A stretch of DNA of 64,000 nt from assembly GCA_001604275.1 (NCBI GenBank), contig LVBD01000037.1, positions 1-64,000 on the forward strand. The letters are read 5' to 3'. Position numbers and translations under genes: made by a program. The stretch is from Spirochaetales bacterium Spiro_02. GTDB lineage: Bacteria; Spirochaetota; Spirochaetia; Sphaerochaetales; Sphaerochaetaceae. The notes beneath the pieces were generated by a model. It did no database searches. It was not told the origin of the DNA and worked only from the letters and a program-made list of their open reading frames with translations. Below are positions 1 through 64,000 of this stretch, in pieces. The stretch's first letter is position 1. The number at the start of each line of letters is the position of its first letter.

Positions 1-807
1 ACGATAATGACATCAGACCAGGCAAGTCGATTTACAATGGCCGTTCATTTTGCAAAAGGCTCCTGTGATAAAATCAAATATACTTTGCACGAGGGAGAAG
101 GCTTCGTGATTTTTCCAGGAAAAACCACATTCTACCAAGCCGACTCAGAAACCCCTTGGAGCTATGTTTGGTTCGGTTTCAGCGGTGATGATGCCGAAAC
201 CATCGTAAGAGCCTGTAATTTTTCAGATACCTCGCTGATTTTCCGCAGCAGTGCTCCGGCAAGATTAAAATACAGTTCCTTACGTCTGATGGAGAGCTTC
301 CAAAGAACCCCAAGGAATCAATATGAGGTCCTTGCAAGTTTTTATGAATGCATAGCGAATATCTATACGTCGCGGCTTCCGTTGCGGCCTGATATGCAAC
401 TACCGTTGGAACAAATTTATTATCAGAAAGCTGTTCAATATGTACAGGAGCATTTCTCTTCCAACATATCCGTCGCATCAATGGCTTCCTTCATCGGTAT
501 CGACAGAAGTTATCTGTACAAGCTTTTCATGCGGTCAGGCAACATTTCTCCTCAGCAGTTCATTATTTCATACCGACTGAAAATTGCGGCATATCTGATA
601 AAAGAAGAAAACATGTCAATCACAGAAGCGGCATTCACATGCGGATTTCAAAGTCTGTCTCTGTTTTTCAGGCATTTTAAAAAACACTATGGAGTGAGTC
701 CGAGCGTCTTCAAATCGAATAGAACGACCAGCGATATGGAGAATCAACAGGATTTCACTGAGTGGCCCTTCATTTCGAAGAAAGTAGTGGATGTCGCCGC
801 CCCGTGA
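1..807 (+). CDS. AraC-family transcriptional regulator (5' partial)
   Basis: This is a DNA-binding regulator with an N-terminal cupin-like sensor and a C-terminal double helix-turn-helix. The sensor part carries the GEGFVIFPGKTTFYQAD and PWSYVWFGF motifs typical of AraC ligand-binding domains. The HTH part runs from about residue 145 (VQEHFSSNISVASMA) to about 238 (FKKHYGVSPSVFK). The frame is open from base 1 and the cupin lacks its usual first strands, so the true start lies off the left edge; the ATG at 7 is probably internal. After the HTH there is an unusual 26-residue tail (from SNRTTSDMEN) that family members normally lack. It overlaps a fragment on the other strand, so the native 3' end may have been lost in a rearrangement. 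It may control nearby sugar genes; that is inference only. Confidence 0.8.
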   Translation, partial: TIMTSDQASRFTMAVHFAKGSCDKIKYTLHEGEGFVIFPGKTTFYQADSETPWSYVWFGFSGDDAETIVRACNFSDTSLIFRSSAPARLKYSSLRLMESFQRTPRNQYEVLASFYECIANIYTSRLPLRPDMQLPLEQIYYQKAVQYVQEHFSSNISVASMASFIGIDRSYLYKLFMRSGNISPQQFIISYRLKIAAYLIKEENMSITEAAFTCGFQSLSLFFRHFKKHYGVSPSVFKSNRTTSDMENQQDFTEWPFISKKVVDVAAP

Positions 808-913
808 TCTTGACAATTGCCTCCCCCTGGTTGTCATAGGCAAGATCAATGAGAAAACGTTTGCGATTGTTTTCTTGCTCTTCCATCAGCTGAGACCACC
901 CAAGAGTTTCCAT
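770..913 (-). pseudogene. possible 3' fragment of an unknown gene
   Basis: A 47-codon open frame starts at an ATG (911-913) and ends in TGA at 770. It reads METLGWSQLMEEQ and later FLIDLAYDNQGEAIVKITG. The composition looks protein-like rather than like a random shadow, and it lies exactly where the AraC tail becomes abnormal. I do not recognise the family. It could be a leftover C-terminus stranded by the rearrangement suggested by the neighbouring ABC fragment, or simply a spurious frame. Confidence 0.2.
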
Positions 914-914
914 C

Positions 915-1073
915 ATGATTACCATCGAATCCCTATCCTTTTCATACCCGGATTCATTCCGAACCGTATTCGATCGCATCAGCGCTTCGTTTCTTTCTGG
1001 CTGGACTGCTATCATCGGTCCCAACGGAAGCGGGAAAACGACATTGCTACGGATGATTGTCGAAACAAAACGA
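915..1073 (+). pseudogene. ABC transporter ATPase, N-terminal fragment
   Basis: The reading frame begins MITIESLSFSYPDSF and continues to a perfect Walker A loop (IIGPNGSGKTTLLRMI, residues about 34-49), the canonical opening of an ABC ATPase. Similarity to the family stops about four residues after LLRMI. No signature motif, Walker B or H-loop follows, and the frame runs into the 3' end of an opposite-strand hydrolase gene. The piece therefore covers roughly the first quarter of an ATPase domain. It cannot work as an ATPase and is read here as a gene remnant at a rearrangement junction near 1060-1080. Confidence 0.6.
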
Positions 1074-1102
1074 TGCATCGATACCAAAATGAAAATCCTC
1101 GT

Positions 1103-1875
1103 TCAATTGTCCATTGCACAAAATGCGAACAACTGTTCTGCAAAACGCTGAGGATAGCGTGTAAAGAATTCTGCGTGCGCAATACCTGGATTTTCAACGC
1201 ATTCAATTTGCGGAAATGTTCTTACAATGTACTCGATATCCCATTTTCTTGCTTTCTTTTCTTCGCTTCCATACCAGTACTGGATCTTGCAGGACGTTTT
1301 TTCGACTTGCGGGGGCATCTTGTAATTGTTGCACGAATAGAATGCCCGCCAAACGGTTTTCGCACTCATGCCTCGTAGACACTTCCGTATATAGATAAGA
1401 TCATCTTCACTGCATTTCTCTTCAGGAAACAAACTACGAAGCATCCGCAAGCCTGCATGTTTTCCCAATTCCACCATGCACCAGTCTCGAATCGCGATGC
1501 AATACGTTAGCAACCGAGGCAGTCGATACGGCGTCATGCCCCCGTCCATGATCGCATAGCGGCAGCGGATTCCGCCATTCGCTAGCATTTTTGCGACTAC
1601 CGCTCCTCCCATACTGCAACCAAACAAGCATGAAACCTCATTGTAGCCATGCTGCTTCAACCAGCATTCCAGTTCGGCGGCGATCTCCTCCACACTGGTG
1701 TAGTCTACCTCCGGTTGTTCAGGATCCATCCCCGGCTAGCGGGAATGATGACGTGGAAACGTTCGGAAATACGTGGAATCACATATTCATACACATCCCA
1801 TTGCACACCCATGGGATGTATCATCAAGAGTGTGTCTTCATGATGAAGACCGAATTCGTGCATTGTCAGCGGCAT
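1103..1875 (-). pseudogene. alpha/beta hydrolase, interrupted by a one-base frameshift
   Basis: Two frames together form one hydrolase of about 257 residues. The first part (start 1875, SD GGGAG six bases upstream) reads MPLTMHEFG and HPMGVQWDVYEYVIPRISERFHVIIPA, the usual N-terminal strands with an oxyanion-type HPMG. The second part begins MDPEQPEVDYTSVEEIA and carries the nucleophile elbow GCSMGG and a late catalytic-type His (GIAHAEFF). Frames switch at a run of four C on the + strand (1730-1733). One extra G on the coding strand would join them as PASRGMDPEQ. This is either a real inactivating deletion or a homopolymer sequencing error. The substrate is unknown. Confidence 0.7.
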
Positions 1876-2078
1876 GCCTTTCTCCCTGCAGCCCAAAGCA
1901 CTTACGAACCAGCTTTACAGAGAATCGACAGGACCTCAGACTCTTGATCAAGAGTATCACATATCCATAGTTCTTGACATGCCCAATCTGATAACCTGCA
2001 CTTGCAAAATGCGAGGGCCTCAGACAAATCGATCCGCGGGGCAGGACAAAGCCCCCCCCACGGACAAATTGAATCACA

Positions 2079-3656
2079 TTATCTCAAAAGCCCTTGTTCC
2101 TTCGCGTAGGCGATGCCGGCATCTTCCCAATCCTTGCCGCCGATCTTGTCGAACTCGGCCACCCACTTGGTCCAGTTGTCCTTGGTCAGCTGGCGCTTGC
2201 CAGTGAGGAACTCAAGCACGCCCTGTTCGTAGAAACGCTTGACGTCGGCGTTTGGGGCAGGCAACGTGTCGCTACCGGTTGCAGGAGTCCACTTGCGGGC
2301 CTGCATCTCACGCAATACCGTCAAAGCGCTCATCGTTTTGCCGGAAACATCGGTTACATACTCAGGATAACGAGCGTACAGCTCGATGTCGCTATTGTAG
2401 AACACCATGTTCCGCAACTGGGTCACGGTCTGGCCATAGGGAGTCGAGAACCCCAATTCCAGCCCATCGTCCACAGGAACACCATTCTTGTCCTTCACAT
2501 AGTTCACGCCCTCGACGCCCCAGCCGAGCAGGTAGTAGCCCTCGTCGGAGGACATCCATTCGAGCAGACTGGCGATCGCATCGGCCTTGCCTTCCTTCGC
2601 GGCCTTGGCGGAAATGGCGAAAATTCGAAGATTGTTTATGTACGGACCGACGGAAGACTTTCCGGTCGGACCCTTTGGTGGATCGATGACGATCCATTCT
2701 CCGTCAGGAAAATTCTTGTCGAACGGAGCGTAATTGGCCTTTGCGGCCAAAGCTCCATTCTGTTCGCGCATGATACCGAACTTGCCCTGCTTCCATGCGG
2801 CGCGGAAGTCGTCCCTCTTGTAGGCCATCCAGTTCGGATCGATCACACCGGCGTCCTGCATCCGCTTGATGAAGACCATCGCGTCGTACATCTCGGGCTT
2901 GCGGACGTTCAGGCCGGCGGTGGCGGCGTTCATATCCCAGGTTCCTTCGACGCCGAACGCACCGTAGATCGGCTGGAAGCGGCGGCCGAGTCCCTCTTCG
3001 TAGTTGTTCAACTGAATGAACGCACCGAATCCATAGGTATCGTTCTTGCCGTTGCCGTCAGGATCGTTGTAGGTGAACGCCTTCATGACCTCGAACAGTT
3101 CGTCGGTGGTGGTGGGAACCTGCAGGCCAAGCCTGTCCAGCCAGTCCTTGCGGATCAGCAGTCCTTCGTTCTTGATGACAGGACCTGTGGAAGCGAGCCC
3201 GTATGATTTGCCGTTGATCGTCGTATATGCGATACTTTCCTCGTCATAATGTATAGCCGTTCTGACAGGCATCTTCGCGTACAGGTCGTCGACGGAAGCG
3301 ATCAGTCCCTGTTGCACCAGACGCTTCCATGCGTCGCGGCGGACCATGAACAGGTCGGGCAGGTTGTTGGCGGCGCCGGCGGATTGAATCTTGACGTCCC
3401 GGTCATCTTCATTGGACGGAAGAGCCGTCAGCTTGAGATCGATGTTCAGCTTATCCTTGATGATCTGGTAGCCGACCCAGTCGGCCGGGGGAGGTCCGGC
3501 CTCGGTGACCGCGGCGCCGTACCACAGGTCGATAGTCACCGGTTCCGAACCTGTGGCAGCGGACTTCGCTTCGGTCCCGCCCTGGGCGAATACCGGGAGC
3601 GCGACGATCGCGAGCAACGCGATGATCGCGACAACAGTCAACAGATTTTTCTTCAT
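2079..3656 (-). CDS. extracellular solute-binding protein (family 1, LipO-like)
   Basis: This is the periplasmic ligand-binding component of a carbohydrate-type ABC importer. The 525-residue length fits the large LipO/LplA-like subgroup. The N-terminus (MKKNLLTVVAIIALLAIVALPVFA then QGGTEA) is a classic signal peptide with an AxA-type site and no lipobox Cys, so the protein should be free in the periplasm. The mature part contains typical binding-protein segments such as ADWVGYQIIKDKLNIDLK and LLIRKDWLDRLGL. An excellent SD, AGGAGG (3664-3669), sits seven bases before the ATG. The two permease genes and ATPase that usually accompany this family are not in the window, so it is an orphan or its partners lie left of base 1. 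The sugar is not predictable. Confidence 0.85.
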   Translation of the reverse strand: MKKNLLTVVAIIALLAIVALPVFAQGGTEAKSAATGSEPVTIDLWYGAAVTEAGPPPADWVGYQIIKDKLNIDLKLTALPSNEDDRDVKIQSAGAANNLPDLFMVRRDAWKRLVQQGLIASVDDLYAKMPVRTAIHYDEESIAYTTINGKSYGLASTGPVIKNEGLLIRKDWLDRLGLQVPTTTDELFEVMKAFTYNDPDGNGKNDTYGFGAFIQLNNYEEGLGRRFQPIYGAFGVEGTWDMNAATAGLNVRKPEMYDAMVFIKRMQDAGVIDPNWMAYKRDDFRAAWKQGKFGIMREQNGALAAKANYAPFDKNFPDGEWIVIDPPKGPTGKSSVGPYINNLRIFAISAKAAKEGKADAIASLLEWMSSDEGYYLLGWGVEGVNYVKDKNGVPVDDGLELGFSTPYGQTVTQLRNMVFYNSDIELYARYPEYVTDVSGKTMSALTVLREMQARKWTPATGSDTLPAPNADVKRFYEQGVLEFLTGKRQLTKDNWTKWVAEFDKIGGKDWEDAGIAYAKEQGLLR

Positions 3657-4287
3657 AGTTATTCCTCCTTTCTTACTTCGTAACCAAATTCCCCGTCATT
3701 CCAACTCGCATCGGGAAAGATACCTTCTTGGCTGTGTCCCTCTCAACCATGTCATATGGTCATGGCCGAAGAGACAGATATCTCCCGAATTCTTTGAAGC
3801 ATCATGCACCTCGCAATGTATTGAATTGTATATCGACAGCGTTCCGGACAGCTTGCACGAATCACGAAAAAATATTGGAATTTTTCGTATGTCAGAGATC
3901 GTGTGATATTACAGCACAGCTTGTCCTTTCAAGGTATTCCGAAGGGAAAAACTCCGCATCGGAATGAAAGAACATGGTTCCAATGAAATCCGTTGCCATC
4001 CTAGACCAGCTGGATTTGATAATCTGTTTGATGATCATGCGGAAAGCTCTTCCGACGGAGCTATTGAGAAACCTTCTAGAAATTGTAAGAGTGCAGACTC
4101 TCTAAAGATATCCGGACAGAACCAGAGGATCCCTATTTGCGGAGAGAAATATGCCATGAGCAGATATACCCCTGAGGCAAGGGGCATATTCATCTGCGAT
4201 TTCTCATCGAAATCCAGACCGCCATGATTTTATCCACCAACAGGTACCGGAAATGTCAAGCCATGCACTCACAAACGGCCACGCATC
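3657..4287. other. 630-bp intergenic region without a convincing gene
   Basis: Apart from the SD and candidate promoter of the binding protein I see no gene. Two hairpins are visible. One has a 7-bp stem, ATTCCGA/TCGGAAT (3936-3942 with 3959-3965). The other, at 4164-4189, has ATAT and CCCCT arms, one A-C mismatch and a six-base loop. The second lies about 100 bases past the stop of the upstream dehydrogenase but has no U-run, so it is at best a weak terminator. An 87-codon frame at 3964-4227 (+) has no SD and no recognisable composition. Confidence 0.5.
3717..3746 (-). promoter_or_regulatory. possible sigma-70 promoter for the binding protein
   Basis: Reading leftward, TTGAGA (3741-3746) and TATCTT (3717-3722) are separated by 18 bases, about 55 bases before the binding-protein ATG. 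The -35 is good and the -10 weak, so this is only a candidate. Confidence 0.3.
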
Positions 4288-5574
4288 TCACCATTTCACC
4301 AAAGACGGAACATCTACAGGCAATCCCGAGGCAATAGAACGATTCGCGGCGATACCTGTCAATGCCGACTTGATTCCATCGACATAGTCCGCCGCCCGAT
4401 GAAATCTGTCGTACGGTGGATCGGGAAGAAAAATGTCATCCAGCAATGCAGGATCTCCCCCCCCATGACCTCCTTCCTGAGTTTTGATAGGCACTTCATA
4501 GGGAGAAGCGAAAAGGGGGCAGACTCGAATCTTGTGAAAAACGGTAGCCCCCTCATCGTTCTTGTCGCCACCGGCATTGATATACGGTTTTTCCAAGGCA
4601 GTATATTCAATTCTCCCTTTTGTTCCGTTGATAGAAACATTGAAGCCTTCCCATGGCATATAAGAAGTCAACGAGTAGGACATCTGCACACCTGATTTGT
4701 ACTTTACCAGAACGTTCATCGTATCTTCGATACTCACATCGTCACTAAACACACTTCTATCGCGGATATAGCCGCTGTCCGCTTCAGCATCTAGGTACAG
4801 TCCTTTCAGCGTAGGATTGCTTTCAAGATCGATGGCGAACGGATCGTCTTTCGCAGCTTCGCTGCCATGACAGCGATAATAGAATTTGGTTACGCCACGC
4901 TTCTCGGCCGCAGCTCGACCATAGAACGCAAGACTCCCAAATGCAAAAACCGTCACAGGCTCCGAGCCGAGCCAGAAATTCACCAGATCGAAATGATGCG
5001 TAGCCTTGTGGACCAATAGCCCGCCGCTGTTGACCTTGTTGCGATGCCATCGACGATAATAATCAGCTCCATGGCTCGTATTGAGCAGCCACTCAAAATG
5101 AATCGAAGTCACCTTCCCTATCGTATCGTCCTCGATCAATTCCCGAATTTTCGTATGATGTGGCGCATATCGATAATTGAATGTCACACGTACGGTTCTT
5201 CCTGTCGACTTACAGGCATCGATAATTCGTTGAGCTTTCCTTTCATCAATCGTAATCGGCTTCTCGGTAATTACATCGCAACCTTTCTCCATCGCCCGGA
5301 CGATGTAATCATCGTGCGTCCTATCAATCGAAGTCACAATCACGATATCCGGATGTTGTTCATCAATCATTTTCTCGAAATCTTCGGCGGCATAGGTCGG
5401 TACCGTAGGATACCCCAAAGTATTGAGAATGCTGTTCGAGTAATTCATCCTGGTCTGACTCTGGTCGCAGAAGGCGACAAGTTCGCAGATTTCACGATAT
5501 TTCGTCGCGATCGCTTCGTAGAACATCCTCGCTCTTCCGCCAGTACCGACTTGTGCATAGCGGGTCATTGCCAT
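4288..5574 (-). CDS. Gfo/Idh/MocA-family NAD(P)-dependent oxidoreductase
   Basis: This is a sugar- or inositol-type dehydrogenase with a Rossmann domain followed by the alpha/beta GFO_IDH_MocA C-terminal domain. The N-terminus RYAQVGTGGRARMFYEAI is the dinucleotide-binding loop. The family EKP motif is present (CDVITEKPITID, about residues 100-110), and GGLLVHKATHHFDLVNFWLG supplies the catalytic His region. GGHGGGDPALLDDIF occurs late, as in several members acting on glycosides. Four ATGs compete at the start. GGGAGG directly abuts the first, so the third ATG (5574), six bases from it, is the best-placed start. The gene has its own spacing from its neighbours. Its substrate cannot be assigned. 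Confidence 0.85.
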   Translation of the reverse strand: MAMTRYAQVGTGGRARMFYEAIATKYREICELVAFCDQSQTRMNYSNSILNTLGYPTVPTYAAEDFEKMIDEQHPDIVIVTSIDRTHDDYIVRAMEKGCDVITEKPITIDERKAQRIIDACKSTGRTVRVTFNYRYAPHHTKIRELIEDDTIGKVTSIHFEWLLNTSHGADYYRRWHRNKVNSGGLLVHKATHHFDLVNFWLGSEPVTVFAFGSLAFYGRAAAEKRGVTKFYYRCHGSEAAKDDPFAIDLESNPTLKGLYLDAEADSGYIRDRSVFSDDVSIEDTMNVLVKYKSGVQMSYSLTSYMPWEGFNVSINGTKGRIEYTALEKPYINAGGDKNDEGATVFHKIRVCPLFASPYEVPIKTQEGGHGGGDPALLDDIFLPDPPYDRFHRAADYVDGIKSALTGIAANRSIASGLPVDVPSLVKW

Positions 5575-5738
5575 CATCATCCTCCCATCATCATGTAATG
5601 AAATGATAGGTATAGTATAGAACCATATGGCAGTCCGACGTTATTCAAAATCAGAGTATTTGTTGTCCTTTTTCGTATAGAAAAATCAGGGACCTTTATC
5701 CGAGGAACTTCCTCGACAGGGACCGCAAGACCTTTGTT

Positions 5739-6011
5739 TTACAAAACATGATCATCAACCAGGTCTTCCAAAATCTTGGAATTCTCTTCTTTCTTGATAT
5801 GCTCCTGCTGAAGGGCGATGATCGTCGAATCTCCGATGCCCTAATATTGATACAACTGATCGAGGCATTCGATAACGGATCGCAATCGCGTCCGAAGCAC
5901 GAATCCATGGTTCACGGTTCTCGAAAAAAGATCATCCGTGGTGATTTCCGGGATTTCCTCGAAATGAATGAGGCTCCGCTTTCTGGAAATGGACTGGCAG
6001 TGCACGGGGCG
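5739..6011 (-). pseudogene. remnant coding sequence with an in-frame TAG
   Basis: Directly after the aminotransferase stop, and in the same frame, there are 90 codons of protein-like sequence. They read HFEEIPEITTDDLFSRTVN, GFVLRTRLRSVIECLDQLYQY, then TAG (5841-5843), then GIGDSTIIALQQEHIKKE and end LEDLVDDHVL with TAA at 5739. Sequence on both sides of the TAG looks equally protein-like, so one nonsense change, for example from TAT or TAC, explains the break. No start codon or SD for an independent gene is evident and I do not recognise the family. It is probably the 3' end of a lost gene. Programmed readthrough is possible but unsupported. Confidence 0.5.
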
Positions 6012-7184
6012 TCAGTACCCCCGCTTTTTCCATATTTCCCTCAGTTTCAACAGATTTTCACCGGCGGCGACAAGGGTATCTTCTTTCTTGGCGAAATGGA
6101 AACGTATCAGATGCGTAACCTTTTCCCGAAAAAAGCTCGAGCCTGGAACGGCTGCGACCTTTACTTCCTTGGCAAGCCACTCGCAGAAGCGGACATCATC
6201 GCTGCCATCGAATTCAGAGATATCCACAAGCACATAGTAAGCTCCTTGCGGTCTGGTATAGGTCAAGCCGGCCTTATCCAAATACGATAGAAAGACATCC
6301 CTCTTGGAAATATAACTTTCCAGAAGATCATCATAATAGCTTTGCGGCTGTACAAGCCCCGCGATAGCCGCTTCCTGCAGAGGAGCCGCGGCCCCCACCG
6401 TCAGAAAATCATGGACTTTCTTTACCACATCGAGCGCCTCAGCAGGGCCGATTACATAGCCAAGTCTCCAGCCCGTTATTGAGTATGTCTTTGAAAGACT
6501 GCTCGTGCTCAGCGTCCGCTCGCGCATACCAGGAAGCGATGCGAAATATACATGTTCCGCAGGAGGGAATACGATATGCTCATATACTTCATCGGTAATG
6601 ACCCAAGTATCGTACTTCTCAGCTAAAGAAGCAATGTATGTCAGCTCGGAACGGGTAAAGACCTTTCCCGTGGGGTTTGAAGGATTACAAAGAATGAGAG
6701 CTTTCGGCTTCTGGGCAAACGCAGCATCAATGGCTCTCTTTTCAAAATCGAAATTCGGTGGATTCAAAGGGACGTACAGAGGAATTGCTCCGCTGAGAAT
6801 GGCATCCGCACCATAATTCTCATAGAACGGAGAAAAGACAATCACTTTATCCCCAGGATTCACGACGCTCAGCATCGCGGCCATCATTGCCTCTGTTCCG
6901 CCGCACGTTACAACGATATTCTTGTCGGGATCTATCGGGATTCCCATGAAGCGTTCTTGTTTTTTCGCCAGCTTCTCCCGAAAGACGGACGACCCCCAAG
7001 TGACGGCATACTGATGGGGCCCTTCAAAGGCGATTTTTGCCAGGGCCTCCTGCAAAGCCTTCGGAGGATCGAAATCGGGAAACCCTTGGGAAAGATTGAT
7101 CGCACCATATGTCTGGGCAACCCTTGTCATACGGCGAATAACCGATTCCGTAAACCCGTGGGTCCTTGTACTTGTAGTAGGCAT
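6012..7184 (-). CDS. class I/II PLP-dependent aminotransferase
   Basis: This is a fold-type I cytosolic aminotransferase of 390 residues, the usual size. It opens with the conserved INLSQGFPDFDPP segment. It has the YAVTWGS substrate loop, NPSNPTGKVF and ITDEVYEHIVF around the cofactor, the Schiff-base lysine in STSSLSKTYSITGWRLGY (about residue 235), and the arginine of LIRFHFAKKEDT that binds the substrate carboxylate. The pattern is closest to the methionine/kynurenine-glutamine transaminase group, which uses 2-oxo acid acceptors; the exact substrate is inferred only loosely. Its ATG overlaps the stop of the upstream dehydrogenase (TAATG), so the two are translationally coupled. Confidence 0.85.
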   Translation of the reverse strand: MPTTSTRTHGFTESVIRRMTRVAQTYGAINLSQGFPDFDPPKALQEALAKIAFEGPHQYAVTWGSSVFREKLAKKQERFMGIPIDPDKNIVVTCGGTEAMMAAMLSVVNPGDKVIVFSPFYENYGADAILSGAIPLYVPLNPPNFDFEKRAIDAAFAQKPKALILCNPSNPTGKVFTRSELTYIASLAEKYDTWVITDEVYEHIVFPPAEHVYFASLPGMRERTLSTSSLSKTYSITGWRLGYVIGPAEALDVVKKVHDFLTVGAAAPLQEAAIAGLVQPQSYYDDLLESYISKRDVFLSYLDKAGLTYTRPQGAYYVLVDISEFDGSDDVRFCEWLAKEVKVAAVPGSSFFREKVTHLIRFHFAKKEDTLVAAGENLLKLREIWKKRGY

Positions 7185-8302
7185 TATTTGATCCTCCTCC
7201 TAGCATTCGTTGCATGCGTTTGTGGGAAATCTTCAACCTCAAGAATCGCGTCCCGCAACCGGGAAGCATCTACAGGAAATGGCAGAAGATGAATGGATTC
7301 ATGGGGAACAAGCGTCGCGGCAATGACGGCATCGATCTGGCCAGCATCCGTAGGATCGACACCCAAGTCCCTGAAGCTGACGGGCAGCCCCAACTCAATG
7401 AATTTTTCGTAGAGGACTTCGAGTCCGTCCTTGTCATGTTCCAGTGCGCTTTGCACCAAAAGGCCGTATGCGACTTTCGTTCCATGAAGTTTGTCATGCG
7501 TTGCAGGCAATACGGACATCCCGTTATGCAGGGCATGGGCGGCTGCGACCCGTGTGTACTTCTCTCCAAGCCCACCGACAAGACCTCCTCCGGCGACGAT
7601 GGCATCAACCACCTCGATAAAAGCAGAGGAGACAGTACCGGAAGCCTGATCTGAAAAGGCCTGAGCCCCCTGTGCCAAAAGCACATCCTTGATTGTCCTG
7701 GCGACCTCCAACCCCAATACCGCCGTATGCGGCAAATGGTCCACGCCTGAGGAGAGGAGCCTTGCTTCATACCACTTTGCAATTGTATCAGCAAGCCCCG
7801 CTTGAAGATAGACTGGGGGAGCCGCACAAATGATACGGGGTTCGACCAAGACAAGAAAGGCCCCTTGACGGAACATTTCATACCCAAGAGCCTTGCCTGA
7901 GCCATCATACCAGACAGACAGCGGCGTCCATGCGGCACAGGTCGCAGCGATCGTAGGAATAGCCACAAAAGGAATATCACGCTTTGCAGCCAAGGCTTTC
8001 GCAGTATCCTGGACAGAACCGCCACCAATTCCTACGACGAGCGGGACATCCTCAAAGTCCCGGGCAAGTCCATCGACTATCTCGTGAGTACAATGGTCGG
8101 TCAAAAGAAAAGAATTGGTTCGGGAATCCTGGAACACTTGTCTGATATAGGATTCGGCAGCTTCCCCTGCCCGTTTTCCATGTATCCATAATGCCGATGA
8201 AAGCTGTTCGTTCGTAAAGAAAGCAAGAAGTTTTTCCAGTGCTCCTGGATAGCTATAATAGTTAGCCGGTCCTGGTTGAATCCGAATTGCGGGATACTCC
8301 AT
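7184..8302 (-). CDS. iron-containing alcohol dehydrogenase, glycerol-dehydrogenase-like
   Basis: This is an NAD-dependent, metal-requiring dehydrogenase of the GldA/EgsA/iron-ADH superfamily, 372 residues. The NAD loop GIGGGSVQDTAKALA is at about residues 92-106. Candidate metal ligands are the Asp of GLADTIAKWYEA and the histidines of AAHALHNGM and ATHDKLHGTKVAYG, the same order as in glycerol dehydrogenase. An SD AGGAG is eight bases before the ATG. It is the first gene of a two-gene unit with the aminotransferase. An aldehyde/alcohol plus amino-transfer step on one substrate would fit, but that is inference. No transporter or pathway partner identifies the substrate. Confidence 0.8.
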   Translation of the reverse strand: MEYPAIRIQPGPANYYSYPGALEKLLAFFTNEQLSSALWIHGKRAGEAAESYIRQVFQDSRTNSFLLTDHCTHEIVDGLARDFEDVPLVVGIGGGSVQDTAKALAAKRDIPFVAIPTIAATCAAWTPLSVWYDGSGKALGYEMFRQGAFLVLVEPRIICAAPPVYLQAGLADTIAKWYEARLLSSGVDHLPHTAVLGLEVARTIKDVLLAQGAQAFSDQASGTVSSAFIEVVDAIVAGGGLVGGLGEKYTRVAAAHALHNGMSVLPATHDKLHGTKVAYGLLVQSALEHDKDGLEVLYEKFIELGLPVSFRDLGVDPTDAGQIDAVIAATLVPHESIHLLPFPVDASRLRDAILEVEDFPQTHATNARRRIK

Positions 8303-8603
8303 ATCATTATCTCCTCACAAAGAAATCATGCTTGTGTCGGAAAGCGTGTATCAAAATTGACTGTGTCTTGGAATGCTTTGGCTACTCTAGGACAATGAAT
8401 TGCAGAAATAGAATATTATGCCCTACCGGGCATCAGCATGGAAATACACATGGACGAAAGGAGATATTTTGTTGCAAACGAACTGATATTCATCTGTGTT
8501 TTCCCTTTCCTGCAACAGACAGCAGGTTGATGTGAGAATAACAAAAGTCCCGTATATATGCAATCCTCCATGATTTTTTTCTCTCAAACGATGAAAACGA
8601 TAC
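8303..8603. other. 300-bp divergent intergenic region
   Basis: It lies between the divergent dehydrogenase gene and the methionine-importer promoter. I see no gene, repeat or strong hairpin here. It should contain the leftward promoter for the dehydrogenase-aminotransferase pair, but no convincing hexamer pair was found. Confidence 0.5.
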
Positions 8604-8633
8604 TTGACAGAGACAAGTTCAATTTGTGATAAT
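8604..8633 (+). promoter_or_regulatory. sigma-70 promoter for metQNI and its leader
   Basis: A perfect -35 TTGACA (8604-8609) is followed after 18 bases by GATAAT (8628-8633); TGATAA with a 17-base spacer is the alternative. The predicted start is near 8640, about 20 bases before the leader ORF and 240 before metQ. Confidence 0.75.
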
Positions 8634-8660
8634 CGCTGTCATCACACGACGGAGGGAGTT

Positions 8661-8735
8661 ATGAGAGACATTTCGAACTACATCGCTCATTGCAATTCCT
8701 CCGTTTCCATGATGTGCTACATGATGATGCGCTGA
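8661..8735 (+). CDS. Met-rich leader peptide upstream of metQNI
   Basis: This is a 24-codon ORF starting 20 bases after the predicted transcription start. A strong SD, GGAGGG (8651-8656), lies four bases before its ATG. The peptide starts MRDISNYIAHCNSSV and ends SMMCYMMMR, so five of the last eight sense codons are ATG and one more is Cys. This is the layout of a classical attenuator leader, where the codon cluster reads the supply of the charged tRNA for the amino acid handled by the downstream genes. The final Met codons and stop lie in a stem-loop: TGCGC 8728-8732 with GCGCA 8739-8743, plus outer ATGAT 8721-8725 with ATCAT 8747-8751. Regulation by methionine is inference from position and codon content. 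Confidence 0.7.
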   Translation: MRDISNYIAHCNSSVSMMCYMMMR

Positions 8736-8873
8736 AAAGCGCACATATCATACTACCCCCACGACATTTCCATTGTATTTTGAGCGATCGGCCCTGAGAT
8801 GTTTTCCCTCGGATGGATATATTTCTCCGTTCGGAGTGAATCATTTCATTCAAAACTATACGAAAAGGGTATG
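8682..8873 (+). promoter_or_regulatory. leader RNA with alternative pairings ahead of metQ
   Basis: Several mutually exclusive pairings are visible in the 5' leader. CGGAGG of the leader SD (8650-8655) is complementary to CCTCCG inside the leader ORF (8698-8703). ATCGCTCA (8682-8689) is an exact complement of TGAGCGAT (8781-8788). The weak metQ SD and ATG region, GGGTATG (8867-8873), can pair with TACCC (8754-8758) or CATAC (8749-8753), both just after the leader stop. No U-rich terminator hairpin is clear, so control of metQ translation is as likely as transcription attenuation. No SAM-I riboswitch or T-box signature was seen. Confidence 0.45.
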
Positions 8874-8877
8874 AACC

Positions 8878-9738
8878 ATGAAAAAAACCATCAGATATTT
8901 TCTTACAATCGCATTGCTTGTTTCCAGTGCATCGGTACTTTTCGCCGGAGGGGCAAAAGAAGTTTCCGCTCCTACCACAAGAAAGGATATTCGTATCGGG
9001 ATCAGTCCGGGACCGTACGGAGACATGATTACACAAGCAATCGCTCCATATCTTGAAAAGAACGGGTATACCGTATCGGTCGTCCAGTTCTCCGATTATG
9101 TCCAGCCGGACCTTGCGTTGAATAACGGTGAGATCGAAGCGAACCTGATGCAGCATACTGTATATCTGAATCAATTCTCCAAGGACAACAACCTGAGCCT
9201 GTCACCGGTCATTGTGGTTCCGACCGCAGGCGCAGGAGTGTTCAGCTCCAGATACACCAGCCTCGACCAGTTGAAGAACGGAGATCAGGTGGCGATCCCA
9301 TCAGATGCGACGAATCTTGCCCGCGCGCTTGGTATTCTTGCCAGATATGGTCTCATTACGGTGAAACCGGACGTAGAAGCGACAAAGATTTCGCTACTCG
9401 ATATCGCGTCCAATCCGAAAAACCTGCAGTTCAAGCCGTTGGATGCCGCACAGATCTCCAGAAGTCTGGACAGTGTGGCGATCGGAGTGGTTCCTGGCAA
9501 CTTCGCAATAGCTGCCGGCATGGACTTTTCAAAAGCATTGGCTATCGAGAAGTTGGCGGAAAACTACAAGAATGTCGTGGTTGTCAGGACAGTCGATCTG
9601 AACGCCCAGCTCGGACAGGATTTGAAGGCGGCAGTAGAATCTCCGGAGTTCTATGATGCCATTACCAAGGAGGGCAGCCAGTTCGGCAGTTTCGATCGCC
9701 CCCAGTGGTGGGTGGACACATACGGCGAAGGAAAATAA
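8878..9738 (+). CDS. metQ: methionine ABC transporter substrate-binding protein
   Basis: This is an NlpA/MetQ-family periplasmic receptor that captures methionine for MetNI, 286 residues. The family signature is clear: RIGISPGPYGDMITQAIAPYLEKNGY, LNNGEIEANLMQHTVYLNQF, and IPSDATNLARALGILARYGLI. The signal peptide (MKKTIRYFLTIALLVSSASVLFA then GGAKE) has no Cys at the cleavage site. Unlike the lipoprotein MetQ of enterobacteria, this one is therefore probably soluble in the periplasm or retained another way. It is the first structural gene after the Met-rich leader. Its own SD is weak (AAGGG), which suits control by the leader. Confidence 0.92.
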   Translation: MKKTIRYFLTIALLVSSASVLFAGGAKEVSAPTTRKDIRIGISPGPYGDMITQAIAPYLEKNGYTVSVVQFSDYVQPDLALNNGEIEANLMQHTVYLNQFSKDNNLSLSPVIVVPTAGAGVFSSRYTSLDQLKNGDQVAIPSDATNLARALGILARYGLITVKPDVEATKISLLDIASNPKNLQFKPLDAAQISRSLDSVAIGVVPGNFAIAAGMDFSKALAIEKLAENYKNVVVVRTVDLNAQLGQDLKAAVESPEFYDAITKEGSQFGSFDRPQWWVDTYGEGK

Positions 9739-9752
9739 GCATCCAAGAAAAC

Positions 9753-9784
9753 AAACGGAGGAGGGCTTTTTCTTCCTCCGTTTT
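9753..9784 (+). terminator. intra-operon terminator between metQ and metN
   Basis: AAACGGAGGA (9753-9762) pairs perfectly with TCCTCCGTTT (9774-9783). The stem can extend by two pairs, is preceded by an A-rich stretch and is followed by TTTTCTT. It lies 15 bases after metQ, so partial termination would give more receptor than ATPase or permease. Confidence 0.75.
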
Positions 9785-9830
9785 CTTGTCATCCGAAAAT
9801 ACTGAAGCTACTTGCACAGAGGGAGACAAA

Positions 9831-10865
9831 GTGAGTGGAAATATGCCAAGACCTGTCATTGAGCTCAAAGATATCAATGTGAATTTCTCGCATGCCGGAG
9901 GGACGTTGCATGCCGTATCTCATGTAGACCTGACCATCATGGAAAATGAAATATTCGGGATCGTCGGACCGAGCGGAGCCGGGAAGAGCACGCTGGTACG
10001 GGTTATCAATCTTCTCCAGCAACCGACCTCCGGCCAAGTCATCATCGATGGACAGGATATCACATCGTTGCGGGGAAGCGCATTGAGCCAAGTGCGACGA
10101 CGAATCGGGATGATTTTCCAGCACTTCAACCTGATCGGAGGCGCTACGATAGCCAAGAATGTCGCGTTCAATCTGAAAGCCGCAGGTTGGAAATCTTCCG
10201 ATATTCCCGCCCGAGTTTCCGAGCTTCTTGAGCTGGTCGGGCTACAGGACAAGAGCGACGTCGACCCGTCGCAACTATCAGGCGGGCAGAAACAACGGGT
10301 GGCTATCGCACGGGCGCTGGCGAACAACCCGAGCATCCTTCTGTGCGATGAAGCGACCAGCGCTCTGGATCCGGAGACCGCGGAAGAGATCGTGACGATC
10401 TTGCAGGATATCAATCGCAAGATGCATCTGACGATCGTATTCATTACTCATCAGATGGATATCGCAAGAAAATTGTTCGGGCGGATCGCCGTAATGGAAA
10501 AAGGTTCCGTTGTCGAGGTGAACGATACCTATACGTTGTTCACGGAGCCGCAGCATGAATCTGCGAAAAAACTTGTGGCCAGAGTCATGGATATCGGGGT
10601 CCCTCCTGAACTGCAACGGCATCCTGATGAGATCCTCTTGAAAATCAGTTATGTGGGTGAACGCGCTTATGATCCGGTTATCAGTACCGTGATCAAGACG
10701 TACGACGTCGATCTGTCCATCATCCATGGAAAGATCGAATATATCGACAACAAACCATTCGGAATCCTCCTGGTCACTCTCCATGGGAGTAAAGAAGCCA
10801 GGGATGCCGCTCTTGCCTACTTGCAGGCGCATACGCATCATGTCGAGGAAGTATCGGAGGGTTAG
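9831..10865 (+). CDS. metN: methionine ABC transporter ATP-binding protein
   Basis: This is the ATPase that powers methionine import with MetI and MetQ, cytoplasmic at the membrane. Walker A is GPSGAGKST, the Q-loop is IFQHFNL, the signature is LSGGQKQR, Walker B is ILLCDEATSALD and the switch His is in FITHQ. After the ATPase domain a C-terminal NIL domain (about residues 265-340, ILLKISYVGERAYDPVI onward) is present. In MetN this domain binds methionine and inhibits transport. I chose the GTG at 9831, giving 344 residues, because GGGAG ends five bases before it. The ATG at 9843 has a poorer SD. The longer open frame upstream is not MetN-like and crosses the terminator. Confidence 0.92.
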   Translation: MSGNMPRPVIELKDINVNFSHAGGTLHAVSHVDLTIMENEIFGIVGPSGAGKSTLVRVINLLQQPTSGQVIIDGQDITSLRGSALSQVRRRIGMIFQHFNLIGGATIAKNVAFNLKAAGWKSSDIPARVSELLELVGLQDKSDVDPSQLSGGQKQRVAIARALANNPSILLCDEATSALDPETAEEIVTILQDINRKMHLTIVFITHQMDIARKLFGRIAVMEKGSVVEVNDTYTLFTEPQHESAKKLVARVMDIGVPPELQRHPDEILLKISYVGERAYDPVISTVIKTYDVDLSIIHGKIEYIDNKPFGILLVTLHGSKEARDAALAYLQAHTHHVEEVSEG

Positions 10866-10873
10866 GAGCAAAT

Positions 10874-11533
10874 ATGGAACAGACTATCAACATTCTCAAA
10901 CAATATCTCGGCAAGGCGATGGGAGAAACGGCGCAGATGGTGTCCATCGCGATGGTGGCATCCCTCCTACTTGGAACACTGATCGGATTGATCCTATATG
11001 TTACAGAGACTCCCCTGCTCGTCCAGAACAAGTTTGTCAACCGAATCGCTGGCGTGGTTGTAAATGTCATTCGTTCGGTACCGTTTGTCATTTTACTTGT
11101 AGTTCTCATCCCGCTGACAAAAATCATTACTGGCACGACCATCGGTCCGATTGCCGCCTCGGTTCCTTTGTCGTTCTCCGCAATCGCATTCCATGCGCGT
11201 CTGGTGGAGGGGGCTTTCACCGATGTAGATACAGGAGTCCTGGAATCGGCGATCGCCTCGGGCGCCCCTCTGCATCTGGTTTTGTCGGATGTAGTGTTTG
11301 TCGAATCCCTTCCCGGCCTGATCAGGGCCATTACGGTGACATTCGTAAGCCTGGTCGGGTATTCGGCCATGGCGGGCATAGTCGGCGGCGGTGGCATCGG
11401 AGACCTGGCTATTCAGTTCGGATATTATCGGTACGAAACGGGAGTGATGGCTGTCACGGTGATCCTGCTTGTCGTCATTGTCCAGATCGCCCAGGTAATC
11501 GGGGATAAGGTAGCCGCCCATTTCATGAGATGA
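10874..11533 (+). CDS. metI: methionine ABC transporter permease
   Basis: This is the inner-membrane permease of the MetNI importer, 219 residues with about five transmembrane helices. The family-typical N-terminus (GETAQMVSIAMVASLLLGTLIGLILY) and IRSVPFVILLVVLIPLTKIITGTTIGP are followed by the EAA coupling loop (EVE-type GLIRAITVTFVSLVGYSAMAGIVGGGGIGDLA). It starts eight bases after metN, so the two are cotranscribed. The end of the operon has no strong terminator. A weak hairpin, TGTGC/GCACA (11581-11600), is the nearest structure. Confidence 0.93.
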   Translation: MEQTINILKQYLGKAMGETAQMVSIAMVASLLLGTLIGLILYVTETPLLVQNKFVNRIAGVVVNVIRSVPFVILLVVLIPLTKIITGTTIGPIAASVPLSFSAIAFHARLVEGAFTDVDTGVLESAIASGAPLHLVLSDVVFVESLPGLIRAITVTFVSLVGYSAMAGIVGGGGIGDLAIQFGYYRYETGVMAVTVILLVVIVQIAQVIGDKVAAHFMR

Positions 11534-11603
11534 CGGACTGGCGCTGCGCATGCCGACATCCTTCTCTGGGAACCTTGATATGTGCATCGGAAGAAGCACA
11601 ACT

Positions 11604-11620
11604 GCAAAATACGAGCATGA
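11604..11620 (+). repeat. 17-bp direct repeat, left copy
   Basis: GCAAAATACGAGCATGA occurs here and again in the same orientation at 13219-13235. The two copies flank the DUF4143 ATPase gene. Flanking sequences differ outside the 17 bases. Confidence 0.7.
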
Positions 11621-11719
11621 ACCGGTAGTGAATACAACTACAAATTACAAAGCTGTTCTTTCTCACCACACATGATGGAGTCAGAGTCTAGAACTCCGAG
11701 TTATCTACTTGGTCTCGGC

Positions 11720-12991
11720 TTAGTCTTTCAGACAACCTAAGGGAACTACATATACTCCGTCATCTCTTCTGTAGGCATAATCAGATGCTGTAAGCACCAT
11801 AAGGAAACTCGGGGCTTTCATTTTTGCTCTGTCGACCTTGCCTGCAAGGGAAAGCAGATGCCTTGCGCCCTCATCTATCAAGTCTTCACTCTTCAGTCTG
11901 ACTTCAATAGCACCCCAGGAGCCATTGCGAAGATGAACTATCGCATCTACTTCCAGCCCGTCCTTATCTCTGTAATGCAGGACTTCTCCATCAAACTTAT
12001 CGGCAAACACCCGTAGATCCCTGACGCACATGGATTCAAACAACAATCCAAATGTATTCATGTCATTCATCAGGTCATTTGGGCCAATGCCCAACGCCGC
12101 GCAGGCAAGGGAAGGATCGACAAAATGCCTGGTATTTGAAGAACGGATCGCTGTCTTTGACCTGAGATTCGGATTCCATGCCTTCATCTCCTCGATCACA
12201 TAGAGCTTTTCCAACGCATTCAGGTAGGATGTGGTCGTCCTCTGGTCAATTCTCAAGCCTTCATTGGCGTTGATGTCATCGGCAATTGCTCCCATGGATG
12301 TTTCGGTAGATACAGCTCTGGCATAAGCCCTCATCACTCTCTTCAACCGTTCGGGATTCTTCCTGTTTTTGAATACCTTGTTGATGTCCTCATTGATCAG
12401 GCCATCGTAAAAATTCAAAGCAAGCTTCAATGCTTTTTCCTTTTCAACGGACTTCACCTGCGGCCAGCCGCCACGGCAGATGAGATATGCATACTCTTCG
12501 AGATTCTTTTCATTCAGTACGTCAGTCCGAACAACGTCATTTTCAAACAAAGCACGGAGTGAGACCGAACCATCGCTGTCTTCCGACTCAAACAAAGACA
12601 TCGGCCTCATGACCATCGGGACAATCCTGCCAATTCCACTATGGGAATATGCTCCCTCCTCTAGGGGAGTCGCCGAACCTGTGAGAATGAACTGACCCAT
12701 ATTCTGGCGATGATCGACTTCAAATCGGATTTGATCCCAGATGAAAGGGATCTCCTGCCATTCATCGATCAGCCGGGGAGTATCTCCTTCAAGAAACTTA
12801 TCCGGGGCGTTCTTTGCCAGCAGGATGTTCCTTGATTTTGTTCTCTGATCCTGCATGAAGACCGTACTTCTTGCATGCCGTGCCGCGGTTGTTGATTTCC
12901 CGCACCATTTTGGTCCCTTGATTTCTACTGCGCCACAGTATGAGAGCTTGTCTCGGAGAATATCGTCAGCAATCCTTTGATAATACTTCAT
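11720..12991 (-). CDS. P-loop ATPase with C-terminal DUF4143
   Basis: This is an AAA-type ATPase of unknown role, 423 residues. An N-terminal P-loop (EIKGPKWCGKSTTA, about residues 24-37), a Walker B-like RLIDEWQEIP and the sensor-like FILTGSATPLEE are followed by the DUF4143 domain, which includes the nuclease-like strand pattern DKDGLEVDAIVHLRNGSWGAIEVRL near the C-terminus. Such genes are common, often strain-variable and frequently near toxin-antitoxin or mobile loci; their biochemical function is unsettled. It stands alone between metI and guaA, has AT-rich upstream DNA unlike its neighbours, and is bracketed by a 17-bp direct repeat, suggesting insertion. The SD is poor (GGA, nine bases upstream). 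Confidence 0.85.
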   Translation of the reverse strand: MKYYQRIADDILRDKLSYCGAVEIKGPKWCGKSTTAARHARSTVFMQDQRTKSRNILLAKNAPDKFLEGDTPRLIDEWQEIPFIWDQIRFEVDHRQNMGQFILTGSATPLEEGAYSHSGIGRIVPMVMRPMSLFESEDSDGSVSLRALFENDVVRTDVLNEKNLEEYAYLICRGGWPQVKSVEKEKALKLALNFYDGLINEDINKVFKNRKNPERLKRVMRAYARAVSTETSMGAIADDINANEGLRIDQRTTTSYLNALEKLYVIEEMKAWNPNLRSKTAIRSSNTRHFVDPSLACAALGIGPNDLMNDMNTFGLLFESMCVRDLRVFADKFDGEVLHYRDKDGLEVDAIVHLRNGSWGAIEVRLKSEDLIDEGARHLLSLAGKVDRAKMKAPSFLMVLTASDYAYRRDDGVYVVPLGCLKD

Positions 12992-13025
12992 TCTTTATCA
13001 TCCATTTAGGTTTCGATACAGTTGC

Positions 13026-13053
13026 ATTATGCAAAATATGTTTTATTTGTCTA
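13026..13053 (-). promoter_or_regulatory. candidate promoter for the DUF4143 gene in an AT-rich gap
   Basis: Reading leftward, TAGACA (13048-13053) and CATAAT (13026-13031) are 16 bases apart, placing transcription about 25 bases before the ATG. The gap from 12992 to 13313 is strikingly AT-rich from 13010 to 13090. It otherwise holds only the right 17-bp repeat and the guaA terminator. Confidence 0.4.
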
Positions 13054-13218
13054 TATATAATATGTTGTTTTTGGCGCATATAATTTGTATCATTTGGCTT
13101 CTTCCTTCCACTAATCACCGGTGTTGAGATTTTCGTCTCCACGCTTTTCCGGTTCGCTGCGCGAATCCTCGTGTTATCCGCCAGCATTCCAAATCAGATA
13201 GTGACACCCTACTGGCGA

Positions 13219-13235
13219 GCAAAATACGAGCATGA
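13219..13235 (+). repeat. 17-bp direct repeat, right copy
   Basis: This is an exact second copy of GCAAAATACGAGCATGA (left copy at 11604-11620), seven bases from the guaA terminator stem. The pair encloses about 1.6 kb containing only the DUF4143 gene and its promoter. Confidence 0.7.
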
Positions 13236-13241
13236 GCATAA

Positions 13242-13268
13242 AAAAGACCTCATATCCTGAGGTCTTTT
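13242..13268 (-). terminator. rho-independent terminator of guaA
   Basis: A perfect 11-bp stem pairs AAAAGACCTCA (13242-13252) with TGAGGTCTTTT (13258-13268) around a five-base loop. Read leftward it is followed by a T-run. It lies about 45 bases after the guaA stop and could work in both directions. Confidence 0.85.
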
Positions 13269-13313
13269 CCTTATAAAATAAATAATTAAAAAACTACACC
13301 ATCGCAATCGGCA

Positions 13314-14867
13314 TCACTCCCACTCGATGGTCCCGGGCGGCTTGGAGGTGATGTCGTAGAGGACGCGGTTGACCCCAGCGACCTCGTTGCAGATACGGTT
13401 GGCGGCACGCTGGAGCACTTCGGGCGGGAAACGGAACCAGTCGGCGGTCATCGCATCTTCGCTCGTTACCGCTCGCAACGAACAGACCTCTTCGTACGTA
13501 CGCTCGTCACCCTGCACCCCGACGCTCTTGACCGGCAGCAGACAGGCGAGCGCCTGCCAGATATCGTCGTACAGTCTCGCCTTGCGGATCTCGTCGATGA
13601 AAATCGCATCCACATCTCGCAACGTATCCAGTCGCTGTTTCGTCACCTCGCCCACGCACCGCACGCCCAATCCAGGACCGGGGAACGGATGACGGTACAC
13701 CAGTTCGTCAGGAAGCCCAAGCTCCTTGCCCAGTTCCCGGACCTCGTCCTTGAACAGTTCGCGAAGCGGTTCGAGCAACTCCCATTTCAGATCGGAAGGA
13801 AGTCCTCCGACATTGTGATGGCTCTTGATCGTCGCCGAAGGCCCCCCGCTGGGGGACTTGCTCTCGATTACATCGGGGTACAACGTCCCCTGGGCGAGGA
13901 ACGAAACATCTCCGGCCTTGCGCGCTTCGCGATAGAACGTATCAATGAACACTTTGCCGATGATCTTCCGCTTCGCCTCCGGCTCGGACACCCCGGCCAA
14001 CGCATCAAGGAAATCCTTTTCAGCGTCAGCGTACTGCAATCTGATATTGAAGTTATCGCGGAACAGCTTCAGGACCATGTCAGCCTCGCCCTTGCGAAGC
14101 AACCCGTTGTTGACGAACACGCAGACCAGCTGGTCCCCGATCGCCTTGTGGATCAACACCGCGGCTACGGATGAATCGACACCACCGGACAGACCGCACA
14201 GCACCTGCCGGTCGCCGACCTTCGTCCTGATATCTTCGATCGCCTGGCCGATGAACGAATCCATGCTCCAGTCCGCCTTCGCCCGGCAGATATCCAGCAC
14301 GAAGTTGGACAGAATCTTCGTTCCGTCTGTCGAATGGACCACCTCCGGATGGAACTGCACCCCATACCACTTTCGCCCATCATCCTCGATCACAGTATAC
14401 CGGCAGTTCGGCGTAGAGCCCGTATTGACGAACCCGGAGGGAATCTTCACCACAGAATCGCCATGGCTCATCCAGACCTGGGATCCCTGGGGAACACCAT
14501 GGAGCAACCGGGACGGGACATCGAGGATATCCAGATTGGCAAGACCGTACTCGCGATGCTCGGGCCGCTGGACAGCCCCGCCATTCATCACGCTCATCAC
14601 CTGAAGGCCATAGCAGATGCCCAGGATGGGGATGCCCAATTCGAAGATGCCTGCGTCAGGACGGGGAGACCCCTCGGTACCGACACTCGCCGGACCGCCG
14701 GAAAAAATGATCCCTTTTGGAGCAAGCGCGCGCAAATCATCGGCGGAAATCGTATATGGGACTATCTGGCTGTACACATGCAGCTCTCGAACCCTTCGGG
14801 CGATCAACTGGCTGTACTGTGCTCCGAAATCCAGAACGACTACTGTATCATGTGCGAACTGTTGCAT
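13314..14867 (-). CDS. guaA: GMP synthase (glutamine-hydrolysing)
   Basis: This enzyme converts XMP to GMP using ATP and glutamine, the last step of guanine nucleotide synthesis. An N-terminal class I amidotransferase domain has the nucleophile in ILGICYGLQVM and the His/Glu pair in QFHPEVVHS. It is followed by the ATP-pyrophosphatase domain (LCGLSGGVDSSVAAVLI) and the C-terminal dimerisation domain ending ITSKPPGTIEWE. At 517 residues it is full length. The SD AAGGAG is well placed. It lies 78 bases after the ECF S-component gene and ends in a strong terminator, so it is probably the last gene of the leftward ECF unit. Confidence 0.97.
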   Translation of the reverse strand: MQQFAHDTVVVLDFGAQYSQLIARRVRELHVYSQIVPYTISADDLRALAPKGIIFSGGPASVGTEGSPRPDAGIFELGIPILGICYGLQVMSVMNGGAVQRPEHREYGLANLDILDVPSRLLHGVPQGSQVWMSHGDSVVKIPSGFVNTGSTPNCRYTVIEDDGRKWYGVQFHPEVVHSTDGTKILSNFVLDICRAKADWSMDSFIGQAIEDIRTKVGDRQVLCGLSGGVDSSVAAVLIHKAIGDQLVCVFVNNGLLRKGEADMVLKLFRDNFNIRLQYADAEKDFLDALAGVSEPEAKRKIIGKVFIDTFYREARKAGDVSFLAQGTLYPDVIESKSPSGGPSATIKSHHNVGGLPSDLKWELLEPLRELFKDEVRELGKELGLPDELVYRHPFPGPGLGVRCVGEVTKQRLDTLRDVDAIFIDEIRKARLYDDIWQALACLLPVKSVGVQGDERTYEEVCSLRAVTSEDAMTADWFRFPPEVLQRAANRICNEVAGVNRVLYDITSKPPGTIEWE

Positions 14868-14945
14868 GCTGGGAACTCCTTCCTCTCTATCATCGACCGA
14901 TCCAGGACATCTGAAACGGAAATTCTCGAACCGAACCAGTACGAA

Positions 14946-15497
14946 CTACCACGACAGGGAACGCACCGGGGGGTATGCACGGCGAACCGCCTGCGAAACG
15001 GCGAGGCCGAGAACCACCCCGATTCCGCTTTGGGCGAGGTTGGCGGGAATCTCCACCGCGGCGACTGAGAAGCCGCTGATCAGCGCCCCTCCTCCGACAA
15101 AATATCCACCTGCGACGATCGCCATTCCGGCAATGCCTGCAAGAATTTTCCTCCAAAGCGGCACAACCGCCTCCGCCGAGTCCCTGCCGGCGCGGGATCG
15201 TACCAGCAATGCGATCACCAGAGCCTCGACACCATGGACGATGAACGAAATCGGCGCCCACTGCGCATAGCCGCTGAGCAGATCCGCAAGAGCCGTTCCC
15301 AGCCCTCCGGCGATGAACGCCGACCAAGGCCCGAAGGTGAACGCGGTGAAACAGATCGCCACATCGCCCAGATTGATATAGCCCTTCGTCGTAGGAATCC
15401 TGACGATCATGGTGAACACCACCGTAACCGCGGTCAAAATGGCCACCAACGCCAACCGTAACGCAACCTTGTTGGAACTGCCCTGTTTTTGAGACAT
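14946..15497 (-). CDS. ECF transporter S component
   Basis: This is a small integral membrane substrate-capture protein (183 residues, about six helices) of an energy-coupling-factor importer. The segment GYINLGDVAICFTAFTFGP and the following GGLGTALADLLSGYAQWAP resemble the HmpT/riboflavin-type S-component group (PF07155). SD AGGAG is seven bases before the ATG. It is preceded by its own EcfT and fused EcfA genes, so this is a dedicated (group I-like) module. The substrate is unknown: pyrimidine precursors or vitamins are common for the fold, and guaA next door hints at a purine-related molecule, but that is inference. Confidence 0.8.
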   Translation of the reverse strand: MSQKQGSSNKVALRLALVAILTAVTVVFTMIVRIPTTKGYINLGDVAICFTAFTFGPWSAFIAGGLGTALADLLSGYAQWAPISFIVHGVEALVIALLVRSRAGRDSAEAVVPLWRKILAGIAGMAIVAGGYFVGGGALISGFSVAAVEIPANLAQSGIGVVLGLAVSQAVRRAYPPVRSLSW

Positions 15498-15533
15498 TTC
15501 AATACTCCTGACGAGTGAATGATCCCGTACAGC

Positions 15534-16313
15534 TCACCGAACGGCGAACAGGAACCACAGTGCTACCGGAATCATAGTGGAAATGAACAAGTCGGTAAAG
15601 AGTCTCCACGATGTTTCCAGGACATGATAGCTGGTGCGCTTTCCGGGAAGACCGAACCCACGGTGCTCCAGACTCATGGCGAGGCTCGGAACCGCACGGA
15701 GGGATACTACCAGCGCACTGGTCAAAGTCGGAAGCATATCCCCCAGCTTGGAACGATAGCCTTTCCTCCCCTTCCCCTCGTCGATATTCGGATCCCGAAG
15801 CCGATGGGAGTCCTTGATCTGGGAGAAACTATCGGCGATGAACGGAATGAACCGGAACGCGAGCGACACGACCAGCGAAGCCTTGTACGGAAGCCCGTAC
15901 CAGCGGAGAGCCAGCATGATCTTTCCCATCGGGGTACTTTGTATCGTCAATGCGCAGACGAACGTCACCCCGACGAAACGACTCATCAGCCGAAGCGTCT
16001 GGAGCAAACCCTCGCGGGTAGCGAGGACGACCGGCCCCGCTACCAGCAACGGTTCGCCGGAACGGACGTTGAACGGAATGAACAGGATCATGAACGCCAG
16101 CATGGGGAGGATCGTCAGGAACGTTCGGAACATCCGGCGCAATCCGACGCTCAAAACCCCAGCGGCGATGACGCCAAGGACGACCAGCCATGCGCCGGCC
16201 AACGACACCGGCAGAAAGAACCAGATGCACAGGAGCACCATCAACAACAGCTTCGCACGTGGATCGAACCGATAGAGGACGCCAGTGCCGGCTACATAGG
16301 TATCGGTCGTCAT
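15534..16313 (-). CDS. ecfT: ECF transporter transmembrane component
   Basis: This is the membrane coupling subunit linking the S component to the ATPases, 259 residues. It has the CbiQ/EcfT pattern: an early SAGTGVLYRFDPRAKLLLM-type motif (present as YRFDPRAKLLLMVLLCIW), several hydrophobic helices, and a cytoplasmic segment with paired Ala-Arg-type coupling motifs (LRLMSRFVGVTF and the late SLEHRGFGLPGKRT). Its ATG overlaps the ecfA stop by four bases (ATGA), showing tight translational coupling. Confidence 0.85.
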   Translation of the reverse strand: MTTDTYVAGTGVLYRFDPRAKLLLMVLLCIWFFLPVSLAGAWLVVLGVIAAGVLSVGLRRMFRTFLTILPMLAFMILFIPFNVRSGEPLLVAGPVVLATREGLLQTLRLMSRFVGVTFVCALTIQSTPMGKIMLALRWYGLPYKASLVVSLAFRFIPFIADSFSQIKDSHRLRDPNIDEGKGRKGYRSKLGDMLPTLTSALVVSLRAVPSLAMSLEHRGFGLPGKRTSYHVLETSWRLFTDLFISTMIPVALWFLFAVR

Positions 16314-17821
16314 GCGCCCTCCTCCGCCTCTGACAGCAGCCCGTCGGAAATCGTATAGTTCCGATCGGCCAATGCATCGGCGAAACGCCTGTCGTGAGTG
16401 ATCAGCAGGATCCCTGCTCCGTTGTGTCGAAGCAGATTCACCAGATCGAACGCCGTCGCATAGGTCAGCGCACTATCAAGTTCATCCAAGATGTAGAACG
16501 GACGGTCCAGCAGATAGTACGTCGCAGCCTGCAGACTCTTTCGTAGCCCGAAGCTCATCGTCGACGGCGTTTCGTCCAGATCCAGATGGAACAAGTCGGC
16601 GCATTCGCCGACGCGACGGTCGATCTCCCGCTGGGGGATCTTGGCGCGCTTGAGCGACCAGGCAAGCTCCTCCTTCACCGTAGGAAGGAAAATCTGGTAG
16701 TCGGGATTCTGGAACAGATATCCCACGGAACGATTGAGCACCGTGCGGGAAGCGACATCATCATCCAAGGAAAAAGTACCGGCCAGCGGCAGGTCAAGTC
16801 CGCACAGCAATCTGCTGAACGTGCTCTTGCCCGAACCATTGGGACCGCACAACGAGACGACCTCTCCGCCAAGCAACGAGAAACGAGGCACGGAAAGGGT
16901 GAACGGACGTTCCTGAACCATACTCCTGCGCATATGGACGGCAGACACATCCGTACACGATAGACGATGCTCCTTTCCCTCCCGCTCCATGACATGCAAA
17001 GGCATGACGGAACGTCCGCAACCCGCGGCATCGGATACCGGAATGAACCCAGGAACGGATTTCGACGCAGACGCGGCATACGGAGTTTCGCATAGCCGCT
17101 CGAACTCCAAGGCGATGTCCGCCTCGTCCCCGAACGAAAGTCTTCCTCCGGCGAGCAAGCCATAGCGGTCGAACGTTCCGTGGAACTCGTCCAGATACCG
17201 GGAACCGAACACCACAGACGTATTGGAACGGCTCGATATGCGATCCATCAGACGTTCACGCCACGACACGTCCAGATCATCGAACGATTCGTCGAGGATC
17301 CAGACCTTCGGATCGACCGCATCCTGCACGGCAAGCAGCAGACGCTTCCGTTCGCCCCCGGATAGCTCCTGGGCGCTAGCCTCCCGCATCGACACCAACC
17401 CCCATGCCTCCAATGCCGCGCGCACATGACGGATGATCTCATAGCGAGGCATCCCCAATGATTCCAGCGGAAACGCTATCTCGTCCTCGCATGTCGGTGC
17501 GATCAATTCATCCAGCGGATTCTGGGATACATAGCCGCAACAATGAACCAGCTCCCACGGCTCGGTTTTCGACAGATCATGACCATCGACCATCACAGTC
17601 CCGCTCAAAGCGCCATCCATATATTTCGGAATCAAGCCCGCCAAGATCCGCGCCAGCGTCGTCTTTCCCGCATCCGGAGGGGCGAGAATCAACGTCATGC
17701 TCCCATCCTCGAGAGCCAGATCCACATGGGACAACACCGGAGGACAGAGCGCATCCGCACGACTGGACAGCCAGTCGCGATAGGAGAAACTCATGTCTGT
17801 GATAGAGACGATACCGTCCAT
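16310..17821 (-). CDS. ECF transporter ATPase, two ABC domains fused
   Basis: This is a tandem EcfA1-EcfA2-like ATPase of 503 residues from the ATG at 17821, placed 16 bases after the plsC stop. A longer frame to 17896 would overlap plsC. Domain 1 has Walker A APPDAGKTT (about 47-55, first Gly replaced by Ala), signature LSGGERKR, Walker B VWILDESFDD, and no switch His (VVFGSRYLDE where THD is expected). Domain 2 has perfect Walker A GPNGSGKST, a degenerate signature MSFGLRKS, Walker B FYILDELDS and a normal switch His in LITHD. One composite ATP site is therefore canonical and the other degenerate. The operon order is ecfA-ecfT-ecfS. Confidence 0.88.
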   Translation of the reverse strand: MDGIVSITDMSFSYRDWLSSRADALCPPVLSHVDLALEDGSMTLILAPPDAGKTTLARILAGLIPKYMDGALSGTVMVDGHDLSKTEPWELVHCCGYVSQNPLDELIAPTCEDEIAFPLESLGMPRYEIIRHVRAALEAWGLVSMREASAQELSGGERKRLLLAVQDAVDPKVWILDESFDDLDVSWRERLMDRISSRSNTSVVFGSRYLDEFHGTFDRYGLLAGGRLSFGDEADIALEFERLCETPYAASASKSVPGFIPVSDAAGCGRSVMPLHVMEREGKEHRLSCTDVSAVHMRRSMVQERPFTLSVPRFSLLGGEVVSLCGPNGSGKSTFSRLLCGLDLPLAGTFSLDDDVASRTVLNRSVGYLFQNPDYQIFLPTVKEELAWSLKRAKIPQREIDRRVGECADLFHLDLDETPSTMSFGLRKSLQAATYYLLDRPFYILDELDSALTYATAFDLVNLLRHNGAGILLITHDRRFADALADRNYTISDGLLSEAEEGA

Positions 17822-17837
17822 AGGCTTCAGAGGTTCG

Positions 17838-18584
17838 TCATGCGTTCGGTTCGGGCAGCTGGGCGAACCGAGAAGCGATCTCGCCGTAGACGACATTGTG
17901 GAGATCTTTCAGCTGTTCGTCGTTCAGATCGGCGGTCGGCAACGGAGGGCAGACAGATACATAGGCGTGGACGCGACGAAGATTCCTGATGCCTTCCAGA
18001 GCGGGGCGAAGCCCCTTGATGGAAATCGGAACGATCACCGCCTTGGCCCGTGTGGCCAGTTTCAGACTCCCGTTCTTGAACTCCCCGAGCCTTCCGGTCT
18101 TGCTCCTCGTTCCTTCGGGGAATATGAACATCGGAATCCCGTTCTTGATATTCTTTACACCGTTGAGAATCGCCTCGATCGAGGACCGCGGGCTTTTGCG
18201 ATCGATATAGATGCAGTTGATCGACTGAACCCAGAAATTGACTACAGGAACTTTCTTCAGTTCTTTCTTGGTGATGAACCCAGCCCAGATCCCCAGCGGA
18301 CCGATGACCGTCGGAACGTCCAGCAGACTCTGATGGTTCGCCATAAAACACACCGGAGTTCCTTCGGGAGGAAGATTCTCCAACCCGTCCACATGGACCT
18401 TGACGTTCAACATGAAGAGGATGAGTTTCGCAAGAAACGTACCGTTGAGACGCATCCATCGGTCGGCTGCCTTCCGACAGCGAAACAGCTTCATCACTCC
18501 TGCCGGAATGATGGCGACCACCACCGACAGCAACAACGCCGGTACGACAACCACCGCAGCGACAAATATCCTCATGAACTTCAT
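17838..18584 (-). CDS. plsC: 1-acyl-sn-glycerol-3-phosphate acyltransferase
   Basis: This membrane enzyme makes phosphatidic acid by acylating lysophosphatidate. The 248-residue protein has an N-terminal hydrophobic anchor (MKFMRIFVAAVVVVPALLLSVV), the catalytic NHxxxxD box (FMANHQSLLDVPT), the substrate-binding FPEGTRSKTGRL box, and the late IVPISIKG segment. The SD GGGACGAG precedes the ATG. It is followed within 16 bases by the ECF ATPase and is preceded by an ABC exporter of the MsbA type. This fits an envelope-lipid neighbourhood, though the grouping may be incidental. Confidence 0.9.
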   Translation of the reverse strand: MKFMRIFVAAVVVVPALLLSVVVAIIPAGVMKLFRCRKAADRWMRLNGTFLAKLILFMLNVKVHVDGLENLPPEGTPVCFMANHQSLLDVPTVIGPLGIWAGFITKKELKKVPVVNFWVQSINCIYIDRKSPRSSIEAILNGVKNIKNGIPMFIFPEGTRSKTGRLGEFKNGSLKLATRAKAVIVPISIKGLRPALEGIRNLRRVHAYVSVCPPLPTADLNDEQLKDLHNVVYGEIASRFAQLPEPNA

Positions 18585-18686
18585 CTCGTCCCTACCCTTT
18601 CTCCAGACTGAGTCCAGGAGCGAAATCCCGGCGATAGTTCCGTAGTAGCACAGCCACCCGATATCGTCAAGAACGGATCGACAGTA

Positions 18687-20405
18687 TCACTCAAAATCCT
18701 GATTGTGGTACAGATGGGCGTACACCCCTCCCTTCGCAAGCAGCTGCCCGTGGGTGCCCGCTTCCGCCAGAACCCCCTTGTCGATGACGAATATCCGGTC
18801 GGCGTCCTTCACCGTCGTCAACCGATGGGCGATGATGACCGCCGTCCGACCTTGAGACAGACGGTCGAACGCTTCCTGGATCTGCGTCTCGCTTTCCGTA
18901 TCCAGCGAAGAAGTCGCTTCATCGAAAATCAGGATCGCAGGATTCTTCAGAAACACACGGGCGATGGACAGGCGTTGTTTCTGTCCCCCCGAAAGCCGCG
19001 TACCGCGTTCGCCCACCTGCGTATCAAGCCCGTCGGGAAGATTCCGGACGAACGAACCGAGGTTGGCGGCATCAAGAGCCGCCCACATCTCGCCGTCCGT
19101 GGCGTCGGTCTTTCCGTAGCGCAGGTTCTCCCTGATGCTCGCATCGAAAAGAAATACGTTCTGCTGCACGAATCCGATCTGCCGACGCAGCGAGCTCTGG
19201 GTCACTTTGGCGATATCCTGCCCGTCGATCAGGATACTCCCTGATGTCGGCTGGTAGAACCGCGGCAGAAGCGATGCGATCGTCGACTTGCCCGCACCGG
19301 ATTCGCCGACCAGCGCCACATTGCTTCCTCCCGGGATATCAAGGGAGAGATTGCCCAGCACCTGACCGCTCGCATCGTCGTAGCTGAACTTCACATGGTC
19401 GTACCGGATGGCACCTTCGGTGACCACCAGATCCTTCGCATCGGGTTCGTCCGTGATATCAGGCTGGACATCGAGCACTTCTATGAACCGTTCGAACGAC
19501 GCGATGCCCTGCTGCAGCTGTTCGGTGAACTGGATCAGGCGATCCAGCGGAGGCAGCACGATCCCTACGTAAAGGATGAACGTCACCAGGTCATAGACCT
19601 CGACGATGCCAAAGTAGATGAGAATCGCCCCTCCGACAACGGTGGTGAAATAATAGAAATCACGGAAGAAGCCGAGCACCGCATGATAGCTGGCCATCAC
19701 CTTGTACTGCTCTTCCTTGCTATTCTTCAGGATATCGTTCACCTGGCCGAACTTGTCGTTCTGGAACTGTTCGCGGGTGAACGACTTCACTTCCCGGATT
19801 CCCTGCAGTGAGTTTTCCACCGTGCTGTTCACGTCGGCCACGGTCCTGCGCACTTCGCGGAACTTTGCCTTCATCTTCAGCCCGAAATGGATGCCGTAGA
19901 ACAGCATGAACGGAAGCGGAAGCATCGAAACAAGCGACAACGGCACGCTGTAGGTGAACATTACCGCATATGCGCCGACGATCGTCAGCAAGCTGATGAG
20001 CAGATCCTCCGGACCATGGTGAGCTATCTCGGTGATCTGGAACAGATCATTGGTGATCCTGCTCATCATATGGCCGGTCTTGATTTTATCGAAATATCCG
20101 AACGACAGGCTTTGCAGATGGTCGAACAGCTCTGCGCGCATGTCGTTCTCCATCTTCACGCCGAGAATATGCCCCCATCGAATCCTGACGTAGTTCGTCC
20201 CCATCTGCACCAGATAGATGGCAAGCATCAGACAGAAGACGATGAACATCGCCTCCCAGTTTCTGTCGGGAATGTAGGTCTTGAGCAATTGACGGGTCAA
20301 AGCGGGGAATATGACGGAAAGCACCGCGGACAGAACCGCGGCGCTCATATCCAACGTGAACAGCCCCCTATAGGGACGGTAGTATGAAACAAAACGGCGT
20401 AGCAT
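18687..20405 (-). CDS. ABC exporter, fused permease-ATPase (MsbA/LmrA type)
   Basis: This is a half-transporter of 572 residues expected to act as a homodimer or with a partner. Six transmembrane helices occupy about residues 15-300, including the type IV exporter coupling segment. The ATPase has Walker A VGESGAGKST, signature [14 protein letters not shown], Walker B ILIFDEATSSLD and switch IIAHRL. The architecture matches lipid, peptide or drug exporters, and the substrate cannot be read from sequence. It begins 11 bases after the helicase gene stop, so they share a transcript. Confidence 0.9.
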   Translation of the reverse strand: MLRRFVSYYRPYRGLFTLDMSAAVLSAVLSVIFPALTRQLLKTYIPDRNWEAMFIVFCLMLAIYLVQMGTNYVRIRWGHILGVKMENDMRAELFDHLQSLSFGYFDKIKTGHMMSRITNDLFQITEIAHHGPEDLLISLLTIVGAYAVMFTYSVPLSLVSMLPLPFMLFYGIHFGLKMKAKFREVRRTVADVNSTVENSLQGIREVKSFTREQFQNDKFGQVNDILKNSKEEQYKVMASYHAVLGFFRDFYYFTTVVGGAILIYFGIVEVYDLVTFILYVGIVLPPLDRLIQFTEQLQQGIASFERFIEVLDVQPDITDEPDAKDLVVTEGAIRYDHVKFSYDDASGQVLGNLSLDIPGGSNVALVGESGAGKSTIASLLPRFYQPTSGSILIDGQDIAKVTQSSLRRQIGFVQQNVFLFDASIRENLRYGKTDATDGEMWAALDAANLGSFVRNLPDGLDTQVGERGTRLSGGQKQRLSIARVFLKNPAILIFDEATSSLDTESETQIQEAFDRLSQGRTAVIIAHRLTTVKDADRIFVIDKGVLAEAGTHGQLLAKGGVYAHLYHNQDFE

Positions 20406-20416
20406 CGAAACTGTTC

Positions 20417-22312
20417 CTATTTTTCCTTCTTCTTTTTTCCAAATCCGAACAGACGGGCGAATATCCCCGGCTTCTTGTCCGGTACGACCGGCTGGGACGG
20501 TTCCGCTTTCTTCGTCGTAGGCTTCCGTTCGGCCGCCACTGCCGCGGGTGTTCCGCTATCGGGTGCCGGGCGTTTCGTCCGGGGCTTCTTCGGCCCATCC
20601 TGCCTGGCGGACGGATTTGCGGAACCTTTCTTCACAGAACCGGAGCTTTTCCGCTTCGCAGTTCCCGAGCTGTCCTGGACAAGATCCTGCCCATACTGCT
20701 TCTTGTAGTACGCCATCCGCTCTTCCAGATCCATCTTCTGAATCTCGGAGTAGTTCTTGCTTCCGCCAGATCTACGACGCGGCTTGGAATCCCCCTGCGC
20801 AGGCTTCGTCCCCGAAGGACGGGAGGCCTTGGAACGAGCGCCTTCGCCTAAAGACGCGGAACGGGAGTCGGTACGTCCCGTACGGGAAGCCCCGCCGCTC
20901 CGCGAGCCGCTTGAGGAACGCTGGCCGCCGGATCGTTGTCCCCCCCGCTGTCCACCGCCGCCCGAGCGCTTTCCGCCACGAGACGACCGGCCATGGTCAC
21001 CGCCATGTCCGGCATACTCATCTTCACTGACCAGATCCCGGAAGCGCATGCCGGCGCTCTTGTCCTCGACCTGGGGAAGCTCCCCTTCCGCAGGCCAGAT
21101 CACAGGAATCTTCATCTGGATATAGGACTCGATCGGCTCCAAGCCGTAGATATATTCTTCGCATGCCAACGTGATGGCCTTGCCGCTCTTGCCCGCACGG
21201 GCGGTTCGCCCGATACGATGCACATAACTCTCGAAATCCTCCGGGATATCGTAGTTGACCACCAGTTGCAAACCATCGATCTGCAATCCGCGGGCGGCCA
21301 CATCGGTGGCCACCAGAAACTTGATCTGTCCGTCCTTCATCCGGTCGATCGTCTTGAGCCGCTTGCTCTGCGGCATGTCGCCCATCAGATATTCGGTCTT
21401 GAATCCGTTGAGATTCAGCCGCTTGGCGATTTCGACGGCCTTCGCTTTCGTATTGGTGAAGATCAAGGCGTTCTCCGGTTGCTCGCGGGTCATCAGCTGA
21501 AGGAAAAGGCGGAACTTATCATCTTTGGAAACATGGTACAGTTCCTGTTCGATCGCCTTGACGGTGATCTCCTCCGGCTGGACCTCGATCTCATCCGGCT
21601 CGTCCATGTAGCTCCACGCAAGATTACGGACCCTTGTCCCAAGCGTGGCGCTGAAGAGCATCGTCTGTCGTTCCTTGCATGGCCGCATGTAGCCGAACAT
21701 CTTCTGGACATCGGGGTAGAATCCCATGTCGAACAGCCGGTCGGCCTCATCGATCACGAACGTATCGAACATGCGGTAGTCGAGCTTGTGCATTTTTTGA
21801 TAGTCGAGCAGACGGCCCGGCGTCCCGACATAGATGTCGCACCCCCCCTCGATCATCTTGTCCTGCTTGGCGTACCCCACCCCGCCATAGAAACAACCGA
21901 CGCGGAACCCGGGGATACCGCTGGCCAACAGCACGGCGTCCTCCTCTATCTGCACGGCAAGCTCCCTCGTCGGGGAAACGATCAGGGCGACGGGGAGACT
22001 GCTTTTCGGAGCCTTCGCCATAACGCTTTTCGATGCGCCCGCCGACCCGGCAAGAACCGTATCGGAGGGCGCTCCGGAAGCGATCGCCTCGGCGGAACGC
22101 TTCATATCCGCCAAGGCCCTGGCATATTTTTCGAGGATCGTGACCAAAAAGACAGCCGTCTTGCCGCTGCCTGTCTTGGATTGGACCATCACGTCCTTTC
22201 CCTGCAACGTGACAGGGAGCACTCGTTCCTGAACAGGCATGCAGTCGGAAAAACCCGCTGCCTCGATGCCTTTCAGGACGTCTTGATGAAGGGTCAGATC
22301 AGTAAATTTCAT
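20417..22312 (-). CDS. DEAD-box ATP-dependent RNA helicase
   Basis: This is an RNA helicase of the RhlE/CsdA-like group, 631 residues. The order of motifs is complete: PVQERVLPVTLQGKDVMVQ (Q motif), SKTGSGKTAVF (I), PTRELAVQ (Ia), GTPGRLLDY (Ib), VIDEADRLFD (II), FSATL (III), ATDVAARGLQIDGL (V) and HRIGRTARAGKSG (VI). A 28-residue Ala/Ser-rich insert follows motif I. After about residue 420 comes a long basic, Gly/Ser/Arg-rich tail with RGGQRSGGQRSSSGSRSGG-like repeats and a Lys-rich end, typical of RNA-binding tails. It probably works in ribosome assembly or RNA turnover. Confidence 0.92.
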   Translation of the reverse strand: MKFTDLTLHQDVLKGIEAAGFSDCMPVQERVLPVTLQGKDVMVQSKTGSGKTAVFLVTILEKYARALADMKRSAEAIASGAPSDTVLAGSAGASKSVMAKAPKSSLPVALIVSPTRELAVQIEEDAVLLASGIPGFRVGCFYGGVGYAKQDKMIEGGCDIYVGTPGRLLDYQKMHKLDYRMFDTFVIDEADRLFDMGFYPDVQKMFGYMRPCKERQTMLFSATLGTRVRNLAWSYMDEPDEIEVQPEEITVKAIEQELYHVSKDDKFRLFLQLMTREQPENALIFTNTKAKAVEIAKRLNLNGFKTEYLMGDMPQSKRLKTIDRMKDGQIKFLVATDVAARGLQIDGLQLVVNYDIPEDFESYVHRIGRTARAGKSGKAITLACEEYIYGLEPIESYIQMKIPVIWPAEGELPQVEDKSAGMRFRDLVSEDEYAGHGGDHGRSSRGGKRSGGGGQRGGQRSGGQRSSSGSRSGGASRTGRTDSRSASLGEGARSKASRPSGTKPAQGDSKPRRRSGGSKNYSEIQKMDLEERMAYYKKQYGQDLVQDSSGTAKRKSSGSVKKGSANPSARQDGPKKPRTKRPAPDSGTPAAVAAERKPTTKKAEPSQPVVPDKKPGIFARLFGFGKKKKEK

Positions 22313-22503
22313 GTGTTCTATATTTCGCCTTTGTAAGAAGTTGATTACATATGTATACCGTCATTCGAACGTACGGACACGACGGAGTGGAGACATAGCT
22401 CTACATCTCAAAACAATGATAGAACAAATCGAGTGTTATGTCCACCGCAACGCATGCGAGTCGGACAAGATGGCCGGAAAATGCCTTGGACAAGCTCGGA
22501 ATG

Positions 22504-23331
22504 TCAGTCGTCGAGCTCCCAGGATCGTATCCTCCGGCAGATCGCCTGAGTTCGATCGAACGGGTCGGAGAAAAGCAGATCGTCTACCTTGCGCACCGGC
22601 ATCGCCCCCATGCTCGTCGAACTGATGAACAGTTCGTCGTACTTGCCAGCGTGGATGTCCGATAATCTGGGAGGCTCGAATACCACGTCGATTCCATCCA
22701 AAGCTGCGGCCTTGAGAATCCGATCCCGGGTGATGCCTTCCAGAACAAGCTCGTCGGCGGCGGTATGGAGCGTTCCGTCGGCTTTCGAGAACGCGAAGAA
22801 ATTGCTCCTCGTTCCTTCCAGAATCCGTCCATGCCGATCCACAAGCAACGCTTCGAACGCACCTGCTTCGTTGGCTTTCCGCAACGCCAGATAATTGAGC
22901 AACAGGTTGCTGGTCTTGCATGCAGGCAGGAACCGCTCCCCCTCATAGGTGATCGTACAGATCCCCCCGTCATAATAGCTGTCGGGATATGTCAGCAATG
23001 GAGCGGCGGTAATGTAGCAGATCGAAGGCTGTCCGCCCACCAGCAATATGCGGACCGTCGCATCGTCGATATCGTCGGCCTCGATCAGCAGGCCGACCCA
23101 TGCCACGAAGTCCTCCTCGGTGATGGAATGGACTAGTCCGATCCCCCTACAGGAGTTGTTCAAACGACGAATATGGTCTTCGAGGTGCACGGCATGCCCC
23201 TTGATGATCCGAAGCGCCTCATAGACGCTGAAACCGTACTGGACCTCGCGCCTCGTCACCGGGACGACCGCTTCGGAGGCCATGACCACCTTGCCGTTCA
23301 CCACGGCGTGCAAACCGATTGTATTCATCAT
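22504..23331 (-). CDS. class IV PLP-dependent aminotransferase
   Basis: This is a fold-type IV PLP enzyme of 275 residues, in the branched-chain/D-amino-acid aminotransferase and aminodeoxychorismate lyase family. The N-terminal QYGFSVYEALRIIKGHAVHLEDHIRRL is characteristic, the Schiff-base lysine lies in LPACKTSNLLLNYLA, and EGTRSNFFAF plus LEGITRDRIL bind the cofactor phosphate. Specificity is not settled: it lacks a clear branched-chain signature and could be D-alanine transaminase or lyase. The ATG sits seven bases after AGGA, which overlaps the ftsK stop, so it follows ftsK translationally. Confidence 0.85.
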   Translation of the reverse strand: MMNTIGLHAVVNGKVVMASEAVVPVTRREVQYGFSVYEALRIIKGHAVHLEDHIRRLNNSCRGIGLVHSITEEDFVAWVGLLIEADDIDDATVRILLVGGQPSICYITAAPLLTYPDSYYDGGICTITYEGERFLPACKTSNLLLNYLALRKANEAGAFEALLVDRHGRILEGTRSNFFAFSKADGTLHTAADELVLEGITRDRILKAAALDGIDVVFEPPRLSDIHAGKYDELFISSTSMGAMPVRKVDDLLFSDPFDRTQAICRRIRSWELDD

Positions 23332-23340
23332 CTCATCATC

Positions 23341-26300
23341 CTAATCCGGCATGCGCAGCAACTCGCGGGGCTTGCTGCCGTTCGGAGGACCTACGTATCC
23401 CATTTCCTCCATCTGTTCGACAAGCCGGGCGGCACGATTGTAGCCGATCTTCAGCCTTCGTTGCAAATAAGAGGCAGAAGCCCCGTTGCGCTCCACCACG
23501 ATCCGTAGAGCCTTCTCCATCAAGCTATCGTCGCTATCGCCAAAGTCATCGTCGCCGTCGCCGCTCTCCTCAGGCTCGTCGTCCTCGAAGAACGCCTCGT
23601 CGATATAGTCCGGCTCCCCTTGCGAACAGGCGAAGGCCACGACCTTCTCCACCTCGTCGTCGGACAGGAACGCGCCCTGGATGCGGGAAGGCGACGGATC
23701 CGCATTGCTGGAGTACAGCATGTCGCCTTTGCCCAGCAATTTTTCCGCGCCGATTTCGTCGATGATGATCCTGCTGTCCATCGCGCTGGTCACCGCGAAA
23801 GCGATGCGTGACGGAATATTGCTCTTTATCAGGCCGGTGATGACGTTCACAGACGGCCGTTGCGTGGCAAGAACCAGATGGATGCCAACCGCCCGGGACA
23901 TCGCCGCCAGACGGGCAAGCTGAGTCTCGAGCTCCTTGCCAACCGTGGCCATCAGGTCGGCGAACTCGTCGATGATCACGGCGATGTACGGCAATTTCTC
24001 CCTTGCGATCCTCGCCTCGACGATTTTCTTGTTGTAGGCCTTGATGTTCCGGACGTTCAGCCCCTGCAGCAGCTTGTAGCGCCGATCCATCTCGTAGATA
24101 CAGAACTCGAGCGCCTTGATCGTCTTTTTCGCTTCAGTAATGACCGGGGTCAACAGATGGGGAATTCCGTTGTATATCTTCAGTTCCACGATCTTCGGAT
24201 CGACCATGATCAGCCGAACTTCCTTGGGCGACTTGCGATAGAGGATCGAGCATATCAGCGAGTTCACGCAGACCGACTTGCCGCTGCCCGTGGATCCTGC
24301 GATCAGCAGATGGGGCGTCGCCGACAGATCGATCACGATCGGCTCACCGGTGATCGTCCGTCCAAGTACCATCGGTATGGCCAGATCCTTGGCGTCCATC
24401 GAGGGGATCATCTCCTTGAAGCCGATGATCTGTCGCACCTTGTTCGGCACTTCGATGCCCACAGCCTGCTTGCCGGGGATCGGAGCCACGATGCGGACCC
24501 GCTGGGCGGCGAGGGACAGCGCGATATTGTCGGCCAAGTTGACGATCGTATTGACCCTGACTCCAGGAGCCGGAGAGACCTCGAACATCGTGACGGTCGG
24601 CCCTTTGACGATGTTCATCAGCGTCGCCTGGATCTTGAATTGGCGAAGCGTCTCAATCAGCAGTTCGCCGCTGGCGATCGTAGCCTCGTCGATATCATTG
24701 CTATGGTCCGGGTAGGAAACCAACAGTTCGGACGGAGGAAATTGATACACGAGGCGCTTGCGATTGAGCAACGCCGACTTCCCTGCGTTGGACGATGAAA
24801 GCCCCCCGACGCCTGATAGCACTTCCATGTCGTCTTCAGGATTCTTCGGTTCCGCAGCAGGCGGAGGTGTCGGAGCGTCTTCGCTGACGGCTCCGTTGAC
24901 CGGTCGTGCGGTACTATGCGGTGCGAACGGACTGACTCCCTGCGTCGGGGCACCAGGCGCCGTCGTCGTTCCTAGGGAGGCCGAAACCGCCGTGCCGGGA
25001 TGCGTCGAAGGTGTCGCCGCCGCGGACGACGTCGTAGCGGATGCTGCGATCTTCTGCCGCAGTTCCTGTAGTTGCGGGGACATCGCCGGCACCGCCGGTT
25101 CCTCCTGAACGTAACCTGCTTCGTCTTCCGCCGCCGATTTTTCCGCCGCATCCTCAGGCCGGGACATGGACATCGTGGTACGTATCGGCTCTTCCTGCTC
25201 CGATTTCTTCTTCAAAGACGGAATGCCGAACAATTTATGGCGCAGTTTCTCCGGTTCCACCTCGCTGGCTTCCGCCGCGGGCGCGGACGGCACGTCGCGG
25301 CTGGAACGCTTCGTTTGCAGTTCGCTCTGATGCGTTCCGGCTTCTCGCGCGGCCCGCTCCTGCGCTTCCAGCAAGGAGGACTTGATCTTGCTCTGCGAGC
25401 GGGAAGCCGGCTGCTCGACGGATTTGCCTTGCGACTTCGCGACGGCGGACACCAGCTGTCCGGACTTGAACAATTTACTGGAAGCTACCGGCTGGGCATC
25501 GGAATGGGTCTGGCCGGCGACTGACAGCGCGGCCTGCAGGAACCCTGAGACAGGAGCGTCGGAGGAAGCTTTCTCTGTCGATGGAACCGCCTGCATAGGT
25601 GCATCGGCTTGCTCGGAGGAATCGACATGTACGGGCTCGCCGCTCTTCTTCTTTGAAAGTTTCTTCAACTTCGGGCCATCCACGATGTCGGGGAACACCA
25701 TCGGAGCATCGGGATCGATGGGTCTGGAGGGATGGACATAACCGTCAGCCACCTGATTGCCATCGGCATCGAGCTCGAAGGTAACCAGCGTTTCGTCCGT
25801 CGGCTCCCCATCCTTGGCATCGGCCGCCTTGCGCCGCTTCTTTTCCTTGTGACGCTTTTCCTTCGTCGCATCCTGTTCCACGGACGCCGGAGACGGCGGA
25901 CCTCCCGCCGAGGAGGAGAGGCTATAGTCCTCGGCGACCGTCGCAAGACGGGCCTCCTGCGCCTCCCTGCGTTTCCGCGAAGCTTCGACCAGGACATGTT
26001 TCTTGCGCCAGCGCTCGTTCAACGGCGCCGACACCATCAGCAACAGGATCGTGACCAACGTTTCCAATATGAATGCCAGCAACAGCAGGCCGGAACCGCC
26101 GCGAACCGACCTCGCATAGAGCGTATCGAGAATCCACGCCGGTTCGGGAGAATTCTGAAGCATCATGGCGAACAGATAGACCGTATAGAAGATCACGGCG
26201 CTGACAGGGATCATCCACCACGAGAACGGGCGTTTCCTGCAGTACAGAGCCAGCACCGACCAGGAAAGCAACAGCATGACGGTCGGGATCTGCCCCCCCG

Positions 26301-26475
26301 GATGCCCTGAAACCGCGAAACCGAGATAACTCTGGACCAAAGAAACTATGGAACCGGAAACCGAACCCAACGGCCCGGGAAGAGCTACCTGGACAAGCCA
26401 GATCGATGCGCCGACGACGCTCCCCGCCAAGAAACATACAACAGCCAAGATGATGGGAAACATCCCTTTCTTCAC
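23341..26475 (-). CDS. ftsK: DNA translocase FtsK/SpoIIIE
   Basis: This is a septum-located dsDNA pump that clears and unlinks chromosomes at division. About four N-terminal membrane helices (residues 1-165) are followed by a long Ala/Glu/Lys/Pro-rich linker of roughly 390 residues, then the alpha/beta motor with Walker A IAGSTGSGKSVCVNSL, Walker B-like YIAVIIDEFADLM and LVLATQRPSVNVITG. The gamma winged helix (RRLKIGYNRAARLVEQMEEMGYVGP) at the end reads the polar KOPS-type sequences. I prefer the GTG at 26475 because GGAGG lies eight bases before it. The ATG at 26505 has no good SD. Confidence 0.95.
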   Translation of the reverse strand: MKKGMFPIILAVVCFLAGSVVGASIWLVQVALPGPLGSVSGSIVSLVQSYLGFAVSGHPGGQIPTVMLLLSWSVLALYCRKRPFSWWMIPVSAVIFYTVYLFAMMLQNSPEPAWILDTLYARSVRGGSGLLLLAFILETLVTILLLMVSAPLNERWRKKHVLVEASRKRREAQEARLATVAEDYSLSSSAGGPPSPASVEQDATKEKRHKEKKRRKAADAKDGEPTDETLVTFELDADGNQVADGYVHPSRPIDPDAPMVFPDIVDGPKLKKLSKKKSGEPVHVDSSEQADAPMQAVPSTEKASSDAPVSGFLQAALSVAGQTHSDAQPVASSKLFKSGQLVSAVAKSQGKSVEQPASRSQSKIKSSLLEAQERAAREAGTHQSELQTKRSSRDVPSAPAAEASEVEPEKLRHKLFGIPSLKKKSEQEEPIRTTMSMSRPEDAAEKSAAEDEAGYVQEEPAVPAMSPQLQELRQKIAASATTSSAAATPSTHPGTAVSASLGTTTAPGAPTQGVSPFAPHSTARPVNGAVSEDAPTPPPAAEPKNPEDDMEVLSGVGGLSSSNAGKSALLNRKRLVYQFPPSELLVSYPDHSNDIDEATIASGELLIETLRQFKIQATLMNIVKGPTVTMFEVSPAPGVRVNTIVNLADNIALSLAAQRVRIVAPIPGKQAVGIEVPNKVRQIIGFKEMIPSMDAKDLAIPMVLGRTITGEPIVIDLSATPHLLIAGSTGSGKSVCVNSLICSILYRKSPKEVRLIMVDPKIVELKIYNGIPHLLTPVITEAKKTIKALEFCIYEMDRRYKLLQGLNVRNIKAYNKKIVEARIAREKLPYIAVIIDEFADLMATVGKELETQLARLAAMSRAVGIHLVLATQRPSVNVITGLIKSNIPSRIAFAVTSAMDSRIIIDEIGAEKLLGKGDMLYSSNADPSPSRIQGAFLSDDEVEKVVAFACSQGEPDYIDEAFFEDDEPEESGDGDDDFGDSDDSLMEKALRIVVERNGASASYLQRRLKIGYNRAARLVEQMEEMGYVGPPNGSKPRELLRMPD

Positions 26476-26539
26476 GTACCTATCCTCCATCAGGTTCTGC
26501 GGCATTGCTTCAATCTATTGCATACCGCATATCACTGTA

Positions 26540-27259
26540 TCACATCGCGAAGCTGACATCCACAGGGGAATCGCCCGGGGCTTTCCGTTTCTCCAGCAGG
26601 CAGAGCATGCGAGGCGCGTCGAGGAACGGCACGGCGATCGGAACCATGCGCGATTTCCAATGCACATGGCCGCTACGGGATCGCTCCTCGATGGCAGACA
26701 GCTCCTGCACGACATTTTCTTCACGACTTTTATATGCGCAGACCGTTCCCCCGTCGGCCAGAATGGAGCCGATATCCCCGACTATATCTTGTAACGGATG
26801 GAACGCACGAAAGGTTACAATGTCGAATTTCTTTTTGACTTCGGACAAATCGGCCTGAAGCACCTCGACGCGACGGGTCAGACCGGTCACCGCGACAGCA
26901 TTGCGCAAAAATCCTGCGCGACGCCCCATTCGCTCGACCAACGTGAACGAAAAATCGCCGAATGCGATCGCAAGCGGAATCCCCGGGAGTCCTGCTCCGG
27001 AACCGACATCGCAGAATGCGCGCATTCCACCGCCTTTGGAACGGATCAGCTCGGTCAGGCAGGGCACCGCGGCCAGACTGTCCAGGATATGCTTGATCAC
27101 CAGTTCGTCGCCTTCGGCGCCTACCAGGCGGTAGGTGGGGTTCCACAGCTCGATTTCGGCGAGATAGGCGTCCAGCGCAGAGAATTGTCCATCGGAGAAC
27201 GACAGACCGATTGCTTCGACCCCCTCTCGGCACAATGCACGCATCCGTCGGTCAGGCAT
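26540..27259 (-). CDS. rsmG: 16S rRNA (guanine-527-N7)-methyltransferase
   Basis: This SAM-dependent enzyme (GidB) forms m7G527 in 16S rRNA. The 239-residue protein carries the conserved N-terminal [24 protein letters not shown], the SAM loop [17 protein letters not shown] and the TFRAF motif near the catalytic pocket. The start at 27259 has AGGAG seven bases upstream and overlaps the mnmG stop by eight bases; a longer frame to 27346 lies inside mnmG. The mnmE-mnmG-rsmG order is the classic bacterial gid/trmE cluster. Confidence 0.93.
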
Positions 27260-29138
27260 GGACATTCTCCTCTGCATCCCGGGCATCCGGGTGACTGGAG
27301 GGCTCCGGCTCCGAAGGTTCCACGGTCGCATTACGCGGAGATCCATGGCCGAGATATACCATCAGGATCGCCACATCGCTGTTTCTCACCCCGCTGATTC
27401 TCCCGGCCTGGCCGATCGAGCGCGGACGTATCTGTTTGAATTTTTCCCTCGATTCGGCAGAAATGCCTCCGATGGCATCATAGTCGAAATCGGAGGGGAT
27501 CTCCATCTCTTCCAGTTTCGCAAACCGATCCACCTGCCGCTCCTGCCGCTTGATATAGCCGTCGTACTTGACGTCCAGCTCCGCCTGATAGCGGATCGGC
27601 GCATCGTACGAACTCAATTCCGGAACTGCGGAAAGCAACGAATCGAGCGTCACTTCTGGCCGTCGCAATGCTTCCAGACAGCTCTTGCCCTCGAAGCGAC
27701 GCTCCGACAGCAACTGTTTGATCGCATCGATGCGCTCCATCTTCGCACGAAGCCGCTCCATGCGATCGGCGCTCTGCAACCCTACGGCGAAACCTTTTGG
27801 CGTCAGCCGCTGATCCGCAGAATCGTGGCGGAGATTCAGCCGGTACTCAGCTCGGCTGGTGAACATCCGATACGGTTCCTTGGTGCCTTTCGTCACTAGA
27901 TCGTCGATCAGCACTCCGGTATAGGCTTCGGTGCGGGACAACACGAGCGGAGGTTCACCTTTCAGTTTCTGTGCGGCGTTGATGCCGGCCAGCAATCCTT
28001 GGCATGCGGCTTCCTCATAGCCGCTGGTTCCGTTCGTCTGCCCTGCAAGGAACAGGCCGGAGACCCGCTTCGTCTCAAGCGACGGATACAACTGCAACGG
28101 ATCGAGATAGTCGTATTCCACCGCATACGCCGGCCGCAGGATCTGTGCGTGCTCCAGCCCTTTGATCGAATGGATGAACGCAGTCTGCACGTCTTCGGGC
28201 AGGGAGGACGACAGCCCGTTGAGATACATTTCCTCGGTTCCGGCTCCCTCGGGTTCGATGAAGATCTGATGTTGGTCCCGGTCGGGGAATCTCACCACCT
28301 TGTCCTCGATAGATGGACAATATCTGGGTCCGCGTCCGACGATCTTGCCGCCGTACAGCGGAGATCTGCCGATGTTCTTTCTGATGATGTCGTGCGTAGC
28401 CTCGTTCGTCCAAGTGATCCAACAGCTGAGCTGGGGACGATCCACTCGCTCATAGTCGAAGGAAAACGGCAGCATCGGCTCATCGCCGGGCTGTTCCTCG
28501 AGGACATCCAGATCGAGGCTACTTTTGCGCACCCGCGCAGGGGTCCCGGTCTTCAGTCTGCCTACCGCGAAGCCTTTCTGCCGCAAGGCGGAACCAAGTC
28601 CGATTGCCGCAGGCTCACCCAGACGGCCGGACGGAGCGTCGAATTCACCGATGAAAATACGCCCTTCCATGAAGGTCCCGGTCGTCATTACCAGCACCTT
28701 GCAGGATATTCGATGTCCTCGTTCAGTCACGATTCCACAAACCGTATGCCCATCAGGCTCAAGCAGGATATCGACGACCGTATCCATGAATAAGGATAAT
28801 CCTTTTTGCGCTTCCAAGGTCTCCTTGGCCAGCCGGTGGTACGTGAACTTGTCCGCCTGCGCACGAGGGGCCTGGACCGCAGGGCCACGGCTCCGGTTGA
28901 GGATCCTGAACTGGATCATCGAACGGTCGATCAAGTGTCCCATCTCTCCACCAAGCGCATCGACTTCCCGGACAAGATTCCCCTTGGCCAGGCCGCCTAC
29001 GGCGGGATTGCAGGAAAGTCGTCCGATCGCATCGAGATTCTGCGTGACCATCAATGTCCTGAAGCCCATCCGGGACAGGGCGAGCGCAGCTTCGATCCCC
29101 GCATGGCCGCCTCCGATCACTATTGCATCGTAGTCCAT
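27252..29138 (-). CDS. mnmG: tRNA uridine-34 5-carboxymethylaminomethyl synthesis enzyme
   Basis: This FAD-dependent partner of MnmE (GidA) modifies wobble uridine of certain tRNAs. The N-terminal FAD loop is [43 protein letters not shown] and the [17 protein letters not shown] box are hallmark segments. The C-terminal helical domain ends with the [16 protein letters not shown] region. At 628 residues it is full length. It lies between mnmE and rsmG in one leftward unit, 41 bases after mnmE. Confidence 0.97.
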
Positions 29139-29179
29139 CTATGCATCATTCCTCATTATCGTCCAAGCGTCCGCCCGAA

Positions 29180-30538
29180 TCATTTCCCGACGCAGAAACC
29201 GGAGAAAATCCGTTCAAGCACATCGGCTTCGGTAACCTCGCCGGTCAGTTCTCCCAGCGCCTGGAGCGCTTCGTTCAATTCCACAGCCACGATATCCAGC
29301 GGCAATCCCTGATCCTCCAGTTCGTCGGCTCTGCGTAGCGCCTGGGCAGCTCTGGCGAGCCCGTCGCGCTGACGTTCCGATTCAATGACCAGCCGGTCAT
29401 CGGCCCCCGCGGAGACGCCTTCTTTCAATCGCCGGGCAAGTTCTGCGGTCAATCGGTCCATTCCCTCGCCGGTACGGCTGCTGACGGCGATCACTTCCTG
29501 ATCTGCGGGAGGCCTCCCAAGGTCGCTTTTGTTCCACACCACGATCGTTCGTCGCTCCCCGGCAAGCGCAATGTTACTCTGCAACGTCTGCCTGGCATCC
29601 TGGCGGGAACCGTCCAGCAACAGCAGCACGATATCGGCCTGGTCGAGCAGTTGCTCGGTCCTTCTGATCCCTTCCGCTTCGATGCTGTCGTCGGAATCCC
29701 GAAGCCCCGCGGTGTCGTACAATCGGATGGGGATGCCTTCCAGCTGGATCCACGCCTCCAGGAAATCCCTGGTCGTTCCATGCCGGTCGCTGACGATCGC
29801 CCGCTCCTCTTTGAGCAACAGGTTGAAGAGCGACGACTTGCCCGCATTGGTCGCTCCGGCGAGAACCACGCGCGCCCCCTGCCCATACAGCCGTCCGGCG
29901 GTCCACGTCGCGGCCAAAGCATCGAGTGCGGCGATAGTCTTGCGCAACGAGTCGCGAGGAAACATGGTATCTCCCCCGATTTCATCTTCGGCGTAATCGA
30001 GCTGCACTTCGACAAAGCTCACGATATCCAGCGTACTCTGCTTCAGTTCCTCGATCCTTCGGCGCAGCGCTCCGTCCAGGCGGGACAGCGCCAGGCTCTG
30101 CGATGCCGCGCTCCGCGCTGCCACGAGTTCCTGCACGGCTTCTGCCTGCGTCAGATCCAACCGGCCATGGACGAACGCCCGGAACGTAAATTCCCCCGGC
30201 TCAGCGGCACGCAATCCATTGGCTCCGAACAGATCCAAGATCCGTTTCAAACCGGGAAGGCTGCCGTGGCAGGTGAATTCGACGGCTTCCTCGCCGGTAT
30301 AGCCATGTCCGTCGCGATACACAGCCGCGACCACTTCATCGATTCGCACGGAGGTCGCAGGATCGACGATGTATCCATGCACCAAGGATGCGGACGGAGC
30401 GTCGATCAAGGCTTTTGGTCGTGAGAAACACCTGCTGCACAAAGAGATAGCATGGGGTCCACTGGTTCGGACAATTGCAAGGGCGCTTTCCGCCCAGGCG
30501 GTTGCCAGCGCATAGATCGTATCGTCGGTATTCATCAT
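29180..30538 (-). CDS. mnmE: tRNA modification GTPase
   Basis: This is the K+-type GTPase that works with MnmG on tRNA wobble uridines (452 residues from the ATG at 30538; the E. coli protein is 454). An N-terminal tetrahydrofolate-binding domain and a helical domain surround the G domain: G1 GATNAGKSSLFN, G3 DTAGLRDS, G4 NKSDLG. The C-terminus ends in FCVGK, the CxGK motif with the essential Cys. The longer frame to 30601 would begin inside the promoter. No SD is visible before the ATG pair at 30535-30538. A strong promoter abuts it, so the mRNA may be leaderless. Confidence 0.95.
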   Translation of the reverse strand: MMNTDDTIYALATAWAESALAIVRTSGPHAISLCSRCFSRPKALIDAPSASLVHGYIVDPATSVRIDEVVAAVYRDGHGYTGEEAVEFTCHGSLPGLKRILDLFGANGLRAAEPGEFTFRAFVHGRLDLTQAEAVQELVAARSAASQSLALSRLDGALRRRIEELKQSTLDIVSFVEVQLDYAEDEIGGDTMFPRDSLRKTIAALDALAATWTAGRLYGQGARVVLAGATNAGKSSLFNLLLKEERAIVSDRHGTTRDFLEAWIQLEGIPIRLYDTAGLRDSDDSIEAEGIRRTEQLLDQADIVLLLLDGSRQDARQTLQSNIALAGERRTIVVWNKSDLGRPPADQEVIAVSSRTGEGMDRLTAELARRLKEGVSAGADDRLVIESERQRDGLARAAQALRRADELEDQGLPLDIVAVELNEALQALGELTGEVTEADVLERIFSGFCVGK

Positions 30539-30543
30539 CGCCG

Positions 30544-30572
30544 AGTATATCGCACAGGTCGTACCATGGCAA
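30544..30572 (-). promoter_or_regulatory. mnmE promoter, start site next to the ATG
   Basis: Reading leftward, TTGCCA (30567-30572), a 17-base spacer and TATACT (30544-30549) form a near-consensus promoter. Only five bases separate the -10 from the first ATG (30538), so transcription should begin at the start codons. Confidence 0.65.
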
Positions 30573-30603
30573 CAACCCGACCGGAGCTCATGCCGCCGCA
30601 ATC

Positions 30604-30633
30604 TTGCCTTGCAATCGCCGGCGGTGCTATAGT
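30604..30633 (+). promoter_or_regulatory. epmA promoter, start site at the ATG
   Basis: TTGCCT (30604-30609) and TATAGT (30628-30633) are 18 bases apart. Six bases follow before the ATG at 30640, so the predicted first transcribed base is the A of the start codon. No SD is present. Confidence 0.6.
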
Positions 30634-30639
30634 GGCTTC

Positions 30640-31632
30640 ATGCTTGACATGACATCATCAATCGGACGTAGCAGGCTTTGTTCCTCGATGCGCCGGTATT
30701 TCGACGAACACGGGTATACGGAGGTGGATACACCGATTCTTTCTCCCGACTTGATCCCCGAGCCGACGATCGAGAATTTCGCCACGACGTTCTCAAACGA
30801 ATTCGTCGGTTCCCGGGAACTGTACCTAGTCCCCTCCCCTGAAATCTACATGAAGCGGTTGATCGCCCAGGGGTCGGGCAGCATCTATCAGTTCTCCCAT
30901 TGCTTCCGCAACAGCGAGCAGCTGGGTCGTCAGCACAATCCTGAGTTCACCATGCTCGAATACTACACCGTAGACGCCGACGAACAGGATTCCATCGCGA
31001 TCACCGAGGAATTGCTTGCGAACACCGCGCTTCCAGGCTGTCCGGAGCATCTGCTTCCTCCGTTTCGCAAAATGACCGTCGCACAGGCTTGCAAAAAGTA
31101 CGCCGGAGTGGATCTCGACAAGGTACAGGATCCGAAAACATTGAGAGCAGAGGCCGGCCGGCTGGGTCTGCATCTTCCTGACGCTCCGGAGAGCTGGGAA
31201 GAAACATTCAATAGGATATTCCTCACATTCGTCGAGCCTTCCATTCCGCAGGATCGTCCGCTGGTTCTCTGCGAGTATCCGGCGCAGATCGAATGTCTGG
31301 CGACGAAAACCCCTGGCCGGCCGTACCGGCGCCGATGGGAAATGTACGCCGGAGGCGTCGAGGTAGCGAACTGCTACGACGAGGAACGGGACGCCGACAC
31401 GGTCCGGAATTATTACCGCAAAGCGTATGCGGAGCTGATCCGACGCCGCAACTCGACCGAAACCGTCATTCCCGACATCGATCTTTCTTTCGCCGATTGC
31501 TTCGATGTCGGATTCCCGCAATGTTCCGGCGTCGCCATGGGAATGGACAGGCTTCTGATGTTGCAACTCGGAAAATCATCCATCGAGGGGGTGATTCTTT
31601 TTCCGTTTTCTGCTATGATGGCCGGCAGGTAA
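30640..31632 (+). CDS. epmA: EF-P (R)-beta-lysine ligase
   Basis: This is a truncated lysyl-tRNA-synthetase-like enzyme (GenX/PoxA/YjeA) that attaches beta-lysine to a lysine of elongation factor P instead of to tRNA. The 331-residue protein has only the class II catalytic core and no anticodon-binding domain. Motif 2 is in FRNSEQLGRQHNPEFTMLEYY and motif 3 in CSGVAMGMDRLLML. The frame extends upstream to 30475 but that part overlaps mnmE and the promoter. efp follows after 33 bases and epmB is convergent just beyond, so substrate, ligase and aminomutase are together. Confidence 0.93.
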   Translation: MLDMTSSIGRSRLCSSMRRYFDEHGYTEVDTPILSPDLIPEPTIENFATTFSNEFVGSRELYLVPSPEIYMKRLIAQGSGSIYQFSHCFRNSEQLGRQHNPEFTMLEYYTVDADEQDSIAITEELLANTALPGCPEHLLPPFRKMTVAQACKKYAGVDLDKVQDPKTLRAEAGRLGLHLPDAPESWEETFNRIFLTFVEPSIPQDRPLVLCEYPAQIECLATKTPGRPYRRRWEMYAGGVEVANCYDEERDADTVRNYYRKAYAELIRRRNSTETVIPDIDLSFADCFDVGFPQCSGVAMGMDRLLMLQLGKSSIEGVILFPFSAMMAGR

Positions 31633-31665
31633 AATCGTCAATTCAAAGAGATTAGAGGTATACTA

Positions 31666-32229
31666 ATGATTAAAGCAGGTCAGATTGAGAAAGGTACCGC
31701 CTTGTTGATCAAGGGTCAGCCTTTCGTTTGTGTCGAACGCGAGTTCGTCAATCCCGGCAAGGGTTCCGCCTTCGTCCGTCTGAAGCTCAAGAGCCCTTCC
31801 ACCGGACAGACGCTGAGCGAGACCATGAAGACCCAGGACAACGCCGAAGATATTACCGTCGAAGACATCGACTATCAGTACATGTACAACGACGGCGAAA
31901 ATTTCCACTTGATGAATACCAGTACTTACGATCAGATCGAGGTTCCGATGGGCTCCTTTCCCGACTATCAGTACATTATGAAAGACGGTGAAACCTACCG
32001 TTGCACGGTATGGGAGGATCAGATTCTCGATATCCAGGTTCCCAGCAAGGTCGTGTTCCTTGTTGCGGAGGCCGAGGAGGCTGTCAAGGGGGACACGGTC
32101 CAGGGTGCCACCAAGTATGTCACCACCGAGACTGGTCTGAAAGTGAGGGTGCCTATCTTCATCAAGCAGGGCGAAAAGATTCGTGTGAACACCGAAACCA
32201 AGGAATACTTGGAACGCGTCAACAGTTAG
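31666..32229 (+). CDS. efp: translation elongation factor P
   Basis: EF-P enters the ribosomal E site and rescues stalling at polyproline. The 187-residue protein has the three beta-barrel domains of the family. The modification loop near the N-terminus reads NPGKGSAFVRLKL, with Lys32 at the position that EpmA beta-lysylates. The C-terminal domain has the usual VPIFIKQGEKIRVNTETKEYLERV ending. SD AGAGG lies seven bases before the ATG. A strong terminator follows at 32338-32368. Confidence 0.98.
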   Translation: MIKAGQIEKGTALLIKGQPFVCVEREFVNPGKGSAFVRLKLKSPSTGQTLSETMKTQDNAEDITVEDIDYQYMYNDGENFHLMNTSTYDQIEVPMGSFPDYQYIMKDGETYRCTVWEDQILDIQVPSKVVFLVAEAEEAVKGDTVQGATKYVTTETGLKVRVPIFIKQGEKIRVNTETKEYLERVNS

Positions 32230-32234
32230 AGTTA

Positions 32235-32274
32235 GGGTCATTGCAGGGTCATTGCAGGGTCATTGCAGGGTCAT
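32235..32274 (+). repeat. 11-bp tandem repeat after efp
   Basis: The unit GGGTCATTGCA is repeated exactly three times (32235-32245, 32246-32256, 32257-32267) with a partial fourth copy. It begins five bases after the efp stop and lies in the 3' UTR before the terminator. Confidence 0.9.
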
Positions 32275-32337
32275 CGTGGGATGAGCGGAGGAGAGACGAA
32301 CCTCGTTCTACGATCCCTCCCCAGTGTTTTCTTTTCC

Positions 32338-32368
32338 AGTCGATCCCGATTGCGGATCGGCTTTTTTT
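32338..32368 (+). terminator. rho-independent terminator of efp
   Basis: AGTCGATCC (32338-32346) pairs with GGATCGGCT (32354-32362; one G-T pair) around a seven-base loop and runs directly into TTTTTTT. Confidence 0.88.
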
Positions 32369-32436
32369 GTCAGTGCGAGGGGCATGGCCTCCGGGAGGAA
32401 AGGAGCCGGAGAGCGCCTGCATCAGACATGAACTCT

Positions 32437-33534
32437 TCAGGTTGTCTCACTGACCTTGTGTTTGGCGGCGACTTCGGGATCGGGGTAGCGGCGAAGTTCT
32501 CCGTCCGGAGTGCTGAACAGCCATGCGCCGTCAGCGTCCCTCCCTTGCAGATAGCAATGTGAGAGAGGAACCTTGCCGCCACCTTGGGGAAGATCGACGG
32601 CGTATACCGGCATAGCAAGTCCGGACAGGCGTCGGCGCAGTTCCTGCTCAAGGCGCAATCCCTCTTCCAACGGAACGCGAAAATGTGCGGTACCGGTGAC
32701 CAGATCGCCTTGAAACAGATAGTATGGTTTGATTCGGGAAGCGACAAGCCGGTCGCAGAGCTCCTCAAGGACATCGGCATCGTCATTCACTCCTCTGAGG
32801 AGGACCGTCTGATTCATGGCGGGGATTCCTGCATCGACGAACTTCGCCACCGCCGCTACCGATCGAGTTGTCAGCTCCTTGGGATGGTTGAACTGCGTCA
32901 TGAGATAGTACGGGGCGGTGAAATTGCGCTTGAACACAGAAATCAGATCGTCAGTGATTCGCTGCGGCCAGGAAGCGGGGGTTCGGGTGCAGAGACGCAT
33001 GACGAGATCCGGGCGATACCGACGGAAAATTGCGATCATCCGCTCCAGACGGGTGTCGGACAAAGTCAGAAGATCACCACCGGTCAGAAGGATCTCCTTG
33101 ATTTCGAGATGATCGCCGATGTATGCCGCAGCCGTTTCGATCTCCGTATCGGTCGCAGGTCCTACGGTCTTTCCTGTGAATCGTCTGCGAAAGCAATGGC
33201 GACAGTACATCGGGCATAGATCGGTGACTAGGAACGCCACACGATTGCGGTACCGATGAATCAGCCGCGCGGTCACCGAGTAGGATCGTTCCTGCTGGGG
33301 ATCGGAGTCTTCGCCGACATCGGGGATGTTCTCGAAACGGGTCGGAACGACTTGGCGGCGCAACGGATCGGCGGGGTCGGAGGAATCGATCAAGGCAAAA
33401 TAGTATTCGGGTATCAGCAGCGGAACCGTCAGGCCATCCTCACGCCACTTCAGTTCATCATCCGTCAAGGACAGACGAGTCGCCAAAGAATCGAGAGAAC
33501 TGATCGAACCGCCATGTGCATTATCCATAGTCAT
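32437..33534 (-). CDS. epmB: lysine 2,3-aminomutase family, EF-P-lysine isomerase
   Basis: This radical-SAM, PLP-dependent enzyme makes (R)-beta-lysine for EF-P. The cluster motif is DLCPMYCRHCFRRR (CxxxCxxC), followed by the EILLTGGDLLTLSD strand typical of KamA/EpmB. At about 365 residues it lacks the long C-terminal extension of catabolic KamA and matches EpmB. Its position convergent with efp and next to epmA supports the EF-P role over lysine fermentation. The start is uncertain: GTG 33540, ATG 33534 and ATG 33528 are all possible and none has a strong SD. Confidence 0.88.
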   Translation of the reverse strand: MTMDNAHGGSISSLDSLATRLSLTDDELKWREDGLTVPLLIPEYYFALIDSSDPADPLRRQVVPTRFENIPDVGEDSDPQQERSYSVTARLIHRYRNRVAFLVTDLCPMYCRHCFRRRFTGKTVGPATDTEIETAAAYIGDHLEIKEILLTGGDLLTLSDTRLERMIAIFRRYRPDLVMRLCTRTPASWPQRITDDLISVFKRNFTAPYYLMTQFNHPKELTTRSVAAVAKFVDAGIPAMNQTVLLRGVNDDADVLEELCDRLVASRIKPYYLFQGDLVTGTAHFRVPLEEGLRLEQELRRRLSGLAMPVYAVDLPQGGGKVPLSHCYLQGRDADGAWLFSTPDGELRRYPDPEVAAKHKVSETT

Positions 33535-33674
33535 GGGCACAGATGTACCACCAAAACACGAGCTCGTCCAGAGCCCGTATCGTTTTTACAGTTTCTTCGT
33601 GAGTTCGCAGTAGCAAAAGAGACAAAACATGGTACACTGGCTCTGATAGAAATCACTCGAGAGGACACAACATC

Positions 33675-34985
33675 ATGGAACAAAAAAAGAAGAAAGGGCT
33701 GAAAGGATACTACCTGACCACATTCCTCATCGGCCTCGGGTTTTTCACGATGGGACTGATGGATCCATTGTATGACACCTATGTGCCGATATTCCTCAGT
33801 AAATTCATCGATTCGAAGGGGTTGATCGGATCGATCATGACGCTCGACAATATCTTGGCGATCTTCCTGATCCCTGTGTTCTCGGCGATCAGCGACAGAA
33901 CCCGGACTCCTATCGGCAGGAGAATGCCGTTCATCATCGTCTGTTTGCCGCTGACCGCTGTGGCGTTCGGCCTGATTCCGTTCAGCGCCTTGAATTCACT
34001 TTGGATGTTGATCACGTTGGTATTCATTCTCAACCTCTTCAAGCAGGCGGCCAGAGGACCGGTCGTGGCGCTGATGCCCGACATCATCCCCGGCGAACTG
34101 CGATCGGAGGCCAATGGAGTCATCAACACCATGGGAGGCATCGCGACCATCGTCGGAACCATAGGGCTCGCGCAGTTGATGAATGTAAAAGTCAACCTTC
34201 CCGGCATGGGCCCGACGGATAATATCCTCGCATTCCCCGTTGCGAGCGTCCTGGTCATCCTTGCCGCAATCCTGTTGCTGATTTTCATCAAGGAAGACAC
34301 ATCGAAATACGATCAGGCGGACGAAGCCGAACAGAAAGTGCCGATCCGTAAATCCATCAAGCATATTTTTGGAGAAAAGGACAAAAGCGCGATGTACATC
34401 CTTCTATCGCTGCTGTTCTGGTTCATCGCATACCAAGGGGTGCTACCGTTCGTCGGATTGTACTCCACGGAAGTGCTGGGAACCAGCTCAGGGACTGCGG
34501 CGCTCGCGGCGGGCATGGTAGGCGTCGCCTATGCGATCTTCGCCATCCCGTCCGGCGTCGTGGCGCACAAGCACGGCAGGAAGAAAACTATCCGCCGCGC
34601 GCTTGCCTGTCTCGTCGGCATCTTGATGCTCATCTTCTTCCATGATCCGCTGACCTCAGGATTAGGACAACTCGGTCGACAGCTCACGTTCTGGGCGTTG
34701 CTGTTCTGTTTCGGCATTTTCTGGGTCACGGTCGTCACGAACAGCTTTCCGATGCTCTGGCAGATGGCCAACTACCAGACGATGGGCATCTATACCGGCC
34801 TGTATTACTTCTTCTCGCAGTTGGCATCGATCATCTCGCCTCCGATCACCGGCACATGCATCGATATCTTCGGATTCCGGTCGCTCTTCGTATTTGCGGC
34901 CGTCTGCATGCTGGTAGCGTTCTTCCTCATGTCCAAAGTAAAACGTGGAGAACCGGAAGACGATCCGGCGGAAATACCCGCATAA
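33675..34985 (+). CDS. MFS transporter, sugar-cation symporter-like
   Basis: This is an inner-membrane transporter of 436 residues with 12 predicted helices. The loop after helix 2 has DRTRTPIGRRMPFIIVCLPL, the RxxxGRRxP pattern of the GPH/sucrose-type symporters, and a second-half counterpart AHKHGRKKTIRRALA. FFTMGLMDPLYDTYVPIFLS opens helix 1. The pattern resembles the SLC45/sucrose-maltose type group; the substrate is unknown. SD GAGG is nine bases before the ATG. It stands alone between the divergent epmB and a convergent terminator. Confidence 0.85.
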   Translation: MEQKKKKGLKGYYLTTFLIGLGFFTMGLMDPLYDTYVPIFLSKFIDSKGLIGSIMTLDNILAIFLIPVFSAISDRTRTPIGRRMPFIIVCLPLTAVAFGLIPFSALNSLWMLITLVFILNLFKQAARGPVVALMPDIIPGELRSEANGVINTMGGIATIVGTIGLAQLMNVKVNLPGMGPTDNILAFPVASVLVILAAILLLIFIKEDTSKYDQADEAEQKVPIRKSIKHIFGEKDKSAMYILLSLLFWFIAYQGVLPFVGLYSTEVLGTSSGTAALAAGMVGVAYAIFAIPSGVVAHKHGRKKTIRRALACLVGILMLIFFHDPLTSGLGQLGRQLTFWALLFCFGIFWVTVVTNSFPMLWQMANYQTMGIYTGLYYFFSQLASIISPPITGTCIDIFGFRSLFVFAAVCMLVAFFLMSKVKRGEPEDDPAEIPA

Positions 34986-35004
34986 CGACCATGGAACATG
35001 AAAA

Positions 35005-35045
35005 AGGAGCTGTCACACAGTCGAAGGACTGAAGCGTCAGCTCCT
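35005..35045 (-). terminator. convergent terminator hairpin
   Basis: AGGAGCTG (35005-35012) pairs with CAGCTCCT (35038-35045), with an inner CAGTC/GACTG hairpin. Read leftward a TTTTT run follows, so it ends the leftward unit starting with polA/coaE. It probably also stops the MFS transcript. Confidence 0.75.
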
Positions 35046-35071
35046 ACTTGTATCATGCGTCCTGATCAATA

Positions 35072-36229
35072 TCAGTCCTGCAACATGTCCAGAATCTTCT
35101 GAATTTCTTGCTGCCTGATCGCTTCACGCTGGGAAGCGTAGGTATCGGGGTCCACATAGGAGAATTCACCTGTCTCATCGACGACAGGAACGGACCACCG
35201 GGGAGTCAGCGTGGTGGGCGCCGCAGGCACCTGCACAACAGGCTCCAAGCTGGAAGCAGATTCCTCGACGCTTCCCAAAGCCGTCGAAATGGCAGAAACG
35301 GAAGGAGCGGCTGGAACGGAAGGTTCGTCATCCGCCGGTACCGAGGCGGCGACGGAAGTCGTCACCGTAGGAGCGGTCGGAACCGAGACCGGAGCCGAGA
35401 CAAGCGATTCCGGTGAAACCGCTTCGGACGAAAGCGCCGATACGTCGGATTCCATCGGCGGGGAGACCGATTCCGAAGGCACGACCGAAGTCACTACACC
35501 GACGGGGGCGGCGGGAATCTTGGAGGGAGCGACCGCGCTGTCGGACGCCACCTTGGAAACGAGGGAAGCTTCGAGAGCATCCAGAACCTCGGGCACAATC
35601 AAAGGAACCAGATCCTTGATGATTGCGGCACGATACTCATTGTACATGGTAACCATGTCATCTTCCGTCAGATACTCGAAATGGGGTTTCAATGCATCGG
35701 CGACCACCGGCATATAGGCATCGAGGTTCGCTTCGAGGGAGGCGACGACCTGCGGCACCAACTCGGGAATCAACCTGTCGACCAGCTGGGGGATATACGA
35801 TTCCGCCCGGACGAGCAACTGGGCTTCAAGCCGTTCTGCCAATGTCGCTTCAAGGCTTGGGGCAAGATCGGTCAGCAATTGGGCTTCGAGCTGGGGAAGA
35901 TACCCTTGCGCCCGGGAAACCAGACGAGCCTCAAGCTGATCGAGCAATTCATCGGAAAGCAATGGCAGCAATTCCTGCACCAAGACATCGGTATCCACCG
36001 CGGAGGAGGATGCCAAAGGAACCGTCTGCGTAGAAACTGCGGAGACAGGCTGCTCTTTCAGTCGCTCGGGTTCGGGAATCTCCAGCAACGGCTGACGTTG
36101 CCTGGATCGGGCTGTCTCGAGAAAATCCTCGGAGATATTGCCATACCCGATGATGCACAACCCCGCAAAGCAGAATATCGATACCACTACGGTAATCGTC
36201 AGTACATTCACCAATTTCTGTTTCGTCAT
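35072..36229 (-). CDS. membrane-anchored helical-repeat protein, Ser/Pro/Ala-rich
   Basis: I do not recognise a family. The 385-residue protein (start 36229, GGTAGGG before the ATG) has one N-terminal transmembrane segment (about 8-30). Residues 80-225 are a Leu/Glu/Ala-rich helical region with an internal repeat: DQLEARLVSRAQGYLPQLEA (about 97-116) matches ERLEAQLLVRAESYIPQLVD (about 132-151), and looser copies follow. Residues 230-345 are Ser/Val/Pro/Ala low complexity. A conserved-looking tail, PRWSVPVVDETGEFSYVDPD, ends in a coiled RQQEIQKILDMLQD. The bulk is probably periplasmic. A tether or scaffold in the envelope is possible, but no function is claimed. Confidence 0.75.
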   Translation of the reverse strand: MTKQKLVNVLTITVVVSIFCFAGLCIIGYGNISEDFLETARSRQRQPLLEIPEPERLKEQPVSAVSTQTVPLASSSAVDTDVLVQELLPLLSDELLDQLEARLVSRAQGYLPQLEAQLLTDLAPSLEATLAERLEAQLLVRAESYIPQLVDRLIPELVPQVVASLEANLDAYMPVVADALKPHFEYLTEDDMVTMYNEYRAAIIKDLVPLIVPEVLDALEASLVSKVASDSAVAPSKIPAAPVGVVTSVVPSESVSPPMESDVSALSSEAVSPESLVSAPVSVPTAPTVTTSVAASVPADDEPSVPAAPSVSAISTALGSVEESASSLEPVVQVPAAPTTLTPRWSVPVVDETGEFSYVDPDTYASQREAIRQQEIQKILDMLQD

Positions 36230-36269
36230 AAACCCTACCTTTCGCACTCGGCCAGCTAGCAGTACATAA

Positions 36270-36887
36270 TTATCCCTGCGACAAGGATATCGTTTTGTCC
36301 ATGGTATCACAAAACTCCACGACTTGTCGATGAATTAACGACGGATCCCCATCATTGCGCCAGACAAGCACGATACGTGCGTCTCCAAAGGCATCTGGAT
36401 CAATATCCGCCTGCGCCTGTTCCCGCCGACGAAACATCTGCCACGACACGTGATCGCGCTCCTTCGCCCGTCGATACCGTTCATAGAACGGAGCCTTGAT
36501 GAACACCACTACATCGCACAAACGGTCAAGCCCCATCCGATGCAACAGGGCGGCGTTCAGAACGACCGCCCGTCGCCCGGAAGCCCTGGCAGCCGAAACG
36601 AGACGAGCACACTCCTCCACCATCCATGGATGACTGATCGCTTCTAGCTGCGCAAGGAGTCTGGAATCTGCGAACACGATCGAACCCAACGCTTTCCGAT
36701 CGATCGAGCCATCCGCGGCAAGCAAGCCGGAACCGAACGTCTCGACGATACTATCGGCATTGGCCGCCAACGCGGCATGACCAAGACGGTCGACATCTAT
36801 GACCGTTACGCCCTCCTGGGCGCCGAATTCGTCCGCATACCTATTTTTTCCTGCACATGACCGCCCGGTCAAGCCGATTACCAGCAT
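36270..36887 (-). CDS. coaE: dephospho-CoA kinase
   Basis: This enzyme phosphorylates dephospho-CoA in the last step of CoA synthesis. The 205-residue protein has the family opening VIGLTGRSCAGKN, a DVDRLGHAAL segment matching the usual DxDxxxH substrate motif, SIDRKALGSIVFAD and ISHPWM. The P-loop Ser/Thr after GK is Asn, which is unusual for kinases in general. I recall similar GKN loops in spirochaetal CoaE, but this needs checking. Its ATG overlaps the polA stop (TGATG). Confidence 0.85.
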   Translation of the reverse strand: MLVIGLTGRSCAGKNRYADEFGAQEGVTVIDVDRLGHAALAANADSIVETFGSGLLAADGSIDRKALGSIVFADSRLLAQLEAISHPWMVEECARLVSAARASGRRAVVLNAALLHRMGLDRLCDVVVFIKAPFYERYRRAKERDHVSWQMFRRREQAQADIDPDAFGDARIVLVWRNDGDPSLIHRQVVEFCDTMDKTISLSQG

Positions 36888-39800
36888 CAGTGCATCTCCC
36901 CCCAGCTTCTGCCGAACTCCACGCTCGCCTTCAACGGAACAGACAGTTTCACGGCACGCTCCATCTCTTCTTTGACGAGCGTCCCCATCTTCTCCAGTTC
37001 CTCCTGCGGAACTTCGAAAATCAATTCGTCATGAACCTGCAACAACAGTCTGGAACGGACATGCTCCGTGTGCATCCGCCGTGCGATCCGAAGCATCGCG
37101 AGTTTCATGATATCCGCCGCGGTTCCCTGGATCACGGTATTGACGACGATTCGTTCGGCTCCGGCTTTCTCCGTCTTGTTCGCGCTACGGATCTCCGGCA
37201 CCGCCCGCTCGTGACCGAGCAACGTATGGACCATGCCATGTACCTCGGCGTCGGCACGAACCTTACCGACGAAATCCCGCACTCCGCTATAGCGGGCGAA
37301 ATACGCGTCGATGAACGCTTGCGCCTCGGATCGCTTGATCTTCAGTTCATTGGCAAGTCGGAACGCCGACATGCCGTACATCACCCCGAAGTTGATCGTC
37401 TTGGCGATTCTTCGCTGATCAGCCGTCACTTCCTCGCTCGGAACGCCGAAAATCAAGGAAGCGGTATGCCGATGGACATCGACGCCAGCAAGGAACGCGG
37501 CTTTCAGTCCCGGATCGTCCGCCATATGGGCCAGCACAACCAGTTCGATCTGCGAGTAGTCCGCGGAAAGGAATTTACAGCCGTCCGCAGGAATGAACGC
37601 ACCCCTGATCCGACGACCGTCGTCGCTCCGTACCGGTATATTCTGCAGATTCGGATTACGGCAGGACAATCGCCCCGTAGCGGTCCCGGTCTGGACGAAT
37701 GTAGGATGGATGCGCCCGGTAGCCGGATCGATCAGCGAAGGCAACGTGTCTATATACGTGTTCTTCAGCTTGGAAAGCGCCCGATGCTGCAGGATCAAAG
37801 CTGGCACTGGATCAAGATCGGCAAGACTTTCCAACGTATCTGTGGCGGTCGAGAATCCGGTTCGCGTCTTTTTTCCGGTAGGCAGATTCCGTTCGACAAA
37901 CAGAACCTGCTGCAGTTGCTGGGGTGAGCTGATGTTGAACTCGTGTCCGCAAAGCGCGAATATCTCTTTCTGGATCTCATCCAGCCGCCCCGAAATCTCT
38001 GTTCCGAACTGTCCGAGTCGATCCGCATCAAGCCGCACGCCTGCCAATTCCATATCCGCAAGAATCGTCAGTAACGGCATTTCAAGGTCTGAAAGCAACT
38101 TCAGCATTCCGCGCGCTTCGAGCTCTTTCCGGAACAAACGGTATAGTCGCCAGGTTACGTCGGAATCCTCCGCCCCATACCGGGTGGCCAAATCGACGGG
38201 AACATCGGAAAACAACTTGCCGTCCGGAACGACATCGGTGTAGTGGATGGTTTTGTAATGGAGATGGATCTCCGCCAACGCATCCATGCCGTACGACATT
38301 CTCGTGCTGTCGAGCAGCCATGCGGCGATCATCGTATCAAAAACTATCTTTACAGGCCGCACACCCCACCGGCACAGAACCTTGTAGTCGTACTTGATGT
38401 TCTGTCCAACCAGCGCGAGACGTCCCGATTCAAGGTACGAACGCAGGATTCGACGAACCGGTTCGTCATCCAGTACCCGAACTCCCCCTGCTACCAACGG
38501 AACATACCAGGCCTGCTTCTCACGATTCGTAAAGGAAAAACCGACGGGAACCGCCTCCATCGTCTCGATACTCGTCGTTTCAAGGTCGAAAGCCATGATT
38601 CCGCCTTCGTTCTCCATTCGGGAAAGCAAGGCCTCCAGATCGTCCAGCGTTTCGACGGAAACATAGGAACATGCACAGGAGCGATGATCCTCAAGCATTG
38701 AAGGCTCGATATCGACGGAAGCGGCATCGGCTTCGTTCGATTTTTGATCGATGGCCTTAGCAGGCATGATTGGGCTCTCTTTCCTATTGATGATCACATC
38801 AGCGTCCATCATTTTCCGAATTCCAGCGACAAGACTCTTTGCATTGGCCTGCTCCAGCAGCGGAATCGCCCGTTCGTAATGGACTGTCCGCACCAGGAAT
38901 TCCGGCGTATCGAACGAATCGACCTGGAACATGTCGCTTCGCAGCGCAACGAGATCCTTGCTCAGTTTCGCATGCTCCCTGCCCTCCTCGAGCTTGGAGC
39001 GAAGTCCTTTCGAACATTCGTCAAGGTGCGCATAGATCCCCTCCAGATCCCCATATTCCTGCAACAGCTTGACGGCGCCCTTCTCGCCGATTCCGGTAAC
39101 GCCCGGCACGTTGTCGGAACTATCGCCAAGCAGCGACAGATAGTCCACGATCTGAGAGGCGGTGATGCCGAATTCCGACTTCACCTCCTGCTCTCCGAAC
39201 AGTCGATACGCGCTTTCCCCTTTTTTCGGAGGCCGCAGAGCAAACGTATGGGAATCGACCAACTGGAGCAGATCCTTGTCGCCTGTGACCATGATGCTGT
39301 CGATGCCGAACCGCTGTGCGCTCTTCGTCAACGTGGCTATGATATCGTCGGCTTCCACCCCCTGGATGCTGATCTGAGGAATCCCCAAGGCTTCCAGAAT
39401 CTCGACGATCCGAGGCACCTGCTCGTGCAGATCTTCCGGCGCCTTGTCACGATTGGCCTTATATGGAGCGTACATATCATGACGGAATGTCGGCCCCTTG
39501 GAATCCATCGCCACGACCAGATAGTCCGGACGATACTCCCGAAGCAGCATCAGCAACGTGTTGAAGAATCCGAACAACGCAGAGACATTCTTCCCTTCTC
39601 CATCGCGAAGCGGTCTGTTGATGAATGCGAAATACGAACGGTAGATCAACCCATACCCATCAATGATGTAGAGACGTTTCGATTCTTCCGTACGGCTCTC
39701 CGGAGAATACGGCGGGGACGACGGTGCAGGGGAAGATTGTTCTGACTGGGGCCGTGCAACGGAAGCCTCCTTGCGAAGTGCGTTGTCAGCCTCCGCTCGG

Positions 39801-39895
39801 GGCATCCCGGCAGAAACCGTTGAATCCGCTTCCGACTGCGGGTCCTGTGCGTAGTCTTGCTCCGAGAACAACTCGAAATCTTTCTGTCTATTCAT
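36887..39895 (-). CDS. polA: DNA polymerase I
   Basis: This repair and Okazaki-fragment polymerase has all three domains: 5'-3' exonuclease (RLYIIDGYGLIYRSYFAF, GVEADDIIATL, VTGDKDLLQLVD), 3'-5' exonuclease with the catalytic MAFDLETTS, and polymerase with motif A FLSADYSQIELVVLAH, motif B RRIAKTINFGVMYGMS and motif C LLQVHDELIFEVP. The start at 39895 has GGAGG eight bases upstream; the earlier ATG at 39910 overlaps that SD. This gives 1002 residues including a 74-residue acidic, Ser/Pro-rich N-terminal extension absent from ordinary PolA. coaE overlaps downstream. Confidence 0.96.
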   Translation of the reverse strand: MNRQKDFELFSEQDYAQDPQSEADSTVSAGMPRAEADNALRKEASVARPQSEQSSPAPSSPPYSPESRTEESKRLYIIDGYGLIYRSYFAFINRPLRDGEGKNVSALFGFFNTLLMLLREYRPDYLVVAMDSKGPTFRHDMYAPYKANRDKAPEDLHEQVPRIVEILEALGIPQISIQGVEADDIIATLTKSAQRFGIDSIMVTGDKDLLQLVDSHTFALRPPKKGESAYRLFGEQEVKSEFGITASQIVDYLSLLGDSSDNVPGVTGIGEKGAVKLLQEYGDLEGIYAHLDECSKGLRSKLEEGREHAKLSKDLVALRSDMFQVDSFDTPEFLVRTVHYERAIPLLEQANAKSLVAGIRKMMDADVIINRKESPIMPAKAIDQKSNEADAASVDIEPSMLEDHRSCACSYVSVETLDDLEALLSRMENEGGIMAFDLETTSIETMEAVPVGFSFTNREKQAWYVPLVAGGVRVLDDEPVRRILRSYLESGRLALVGQNIKYDYKVLCRWGVRPVKIVFDTMIAAWLLDSTRMSYGMDALAEIHLHYKTIHYTDVVPDGKLFSDVPVDLATRYGAEDSDVTWRLYRLFRKELEARGMLKLLSDLEMPLLTILADMELAGVRLDADRLGQFGTEISGRLDEIQKEIFALCGHEFNISSPQQLQQVLFVERNLPTGKKTRTGFSTATDTLESLADLDPVPALILQHRALSKLKNTYIDTLPSLIDPATGRIHPTFVQTGTATGRLSCRNPNLQNIPVRSDDGRRIRGAFIPADGCKFLSADYSQIELVVLAHMADDPGLKAAFLAGVDVHRHTASLIFGVPSEEVTADQRRIAKTINFGVMYGMSAFRLANELKIKRSEAQAFIDAYFARYSGVRDFVGKVRADAEVHGMVHTLLGHERAVPEIRSANKTEKAGAERIVVNTVIQGTAADIMKLAMLRIARRMHTEHVRSRLLLQVHDELIFEVPQEELEKMGTLVKEEMERAVKLSVPLKASVEFGRSWGEMH

Positions 39896-39923
39896 CCAGA
39901 TATCCTCCATCCCTGTGAAGGGG

Positions 39924-40694
39924 CTACCCTATGGCACGCACATGTAGCGTATCGTAGGCGACATGGACCGAATCCGGCAATGACGCCTCCAGCGTCCCGT
40001 GTAGCTCGTCATGGCTCAGATGGGTCAGATATGTCTGCCGAGCACCGACCCGAAGCGCAGCCTCGACAGCTTGACCGATGGAAAAATGCGTTGGATGCGG
40101 AGCGCGACGCAATGCACCTATCACCAGGATGTCCAGATCCTCAAGCAACCCCCAGGAAGCTTCGGGGATGCCGCTGCAATCGGTCAGATATGCGAAGGGT
40201 CCGATCCGGTATCCGTTGATCGTCAAATCTCCATGTCGGATCGGAACCGGCTGCACTTCGACTCCGGCGATATCCATCGGTTCGGAACCTTCGAACAGAT
40301 GTGTCTCGACATGGGGAAGCCCCCCGGCGAACTCACACCGTCCGAGCACATAGCCGAATCGATCCGCGATGCAGTCGACCAGACGGCGGTTGCCATAGAC
40401 CGGCAGCGTCGCAACATGGGTAAAGACTCGCAAGTCATCGATCCCGTGAAGATGGTCGGCATGGTCATGCGTATAGAGGACGGCGTCAAGACGCTTGATC
40501 CCCGCACGAATCGCCTGAAGACGGAATTCAGGTCCGGTATCGACGAGGATATCCCGTCCTTCGGTCTGGATCAGGATCGAGGACCGGTACCGTTGGTCAC
40601 GCGGATCGGAGGATGTACATACAGGACAGGAGCAACCGATGACGGGAACACCATGACTGGTTCCCGTTCCTAGGAACGTGACATCCACCGTCAT
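39924..40694 (-). CDS. metallo-beta-lactamase-fold hydrolase, PhnP-like
   Basis: This is a cytosolic metallo-hydrolase of 256 residues. FLGTGTSHGVPVIGCSCPVCTS opens the fold with the Cys pair seen in PhnP-type cyclic phosphodiesterases. The metal box is YTHDHADHLHG, followed by LVIGALRRAPHPTHFSIGQAVE and a late THLSHDEL that supplies the last ligand. The family cleaves cyclic phosphate or nucleotide esters; the substrate is not known here. The ATG at 40694 overlaps the upstream stop by four bases (ATGA) and polA starts 28 bases later. Confidence 0.85.
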   Translation of the reverse strand: MTVDVTFLGTGTSHGVPVIGCSCPVCTSSDPRDQRYRSSILIQTEGRDILVDTGPEFRLQAIRAGIKRLDAVLYTHDHADHLHGIDDLRVFTHVATLPVYGNRRLVDCIADRFGYVLGRCEFAGGLPHVETHLFEGSEPMDIAGVEVQPVPIRHGDLTINGYRIGPFAYLTDCSGIPEASWGLLEDLDILVIGALRRAPHPTHFSIGQAVEAALRVGARQTYLTHLSHDELHGTLEASLPDSVHVAYDTLHVRAIG

Positions 40695-41038
40695 TTCATG
40701 TCTTCCAGCAAATCGGTCACCGCATCCTTGCCCGCAGAAACCGCCTGGGACACCTGTTTGCGAAATTCCGCAGACTTCCATTTATCCTGAAGTTTCTTCT
40801 GCATGTTCTGTATCTCTTTCTGGGAAAGGCCCGCATCCTCCATCCAGGATATCAGATCACTGGACAGTTCCTTGACTTGGGAATTCTCGACGAGCGACAA
40901 GCCGGTGCGCTTCATGCTCCAGCTGATGCCGAAATATTTCTCACTGAACGAAGGTACGAAGAAATAGAGAACGAGAAACAACACGACCGCTATGCCGGTA
41001 GCCGTGAACAATGATCCGAAAAAACCACGCCTCGCCAT
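40691..41038 (-). CDS. small single-pass membrane protein
   Basis: No family is recognised. The 115-residue protein has one N-terminal transmembrane segment (GIAVVLFLVLYFFVP, about 12-26) and then a charged, helical region rich in Lys/Gln/Glu (SQKEIQNMQKKLQDKWKSAEF) that could form a coiled coil. SD AGGAG lies six bases before the ATG at 41038; a frame to 41056 exists but is worse placed. It is the first gene of the leftward group ending with coaE and is coupled to the metallo-hydrolase by an ATGA overlap. Confidence 0.7.
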   Translation of the reverse strand: MARRGFFGSLFTATGIAVVLFLVLYFFVPSFSEKYFGISWSMKRTGLSLVENSQVKELSSDLISWMEDAGLSQKEIQNMQKKLQDKWKSAEFRKQVSQAVSAGKDAVTDLLEDMK

Positions 41039-41189
41039 ATCATGCTCCTGATACAAGATGTTCGGATTCTACCACAATTTACGGCTTGGGGCTAGGAGCG
41101 CAATGCACTGGTGGACATGACGTCCGCAGAAACCAGCAAACGAGGCTCCTGCCGGTTATCGCCTGCACGACGAAACTTCGATCATCGAT

Positions 41190-41220
41190 AAAAAAAGTGC
41201 GGAAAGCGAACCTTCCGCAC
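41190..41220 (-). terminator. terminator of the beta-barrel gene cluster
   Basis: GTGCGGAA (41197-41204) pairs with TTCCGCAC (41213-41220). Read leftward the hairpin is followed by seven T, about 50 bases after the stop of the last beta-barrel gene. Confidence 0.88.
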
Positions 41221-41273
41221 AAAACGAACCGTACATATGCACTTGTGGTTCCGGAACTTCCGGGCGCCGTATC

Positions 41274-41876
41274 CTAGAAGAAGGAGTACAACAGCGACAC
41301 TCCCATCCTTCCCCGGCTCCAATCCGACGGAATCAGTGCCTCGACCTGTGGATCGTTGAACGTGAATTCAGTGGGAATCTGGTAGTTCACTCCCAGCATG
41401 ATCGAACCGAGGAGGAAATCCGCAGTCGCCCGATAGGTCATCGGAGATTGCATGAACGCATCGCCGAAACCTTCGATATCGCCGACTTCCGTACCTCCAA
41501 TGACGAACTTGCCATCGGAGATATTCCACGTTACGTTCGGCCCCATGCCGACGCCAAGACGAATCACGTTCAGCAGGTCGAACGACAGTCCGCCGGTGAG
41601 CAGTCCGGAAATCATATCGGATCCACCGACCTTGGAATACGATCCCAAAGCATCGACCTCGAAGATCAACACTTTCAGCCTCATGTCTCCGCCGAACGAC
41701 CAATTGTCGATATTTCCGATCTCCGACCAGTCCCCGGTCCAGGAACCTTCGTCGGAGAGAACGCTTTGTCCGAACTGAGCATTGGCGCCGAGGCTGATAT
41801 CGAACAGCTGTGCGAATGCGAAAGAAGGGACAAGCATGACAAACGCTATCAGAACGATGACAATCTTCTTTTTCAT
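41274..41876 (-). CDS. outer-membrane beta-barrel protein, paralogue 1
   Basis: This is a secreted protein of 200 residues with a clear signal peptide (MKKKIVIVLIAFVMLVPSFAFA then QLFDIS). The mature part alternates hydrophobic and polar residues, and the last strand ends RMGVSLLYSFF with a terminal Phe, the usual barrel-assembly signal. Shared features with the next two genes include NWSFGGDMRLKVLIFEVDALG and TYRATADFLLGSIMLGVNY. SD AAGGAG precedes the ATG at 41876. Pore, adhesin or structural roles cannot be separated by sequence. Confidence 0.75.
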   Translation of the reverse strand: MKKKIVIVLIAFVMLVPSFAFAQLFDISLGANAQFGQSVLSDEGSWTGDWSEIGNIDNWSFGGDMRLKVLIFEVDALGSYSKVGGSDMISGLLTGGLSFDLLNVIRLGVGMGPNVTWNISDGKFVIGGTEVGDIEGFGDAFMQSPMTYRATADFLLGSIMLGVNYQIPTEFTFNDPQVEALIPSDWSRGRMGVSLLYSFF

Positions 41877-42018
41877 ATAGTTCTCCTTGAACATATCTTT
41901 TACTACCCTGTTCTTACAGTCAAGCTCCAATATCCTGAAAATGCAATAAAAGAAAGCGAATCACCCCGTTTTTTCCATGAAACGGACGACAACCCTGCGT
42001 CGAAAAGCCAGCGGTCCG

Positions 42019-42636
42019 CTACAGCAATGTATAGAGAACGGAAACGCCGATCTTTCCCTTGCCGAAGTCCGCCGGAACAAGCCCCTCCCAGGAAGGTGCG
42101 GCGAAAGACCAGGAGGAAGCCAGCGTGTAGTTCGCCCCGACCATGATAGAACCGAGCATGAAGTCCGCTGTCAACCGATAGGTCAACGGTGCATGCCGGA
42201 AGCTTTCCCCGACGTTCTCGGCCGTGACCAGGGACCCGTTAGCATCGACGACCTGCAACTCTCCATTCTGGAAAATGAAGTCCATGCTCGGCCCGATGCC
42301 GATCCCAAGCCTGACGAAATCATAGACGTCCAGGACGACGCCCGCGGTACCCAGCACGGAAATGGTATGGACGGCATCGTCGGACGGCTGCGAATAATTA
42401 TAGATGCCGACCAAGTCGACGCCGAACAGGGCGAGCCGGTTGCGAACATCAAGACCGAACGACCAATTGTCGATCTTCATCAAGTCCTCTTTCGCAGATT
42501 CCCAATCGCTGTAGTTCGGAACGGGCTGCCATTGCGCCGTCGCACCGATGCTCAGGTCGTACATGCCATCGGCTGCGAACAGTGTCGCGGGAATCAGCAG
42601 CACCATGACGATGCAGACAATCAAACTTTTTTTCAT
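42019..42636 (-). CDS. outer-membrane beta-barrel protein, paralogue 2
   Basis: This 205-residue protein closely parallels paralogue 1: signal peptide MKKSLIVCIVMVLLIPATLFA, DNWSFGLDVRNRLALFGVDLVG, a TYRLTADFMLGSIMVGANY strand pair, and the C-terminal strand KIGVSVLYTLL. The start at 42636 has GGAGT as SD. A 142-base gap separates it from paralogue 1 and 54 bases separate it from paralogue 3. The three probably arose by tandem duplication. Confidence 0.75.
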   Translation of the reverse strand: MKKSLIVCIVMVLLIPATLFAADGMYDLSIGATAQWQPVPNYSDWESAKEDLMKIDNWSFGLDVRNRLALFGVDLVGIYNYSQPSDDAVHTISVLGTAGVVLDVYDFVRLGIGIGPSMDFIFQNGELQVVDANGSLVTAENVGESFRHAPLTYRLTADFMLGSIMVGANYTLASSWSFAAPSWEGLVPADFGKGKIGVSVLYTLL

Positions 42637-42690
42637 AGTATCACTCCTCATCCGGTATCATCGGCCGATATGAACTCCGACCGAACCATG

Positions 42691-43353
42691 TTAGAACAAC
42701 GATAGCGAAATGCCGACTCCGAACGAGCCAGTCTCCTGTTGGAACAACCGCGCCCAGCCACCAGTCGCATCGAAGCCCTCGATCGTCGCTTTCGTTTCCA
42801 TCAGGTAGAATGCTCCTACCCCGAACGGTCCGATGGTCAGATCCAGACCGACACGGACATGGAACGGGGATTTTCTCAGGATATCGACGACTTCCAGTTC
42901 GGAAACCGGGGTCGTGACGTATCCCCCGTTCCCATCGGGAAACGCGCAATATACGTCGCCGGAATCCGGCAACATCATCCGAACACCCATTCCGGCGCCG
43001 ACTTCCAGGTCGAGGTAATCGTTGATGATTGGCAGACTGACTCCAAACGTACCAAGAACCCTGACGCCGCTGATCGAAGTATCGGAAGACTCCGACTCCG
43101 CTTCGGCGCCAAGCTGGGTGGAAAATACGGAGGCGGACAGACGGAGCACCGAAACCCTCATGGACAATTCTCCGCCGAAATCCCAGTTCTCCCCGTCGCC
43201 GAAACCCGAGAAAACACCATCGGAACCGTCGCTCCCGCTCGGTTCCACATACATTCCGGTAAACCCGAACCTCAGTCCGAACAGACTTCGAGCTCCCAGC
43301 AAAGCGGGAACCAACACCAGCAATATTGTCGTCAGCACGGCTGCTCTTTTCAT
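42691..43353 (-). CDS. outer-membrane beta-barrel protein, paralogue 3
   Basis: This is the most divergent of the three paralogues, 220 residues. It has a signal peptide MKRAAVLTTILLVLVPALLGA, ENWDFGGELSMRVSVLRLSASV at the matching position, PFHVRVGLDLTIGPFGVGAFY, and a final strand SFGVGISLSLF ending in Phe. The region encoding residues 25-45 is rich in Gly/Ser/Asp, as expected of an exposed loop. It is the first gene of the leftward trio; the 125 bases upstream contain a TATAAT near 43425 but no good -35. Confidence 0.7.
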   Translation of the reverse strand: MKRAAVLTTILLVLVPALLGARSLFGLRFGFTGMYVEPSGSDGSDGVFSGFGDGENWDFGGELSMRVSVLRLSASVFSTQLGAEAESESSDTSISGVRVLGTFGVSLPIINDYLDLEVGAGMGVRMMLPDSGDVYCAFPDGNGGYVTTPVSELEVVDILRKSPFHVRVGLDLTIGPFGVGAFYLMETKATIEGFDATGGWARLFQQETGSFGVGISLSLF

Positions 43354-43478
43354 CTGGACACACTTTCCCCGTGATTACCGGACACCTCCCCGGAAACCAC
43401 ATAATTCATATTGTAATTATATAACAACTGAATAAGCTGAACGATACATCAAAAACGCAGCTTCGTCACAAAGCCGGA

Positions 43479-45392
43479 TCAGCACGACTCAAGATCATGC
43501 ATCCATACTTCGGCGGAGGCGTCGCTCGGCATCCGCCAGTCACCGCGAGGGGACAAGGTCACGGAACCGACTTTCGGTCCATCGGGCAAGCAGGAGCGCT
43601 TGAATTGCTGGGAGAAGAACCGACGATAGAACACTTTCAGCCATTTTCTGACAACGGCAGGTTCGTAGACGGAATCGAACGCATGCAGCGCTAGCCGCAG
43701 AATCTTCGACGGCGCGAACCCCCACCTAACCATGTGGTACAGGAAGAAGTCATGCAGTTCGTACGGGCCGACGATATCCTCAGTTACCTGACTAATCGTA
43801 CCGTCCTCGGAGGCAGGGAGCAGTTCTGGGCTTACCGGAGTATCGAGGATATCGTACAGCACCCGTTTCAACGAATCTTCCCCGCAATCCGCGGCATAGC
43901 GGACCAGATGGCGGACAAGCGTCTTCGGTATCGAAGCGTTCACCCCGTACATCGACATGTGATCGCCGTTGTAGGTCGCCCAGCCGAGGGCGAGTTCCGA
44001 CAGATCGCCGGTACCGATGACCAGACCGCCGCATTGGTTGGCGATATCCATCAGAATCTGGGTTCGCTCCCTTGCCTGGCTGTTTTCGTATGTCACGTCC
44101 CGTACGGAAGGATCGTGACCGATATCGGAGAAATGCAACTGTACCGCGCGGCTGATGTCGACGATGCGCAACGTCACCCCCAACGCCCGGGCAAGAGCCT
44201 GGGCATTGCCTTTCGTCCTGCCGGTAGTCCCGAAACCGGGCATCGTCACGGCGACGATCCGAGCCCTGTCCCAGCCAAGCGCATCGAAAGCACGGACGAC
44301 CACCAGTAGAGCGAGCGTCGAATCGAGCCCCCCCGAAAGGCCGACGACCGCACTCCGGACGCCAGTGTGGGAAAGCCGTTTCTTCAATCCGAGCGCCTGG
44401 ATCGTCAGGATCGTTTCGCAACGACGGTTCCGATCCAGATCCGAAGCGGGCACGAACGGCTGTCGAGCGACCGGGCGCGTCAAGGGACAAACGGAGACCG
44501 GCAGACTGAAGCATATCTCATCATACTTCCGCTGACAGACATGCTCGTCGAACGTCGTCAGCCGTCTCCGTTCCAGAACAAGCTTCTGGACATCGATTTC
44601 AGAAATCAGCGGGACATCGGGAGCCATCGACTGCTCGGCGAGACAAATTCCGTCTTCGCAGATCAGATTGTTTCCGGTGAACACCAGATCGGTAGTGGAT
44701 TCCCCCTCCCCTGCATCGCAATAGATGTAGCCGCACAGCAGACGTGCGGACTGCCCTTCGACCAACGTCTTCCGGTACTCCGCCTTGCCGGTAACCTCAT
44801 CGCTTGCCGAAACATTGACGATGATCGTCGCACCGGCGAGGGCATGGGAGATCGATGGCGGAGCGGGAACCCACAGATCTTCGCAGATTTCGACTGCGAG
44901 ACGGAAATCGGGAAGGTCCTCACACCGGAATAGCAGATGCGTTCCGAACGGATACTCCACACCATCGAGGATGATAGTATCGTTGTCGACAGGCGCGGGA
45001 TTGAACCATCGTCGTTCATAGAATTCCTGATAGTTCGGAAGATGTGTTTTCGGAACGATTCCCAACAGATCTCCGTCATGGATCACCGCGGCGCAGTTGT
45101 AGAGCTTCGATCCGCGGGCGAGAGGAACTCCGACGACCACTACCAGATGCTTGCGGGCCGTATGGGAGACGATCTCGAGCAATGCTCGCCGGGCATCGGC
45201 GATCAGCGCCTGCTGCAGGAACAGATCGGCGCAGGTATAGCCGGTAACCGCAAGTTCCGGAAAGACAAGCAGTCGAACCTGTCGCTCGCAGGCGATATCG
45301 ATGGCTTCCATGATCCGGCCGCTGTTATAGGCGCAGTCGGCCACCTTGATGCCGGGAGAAACCGCGGCGCAACTGATGAAACCGTCCCTCAT
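43479..45392 (-). CDS. nadE: glutamine-dependent NAD+ synthetase
   Basis: This enzyme makes NAD+ from deamido-NAD+ with ATP and glutamine ammonia. The 637-residue protein fuses an N-terminal nitrilase-type glutaminase (LLVFPELAVTGYTCADLFL with the catalytic Glu, GIVPKTHLPNYQEFYERR with Lys, FRLAVEICEDLWVP with Cys) to the synthetase domain. The synthetase has the PP-loop VVGLSGGLDSTLALLV and GTGDLSELALGWATYNGDHMSMYGVNA. Its ATG overlaps the stop of the RNA methyltransferase (ATGA), so it is the distal gene of the long leftward run from tolC. Confidence 0.95.
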   Translation of the reverse strand: MRDGFISCAAVSPGIKVADCAYNSGRIMEAIDIACERQVRLLVFPELAVTGYTCADLFLQQALIADARRALLEIVSHTARKHLVVVVGVPLARGSKLYNCAAVIHDGDLLGIVPKTHLPNYQEFYERRWFNPAPVDNDTIILDGVEYPFGTHLLFRCEDLPDFRLAVEICEDLWVPAPPSISHALAGATIIVNVSASDEVTGKAEYRKTLVEGQSARLLCGYIYCDAGEGESTTDLVFTGNNLICEDGICLAEQSMAPDVPLISEIDVQKLVLERRRLTTFDEHVCQRKYDEICFSLPVSVCPLTRPVARQPFVPASDLDRNRRCETILTIQALGLKKRLSHTGVRSAVVGLSGGLDSTLALLVVVRAFDALGWDRARIVAVTMPGFGTTGRTKGNAQALARALGVTLRIVDISRAVQLHFSDIGHDPSVRDVTYENSQARERTQILMDIANQCGGLVIGTGDLSELALGWATYNGDHMSMYGVNASIPKTLVRHLVRYAADCGEDSLKRVLYDILDTPVSPELLPASEDGTISQVTEDIVGPYELHDFFLYHMVRWGFAPSKILRLALHAFDSVYEPAVVRKWLKVFYRRFFSQQFKRSCLPDGPKVGSVTLSPRGDWRMPSDASAEVWMHDLESC

Positions 45393-46567
45393 CTTTTCCC
45401 TCGCTTCCTGTCAAGGACCAGAACCGTCTCCTGATGGGACGTCTGGGGGTAGAAATCAAAAACCTTCCCTGTACTGGGACTATACCCCGCTTGCAGGAAT
45501 CTCCGCAAGTCTCGAGCAAGAGTGACGCTGTCGCAGGACACATAGATCACCCTGCGGGGTCCCCACGAAGCGATCATGGCGGGAACGGCATCGTCGAGCC
45601 CGACCCGAGGCGGATCCACGACCACGGTGTCCACCGCCGGACGCTTTCCCTTGCCCCAGCGTTCCACGGCGCCGGTGAAGAAGGTAGTCGCAGTCAAGTT
45701 CCTGCGGGCAAGTTCCAGACATCCGGGCTCGCGCTCCACCGCCACGACTCGGAACCCCCTGTCCTCAAGGAACGCGCTGAACGTCCCCACACCGGAATAG
45801 AGATCCATCACATCGGGACCGAGCACATGGTCCGCGACGAACACCGCCAAGGCTGGAAGCGCATGCCGATTGGATTGGAAGAATACCTTCGCATCTACGA
45901 AGAATGGTCGTCCGGCCACAGTGGCGCGGACGACCGTATCATCGAACGAAACGGCATCGTCACCGGCGATCACGGGAACCACAGGCAACGAGTGCCAAAG
46001 CCCTCCTGTGCCTGAACGCGCAGCTTTCGCAAGGACTGTAGCGCGAGATTCCCCCAGCAACGAATCCAGCGATGGAACGAGGATCGGACAATGTCCGATG
46101 TCGACCAAGTGTTCGCTACCAGCCTCCAGGAAGCCCACGGAGGACGAAGCGGAATCTACATGAAATCGAACCCTGCTACGATAACCGAATCCAGGACTTT
46201 CCCCAGGATTTCCCGGCTCAATGATATGATCCAGTGCATCATTTACTGACAATCCGCCGATCCGTCTCAAATTCTCGAGCACGATCGAGCGTTTCGCCTC
46301 CACTTGTGCGCCATGGGCGAGATGCATGAGATTGCATCCGCCGCAAATCCCGTAATACGGACACGAAGGGGCTACACGGTCTTCCGATGGCTCGAGGACA
46401 TCGAGCGTCCTCGCCCGGATGAAACGCTTCTTTTCCTGAACGACGTCACAGCAGACAAGTTCCCCTGGAAGCGCACCGGCGACAAACAAGGCCCTTCCGT
46501 CAGGGGCGATGGAGAATCCTTCGCCCCCCTGCACGAGCTTCTCCACCCGAACGACCATCCGTTCCAT
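45389..46567 (-). CDS. RNA m5U methyltransferase, RlmD/RumA-like
   Basis: This SAM-dependent enzyme methylates uridine C5 in 23S rRNA or tRNA. The 392-residue protein (start 46567, one base after the pepF stop) has an N-terminal TRAM domain, an iron-sulfur motif CPYYGICGGC, and the methyltransferase core VMDLYSGVGTFSAFL. VDTVVVDPPRVGLDDAV is the NPPR-type segment and the catalytic Cys is in YVSCDSVTLARDL. The cluster motif favours RlmD over TrmA. A longer frame to 46684 lies within pepF. Confidence 0.88.
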   Translation of the reverse strand: MERMVVRVEKLVQGGEGFSIAPDGRALFVAGALPGELVCCDVVQEKKRFIRARTLDVLEPSEDRVAPSCPYYGICGGCNLMHLAHGAQVEAKRSIVLENLRRIGGLSVNDALDHIIEPGNPGESPGFGYRSRVRFHVDSASSSVGFLEAGSEHLVDIGHCPILVPSLDSLLGESRATVLAKAARSGTGGLWHSLPVVPVIAGDDAVSFDDTVVRATVAGRPFFVDAKVFFQSNRHALPALAVFVADHVLGPDVMDLYSGVGTFSAFLEDRGFRVVAVEREPGCLELARRNLTATTFFTGAVERWGKGKRPAVDTVVVDPPRVGLDDAVPAMIASWGPRRVIYVSCDSVTLARDLRRFLQAGYSPSTGKVFDFYPQTSHQETVLVLDRKRGKR

Positions 46568-46568
46568 A

Positions 46569-48356
46569 TCAGCCGAGCTTTTCCGCCATGGCGACGAATC
46601 GATCGCAATATGCGGCGATGACATCCATGCCTTCCTGCCAGAACGATTCGACGGTAATATCGCATCCGGCGGCGGCGGCGACATTCACGGCACTGTCCCG
46701 GCCTGTCAGCGACAATATCTTCACATATGTTTCAGGAAACGACGGATCTCCCTGGCTTTTCGCAGAGAGTCCGAGTCCGAATAGTTGACCGAACGCATAT
46801 GGATAATTGTAGAACGACAGATCGCTGCTATAGTAATGCCCCTTGACAGCCCACATGTACGGGTGCAACGCCGTTTCGTCCAGACCGTCGCCATAGGTCC
46901 GCTTCTGGCAATCGATCATCATCGAGCAGAGTTCCTCGGCGACGATATCCCCCTCCTTTCGACGTGCGAACAGTTCGTTCTCGAAGTAGAACCGGCAGAG
47001 GATATCGACGCAAACCTGGCAAGCATCTTGCAGGAAATGCTCGATCAACGTCAGTTTTCCGGCATCGTCGCTATCGGACAACGCACCTTGGAATACGATG
47101 AATTCGCTGAAGATCGAAGCAGTCTCGGCGAGCGTCATCGGATACGTCCTGAGCAGCGACGGCAAACCGAGCACGATGCTGTCGTGGTATGCATGTCCCA
47201 GTTCATGCGCAAGCGTCGAAACCGCAGAAAAACTATAGTCGAAGTTCGATAGAATCCTGCTCTGCCCGCGAAGCGGGAACGCAGTATCGTAGGCGCCTCC
47301 CACCTTGCCGCGACGAGGTTCGGCATCGATCCAGTTCCGCTCGAACGCTTCAGCTGCGAACTCTCCCATCCGCGGGCTGAATGCGGAGAACTGGCGGATG
47401 ATGAATCTTCGAGCTTCGTCGTAGCTCCAGTGTTTCGCAAAAGAGCCGACAGGAGCGAACAGATCATAGAACGCGAGGCGGTCGATACCGAGCAGCTTCG
47501 CCTTGGCCTTCAAATATCGTCGGAACATCGGAAGATTCCGTTCGAGGACGGAGATCAGCGCATCCAGCACGTTCCTGTCGATCCTTGCCTGGCTGATCGA
47601 CCGATCCAAAGGATCGCCCCAGCCTCTTCGTGCATCCAGCGCCAATGTCGCGCCCTTCACGCCGCACAGCGCATAAGCCATGTCGATCTCATGTTCCTTC
47701 CAGACTTCCAGTTCTTTGACAAAAGCGGTCCGTCGAACATTCCGGTCGGGATCCACGGCCAAAGCCCGCAGTTGGATCACCGTCTTGCGCTCCCCGGTCG
47801 TCGCATCCCATATCGTGGAGCAAGAAGAGGAAACGGCCTCCTGCAACCGCCCCCACGCATCGGTACCGCTACGATTCAGGTCGGCGGCCAGGGACTCTTC
47901 GGCGGGACTCATCTGGTGCTTCTGCGCCTCAAGCAGTTGTCCGACCACATACCGATACGGGACGAACCGCCCGTCTTCCTCGAGCAATCGTTCGACGTTG
48001 TCTTCGGCGAAGGCAAGCGTATTGAGCAACTTGACCTCCACCGCCCGAACCTGCAACGCGGCGGCCTCGACTTTGTTCAAACCGTTCATGGCGGCGACAT
48101 CCGACGTGTCGGTCGTCAGGACGGCGTTCGCATATGCATCAAGCGTCTCGAGGTAGTCGTGCATTTCCTGATATGCGGACAGGATAGCTGAAAACCATCC
48201 GGCGAAATCGTCGGAACGGAAAGCGCCGTCGTCCAGCATTGCATCGACGGAATCCGCGAGCTCCCCCATACGGGAAAGATCGGAAAGAAACCGTTCGCTC
48301 GTGATTCCTGGGTAGATGGGATCCAAATCCCAACGGGGTAGCGTCTGTCTTGCCAC
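46569..48356 (-). CDS. pepF: oligoendopeptidase F (M3 family)
   Basis: This is a cytosolic zinc metallopeptidase cleaving short peptides, 595 residues. The zinc site is STLAHELGHAYHDS (HExxH) with the third ligand in ETASIFSEFIVFQ. The N-terminal M3 helical lobe begins RWDLDPIYPGI, typical of PepF. The start codon is GTG (48356) with AAGGAG eight bases upstream. It lies 22 bases after the response regulator gene, so it is probably cotranscribed with the efflux and two-component genes. Confidence 0.92.
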   Translation of the reverse strand: MARQTLPRWDLDPIYPGITSERFLSDLSRMGELADSVDAMLDDGAFRSDDFAGWFSAILSAYQEMHDYLETLDAYANAVLTTDTSDVAAMNGLNKVEAAALQVRAVEVKLLNTLAFAEDNVERLLEEDGRFVPYRYVVGQLLEAQKHQMSPAEESLAADLNRSGTDAWGRLQEAVSSSCSTIWDATTGERKTVIQLRALAVDPDRNVRRTAFVKELEVWKEHEIDMAYALCGVKGATLALDARRGWGDPLDRSISQARIDRNVLDALISVLERNLPMFRRYLKAKAKLLGIDRLAFYDLFAPVGSFAKHWSYDEARRFIIRQFSAFSPRMGEFAAEAFERNWIDAEPRRGKVGGAYDTAFPLRGQSRILSNFDYSFSAVSTLAHELGHAYHDSIVLGLPSLLRTYPMTLAETASIFSEFIVFQGALSDSDDAGKLTLIEHFLQDACQVCVDILCRFYFENELFARRKEGDIVAEELCSMMIDCQKRTYGDGLDETALHPYMWAVKGHYYSSDLSFYNYPYAFGQLFGLGLSAKSQGDPSFPETYVKILSLTGRDSAVNVAAAAGCDITVESFWQEGMDVIAAYCDRFVAMAEKLG

Positions 48357-48378
48357 TTCTCTTCTCCTTGCCTTCTGA

Positions 48379-49746
48379 TCAGATATCCAGTCCGTACTCA
48401 GCTATCTTGTTGATCAACGTCCGCCTGCTGATCCCCAGCTCTTCCGCAGCACGGGTGCGATTTCCCTCCCATCGGTGCAGGGCGCGAATGATCGCATCCT
48501 CCTCCATCGCCTTCAAGCTTCGGGCGTCCGCGGAGGATGGCTCGGGATACGTAGATTGCTGGGAGGACTGGCTGTCGGGACGGGATACACTCCCACGAAG
48601 ATCCAGGTCATCTGCGCGAATGATGGCGCCATCGGCAAAAATCACGGCTCGCTCAAGAATATTCTCCAGTTCCCGGACATTGCCATAGAAGCTGTGATGC
48701 TTCAGTAGTTCAAGAGCTTCCGGAGATAACCCTTCAATCTTATGCCCCATCTGGCGGTTCAATCGACGAAGTATGCCGGCCACGAGCACCGGAAGATCCT
48801 CCTTTCGTTCACGCAACGGAGGAATCTCGATCCGCACAACGTTCAGCCGGTAGAACAGGTCCTCACGGAATTTCCCCTGCCGAACCATTTCCTCTAGGTT
48901 CTTGTTTGTCGCCGCGATGATCCTGGCATTGATCGGAATCGGAGTCGTTCCTCCCAACCGTGAAATTTTGTGGTCCTGCAGCACCCGCAGGATCTTCACT
49001 TGGAGCGACAACGGCATGTCGCCGATTTCATCGAGAAAGAGAGTTCCCCCTGATGCAAGCTCGAACATGCCTGGCTTCCGTGCCATGGCGCCGGTAAAGG
49101 CCCCCTTCTCATATCCGAACAATTCGCTTTCCAGCAGGTTTTCAGGCACGCCGCCGATGTTGATCGCCACGAACGGTCCGTCCTTCAACACGGAAGATGC
49201 ATGGATCTCACGGGCGACAACCTCTTTTCCCGTTCCGCTCTCGCCGGTAATCAGGACCGTCGCAGGACTATCGGCGATTTTTGCGATCACCTCCTTGATC
49301 TTCCTGATCGACAGCGAATCGCCGATAAAGCCTCCTGAACCGGACTCCTCGTTCACCCGTGATTCAGACTCCACCATATTACGCAGGTTCTGCGCCTCCA
49401 CCAGTTTTTTCAGCCGGATGGTCAGTTCCTCTGGATCGAATGGCTTGACGATGTAGTCCTGGGCTCCTTCTTTCAGCGCGGAGACGGCGTCGTTGATCTC
49501 GCCATGTGCCGATATCATGATTACCGGCATCCGGAATCCCTCCTGTCTGAGCCACATGATCAGTTGCAGGCCATCCATCCCGGGCATCTTCAAGTCGATC
49601 AGACAGGCATCGTACGGAGTCTCCTTAAGCAACCGCTGGGCTGAAAAACCATTTTCCGCACCGTCACTTTCGATCCCTTCCAATCCAAGATACTTTCTCA
49701 TCAATTCCCTGATGTTCGGTTCATCGTCTACTATCAGAATCTTCAT
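48379..49746 (-). CDS. NtrC-family sigma-54-dependent response regulator
   Basis: This is a transcription activator of 455 residues with three domains: a receiver (phosphoacceptor Asp51 in CLIDLKMPG), an AAA+ domain (Walker A TGESGTGKE at about 168-175, GAFTGA loop at about 215-220, Walker B GGTLFLDEIGD), and a C-terminal Fis-type HTH (GNRTRAAEELGISRRTLINKI). GAFTGA is the loop that remodels sigma-54 holoenzyme. The ATG at 49746 follows GGTGGAG; a longer frame upstream overlaps the kinase gene. The adjacent kinase and a sigma-54 promoter at the head of this operon imply self-regulation. Confidence 0.95.
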   Translation of the reverse strand: MKILIVDDEPNIRELMRKYLGLEGIESDGAENGFSAQRLLKETPYDACLIDLKMPGMDGLQLIMWLRQEGFRMPVIMISAHGEINDAVSALKEGAQDYIVKPFDPEELTIRLKKLVEAQNLRNMVESESRVNEESGSGGFIGDSLSIRKIKEVIAKIADSPATVLITGESGTGKEVVAREIHASSVLKDGPFVAINIGGVPENLLESELFGYEKGAFTGAMARKPGMFELASGGTLFLDEIGDMPLSLQVKILRVLQDHKISRLGGTTPIPINARIIAATNKNLEEMVRQGKFREDLFYRLNVVRIEIPPLRERKEDLPVLVAGILRRLNRQMGHKIEGLSPEALELLKHHSFYGNVRELENILERAVIFADGAIIRADDLDLRGSVSRPDSQSSQQSTYPEPSSADARSLKAMEEDAIIRALHRWEGNRTRAAEELGISRRTLINKIAEYGLDI

Positions 49747-49777
49747 ATGCTCCACCTTCTTTCGTGCTGTCGCCGTA

Positions 49778-51142
49778 TCACGCCTTGTCGCGCAACCTGT
49801 GCATCGACCTCGGCAGGACGACCTCGGCCACGGTGCCCCCCCCTTCTCGCGGGTAGAGGCGGATATTTCCTCCCCGAGCCTTGACGAACTGTCTGGAGAT
49901 AGACAGCCCGATGCCCGAGCCATGGATCTTCGTAGTAAAGAATGGGTCGAAAATCTTCTTTTCGTCCCCTTCTGGAATTCCGTCGCCACGATCACGGACA
50001 TACACATGGACCTGGTCGCGCTTGTCCAACCGGATCTCGACTTCGACCTGAGGATCTCGCCCCTGGCAGCTTTCCATCGCATTCTTCAGCAGATTCTCGA
50101 ACACCGACCGGGCCCGGTCGGCATCGAAATCGATCGAGACATGCTCGAGGCTCTTCGGCGAGAAGGCGATCTGGATCGGGAATCGCTGTGCGATCGTTCC
50201 GATGAACGGCGGAAAATCGATTGTCTCGGGTGTCCCCAGAGGATTGCGCAGAAAATCACTGACCTTGTTGGTCAGTTGGATCAATCGTTGCACCTCAAGA
50301 TCGACCACCTGCAGGTCCTCCCGTCGCTCCGGAGGCAGCATTTTCTTCAGCAGTGCCATTTGGATCGTGATGGCGCTCAGCGGGTTCTTGATCTCATGGG
50401 TCAGCGTCCGCGCGGCTTCTCCCAGGTTTACCAGGCTTTCCTGTTTTGCCAGCGTCGCACGATACTGACGGTTGCTCTGATAGATGTTGACGATCATCAG
50501 GAAGAAGACGCCGATCGCCATGATCGTGAAGAAGGAGAACGCCTTGACCATCGTCAGTCGGTTCTGGTACGACTTTCCGTCGAACAGAATGTAGAGGATG
50601 TTCGGCAGATCGACAGGGTTGCTGATCAAGCTGTTGTCGGTGAAGCCGAACGTTCCGATATCGAGCAGGATCCGATTGGTGAACCGCAGATATTCGATCA
50701 TGCCGGTATCCCGATTGTATGTAAGGATTCCGGAACGCAATTCATCGTCGTTGTTCTTGAGGATGTTCAGATGTTCGAGCGAAAGAGAGTACGGTGCGGC
50801 GCCGAGGCCGAAACTGAATCGCCCGTTGTCCTCGTAGATACCGATCGCATTCACCCCTTCCTCCTGCATGACGCGAGTCGCCTTCGATATCGCATAGGTA
50901 TCGAACGTCGAACCGGAATACGTGGAACTGCCGGTCATCGAGGAAAGGGTGATGTACACCGAATTGAACGCACGTTCGGCTCGAAGCTGGATGTTGAGGT
51001 TCTCGGTCTTGATGATGTTATACGACAGAAAAAGAACCAGGCTGATGAGTAGCAGGAACGCGAAAATGAGCCCGGAAATGACGAACACAGGCTCCTTTCC
51101 GTTCGCTATGGACCATCTCCGTCCTTTTCCGATCGTATTCAA
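49778..51142 (-). CDS. NtrB-type membrane sensor histidine kinase
   Basis: This is the cognate sensor for the regulator 31 bases downstream, 454 residues. Transmembrane helices at about 18-41 and 199-221 enclose a periplasmic sensor of about 155 residues with no recognised domain (it contains FSFGLGAAPYSL). The cytoplasmic part has the phosphoacceptor His249 in ARTLTHEIKNPLSAI and the catalytic boxes NLLKNAMESCQG, VRDRGDGIPEG and HGSGIGLSIS. Its position between macB and the regulator suggests it senses an efflux substrate or envelope stress. Confidence 0.93.
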   Translation of the reverse strand: MNTIGKGRRWSIANGKEPVFVISGLIFAFLLLISLVLFLSYNIIKTENLNIQLRAERAFNSVYITLSSMTGSSTYSGSTFDTYAISKATRVMQEEGVNAIGIYEDNGRFSFGLGAAPYSLSLEHLNILKNNDDELRSGILTYNRDTGMIEYLRFTNRILLDIGTFGFTDNSLISNPVDLPNILYILFDGKSYQNRLTMVKAFSFFTIMAIGVFFLMIVNIYQSNRQYRATLAKQESLVNLGEAARTLTHEIKNPLSAITIQMALLKKMLPPERREDLQVVDLEVQRLIQLTNKVSDFLRNPLGTPETIDFPPFIGTIAQRFPIQIAFSPKSLEHVSIDFDADRARSVFENLLKNAMESCQGRDPQVEVEIRLDKRDQVHVYVRDRGDGIPEGDEKKIFDPFFTTKIHGSGIGLSISRQFVKARGGNIRLYPREGGGTVAEVVLPRSMHRLRDKA

Positions 51143-51180
51143 CGCCGCAATCCTCCCGATACATGCATCGTACCGTTACA

Positions 51181-52362
51181 TCATTCATAGTTCAAGGCCT
51201 CGATCGGATCGAGCTTGGATGCCTTCATGGCAGGATACCAGCCGAAGAAGACTCCGACGCACATCGAGAACCCCATCGCGAAGACGAACGAAGAATAGGA
51301 CAGATGCAACGCCCATCCGACGAGGTTCGTCAGCCCGAAACTGATCGCCGCGCCCAACCCGATTCCGAGCAACCCGCCGATAAGCGTCAGCGTGATGGCT
51401 TCGGTAAGGAACTGACCGCGAATCGTCGAAGGAGAAGCCCCCAGCGCCTTGCGGACACCGATCTCCCTCGTCCGTTCGGCCACCGACACCAGCATGATGT
51501 TCATGATGCCGATTCCCCCGACAAGCAACGAAATCGCCGCGATTGCGGCAAGGAAGGAACTGAATGTCCCGGTGATCTGCTTCGACATCTCCACCAGCGT
51601 GGCGGGAGAGAACAGGTTGTATGCGTCGGAACCGACCAAGTCGTCGAGGTATTCGGTGATCCGGTCCGACACCGTCAGCGTATCGGCGTTCTCGTTGACA
51701 GCAACGACATACGAGCCTACCGTCGTCGTCCGACGGAACCGCTGCTGATAGGTATTGTACGGAATATATACCCCGCTGTCATAGGATCCGCTGAACGAGG
51801 CGTCCTTGTTCTTCATGACCGCCACGACCAGATAGCTCTTCGCCTGGTTCCTGAACAGGCTCACGTACTGACCGACAGCATCCCCGTAGGGAAACAGTTC
51901 TTCGGCGACATCGGCTCCCAGGACGACCACCTGCCGGCGGTTGATGTTGTCGAGACTGCCGAAGAACTCACCGTCATCCACCTCATATTTCTGGATATCG
52001 GCGAACGAGGAGAGAACACCGTTGACAGTGACGCTCATCCGATCCTGACCATTGCGGACATAGGCGTTGCTACTGACTTGCGGCAGCACCGCATCAATGT
52101 CGTCGACGTTACGCATCAGCGTATCGCCGAAGTCCTCGGTGAACACTCCCGACGTCTTCTGATTGGGCATCGGATAGATGGTGACACTGTTCAAACCTCC
52201 CATCGATATGGATTCGGTGATGCTTTCCGTAGCGCTTTGTCCGAGGGTCAGGATCGCGACCACCGATCCGACGCCGATGATGATCCCCAGCAAGGACAAC
52301 ACCGTCCGAAGCTTGTTGCCGCGCATCGCCGAGAACGAAAGTTTGATATTCTCTATGAACAT
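51181..52362 (-). CDS. MacB-type ABC transporter permease
   Basis: This is a type VII ABC (mechanotransmission) permease of 393 residues: one N-terminal helix (KLRTVLSLLGIIIGVGSVVAI), a large periplasmic domain, and three C-terminal helices with IGIMNIMLVSVAERTREIGVRKALGAS and the FtsX-type end GWYPAMKASKLDPIEAL. Here it is separate from the ATPase, unlike fused E. coli MacB. It starts one base after the ATPase stop. It works with the adaptor and TolC genes upstream in the operon. Confidence 0.92.
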   Translation of the reverse strand: MFIENIKLSFSAMRGNKLRTVLSLLGIIIGVGSVVAILTLGQSATESITESISMGGLNSVTIYPMPNQKTSGVFTEDFGDTLMRNVDDIDAVLPQVSSNAYVRNGQDRMSVTVNGVLSSFADIQKYEVDDGEFFGSLDNINRRQVVVLGADVAEELFPYGDAVGQYVSLFRNQAKSYLVVAVMKNKDASFSGSYDSGVYIPYNTYQQRFRRTTTVGSYVVAVNENADTLTVSDRITEYLDDLVGSDAYNLFSPATLVEMSKQITGTFSSFLAAIAAISLLVGGIGIMNIMLVSVAERTREIGVRKALGASPSTIRGQFLTEAITLTLIGGLLGIGLGAAISFGLTNLVGWALHLSYSSFVFAMGFSMCVGVFFGWYPAMKASKLDPIEALNYE

Positions 52363-52363
52363 G

Positions 52364-53104
52364 CTACGCCTCCAGCCTTCCGTCACGGATCCTGACCTGA
52401 CGGCGGCACCTCATGCCGAGTTCCCGATCATGAGTGACGAACACGACGGTCCGGCCTTCACTGTTCAATTCCTCGAACAGCTCCATGATCTGGTTGCCGG
52501 TATTGGAATCCAATGCGCCGGTCGGTTCGTCGGCCAGCAGGATCGCAGGATTGTTCACTAACGCCCGGGCGATCGCCACCCTCTGCTTCTGTCCACCGGA
52601 CAGTTCGTTAGGGCGATGCTTCATCCGATCGGCCAAGCCTACCCGTTCCAATGCGGTCATAGCCCGTTCCCTCCGTTCCCTGACGGACACTCCCGCATAG
52701 AGTAGCGGAGTGACGACGTTTTCCAATGCGGTAAGCTTTCCTAGCAGATTGAACTGCTGGAACACGAAACCGACCTTCTGGTTGCGGACGAACGCCAGTT
52801 CCGTTTCGTTCATCCCCGCGGTATCCTCTCCGTCGATCCTGATATCGCCGCTCGTGGGAGTGTCCAGACATCCGATCAGGTTCATCATCGTCGACTTTCC
52901 TGATCCGGAAGGCCCCATGATCGCCATGAAATCGCCCCGCGTGATATCGAGACTCACGCCGTCCAGCGCTTTGACGATGAAATCTCCAACCATGAAATAC
53001 CGCTTGACGTCCCGCAACGTGATCACCGTCCGGGGACTGTCGGCGAGTTGCCTTCCGGTCTCCGCCGCCATCGTCATGGCGGCGCCAAATGCAATATCAT
53101 TCAT
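52364..53104 (-). CDS. MacB/LolD-type ABC transporter ATPase
   Basis: This is the ATPase of the tripartite efflux pump, 246 residues. Walker A is [10 protein letters not shown], the Q-loop is FVFQQFNLL, the signature is [15 protein letters not shown], Walker B is [13 protein letters not shown] and the switch His is in [13 protein letters not shown] is typical of the MacB/LolD family. About 25 residues precede the domain. It lies 14 bases after the adaptor gene and one base before the permease. Confidence 0.93.
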
Positions 53105-53118
53105 TTACACATGCCTCA

Positions 53119-54288
53119 CTATCGGGATCCGGGGCCGCCGCCGCGAGGCGGTTCGTCGTTTCCGCCTCCGACCGACAGCATCATCGACGAAGCGGCGTCG
53201 GAAGGCAGCACGGATTTCCGCACCAGAACCGTATCACCGACTTTCAAATCTCCACCAAGCACCTGGCAGATCCCCTCTCCGAGATACTTCACCGTGATCG
53301 TCACCGTCTGGGATGTTCCGTCGGAAAGCTTCTTCTCTACTGTACTGATCCCTCTTCTCGTCGTAACCGCCGACTGTGGGATCAACATCATGGAGACCTC
53401 CCCCTCGACATTGATCGTACCTTCGAACGTATAGCCGGGGACCAGTCCCTGCGGAGGATTCTCAATGGTGATCTCAACATCCATGACACCGATTCCTTGC
53501 GTAGTATAACGGCCTAGCATCGGGATATACGACACGGAGGCTGGCACGATCACTCCCGGCAGGGCATCGAATGTCAGCTCCGCAGTCTGTCCAAGCGTGA
53601 CATACTGCATGTCGATTTCGTCGATCTCCACCGTCGCCTTGAGCTTGCTTCGGTCTATGAGGGTCATGGCCGAGTCGCCGGCTTCGAAATAATCTCCAAC
53701 CGATACGTCGACGGAGGCGACCACCCCGTCGAAATTGGCGTAGGATCGCGTATAGTCGAGGTTGTTCTCGGCGGTTTTCTTCTGTAGCTCCAGCAATTTG
53801 AGCGTCCGAGAACTTCCCTCCAGCTGCGCCTGTTCGATCTGAGCTTCCAGATTCGCGATCGCGTACTGCTGGTTGGTATCGTCGATCGTTACCAGCAAGT
53901 CTCCTTTCTTGACGGACTGCCCCTCTGAGACATATACGCCGGTGATCGCGCCGGTGGAACGGAAGTTCACCTTCTGCTCATCGTAGGGAATCACATAACC
54001 GGATAGATCGATGGTCGTGCTATAGGTGCTTTCATATACCTTCTCCTCCACCGTAGTGAAGGCAGATACGGCGGGTTTCTCGGGCGACCAAGGGAACCGC
54101 CCGTTCTGCTTGTAGAAATTATATAGCGTGCCTCCGCCGAAAATCAGGATCAGGACGACGGCCCATGTGATGATCCGTTTGACCCGACGGCGAGCCATAC
54201 GCCGTTTCAGCGTATTACGAACCTGATCCTCGGTCGAAACCCCGACGTCCGCACGCTTCTTCGTATCTTTCTTGCCCATTTTCTTCAT
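53119..54288 (-). CDS. periplasmic adaptor (membrane fusion) protein, MacA-like
   Basis: This inner-membrane-anchored adaptor couples the ABC pump to TolC, 389 residues. A basic cytoplasmic N-terminus (KRRMARRRVKR) precedes one helix (IITWAVVLILIFGG). It is followed by the lipoyl halves (TGAITGVYVSEGQSVKKGDLLVTID and FDGVVASVDVSVGDYFEAGD) flanking a short alpha-hairpin, then barrel and membrane-proximal domains. The C-terminus is Gly/Pro-rich. It lies 12 bases after the tolC-like gene. Confidence 0.92.
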   Translation of the reverse strand: MKKMGKKDTKKRADVGVSTEDQVRNTLKRRMARRRVKRIITWAVVLILIFGGGTLYNFYKQNGRFPWSPEKPAVSAFTTVEEKVYESTYSTTIDLSGYVIPYDEQKVNFRSTGAITGVYVSEGQSVKKGDLLVTIDDTNQQYAIANLEAQIEQAQLEGSSRTLKLLELQKKTAENNLDYTRSYANFDGVVASVDVSVGDYFEAGDSAMTLIDRSKLKATVEIDEIDMQYVTLGQTAELTFDALPGVIVPASVSYIPMLGRYTTQGIGVMDVEITIENPPQGLVPGYTFEGTINVEGEVSMMLIPQSAVTTRRGISTVEKKLSDGTSQTVTITVKYLGEGICQVLGGDLKVGDTVLVRKSVLPSDAASSMMLSVGGGNDEPPRGGGPGSR

Positions 54289-54300
54289 TCGCTCCTTACT

Positions 54301-55764
54301 TTACAGTTGGATCATGAGGACCCGGTTTTCCAAAATCAGTCCTTCCAGTAGCAACATGTCCATGTCATATGCATCCTGATCGATATCGAACGCCGCGTCG
54401 TCGACGTCTGCCTGTCTCCCCAGCCCTTTCTCCAGCAGGCTCTGTTTCTGGGCGAGAACCTGCTTGTGATATTCAGCCAGATTCTTCTGCCTGGCCACCC
54501 GCAGCTTCCAGTCCTGGATATCGTTCTGCAGGGAAACCGCATCGGACTGATAGGCCAGAAGCGCCTCGTTGTATGTCAGCTGGGCGAGCAACGCCTTGTT
54601 CTCCAGCTGTTGCAGCGTCAGTTCGTCCGCAGCCTTCGACGCCTTGTTCTTCCACGTACCGACCACAGTGACCGATGGAGTAAGTTCGTCATCGGTAATC
54701 GAGTATTTCAGATTCGCCGAAGCGGAGACTGAATAATTGGAACCGGCCAACAGAGCTCCTGCGGAGCTCGCCACCGAATAGGAATTCGTCCCGCCCGTCC
54801 TCGTCACTGGCACGCCGAGCCCTCCGGCGACGTTGAGAGTCGTGTTGGTCGTCCTGGCCCTCTCCAGCTTCAGATCCTCCTGTGCGATCTGCAACGACAT
54901 CTGCTTGAGGAGCACGGCTGTGTTGCCGTTCGCAAGCGGAGAGAATTCCGGCGAGGCCTCGCGAATCCCGGTTACGTCGCCGTCATAGTCCAGACCGGTC
55001 AATATCTTGAACTGCTCCAGCGCATAGTCATGCGATAGCTCGAGCGTCTTGAGCGTGTTCTCGAGGGACAGAAGCTGAAGTTCCTGGTTCTTGTACGCGA
55101 CCGCGTCTTTGTTCGTCGATCCAAGCTTCAATGCGTTGTCCATCGAAATCCGAAGATCGTCGATGCTCTTCCGCGCTTCGTTCATCTGCTTCTCGATCGA
55201 AAGGATCGAAGAAACTTTCTGATAGACTTGATTTTCGAAATTCAGCACGTTGCTCGCATACGTCTGGCTGGCGAGAAGCAGGTTCTGCGAATACAACAGG
55301 TCGGAACGGGAGTCTCCCGTCTCACCGAACGTAAAGGTATGGGAAGCCTCCACGGTCGGGCTGAGGCCATAGGAACGCGCTCCGTTCTCGTAGAAATTCA
55401 CCGAAGCTCCGCTCGAGGCTTTGATCGTAGTCTTGCCGTCGTTGGGAAGCGTAACGCTGACGGAAGGTTCGATGGAAGTGGCTGTATATCCCTGCGTAGA
55501 GATACCGCCGATGGTCGTCGGTTGTACATATTTGACCGTCGCATTTCCAGATGACACTTCGACAGAAATGTCATCGTCCGTATCGGTCAAGGCATTGGCG
55601 ATCTCGCTGTTTTGCCTGGTAAGCAGATACGACTGCATCTGAGGACTTTTTTCCTGAGCCAGCGCCATCAGCTGAGCCAGATCCACCGCGAACAGCGACG
55701 CAGCGGAACAAACGAATGTCAGCGCAAGACTAAGGCTGAGTCTTTTCAACGTACTATTCTTCAT
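54301..55764 (-). CDS. TolC-family outer membrane efflux protein
   Basis: This is the outer-membrane channel of the pump, 487 residues from the ATG at 55764. The signal peptide is MKNSTLKRLSLSLALTFVCSAASLFA. The mature protein opens VDLAQLMALAQEKSPQMQSYLL, the usual TolC helix, and has the two-fold repeat of coiled hairpins rich in Gln/Leu/Ala (for example YKNQELQLLSLENTLKTLEL and QKNLAEYHKQVLAQKQSLLE). It is the first gene after the sigma-54 promoter. SD AAAGGA lies nine bases upstream of the ATG. Confidence 0.88.
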   Translation of the reverse strand: MKNSTLKRLSLSLALTFVCSAASLFAVDLAQLMALAQEKSPQMQSYLLTRQNSEIANALTDTDDDISVEVSSGNATVKYVQPTTIGGISTQGYTATSIEPSVSVTLPNDGKTTIKASSGASVNFYENGARSYGLSPTVEASHTFTFGETGDSRSDLLYSQNLLLASQTYASNVLNFENQVYQKVSSILSIEKQMNEARKSIDDLRISMDNALKLGSTNKDAVAYKNQELQLLSLENTLKTLELSHDYALEQFKILTGLDYDGDVTGIREASPEFSPLANGNTAVLLKQMSLQIAQEDLKLERARTTNTTLNVAGGLGVPVTRTGGTNSYSVASSAGALLAGSNYSVSASANLKYSITDDELTPSVTVVGTWKNKASKAADELTLQQLENKALLAQLTYNEALLAYQSDAVSLQNDIQDWKLRVARQKNLAEYHKQVLAQKQSLLEKGLGRQADVDDAAFDIDQDAYDMDMLLLEGLILENRVLMIQL

Positions 55765-55799
55765 CAACGTTTTTCCTTTGTCAGTATGTAACACATGAT

Positions 55800-55817
55800 G
55801 TGCAATCCACATGCCAA
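55800..55817 (-). promoter_or_regulatory. sigma-54 (-24/-12) promoter of the efflux operon
   Basis: Reading leftward, TTGGCATG (55810-55817), four bases, then TTGCAC (55800-55805) match the TTGGCACG-N4-TTGCW consensus with one mismatch. The GG-to-GC distance is the required 12 bases. The predicted start is near 55790, about 26 bases before the tolC ATG. Confidence 0.75.
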
Positions 55818-55950
55818 CGACAACTCATTACAGAAATAAAAACCATAAAAACCACAAAATCTTCACAAAACCACTCAATCATGGAAGCTTGACGTCCTGC
55901 GTCCCACTTCTACAATGAAAAAACACGACGGCTTCTGAAAAAACTGTACA

Positions 55951-55972
55951 TTGCACTGCGCAATTATTGCAC
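55951..55972. promoter_or_regulatory. candidate activator-binding half-site cluster
   Basis: TTGCAC (55951-55956), GCGCAAT (55958-55964) and ATTGCAC (55966-55972) form alternating, near-perfect inverted half-sites. They lie about 160-180 bases upstream of the predicted sigma-54 start, a normal distance for an NtrC-type enhancer. Confidence 0.4.
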
Positions 55973-56125
55973 GACAAGGTAAAAATGACCATCCCGCAGT
56001 CGGCCAAACCGCCCATAGTCGGCGAGGCATGCTTTTGAAGCGACCATATCATATTCCGATAGTGACAAAACACAGCTCACCGCAGAAAAAAAGAGAATAT
56101 TCGCCATTTCAAAAGAGAAAGCAAA

Positions 56126-56154
56126 TTGCCGATTTCCCGAACCATGAGTATACT
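56126..56154 (+). promoter_or_regulatory. sigma-70 promoter of ftsH
   Basis: TTGCCG (56126-56131), a 17-base spacer and TATACT (56149-56154) give a good promoter, with a 5' UTR of about 63 bases before ftsH. The 459-base gap 55765-56223 otherwise holds the divergent sigma-54 promoter and its candidate enhancer. Confidence 0.7.
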
Positions 56155-56223
56155 GGAACCATATTCCTCATTTCCAAGACCAACGAGGAAGTCCGCCGAT
56201 TGACGGACGACAAGGAAACATCA

Positions 56224-58230
<2,007 letters not shown>

Positions 58231-58376
58231 GCTACAGCAAAGACAATCTGTCGGCGATATCGCCGCTGACGGAAATCATCACGAACAGGAAGCGATGCAG
58301 GACGGAAGGGAATTCCGATTCCTGACGCCGTGACGGGAAGAAACCGGGCGGCTGTCGCTTCCGATGGAGACAAACG

Positions 58377-59342
58377 GTGTTTCGAACGAAAATCGAAGAT
58401 CCAGTATTGATTGAACATCTCGCCTCCTTGCCCGACGACAGCAGGGAGGTATTTCTTTTGGATGACGGCGCTGTCAGGGTGACAGCGTTGCAGGGGACCC
58501 ATATGATTAATCAGATGCGTGCCAATCACCATCTGGGCATCCTCGAGACTGTCGTCCTCGGACAGGCTTACATTGCAGGAGGCCTGCTCGCTTCAACGCT
58601 GAAAGGCAATGATCGTCTGCAACTCACCATCGAATGCGGCGGCCCGATCGGCGGCGTATACGTGGAGGCATGGGCATGCGGAGCGGTGCGCGGATATCTG
58701 AAGAACGTACCGATTCCGATCGACAAGCCTCTGGAAAGCTTCGATCTTTCGATGTTCTATGGCCCGGGATTCCTCACCATCACGAAACTTCTCGAAGGAA
58801 GCCGGCAGCCGTTCACCGGCCAAGTGATGCTCCAGTATGGGAATCTCGCACAGGATCTGGCCGTCTACTACCAGCAGTCGGAACAGACCCCGAGCCTTTT
58901 CTCTCTGAGCGTACAATTCGACAAAGCAGGGCGTGTCGCAGGTGCGGGGGGCATGTTCATCCAGGCGATGCCCGGCTGTCAGGACGATGTACTGAACCGG
59001 TTGCAGCGCCTTGCTCCGAACCTTCCCTCGATCGGAAAAACGCTGGCGGAAGGGCACTCAGTCAAGGAATACATAATTGAACAGTTTGCATCCGAGAAGC
59101 CTCGTCCACTCGCCCATCTGGGGGTCGGTTTCTCCTGTCCGTGCGACAGAAAGCATTTCGAAGGATACCTTTCCGGCCTCCCGGAAAATGAACAGGAAGA
59201 GATTCTTACCGACGGACCATTCCCGCTGGAGCTGGAATGTTTCAACTGCGGTACTGTCTACCGCTTCGAAAAGCCGGAACTTGAACGGGTATTCGCGAAA
59301 GATCCCCATCGGGTCGAGGAAACGCAGGGGGAACGGCGATGA
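58377..59342 (+). CDS. hslO: redox-regulated chaperone Hsp33
   Basis: This cytosolic holdase is activated by oxidation, 321 residues. The core domain includes TIECGGPIGGVYVEAWACGAVRGYL. The C-terminal zinc switch has both Cys pairs, FSCPCDRKHFEGYL (CxC) and LECFNCGTVYRF (CxxC). The start codon is GTG (58377) with GGAG seven bases upstream. A 14-bp palindrome, CGGCGATATCGCCG (58252-58265), lies in the gap after ftsH without a U-run. rlmKL overlaps the stop by four bases. Confidence 0.93.
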   Translation: MFRTKIEDPVLIEHLASLPDDSREVFLLDDGAVRVTALQGTHMINQMRANHHLGILETVVLGQAYIAGGLLASTLKGNDRLQLTIECGGPIGGVYVEAWACGAVRGYLKNVPIPIDKPLESFDLSMFYGPGFLTITKLLEGSRQPFTGQVMLQYGNLAQDLAVYYQQSEQTPSLFSLSVQFDKAGRVAGAGGMFIQAMPGCQDDVLNRLQRLAPNLPSIGKTLAEGHSVKEYIIEQFASEKPRPLAHLGVGFSCPCDRKHFEGYLSGLPENEQEEILTDGPFPLELECFNCGTVYRFEKPELERVFAKDPHRVEETQGERR

Positions 59343-61585
59343 TATTCTTTGCGATGGCCTCGGCCAATCAGAACGATATTGTGGAAATGGAGGCCCGGCA
59401 AGCCGGTTCCTCAGACGTATACGTAACAAACGGAGGTGTCGAGTTCGAGGCGGATCTCGCCGTTGCGTATCGGTTCTGCCTCTGGACGCGCACCGCCACT
59501 CGCGTTCTGCTCGCCCTGTTCCAGGACGAAAGCGTCACCAGCGCCGACGAGTTGTACGAATCGGCGATACAGATTCCATGGGAAGACTGGATTACCCCGG
59601 AGCGGACGTTCGCAGTCACAGAGACCGTGTCCGACTGCAAGTGGCTGAAGAACTCCCATTTTGCCGCGCTCCGTGTCAAGGACGCGATCGTCGACCGGAT
59701 CAAGGAGCGCTTCGATGGAGTTCGTCCGAACGTGGACAGAGACAAGCCGGACATCACGTTCCATGTCCATGTCGATGGGGACCGGGTCGTCTGGTACGTC
59801 GATTTCTCGGGTAAATCTCTTCACAAGAGAGGATATCGCAAGCAACAGACCGACGCCGTCCTTGCCGAATATCTCGCCGCCGCGCTCCTCTATCGGTCCG
59901 ATTGGCGCAAGTCGCTGGACAGCGGAAGCGGAGCGGAAACGCTGCTCGACCCGTTCTGCGGGGCGGGCACCATCTGCATCGAAGCGGCATGGATGGCCAC
60001 TGATACCGCACCGGGATTGCTCGACACAAGCAAGTTCGCTTTCTACAGGCTCCCGATCCATGATCCGGACATTTGGGAGGACATCCTTGACGAAGCTGTC
60101 GCCAGACAGGAAGCCGGCAGGAAAAAGAAGGTGAAGATCCTAGGTTGGGACAAGGATCCCGGCGCCGTGGAGATCGCCCGGGAAAACGCACGGGCGGCCG
60201 GAATCGGAGACTTGATCGAATTCTCCGTCCATGACATCAGGACGACCACGGCGCAGGATGTCCCGTCCGGCGGCGGGTGCATCGTCACCGATCCTCCCTA
60301 TGGGGTACGGATGGACGAGGAAAGCGTCGAAACGCTCTATATAGCGATGGGAAGGCAGTTCAACAGCCTCTTCCTCGGGTGGAGGATCGCGATCCTCTGC
60401 GGGGATCAGCAGCTGCTTTCCTATGTAGACATGAAGCCGAACAGGACCAATACGCTGTACAACGGGGGAATCTCCTGCCAGATCGCCCACTACTATGTGT
60501 TCACCGAAGAGGAACGGGCGGAGATGATCGCCAAGGCGGAGCAACGGAGGAAGGATCGGCTGTCCAAACCGCTGTCGCCTGGAGCGGAAATGGCGGCGAA
60601 CCGACTGCGGAAGAACCTCGCCGCTCTCAAGCCGAAAATGGCGGAGCAACAGGTTTCCAGCTATCGGATCTATGACGCCGACATGCCGGAGTATTCGGCG
60701 GCGATCGACCTCTACGAGGACAGGTGGATATCATTGCAGGAATATGCCGCTCCGGCGTCGATCGATCCGGAAGACGCCGCACGTCGACTCGAAGAGCTGA
60801 TCGACGCGACGGAACGTGTCACCGGCATCGATCTGGAGCAGATTTTCGTCAAACAGAGAACCCCGCAGAAAGGTCTGGGGCAATACGAAAAGATGGGGGC
60901 TTCCAACAGATTCTTCATTATGAAGGAGAACGGTCTGAAGTTCCTGGTGAACTTCACCGACTATCTCGACTCGGGGATCTTCCTCGACCACAGGCCGGTA
61001 CGGAAGATGATCAAGGAACTGTCCGACGGAAAACGGTTCCTCAACCTGTTCTGCTACACGGGGACGGCCACTGTCCATGCGGCGGCGGGAGGTGCGCTCA
61101 GTACGGTAAGCGTCGATGCTTCCGGAACCTATCTAGACTGGGCGTTGAAGAATATGGAGCTGAATGGTTTCACAGGCATGAATCATTTCTTCTATAAGGA
61201 AGACTGCATGGAATGGCTGTTCGCGACCTATGACCGCTACGATCTGATCTTCTGCGATCCGCCCACGTTCAGCAACGGCAAGAACCGCAGGACATTCGAC
61301 GTCGACCGGGACCAGGTGAAGTTGGTCCGGGCGTGCATGATGCATCTGGACAATGACGGTACTTTGATTTTTTCCAACAACTATCGCAGGTTCAAGATCG
61401 ATGACCGGCTGCTGGAGCAGTTCGACGTCCAGGACATCTCCAAGGAAACGCTTGGTGACGATTTCATCCGCGACGAGAAGATCCATTCCTGCTTCTTGAT
61501 CAAGCACAAGAAGGTCGCGGCGAAAGTGATGCAGCCGGAAATCAAGAAAGTTCGCAAGGCGGTTCTGAAAAAACCGATACAGTGA
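59339..61585 (+). CDS. rlmL: bifunctional 23S rRNA methyltransferase RlmKL
   Basis: This is a fusion of two methyltransferases that in E. coli make m2G2445 (RlmL) and m7G2069 (RlmK). The 748-residue protein has an N-terminal THUMP domain, then the RlmL core (LLDPFCGAGTICIEAA, IVTDPPYGVRMDEE), a linker, and the RlmK core (FLNLFCYTGTATVHAAAGG, LIFCDPPTFSNGKN). The length is slightly above the E. coli 702 because of a Lys-rich tail (KKVAAKVMQPEIKKVRK). The ATG overlaps the hslO stop (ATGA). Confidence 0.94.
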   Translation: MIFFAMASANQNDIVEMEARQAGSSDVYVTNGGVEFEADLAVAYRFCLWTRTATRVLLALFQDESVTSADELYESAIQIPWEDWITPERTFAVTETVSDCKWLKNSHFAALRVKDAIVDRIKERFDGVRPNVDRDKPDITFHVHVDGDRVVWYVDFSGKSLHKRGYRKQQTDAVLAEYLAAALLYRSDWRKSLDSGSGAETLLDPFCGAGTICIEAAWMATDTAPGLLDTSKFAFYRLPIHDPDIWEDILDEAVARQEAGRKKKVKILGWDKDPGAVEIARENARAAGIGDLIEFSVHDIRTTTAQDVPSGGGCIVTDPPYGVRMDEESVETLYIAMGRQFNSLFLGWRIAILCGDQQLLSYVDMKPNRTNTLYNGGISCQIAHYYVFTEEERAEMIAKAEQRRKDRLSKPLSPGAEMAANRLRKNLAALKPKMAEQQVSSYRIYDADMPEYSAAIDLYEDRWISLQEYAAPASIDPEDAARRLEELIDATERVTGIDLEQIFVKQRTPQKGLGQYEKMGASNRFFIMKENGLKFLVNFTDYLDSGIFLDHRPVRKMIKELSDGKRFLNLFCYTGTATVHAAAGGALSTVSVDASGTYLDWALKNMELNGFTGMNHFFYKEDCMEWLFATYDRYDLIFCDPPTFSNGKNRRTFDVDRDQVKLVRACMMHLDNDGTLIFSNNYRRFKIDDRLLEQFDVQDISKETLGDDFIRDEKIHSCFLIKHKKVAAKVMQPEIKKVRKAVLKKPIQ

Positions 61586-61628
61586 TCGGAACAGGAATCC
61601 GCATAGATGGAATATGGAGGGACATATC

Positions 61629-62051
61629 ATGGGGAAAAGTAAGTTCTTCGCGGAATTCAAACAGTTCATCGCACGCGGGAACGTCATGGACATGGCTGTC
61701 GGTATCATAGTCGGCAGCGCATTCACCGCGATCGTCCAGTCACTGGTCAACGACCTGCTCATGCCGTTCATCGGGTTGATCATCGGCGGGGTGAACTTCA
61801 CCGACCTCAAATGGGTGATATCCCCGGCGGTCGGCGACATGGCGGCGGTCACGCTCAACTATGGCGCATTCATCCAGAAATGCATCAATTTCCTGCTGAT
61901 CGCATTCGTCGTCTTCTTGATGGTCAAGGCCCTGAACAAGATGAAGGAACTACGGGAAAAGGACACTCCCCCCGCGACGCCGCCTGCACCGCCTGCACCG
62001 CCTGCGGACATCGCGCTGCTTACGGAAATCAGGGATCTGCTCAAGAAGTAA
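61629..62051 (+). CDS. mscL: large-conductance mechanosensitive channel
   Basis: This is an inner-membrane osmotic safety valve, 140 residues. The N-terminal FFAEFKQFIARGNVMDMAVGIIVGSAFTAIV is the MscL helix 1 hallmark. The second helix (CINFLLIAFVVFLMVKALNKM) and a cytoplasmic helix ending IALLTEIRDLLKK follow, joined by a PPAPPAPPA linker. The start at 61629 has GGAGGG seven bases upstream; the ATG at 61614 contains that SD. Four genes from ftsH onward are co-directional. Confidence 0.96.
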   Translation: MGKSKFFAEFKQFIARGNVMDMAVGIIVGSAFTAIVQSLVNDLLMPFIGLIIGGVNFTDLKWVISPAVGDMAAVTLNYGAFIQKCINFLLIAFVVFLMVKALNKMKELREKDTPPATPPAPPAPPADIALLTEIRDLLKK

Positions 62052-62236
62052 CATCCGTCGCAGGGACGCCGCGCATCCCTGCAGAGTTCTGCACTGCCAG
62101 TATGGAGCGCCCTGCCTGCCAGTTTGTTGTTGTTCCATATCGTCCGCTTGGAATTTCGAGCTTGCACCAGTTGGTTATCGATACTTACAAACCAGTTTTA
62201 TTATTTGTGTCATAAACTCTTATTTTGGCATAATAC

Positions 62237-62270
62237 GCTATCCGCTGTCGTCCGGACGAGAGCGGATAGC
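62237..62270. repeat. 34-bp near-perfect palindrome
   Basis: GCTATCCGCT (62237-62246) and AGCGGATAGC (62261-62270) are exact inverted repeats. The 14 bases between them are themselves palindromic around CCGG except for one mismatch. No T-run follows on either strand. It lies between the convergent mscL and dehydrogenase genes. Confidence 0.75.
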
Positions 62271-62317
62271 ATTGAGGGGTTCCATGTGGCGACATTCGTA
62301 AGGATCCAGTACGAACC

Positions 62318-63358
62318 CTAGAAGCAACGCTTCTTATGGTCCTTCGGGCAGGTTCCGCTCTCCAGACACTGATAGCAAATTTCGTTGGGCATCACCTCGC
62401 CGCCGAAGTACTGTCGGATATTCTCCACTGTCGTCTGGGCGATGTTATGCAACGCCTCATCGGTCAGGAACGCCTGATGGCTGGTGACGATCACGTTGGG
62501 CATCGCGATCAAAAGGGCGAGCACATCGTCCTGGATGATCGTAGCCGACTGATCCTCGTAGAACAGATCGGCCTCCTCCTCATAGACATCGAGGCCGGCC
62601 CCTCCGACTTTCCTCGCCTTGATCGCCTCCAGCAGGGCCTCGCTCTCCACCAGCGCCCCGCGCGACGTATTGATGATGTACACGTTCGGCTTCATCAGCG
62701 CCAGCGTCCGGTGGTTGATGATATGCTTCGTCTCCGGCGTCAGCGGGCAGTGGAGGGAAATGATATCGCTTCGGGTGCAAAGTTCGTCGACGCTCAGATA
62801 TTCCACGTCCAGATCCTTCGCCGGAAATGGATCGTATGCCACGACCTGCATCCCGAACCCCTTGCAGATATCGATGAATATCCGACCGATCTTTCCCGTA
62901 CCGATCACGCCGACGGTCTTGCCGTGCAGATCGAACCCTGTCAGCCCGTTCAGGCTGAAATTGAATTCTCGTGTGCGGACATACGCATGCTGGATCCGTC
63001 TGACCAGCGTCAGCAACAGCGCCATCGCATGTTCTGCGACGGCATACGGCGAATAGGCAGGCACACGCACCACATGGAGCTTGCCGAATGCGCTCTTGAA
63101 GTCGACGTTGTTGTATCCGGCACAGCGCATCGCCAGCAATTTGACGCCATCCTTCTTCAGCGTATCGATGACGGCCGCATCGATCGTATCGTTGACGAAC
63201 GCCACGGCCACATCGTAGCCTTTCGCCGTCCCTGCGGTATTCTTATTCAGCTTATGCTCAAAATAGGTGATATCGAGGCCGCCGTCTTCCTTCAGCCTGT
63301 CGAACCACACCTTGTCATACGGCTTCGTATCATAGAATGCGACTCTGATTCTCTCCAT
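62318..63358 (-). CDS. ldhA: D-2-hydroxyacid dehydrogenase, D-lactate type
   Basis: This NAD-dependent enzyme interconverts pyruvate and D-lactate, 346 residues. The NAD loop is GKTVGVIGTGKIGRIF. The catalytic Arg lies in YIINTSRGALVE, the Glu in LDVYEEE and the His in VTSHQAFLTDEAL. The N-terminus IRVAFYDTKPYDKVWF and the C-terminal LESGTCPK match the fermentative LdhA group. The tail has four Cys in about 20 residues. The start at 63358 has AGGAGG six bases upstream. A fermentative role is inferred. Confidence 0.88.
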   Translation of the reverse strand: MERIRVAFYDTKPYDKVWFDRLKEDGGLDITYFEHKLNKNTAGTAKGYDVAVAFVNDTIDAAVIDTLKKDGVKLLAMRCAGYNNVDFKSAFGKLHVVRVPAYSPYAVAEHAMALLLTLVRRIQHAYVRTREFNFSLNGLTGFDLHGKTVGVIGTGKIGRIFIDICKGFGMQVVAYDPFPAKDLDVEYLSVDELCTRSDIISLHCPLTPETKHIINHRTLALMKPNVYIINTSRGALVESEALLEAIKARKVGGAGLDVYEEEADLFYEDQSATIIQDDVLALLIAMPNVIVTSHQAFLTDEALHNIAQTTVENIRQYFGGEVMPNEICYQCLESGTCPKDHKKRCF

Positions 63359-63464
63359 TGCCGGCCTCCTCACACCGACAATATAGCATTTTTTGGAAAC
63401 AACGCGAATGAAACTTGCAAAAAAGGGGTTTACAAAGATGTTTCGTTCCTATTGAATCGGTGGC

Positions 63465-64000
63465 ATGAGTACCTATTGCGTCATCGGCAGCCTGTACTAC
63501 AGCCTGTCGACACAGTGCGAACGATTCCCGAACCCTGGCGAACATATCGAAGTGACATCCCTCGCGCCGTCCTATGGCGGCCCAGGAGGGAACATAGCCG
63601 CGACATTGGCCAGCTTCGGCGCGAAAGTCAGTTTTATCGGCAAAGTCGGTTCCGACAGTTTCGGCAAGACATACATTGCGTCGCTCCAGAAACTCGGCGT
63701 CCTGACATCGGACATCAAGGCTGAACCGAAATTCGCCACCGGTATGATGCTTCGCACCGCCGACGCAGCCGGAGAACAGACCGAACTGATCTACCCCGGC
63801 GCGAACGCAAAGCTGGACGACTCATACCTGAGCATCCATTCCGATACGCTGAAGCAATGCGACTACCTCCTGCTGCAGGGGGACATCCCCTCATCTACCG
63901 CGATTCTCGCCAAGGAACTCGCCCGCAAAGCCGGCAAGACGATCTTCATGGCCCCCGGAATCACCGCAACGTATCCGGCGGTCATCTATGACATGCTCGA
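63465..64000 (+). CDS. PfkB-family carbohydrate kinase (3' partial)
   Basis: This is a ribokinase-like sugar or nucleoside kinase, cut by the window end after about 178 codons. The N-terminal PfkB signature YGGPGGNIAATLASFGAKVSFIGKVG is clear, followed by GSDSFGKTYIASLQKLGV. The anion-hole and catalytic Asp motif (GAGD) would lie beyond the edge. Most members phosphorylate ribose, fructose or adenosine; the substrate is not resolvable. The ATG at 63465 has only a weak SD (GGTGG). It is divergent from the lactate dehydrogenase gene. Confidence 0.85.
   Translation, partial: MSTYCVIGSLYYSLSTQCERFPNPGEHIEVTSLAPSYGGPGGNIAATLASFGAKVSFIGKVGSDSFGKTYIASLQKLGVLTSDIKAEPKFATGMMLRTADAAGEQTELIYPGANAKLDDSYLSIHSDTLKQCDYLLLQGDIPSSTAILAKELARKAGKTIFMAPGITATYPAVIYDML

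Follow-up and report, generated by a model that had tools for sequence, protein, structure and literature searches.

The metQNI methionine-importer operon in the window (the whole stretch of 64,000 nucleotides analysed here) is preceded by a short Met-rich open reading frame (ORF) that we read, with good confidence, as a methionine-responsive leader-peptide attenuator. Comparative sequence analysis points to a leader that latches itself, with termination in the spacer ahead of metQ, probably by Rho, as its output, and to a family of such leaders across many Sphaerochaetaceae. A sequence-only reading had placed the DNA among the spirochaetes, which is correct, and had proposed ribosome-mediated control of the importer by methionine supply, which the presence of the leader in about 70 family genomes now strongly supports.

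The upstream region of metQNI is compactly organized. The consensus promoter noted in the sequence-only reading is a sigma-70-type promoter on the plus strand (TTGACA-18-GATAAT, 8604–8633); it agrees with the consensus at 11 of 12 positions and carries a TG before the −10 box (extended −10), and the four closest relatives likewise have TTGACA 5′ of the leader. The Shine–Dalgarno sequence (SD) GGAGGGAG (8651–8658, plus strand) precedes the leader ORF MRDISNYIAHCNSSVSMMCYMMMR (8661–8735, plus strand), whose 24 codons run from the ATG at 8661 to the TGA at 8733–8735. The five ATG and one Cys codon (TGC) ascribed to its final eight codons are exact. No other of the 829 short ATG ORFs in the window (10–45 codons) contains at least four Met in its last eight codons, and among simulated ORFs the count was 0 of 10,185. 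The Met clusters, ATG ATG TGC TAC ATG ATG ATG (8709–8729, plus strand), are the presumed stall sites. Just 5′ of them, the leader codons include an anti-SD, CCTCCGT (8698–8704, plus strand), which forms 7 bp with ACGGAGG (8649–8655, plus strand), the segment that contains the leader SD; we refer to this helix as the latch.

The stop codon of the leader sits in the loop of a hairpin, TGCGC-TGAAAA-GCGCA (8728–8743, plus strand; arms 8728–8732 and 8739–8743), which was absent from the sequence-only reading. It is followed by a C/U-rich, G-poor and unstructured tract with a CCCCACGACAT box (8744–8778, plus strand), a candidate rut site. Downstream, the three genes of the methionine importer proposed earlier are all identified on the plus strand: metQ (8878–9738; PF03180, 5.9e-68), metN, encoding an ABC ATPase with a NIL domain (9834–10865), and the permease gene metI (10874–11533). 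The metQ product is a divergent MetQ-type substrate-binding protein that stays under the curated cut-offs of MetQ models and has MetQ structures as its best PDB relatives. A lipobox cysteine is seemingly missing from the MetQ signal peptides (8878–8950 in the window, and the starts of metQ in relatives), though the Pfam family is named for a lipoprotein.

The sequence-only reading had named absence of the ORF from relatives as evidence against itself. Instead, a Met-rich leader ORF, usually ending in MMMR-stop or MMMPxRA-stop, is kept in about 70 of 139 Sphaerochaetaceae genomes, roughly 70–160 nt 5′ of metQ or, occasionally, of metN or an oligopeptide importer. A close orthologue of the divergent metQ is present in only four other family genomes (62–76% identity); all four carry an SD-started ORF of 23–27 codons about 120–140 nt 5′ of metQ, which ends in MMMR-stop, the hairpin TGCGC-(stop..)-GCGCA enclosing the stop codon in its loop. 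The arrangement ATGATGATGCG...GCGCA before metQ is confined to these four and the window genome. Scanning upstream of the canonical metQ genes (about 35% identical) revealed in many family members a leader ending in MMMP(V/A/G)RA-stop. The pattern ATGATGCCC-N3-6-GGGCAT is found in 69 of 139 family genomes, and its reversed control in none; nearly all matches form the in-frame 3′ end of an SD-started ORF and are followed by a signal-peptide-bearing metQ. Because this collection pattern fixed the stem letters ATGCCC/GGGCAT, stem conservation in that subtype arises partly by selection; stem variants outside the fixed letters exist (L183 and L292, for example). Two intermediates (L029 and L161) combine ATGCCC-TGAG-GGGCAT with a stop codon in the loop (MMMP-stop). 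The leader-to-metQ spacer has a median of 102 nt and a range of 70–160 nt, and is never shorter than 70 nt. Pleomorphochaeta sp. JB015 is a member of the window's family, and L013 and L039 have identical sequence upstream of metQ.

The leader also fronts other operons, namely metNIQ (L235) and genes for an SBP_bac_5 protein with DppB/DppC-type permeases (L236:1380–5001 and L237:1318–5001). In L233, L234, L245 and L246 the MetQ-like halves occur in reversed order (profile positions 99–236 first, the N-terminal half second); MetQ seems to be circularly permuted in these four, and a Met leader precedes each. Pattern matches in viral contigs lay in coding frames and had no leader, and the motif matches L238–L244 were dropped for want of an SD-started leader. 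Where the relatives checked have metI directly 5′ of metQ, the upstream stretches examined contain no leader; in these relatives the operon often lies just behind a 5S rRNA gene, and in several leaderless genera (L175–L178, L180, L181, L185, L186, L188 and L189) the metNIQ region lies directly 3′ of rRNA genes (5S, some LSU). Outside the phylum, none of the metQ loci L040–L118 has the leader, and the actinobacterial metQ loci examined contain no SD-started Met-rich ORF.

A second leader, also absent from the sequence-only reading (8416–8493), lies on the minus strand of the window. Its ORF, MNISSFATKYLLSSMCISMLMPGRA (8493–8416, minus strand), was found by covariance models that it did not train: R1, built on the leader end, matches 8388–8464 on the minus strand (E 8.5e-6 in the window), and R2, trained without window-type leaders, gives the minus-strand leader an E-value of 9.3e-7. 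R2 also finds L012 (1.4e-5), L013 (0.0014) and L011 (0.0017), and matches the plus-strand leader of the window weakly (E 0.077). The second leader has an SD-like GGAAAGGG (8510–8503, minus strand) able to pair with CTCCTTTC inside its ORF, and a stop hairpin ATGCCC-GGTA-GGGCAT (8418–8433, minus strand); its Met clusters are at 8431–8451 on the minus strand. By sequence, both leaders of the window can be assigned to one Sphaerochaetaceae leader family. When the covariance model was run on a class sample of 395 genomes, 12 genera had matches at E ≤ 0.1, including four weak ones outside the family (E 0.03–0.09) that were taken as noise; in that sample, real matches appear to be confined to Sphaerochaetaceae. 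The promoter region of the second leader (minus strand, about 8525–8565; TTGCATAT...ACTTTT..TATTCTCA) is similar to that of L027, which suggests a promoter type in common.

The first gene behind the second leader encodes a YbdH (HcxA) homologue (7184–8302, minus strand), which scores 454 bits against the equivalog model NF007880 (cut-off 429), which we take to be the YbdH model. It is followed by a homologue of the methionine aminotransferase gene ybdL/mtnE (6012–7184, minus strand); the best PDB match of its product is E. coli YbdL (1u08, 2e-82), and methionine aminotransferase models score below their cut-offs. The E. coli genes ybdH and ybdL (mtnE) have MetJ sites in common, and both were raised by knock-out of the metbox (PMC3228920). 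The two back-to-back leaders in the window thus appear to front two methionine operons, given the ybdH/ybdL homologues behind the second one and MetJ control of the E. coli pair.

Alignment of the family reveals a common anatomy. A GGAG/GGAGG SD is located ahead of 67 of 69 non-redundant leaders, and Met makes up 33% of leader residues, the start excluded (67 non-redundant leaders). Met occupies codon positions −7/−6/−5 in 58–70% and −2/−1/0 in 84–100% of leaders, positions −1 and 0 being fixed by the search pattern. The two codons between the clusters, typically Ser-Ser, constitute the anti-SD. The pairing of the leader SD with leader codons, which the sequence-only reading had pointed out, is real and covaries (8649–8655 with 8698–8704 in the window): in one common register 85% of anti-SD positions pair with the leader SD, and compensatory alternatives occur at the same columns (GC/AT/GT, AT/GT/GC and CG/TG/AT). 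An SD and anti-SD from one leader pair better than swapped ones (z −9.1, permutation p 0.0005, a value that overstates independence since the sequences are related) and better than shuffles (z about −2.3). These swap and shuffle tests, like the folding, composition and terminator tests below, were performed with our own scripts, and the relatedness of the sequences bears on all permutation values.

The stop hairpin holds the last Met codon at the stop and comes in two subtypes, TGCGC/GCGCA and ATGCCC-NNNN-GGGCAT, in which the inner pairs are exchanged (G-C:G-C versus C-C:G-G). A formal covariation count on a MAFFT alignment is weak for this hairpin because the six-base loops of the MMMR-stop leaders were misaligned and the collection pattern had fixed the stem. 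The tract behind it contains on average 1.0 G in 25 nt, compared with 5.7 in the background (69 leaders), with YC steps above background; it is less structured than shuffles and avoids complementarity to both the leader SD and the hairpin. Of the 69 leaders, 25 contain a CACnACAT-like box, versus 1% of background. A small hairpin that lacks a U-run lies about 40 nt 5′ of metQ in many leaders, and the leader coding region itself is G-poor. The rho gene is present in the window genome and the four close relatives. The family displays the general marks of a leader peptide (an SD-started ORF, clustered Met codons, conservation and Met-handling target operons) together with a tnaC-type arrangement, a C-rich, G-poor, unstructured segment 3′ of the leader stop and enough space for Rho to terminate transcription.

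The Met clusters and the nature of the targets make it very probable that the leader senses methionine supply, and, given the importer function, expression is expected to rise when Met is short. The conserved anatomy of the family and the second leader ahead of the ybdH/ybdL homologues strongly support a methionine-responsive leader. We infer the following sequence of events. A ribosome would translate the short ORF and, when charged elongator Met-tRNA is scarce, stall on the Met clusters near its end, and metQNI expression would rise. With Met plentiful, a quick first passage would allow the leader SD to be locked by the leader's own codons, so that one round of translation leaves the leader closed and ribosome-free; a stalled ribosome would cover the anti-SD and keep the leader open and occupied. 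With no ribosome on the leader, transcription would most likely end within the 70–160 nt spacer; the probable agent is Rho, working from the G-free C/U tract with possible help from the stop hairpin, and stalled and queued ribosomes filling the leader would prevent this. The G-poor coding region may form part of the Rho loading site.

The output is thus probably relief of premature termination, most likely of the Rho type. For the Rho step the evidence is compositional; Rho-dependent termination of ribosome-free transcripts would fit the latch, the single-stranded G-free tract, the spacer of at least 70 nt and the rho gene, which are conserved or present. Several points sit awkwardly with the scheme. 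Rho could load downstream of the stalled ribosome, in which case the stall is not obviously a block; this is its weak point. A shortage of Met also depletes initiator fMet-tRNA, a complication for any sensor built on Met codons. The leaderless genomes with metI directly 5′ of metQ and the weak match of R2 to the window leader likewise speak against it, as do the 36 of 69 stop hairpins that pass a lax terminator test. The scheme in its full form, in which fast passage closes the leader after a single ribosome and exposes the Rho site, shortage of Met-tRNA keeps the leader open, and the whole makes up a protein-free cis-acting methionine regulon for import, peptide uptake and salvage, is accordingly tentative, and we lean slightly against its being right in every part.

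An alternative output, which we consider unlikely, would retain the same Met sensor and dispense with Rho: the stop hairpin and its U-rich tail would act as a weak, possibly NusA-assisted intrinsic terminator whose 5′ arm is blocked by the ribosome. In a lax terminator test (the hairpin plus at least 5 T in 8), 36 of 69 leaders pass, compared with 3 expected from whole-region shuffles, and the last Met codon is part of the 5′ arm in all leaders. However, the stem has just 5–6 bp, the 5 nt behind it are A-rich so that the U-rich part begins about 5 nt late, and the window leader has no terminator-like site at all; RNA polymerase is also expected to be past the stop hairpin well ahead of the first ribosome's arrival. 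No convincing intrinsic terminator was found in the spacer. A classical trp/his-type attenuator was rejected, there being no terminator at the window leader and no covarying alternative pairing.

Control at the level of metQ translation is less probable still. In an erm-type scheme, leader sequence would mask the metQ start unless a ribosome stalls. Minimum-free-energy folds of L011 and L013 do pair the Met codons with the metQ start, which a simulated stall frees by about 8–9 kcal/mol, and the leader anti-SD is complementary to any SD, that of metQ included (z about −1). A metQ start freed by stalling is nevertheless absent in the window leader, L010 and L012, leaving a convincing switch in two of five sequences, and across the 69 leaders cognate leader–metQ pairs do no better than swapped ones, so that erm-type sequestration of the downstream SD, or any translational sequestration of metQ as a common mechanism, was rejected. 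The spacer avoids the metQ start: its complementarity to the start region falls below that of swapped spacers (z +3 to +4), contrary to the pairing of the metQ SD/ATG with bases just after the leader stop that had been drawn from the sequence. The other long-range pairing drawn there, 8682–8689 with 8781–8788, is present in the window letter for letter (ATCGCTCA/TGAGCGAT) and is treated as chance, having no support in the family, where pairing between early leader codons and the tract further down is not enriched (a small sample, n=26). As neither pairing shows signs of conservation, classical sequestration of the ribosome-binding site is unlikely. Pairing of the leader with the distal spacer or the CACnACAT box was not enriched over shuffles or swaps, and the idea that the leader SD covers the C/U tract was discarded, their pairing being weaker than in shuffles.

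We give little credence to an arrest peptide that binds free methionine or S-adenosylmethionine (SAM) in the exit tunnel, in the manner of TnaC, in place of a sensor of Met-tRNA supply. A stop codon that closes the Met cluster, with a C-rich tract right behind, resembles the arrangement in tnaC. But the C-terminal residues vary by subtype (MMMR, MMMP, MMMPVRA and MMMPFWA) and track the hairpin, not any peptide motif, Met alone being constant, and it would be strange for a substrate to induce its own importer. That the ORF is incidental, and the hairpin and tract a ligand-binding RNA or a site for a protein or sRNA, is very improbable: the stop hairpin and the CACnACAT box are conserved as nucleotides, but other residues vary around a preserved frame, SD and set of Met codons, the Met clusters stand as a pair at fixed codon positions, and the scanned leaders have no Rfam match.

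SAM riboswitches and T-boxes, named in the sequence-only reading as the usual devices of the group, fare differently from each other. No SAM-I riboswitch was detected in 8 genomes, and a T-box was matched once per genome in 10 family genomes, elsewhere than at the leader. A sub-threshold T-box-like match in the window genome (G000, C3:41241–41534, minus strand) is on a different contig from the leader. Both devices were rejected for the leader itself, where neither had a covariance-model match, and no Rfam family matched in the window, L032 or L029. For a family lacking SAM-I riboswitches in the genomes tested, the attenuator proposed here is a candidate methionine-control system, and the covariance model provides a search tool for further members. 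Control of a leader by Met is awkward in principle, Met being also the initiator residue; the family makes directly testable whether a Met-codon sensor works and how elongator rather than initiator Met-tRNA is read. If the proposal is true, a protein-free methionine regulon that acts in cis extends across a spirochaete family and is defined by a self-locking attenuator, of which the window genome has two divergent copies.

Among known systems, the open literature yielded one precedent for a Met leader peptide, and description elsewhere is possible. Streptomyces lividans metL is a proposed leader peptide, MSTTSDRTPATEATTTPGARCMCRRMCAF, before metNIQ, and its termination device is not known (PMC8079986). 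It resembles the spirochaete leader in being a short ORF with late Met codons upstream of a methionine importer, with no Rho-independent terminator found; it differs in being a single-genome proposal with a leaderless start and three late Met codons. The SD latch and the MMM-hairpin-stop arrangement belong to the spirochaete family and not to metL. A comparative study of actinobacteria found no conserved RNA structure for methionine operons and described a Cys leader for which Rho was suggested as the mechanism (PMC1262725). These mycobacterial and propionibacterial cys leader peptides have Cys codons near the stop, no terminator hairpin and a suggested Rho-dependent termination, but they concern another amino acid, their polyY motifs are described as not conserved, and no SD latch or stop hairpin is described for them (PMC1262725).

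In E. coli tnaC, a rut site lies behind the leader stop. The spirochaete leader is similar in having a leader stop followed by a C-rich, G-poor tract and a spacer of at least 70 nt; tnaC is unlike it in sensing free Trp and turning on a catabolic operon, whereas the spirochaete leader is expected to be a starvation sensor. Termination at tnaC is Rho-dependent (PMC8429421, PMC3902921). With the attenuators of the trp, his, leu, thr and phe operons the spirochaete leader shares a run of the operon's own amino-acid codons late in a short leader; it lacks their classical exchange between a 2:3 antiterminator and a 3:4 terminator, its SD is sequestered by its own codons, and its amino acid is also the initiator. 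In erm-type attenuators the leader SD region pairs with leader codons, and a stall is expected to open the pairing. The spirochaete family has this leader SD–codon pairing in common with them, without conserved sequestration of a downstream SD. The spirochaete leader is thus best viewed as a variant within known leader-peptide attenuation, and would represent a widespread, sequence-defined Met version of it.
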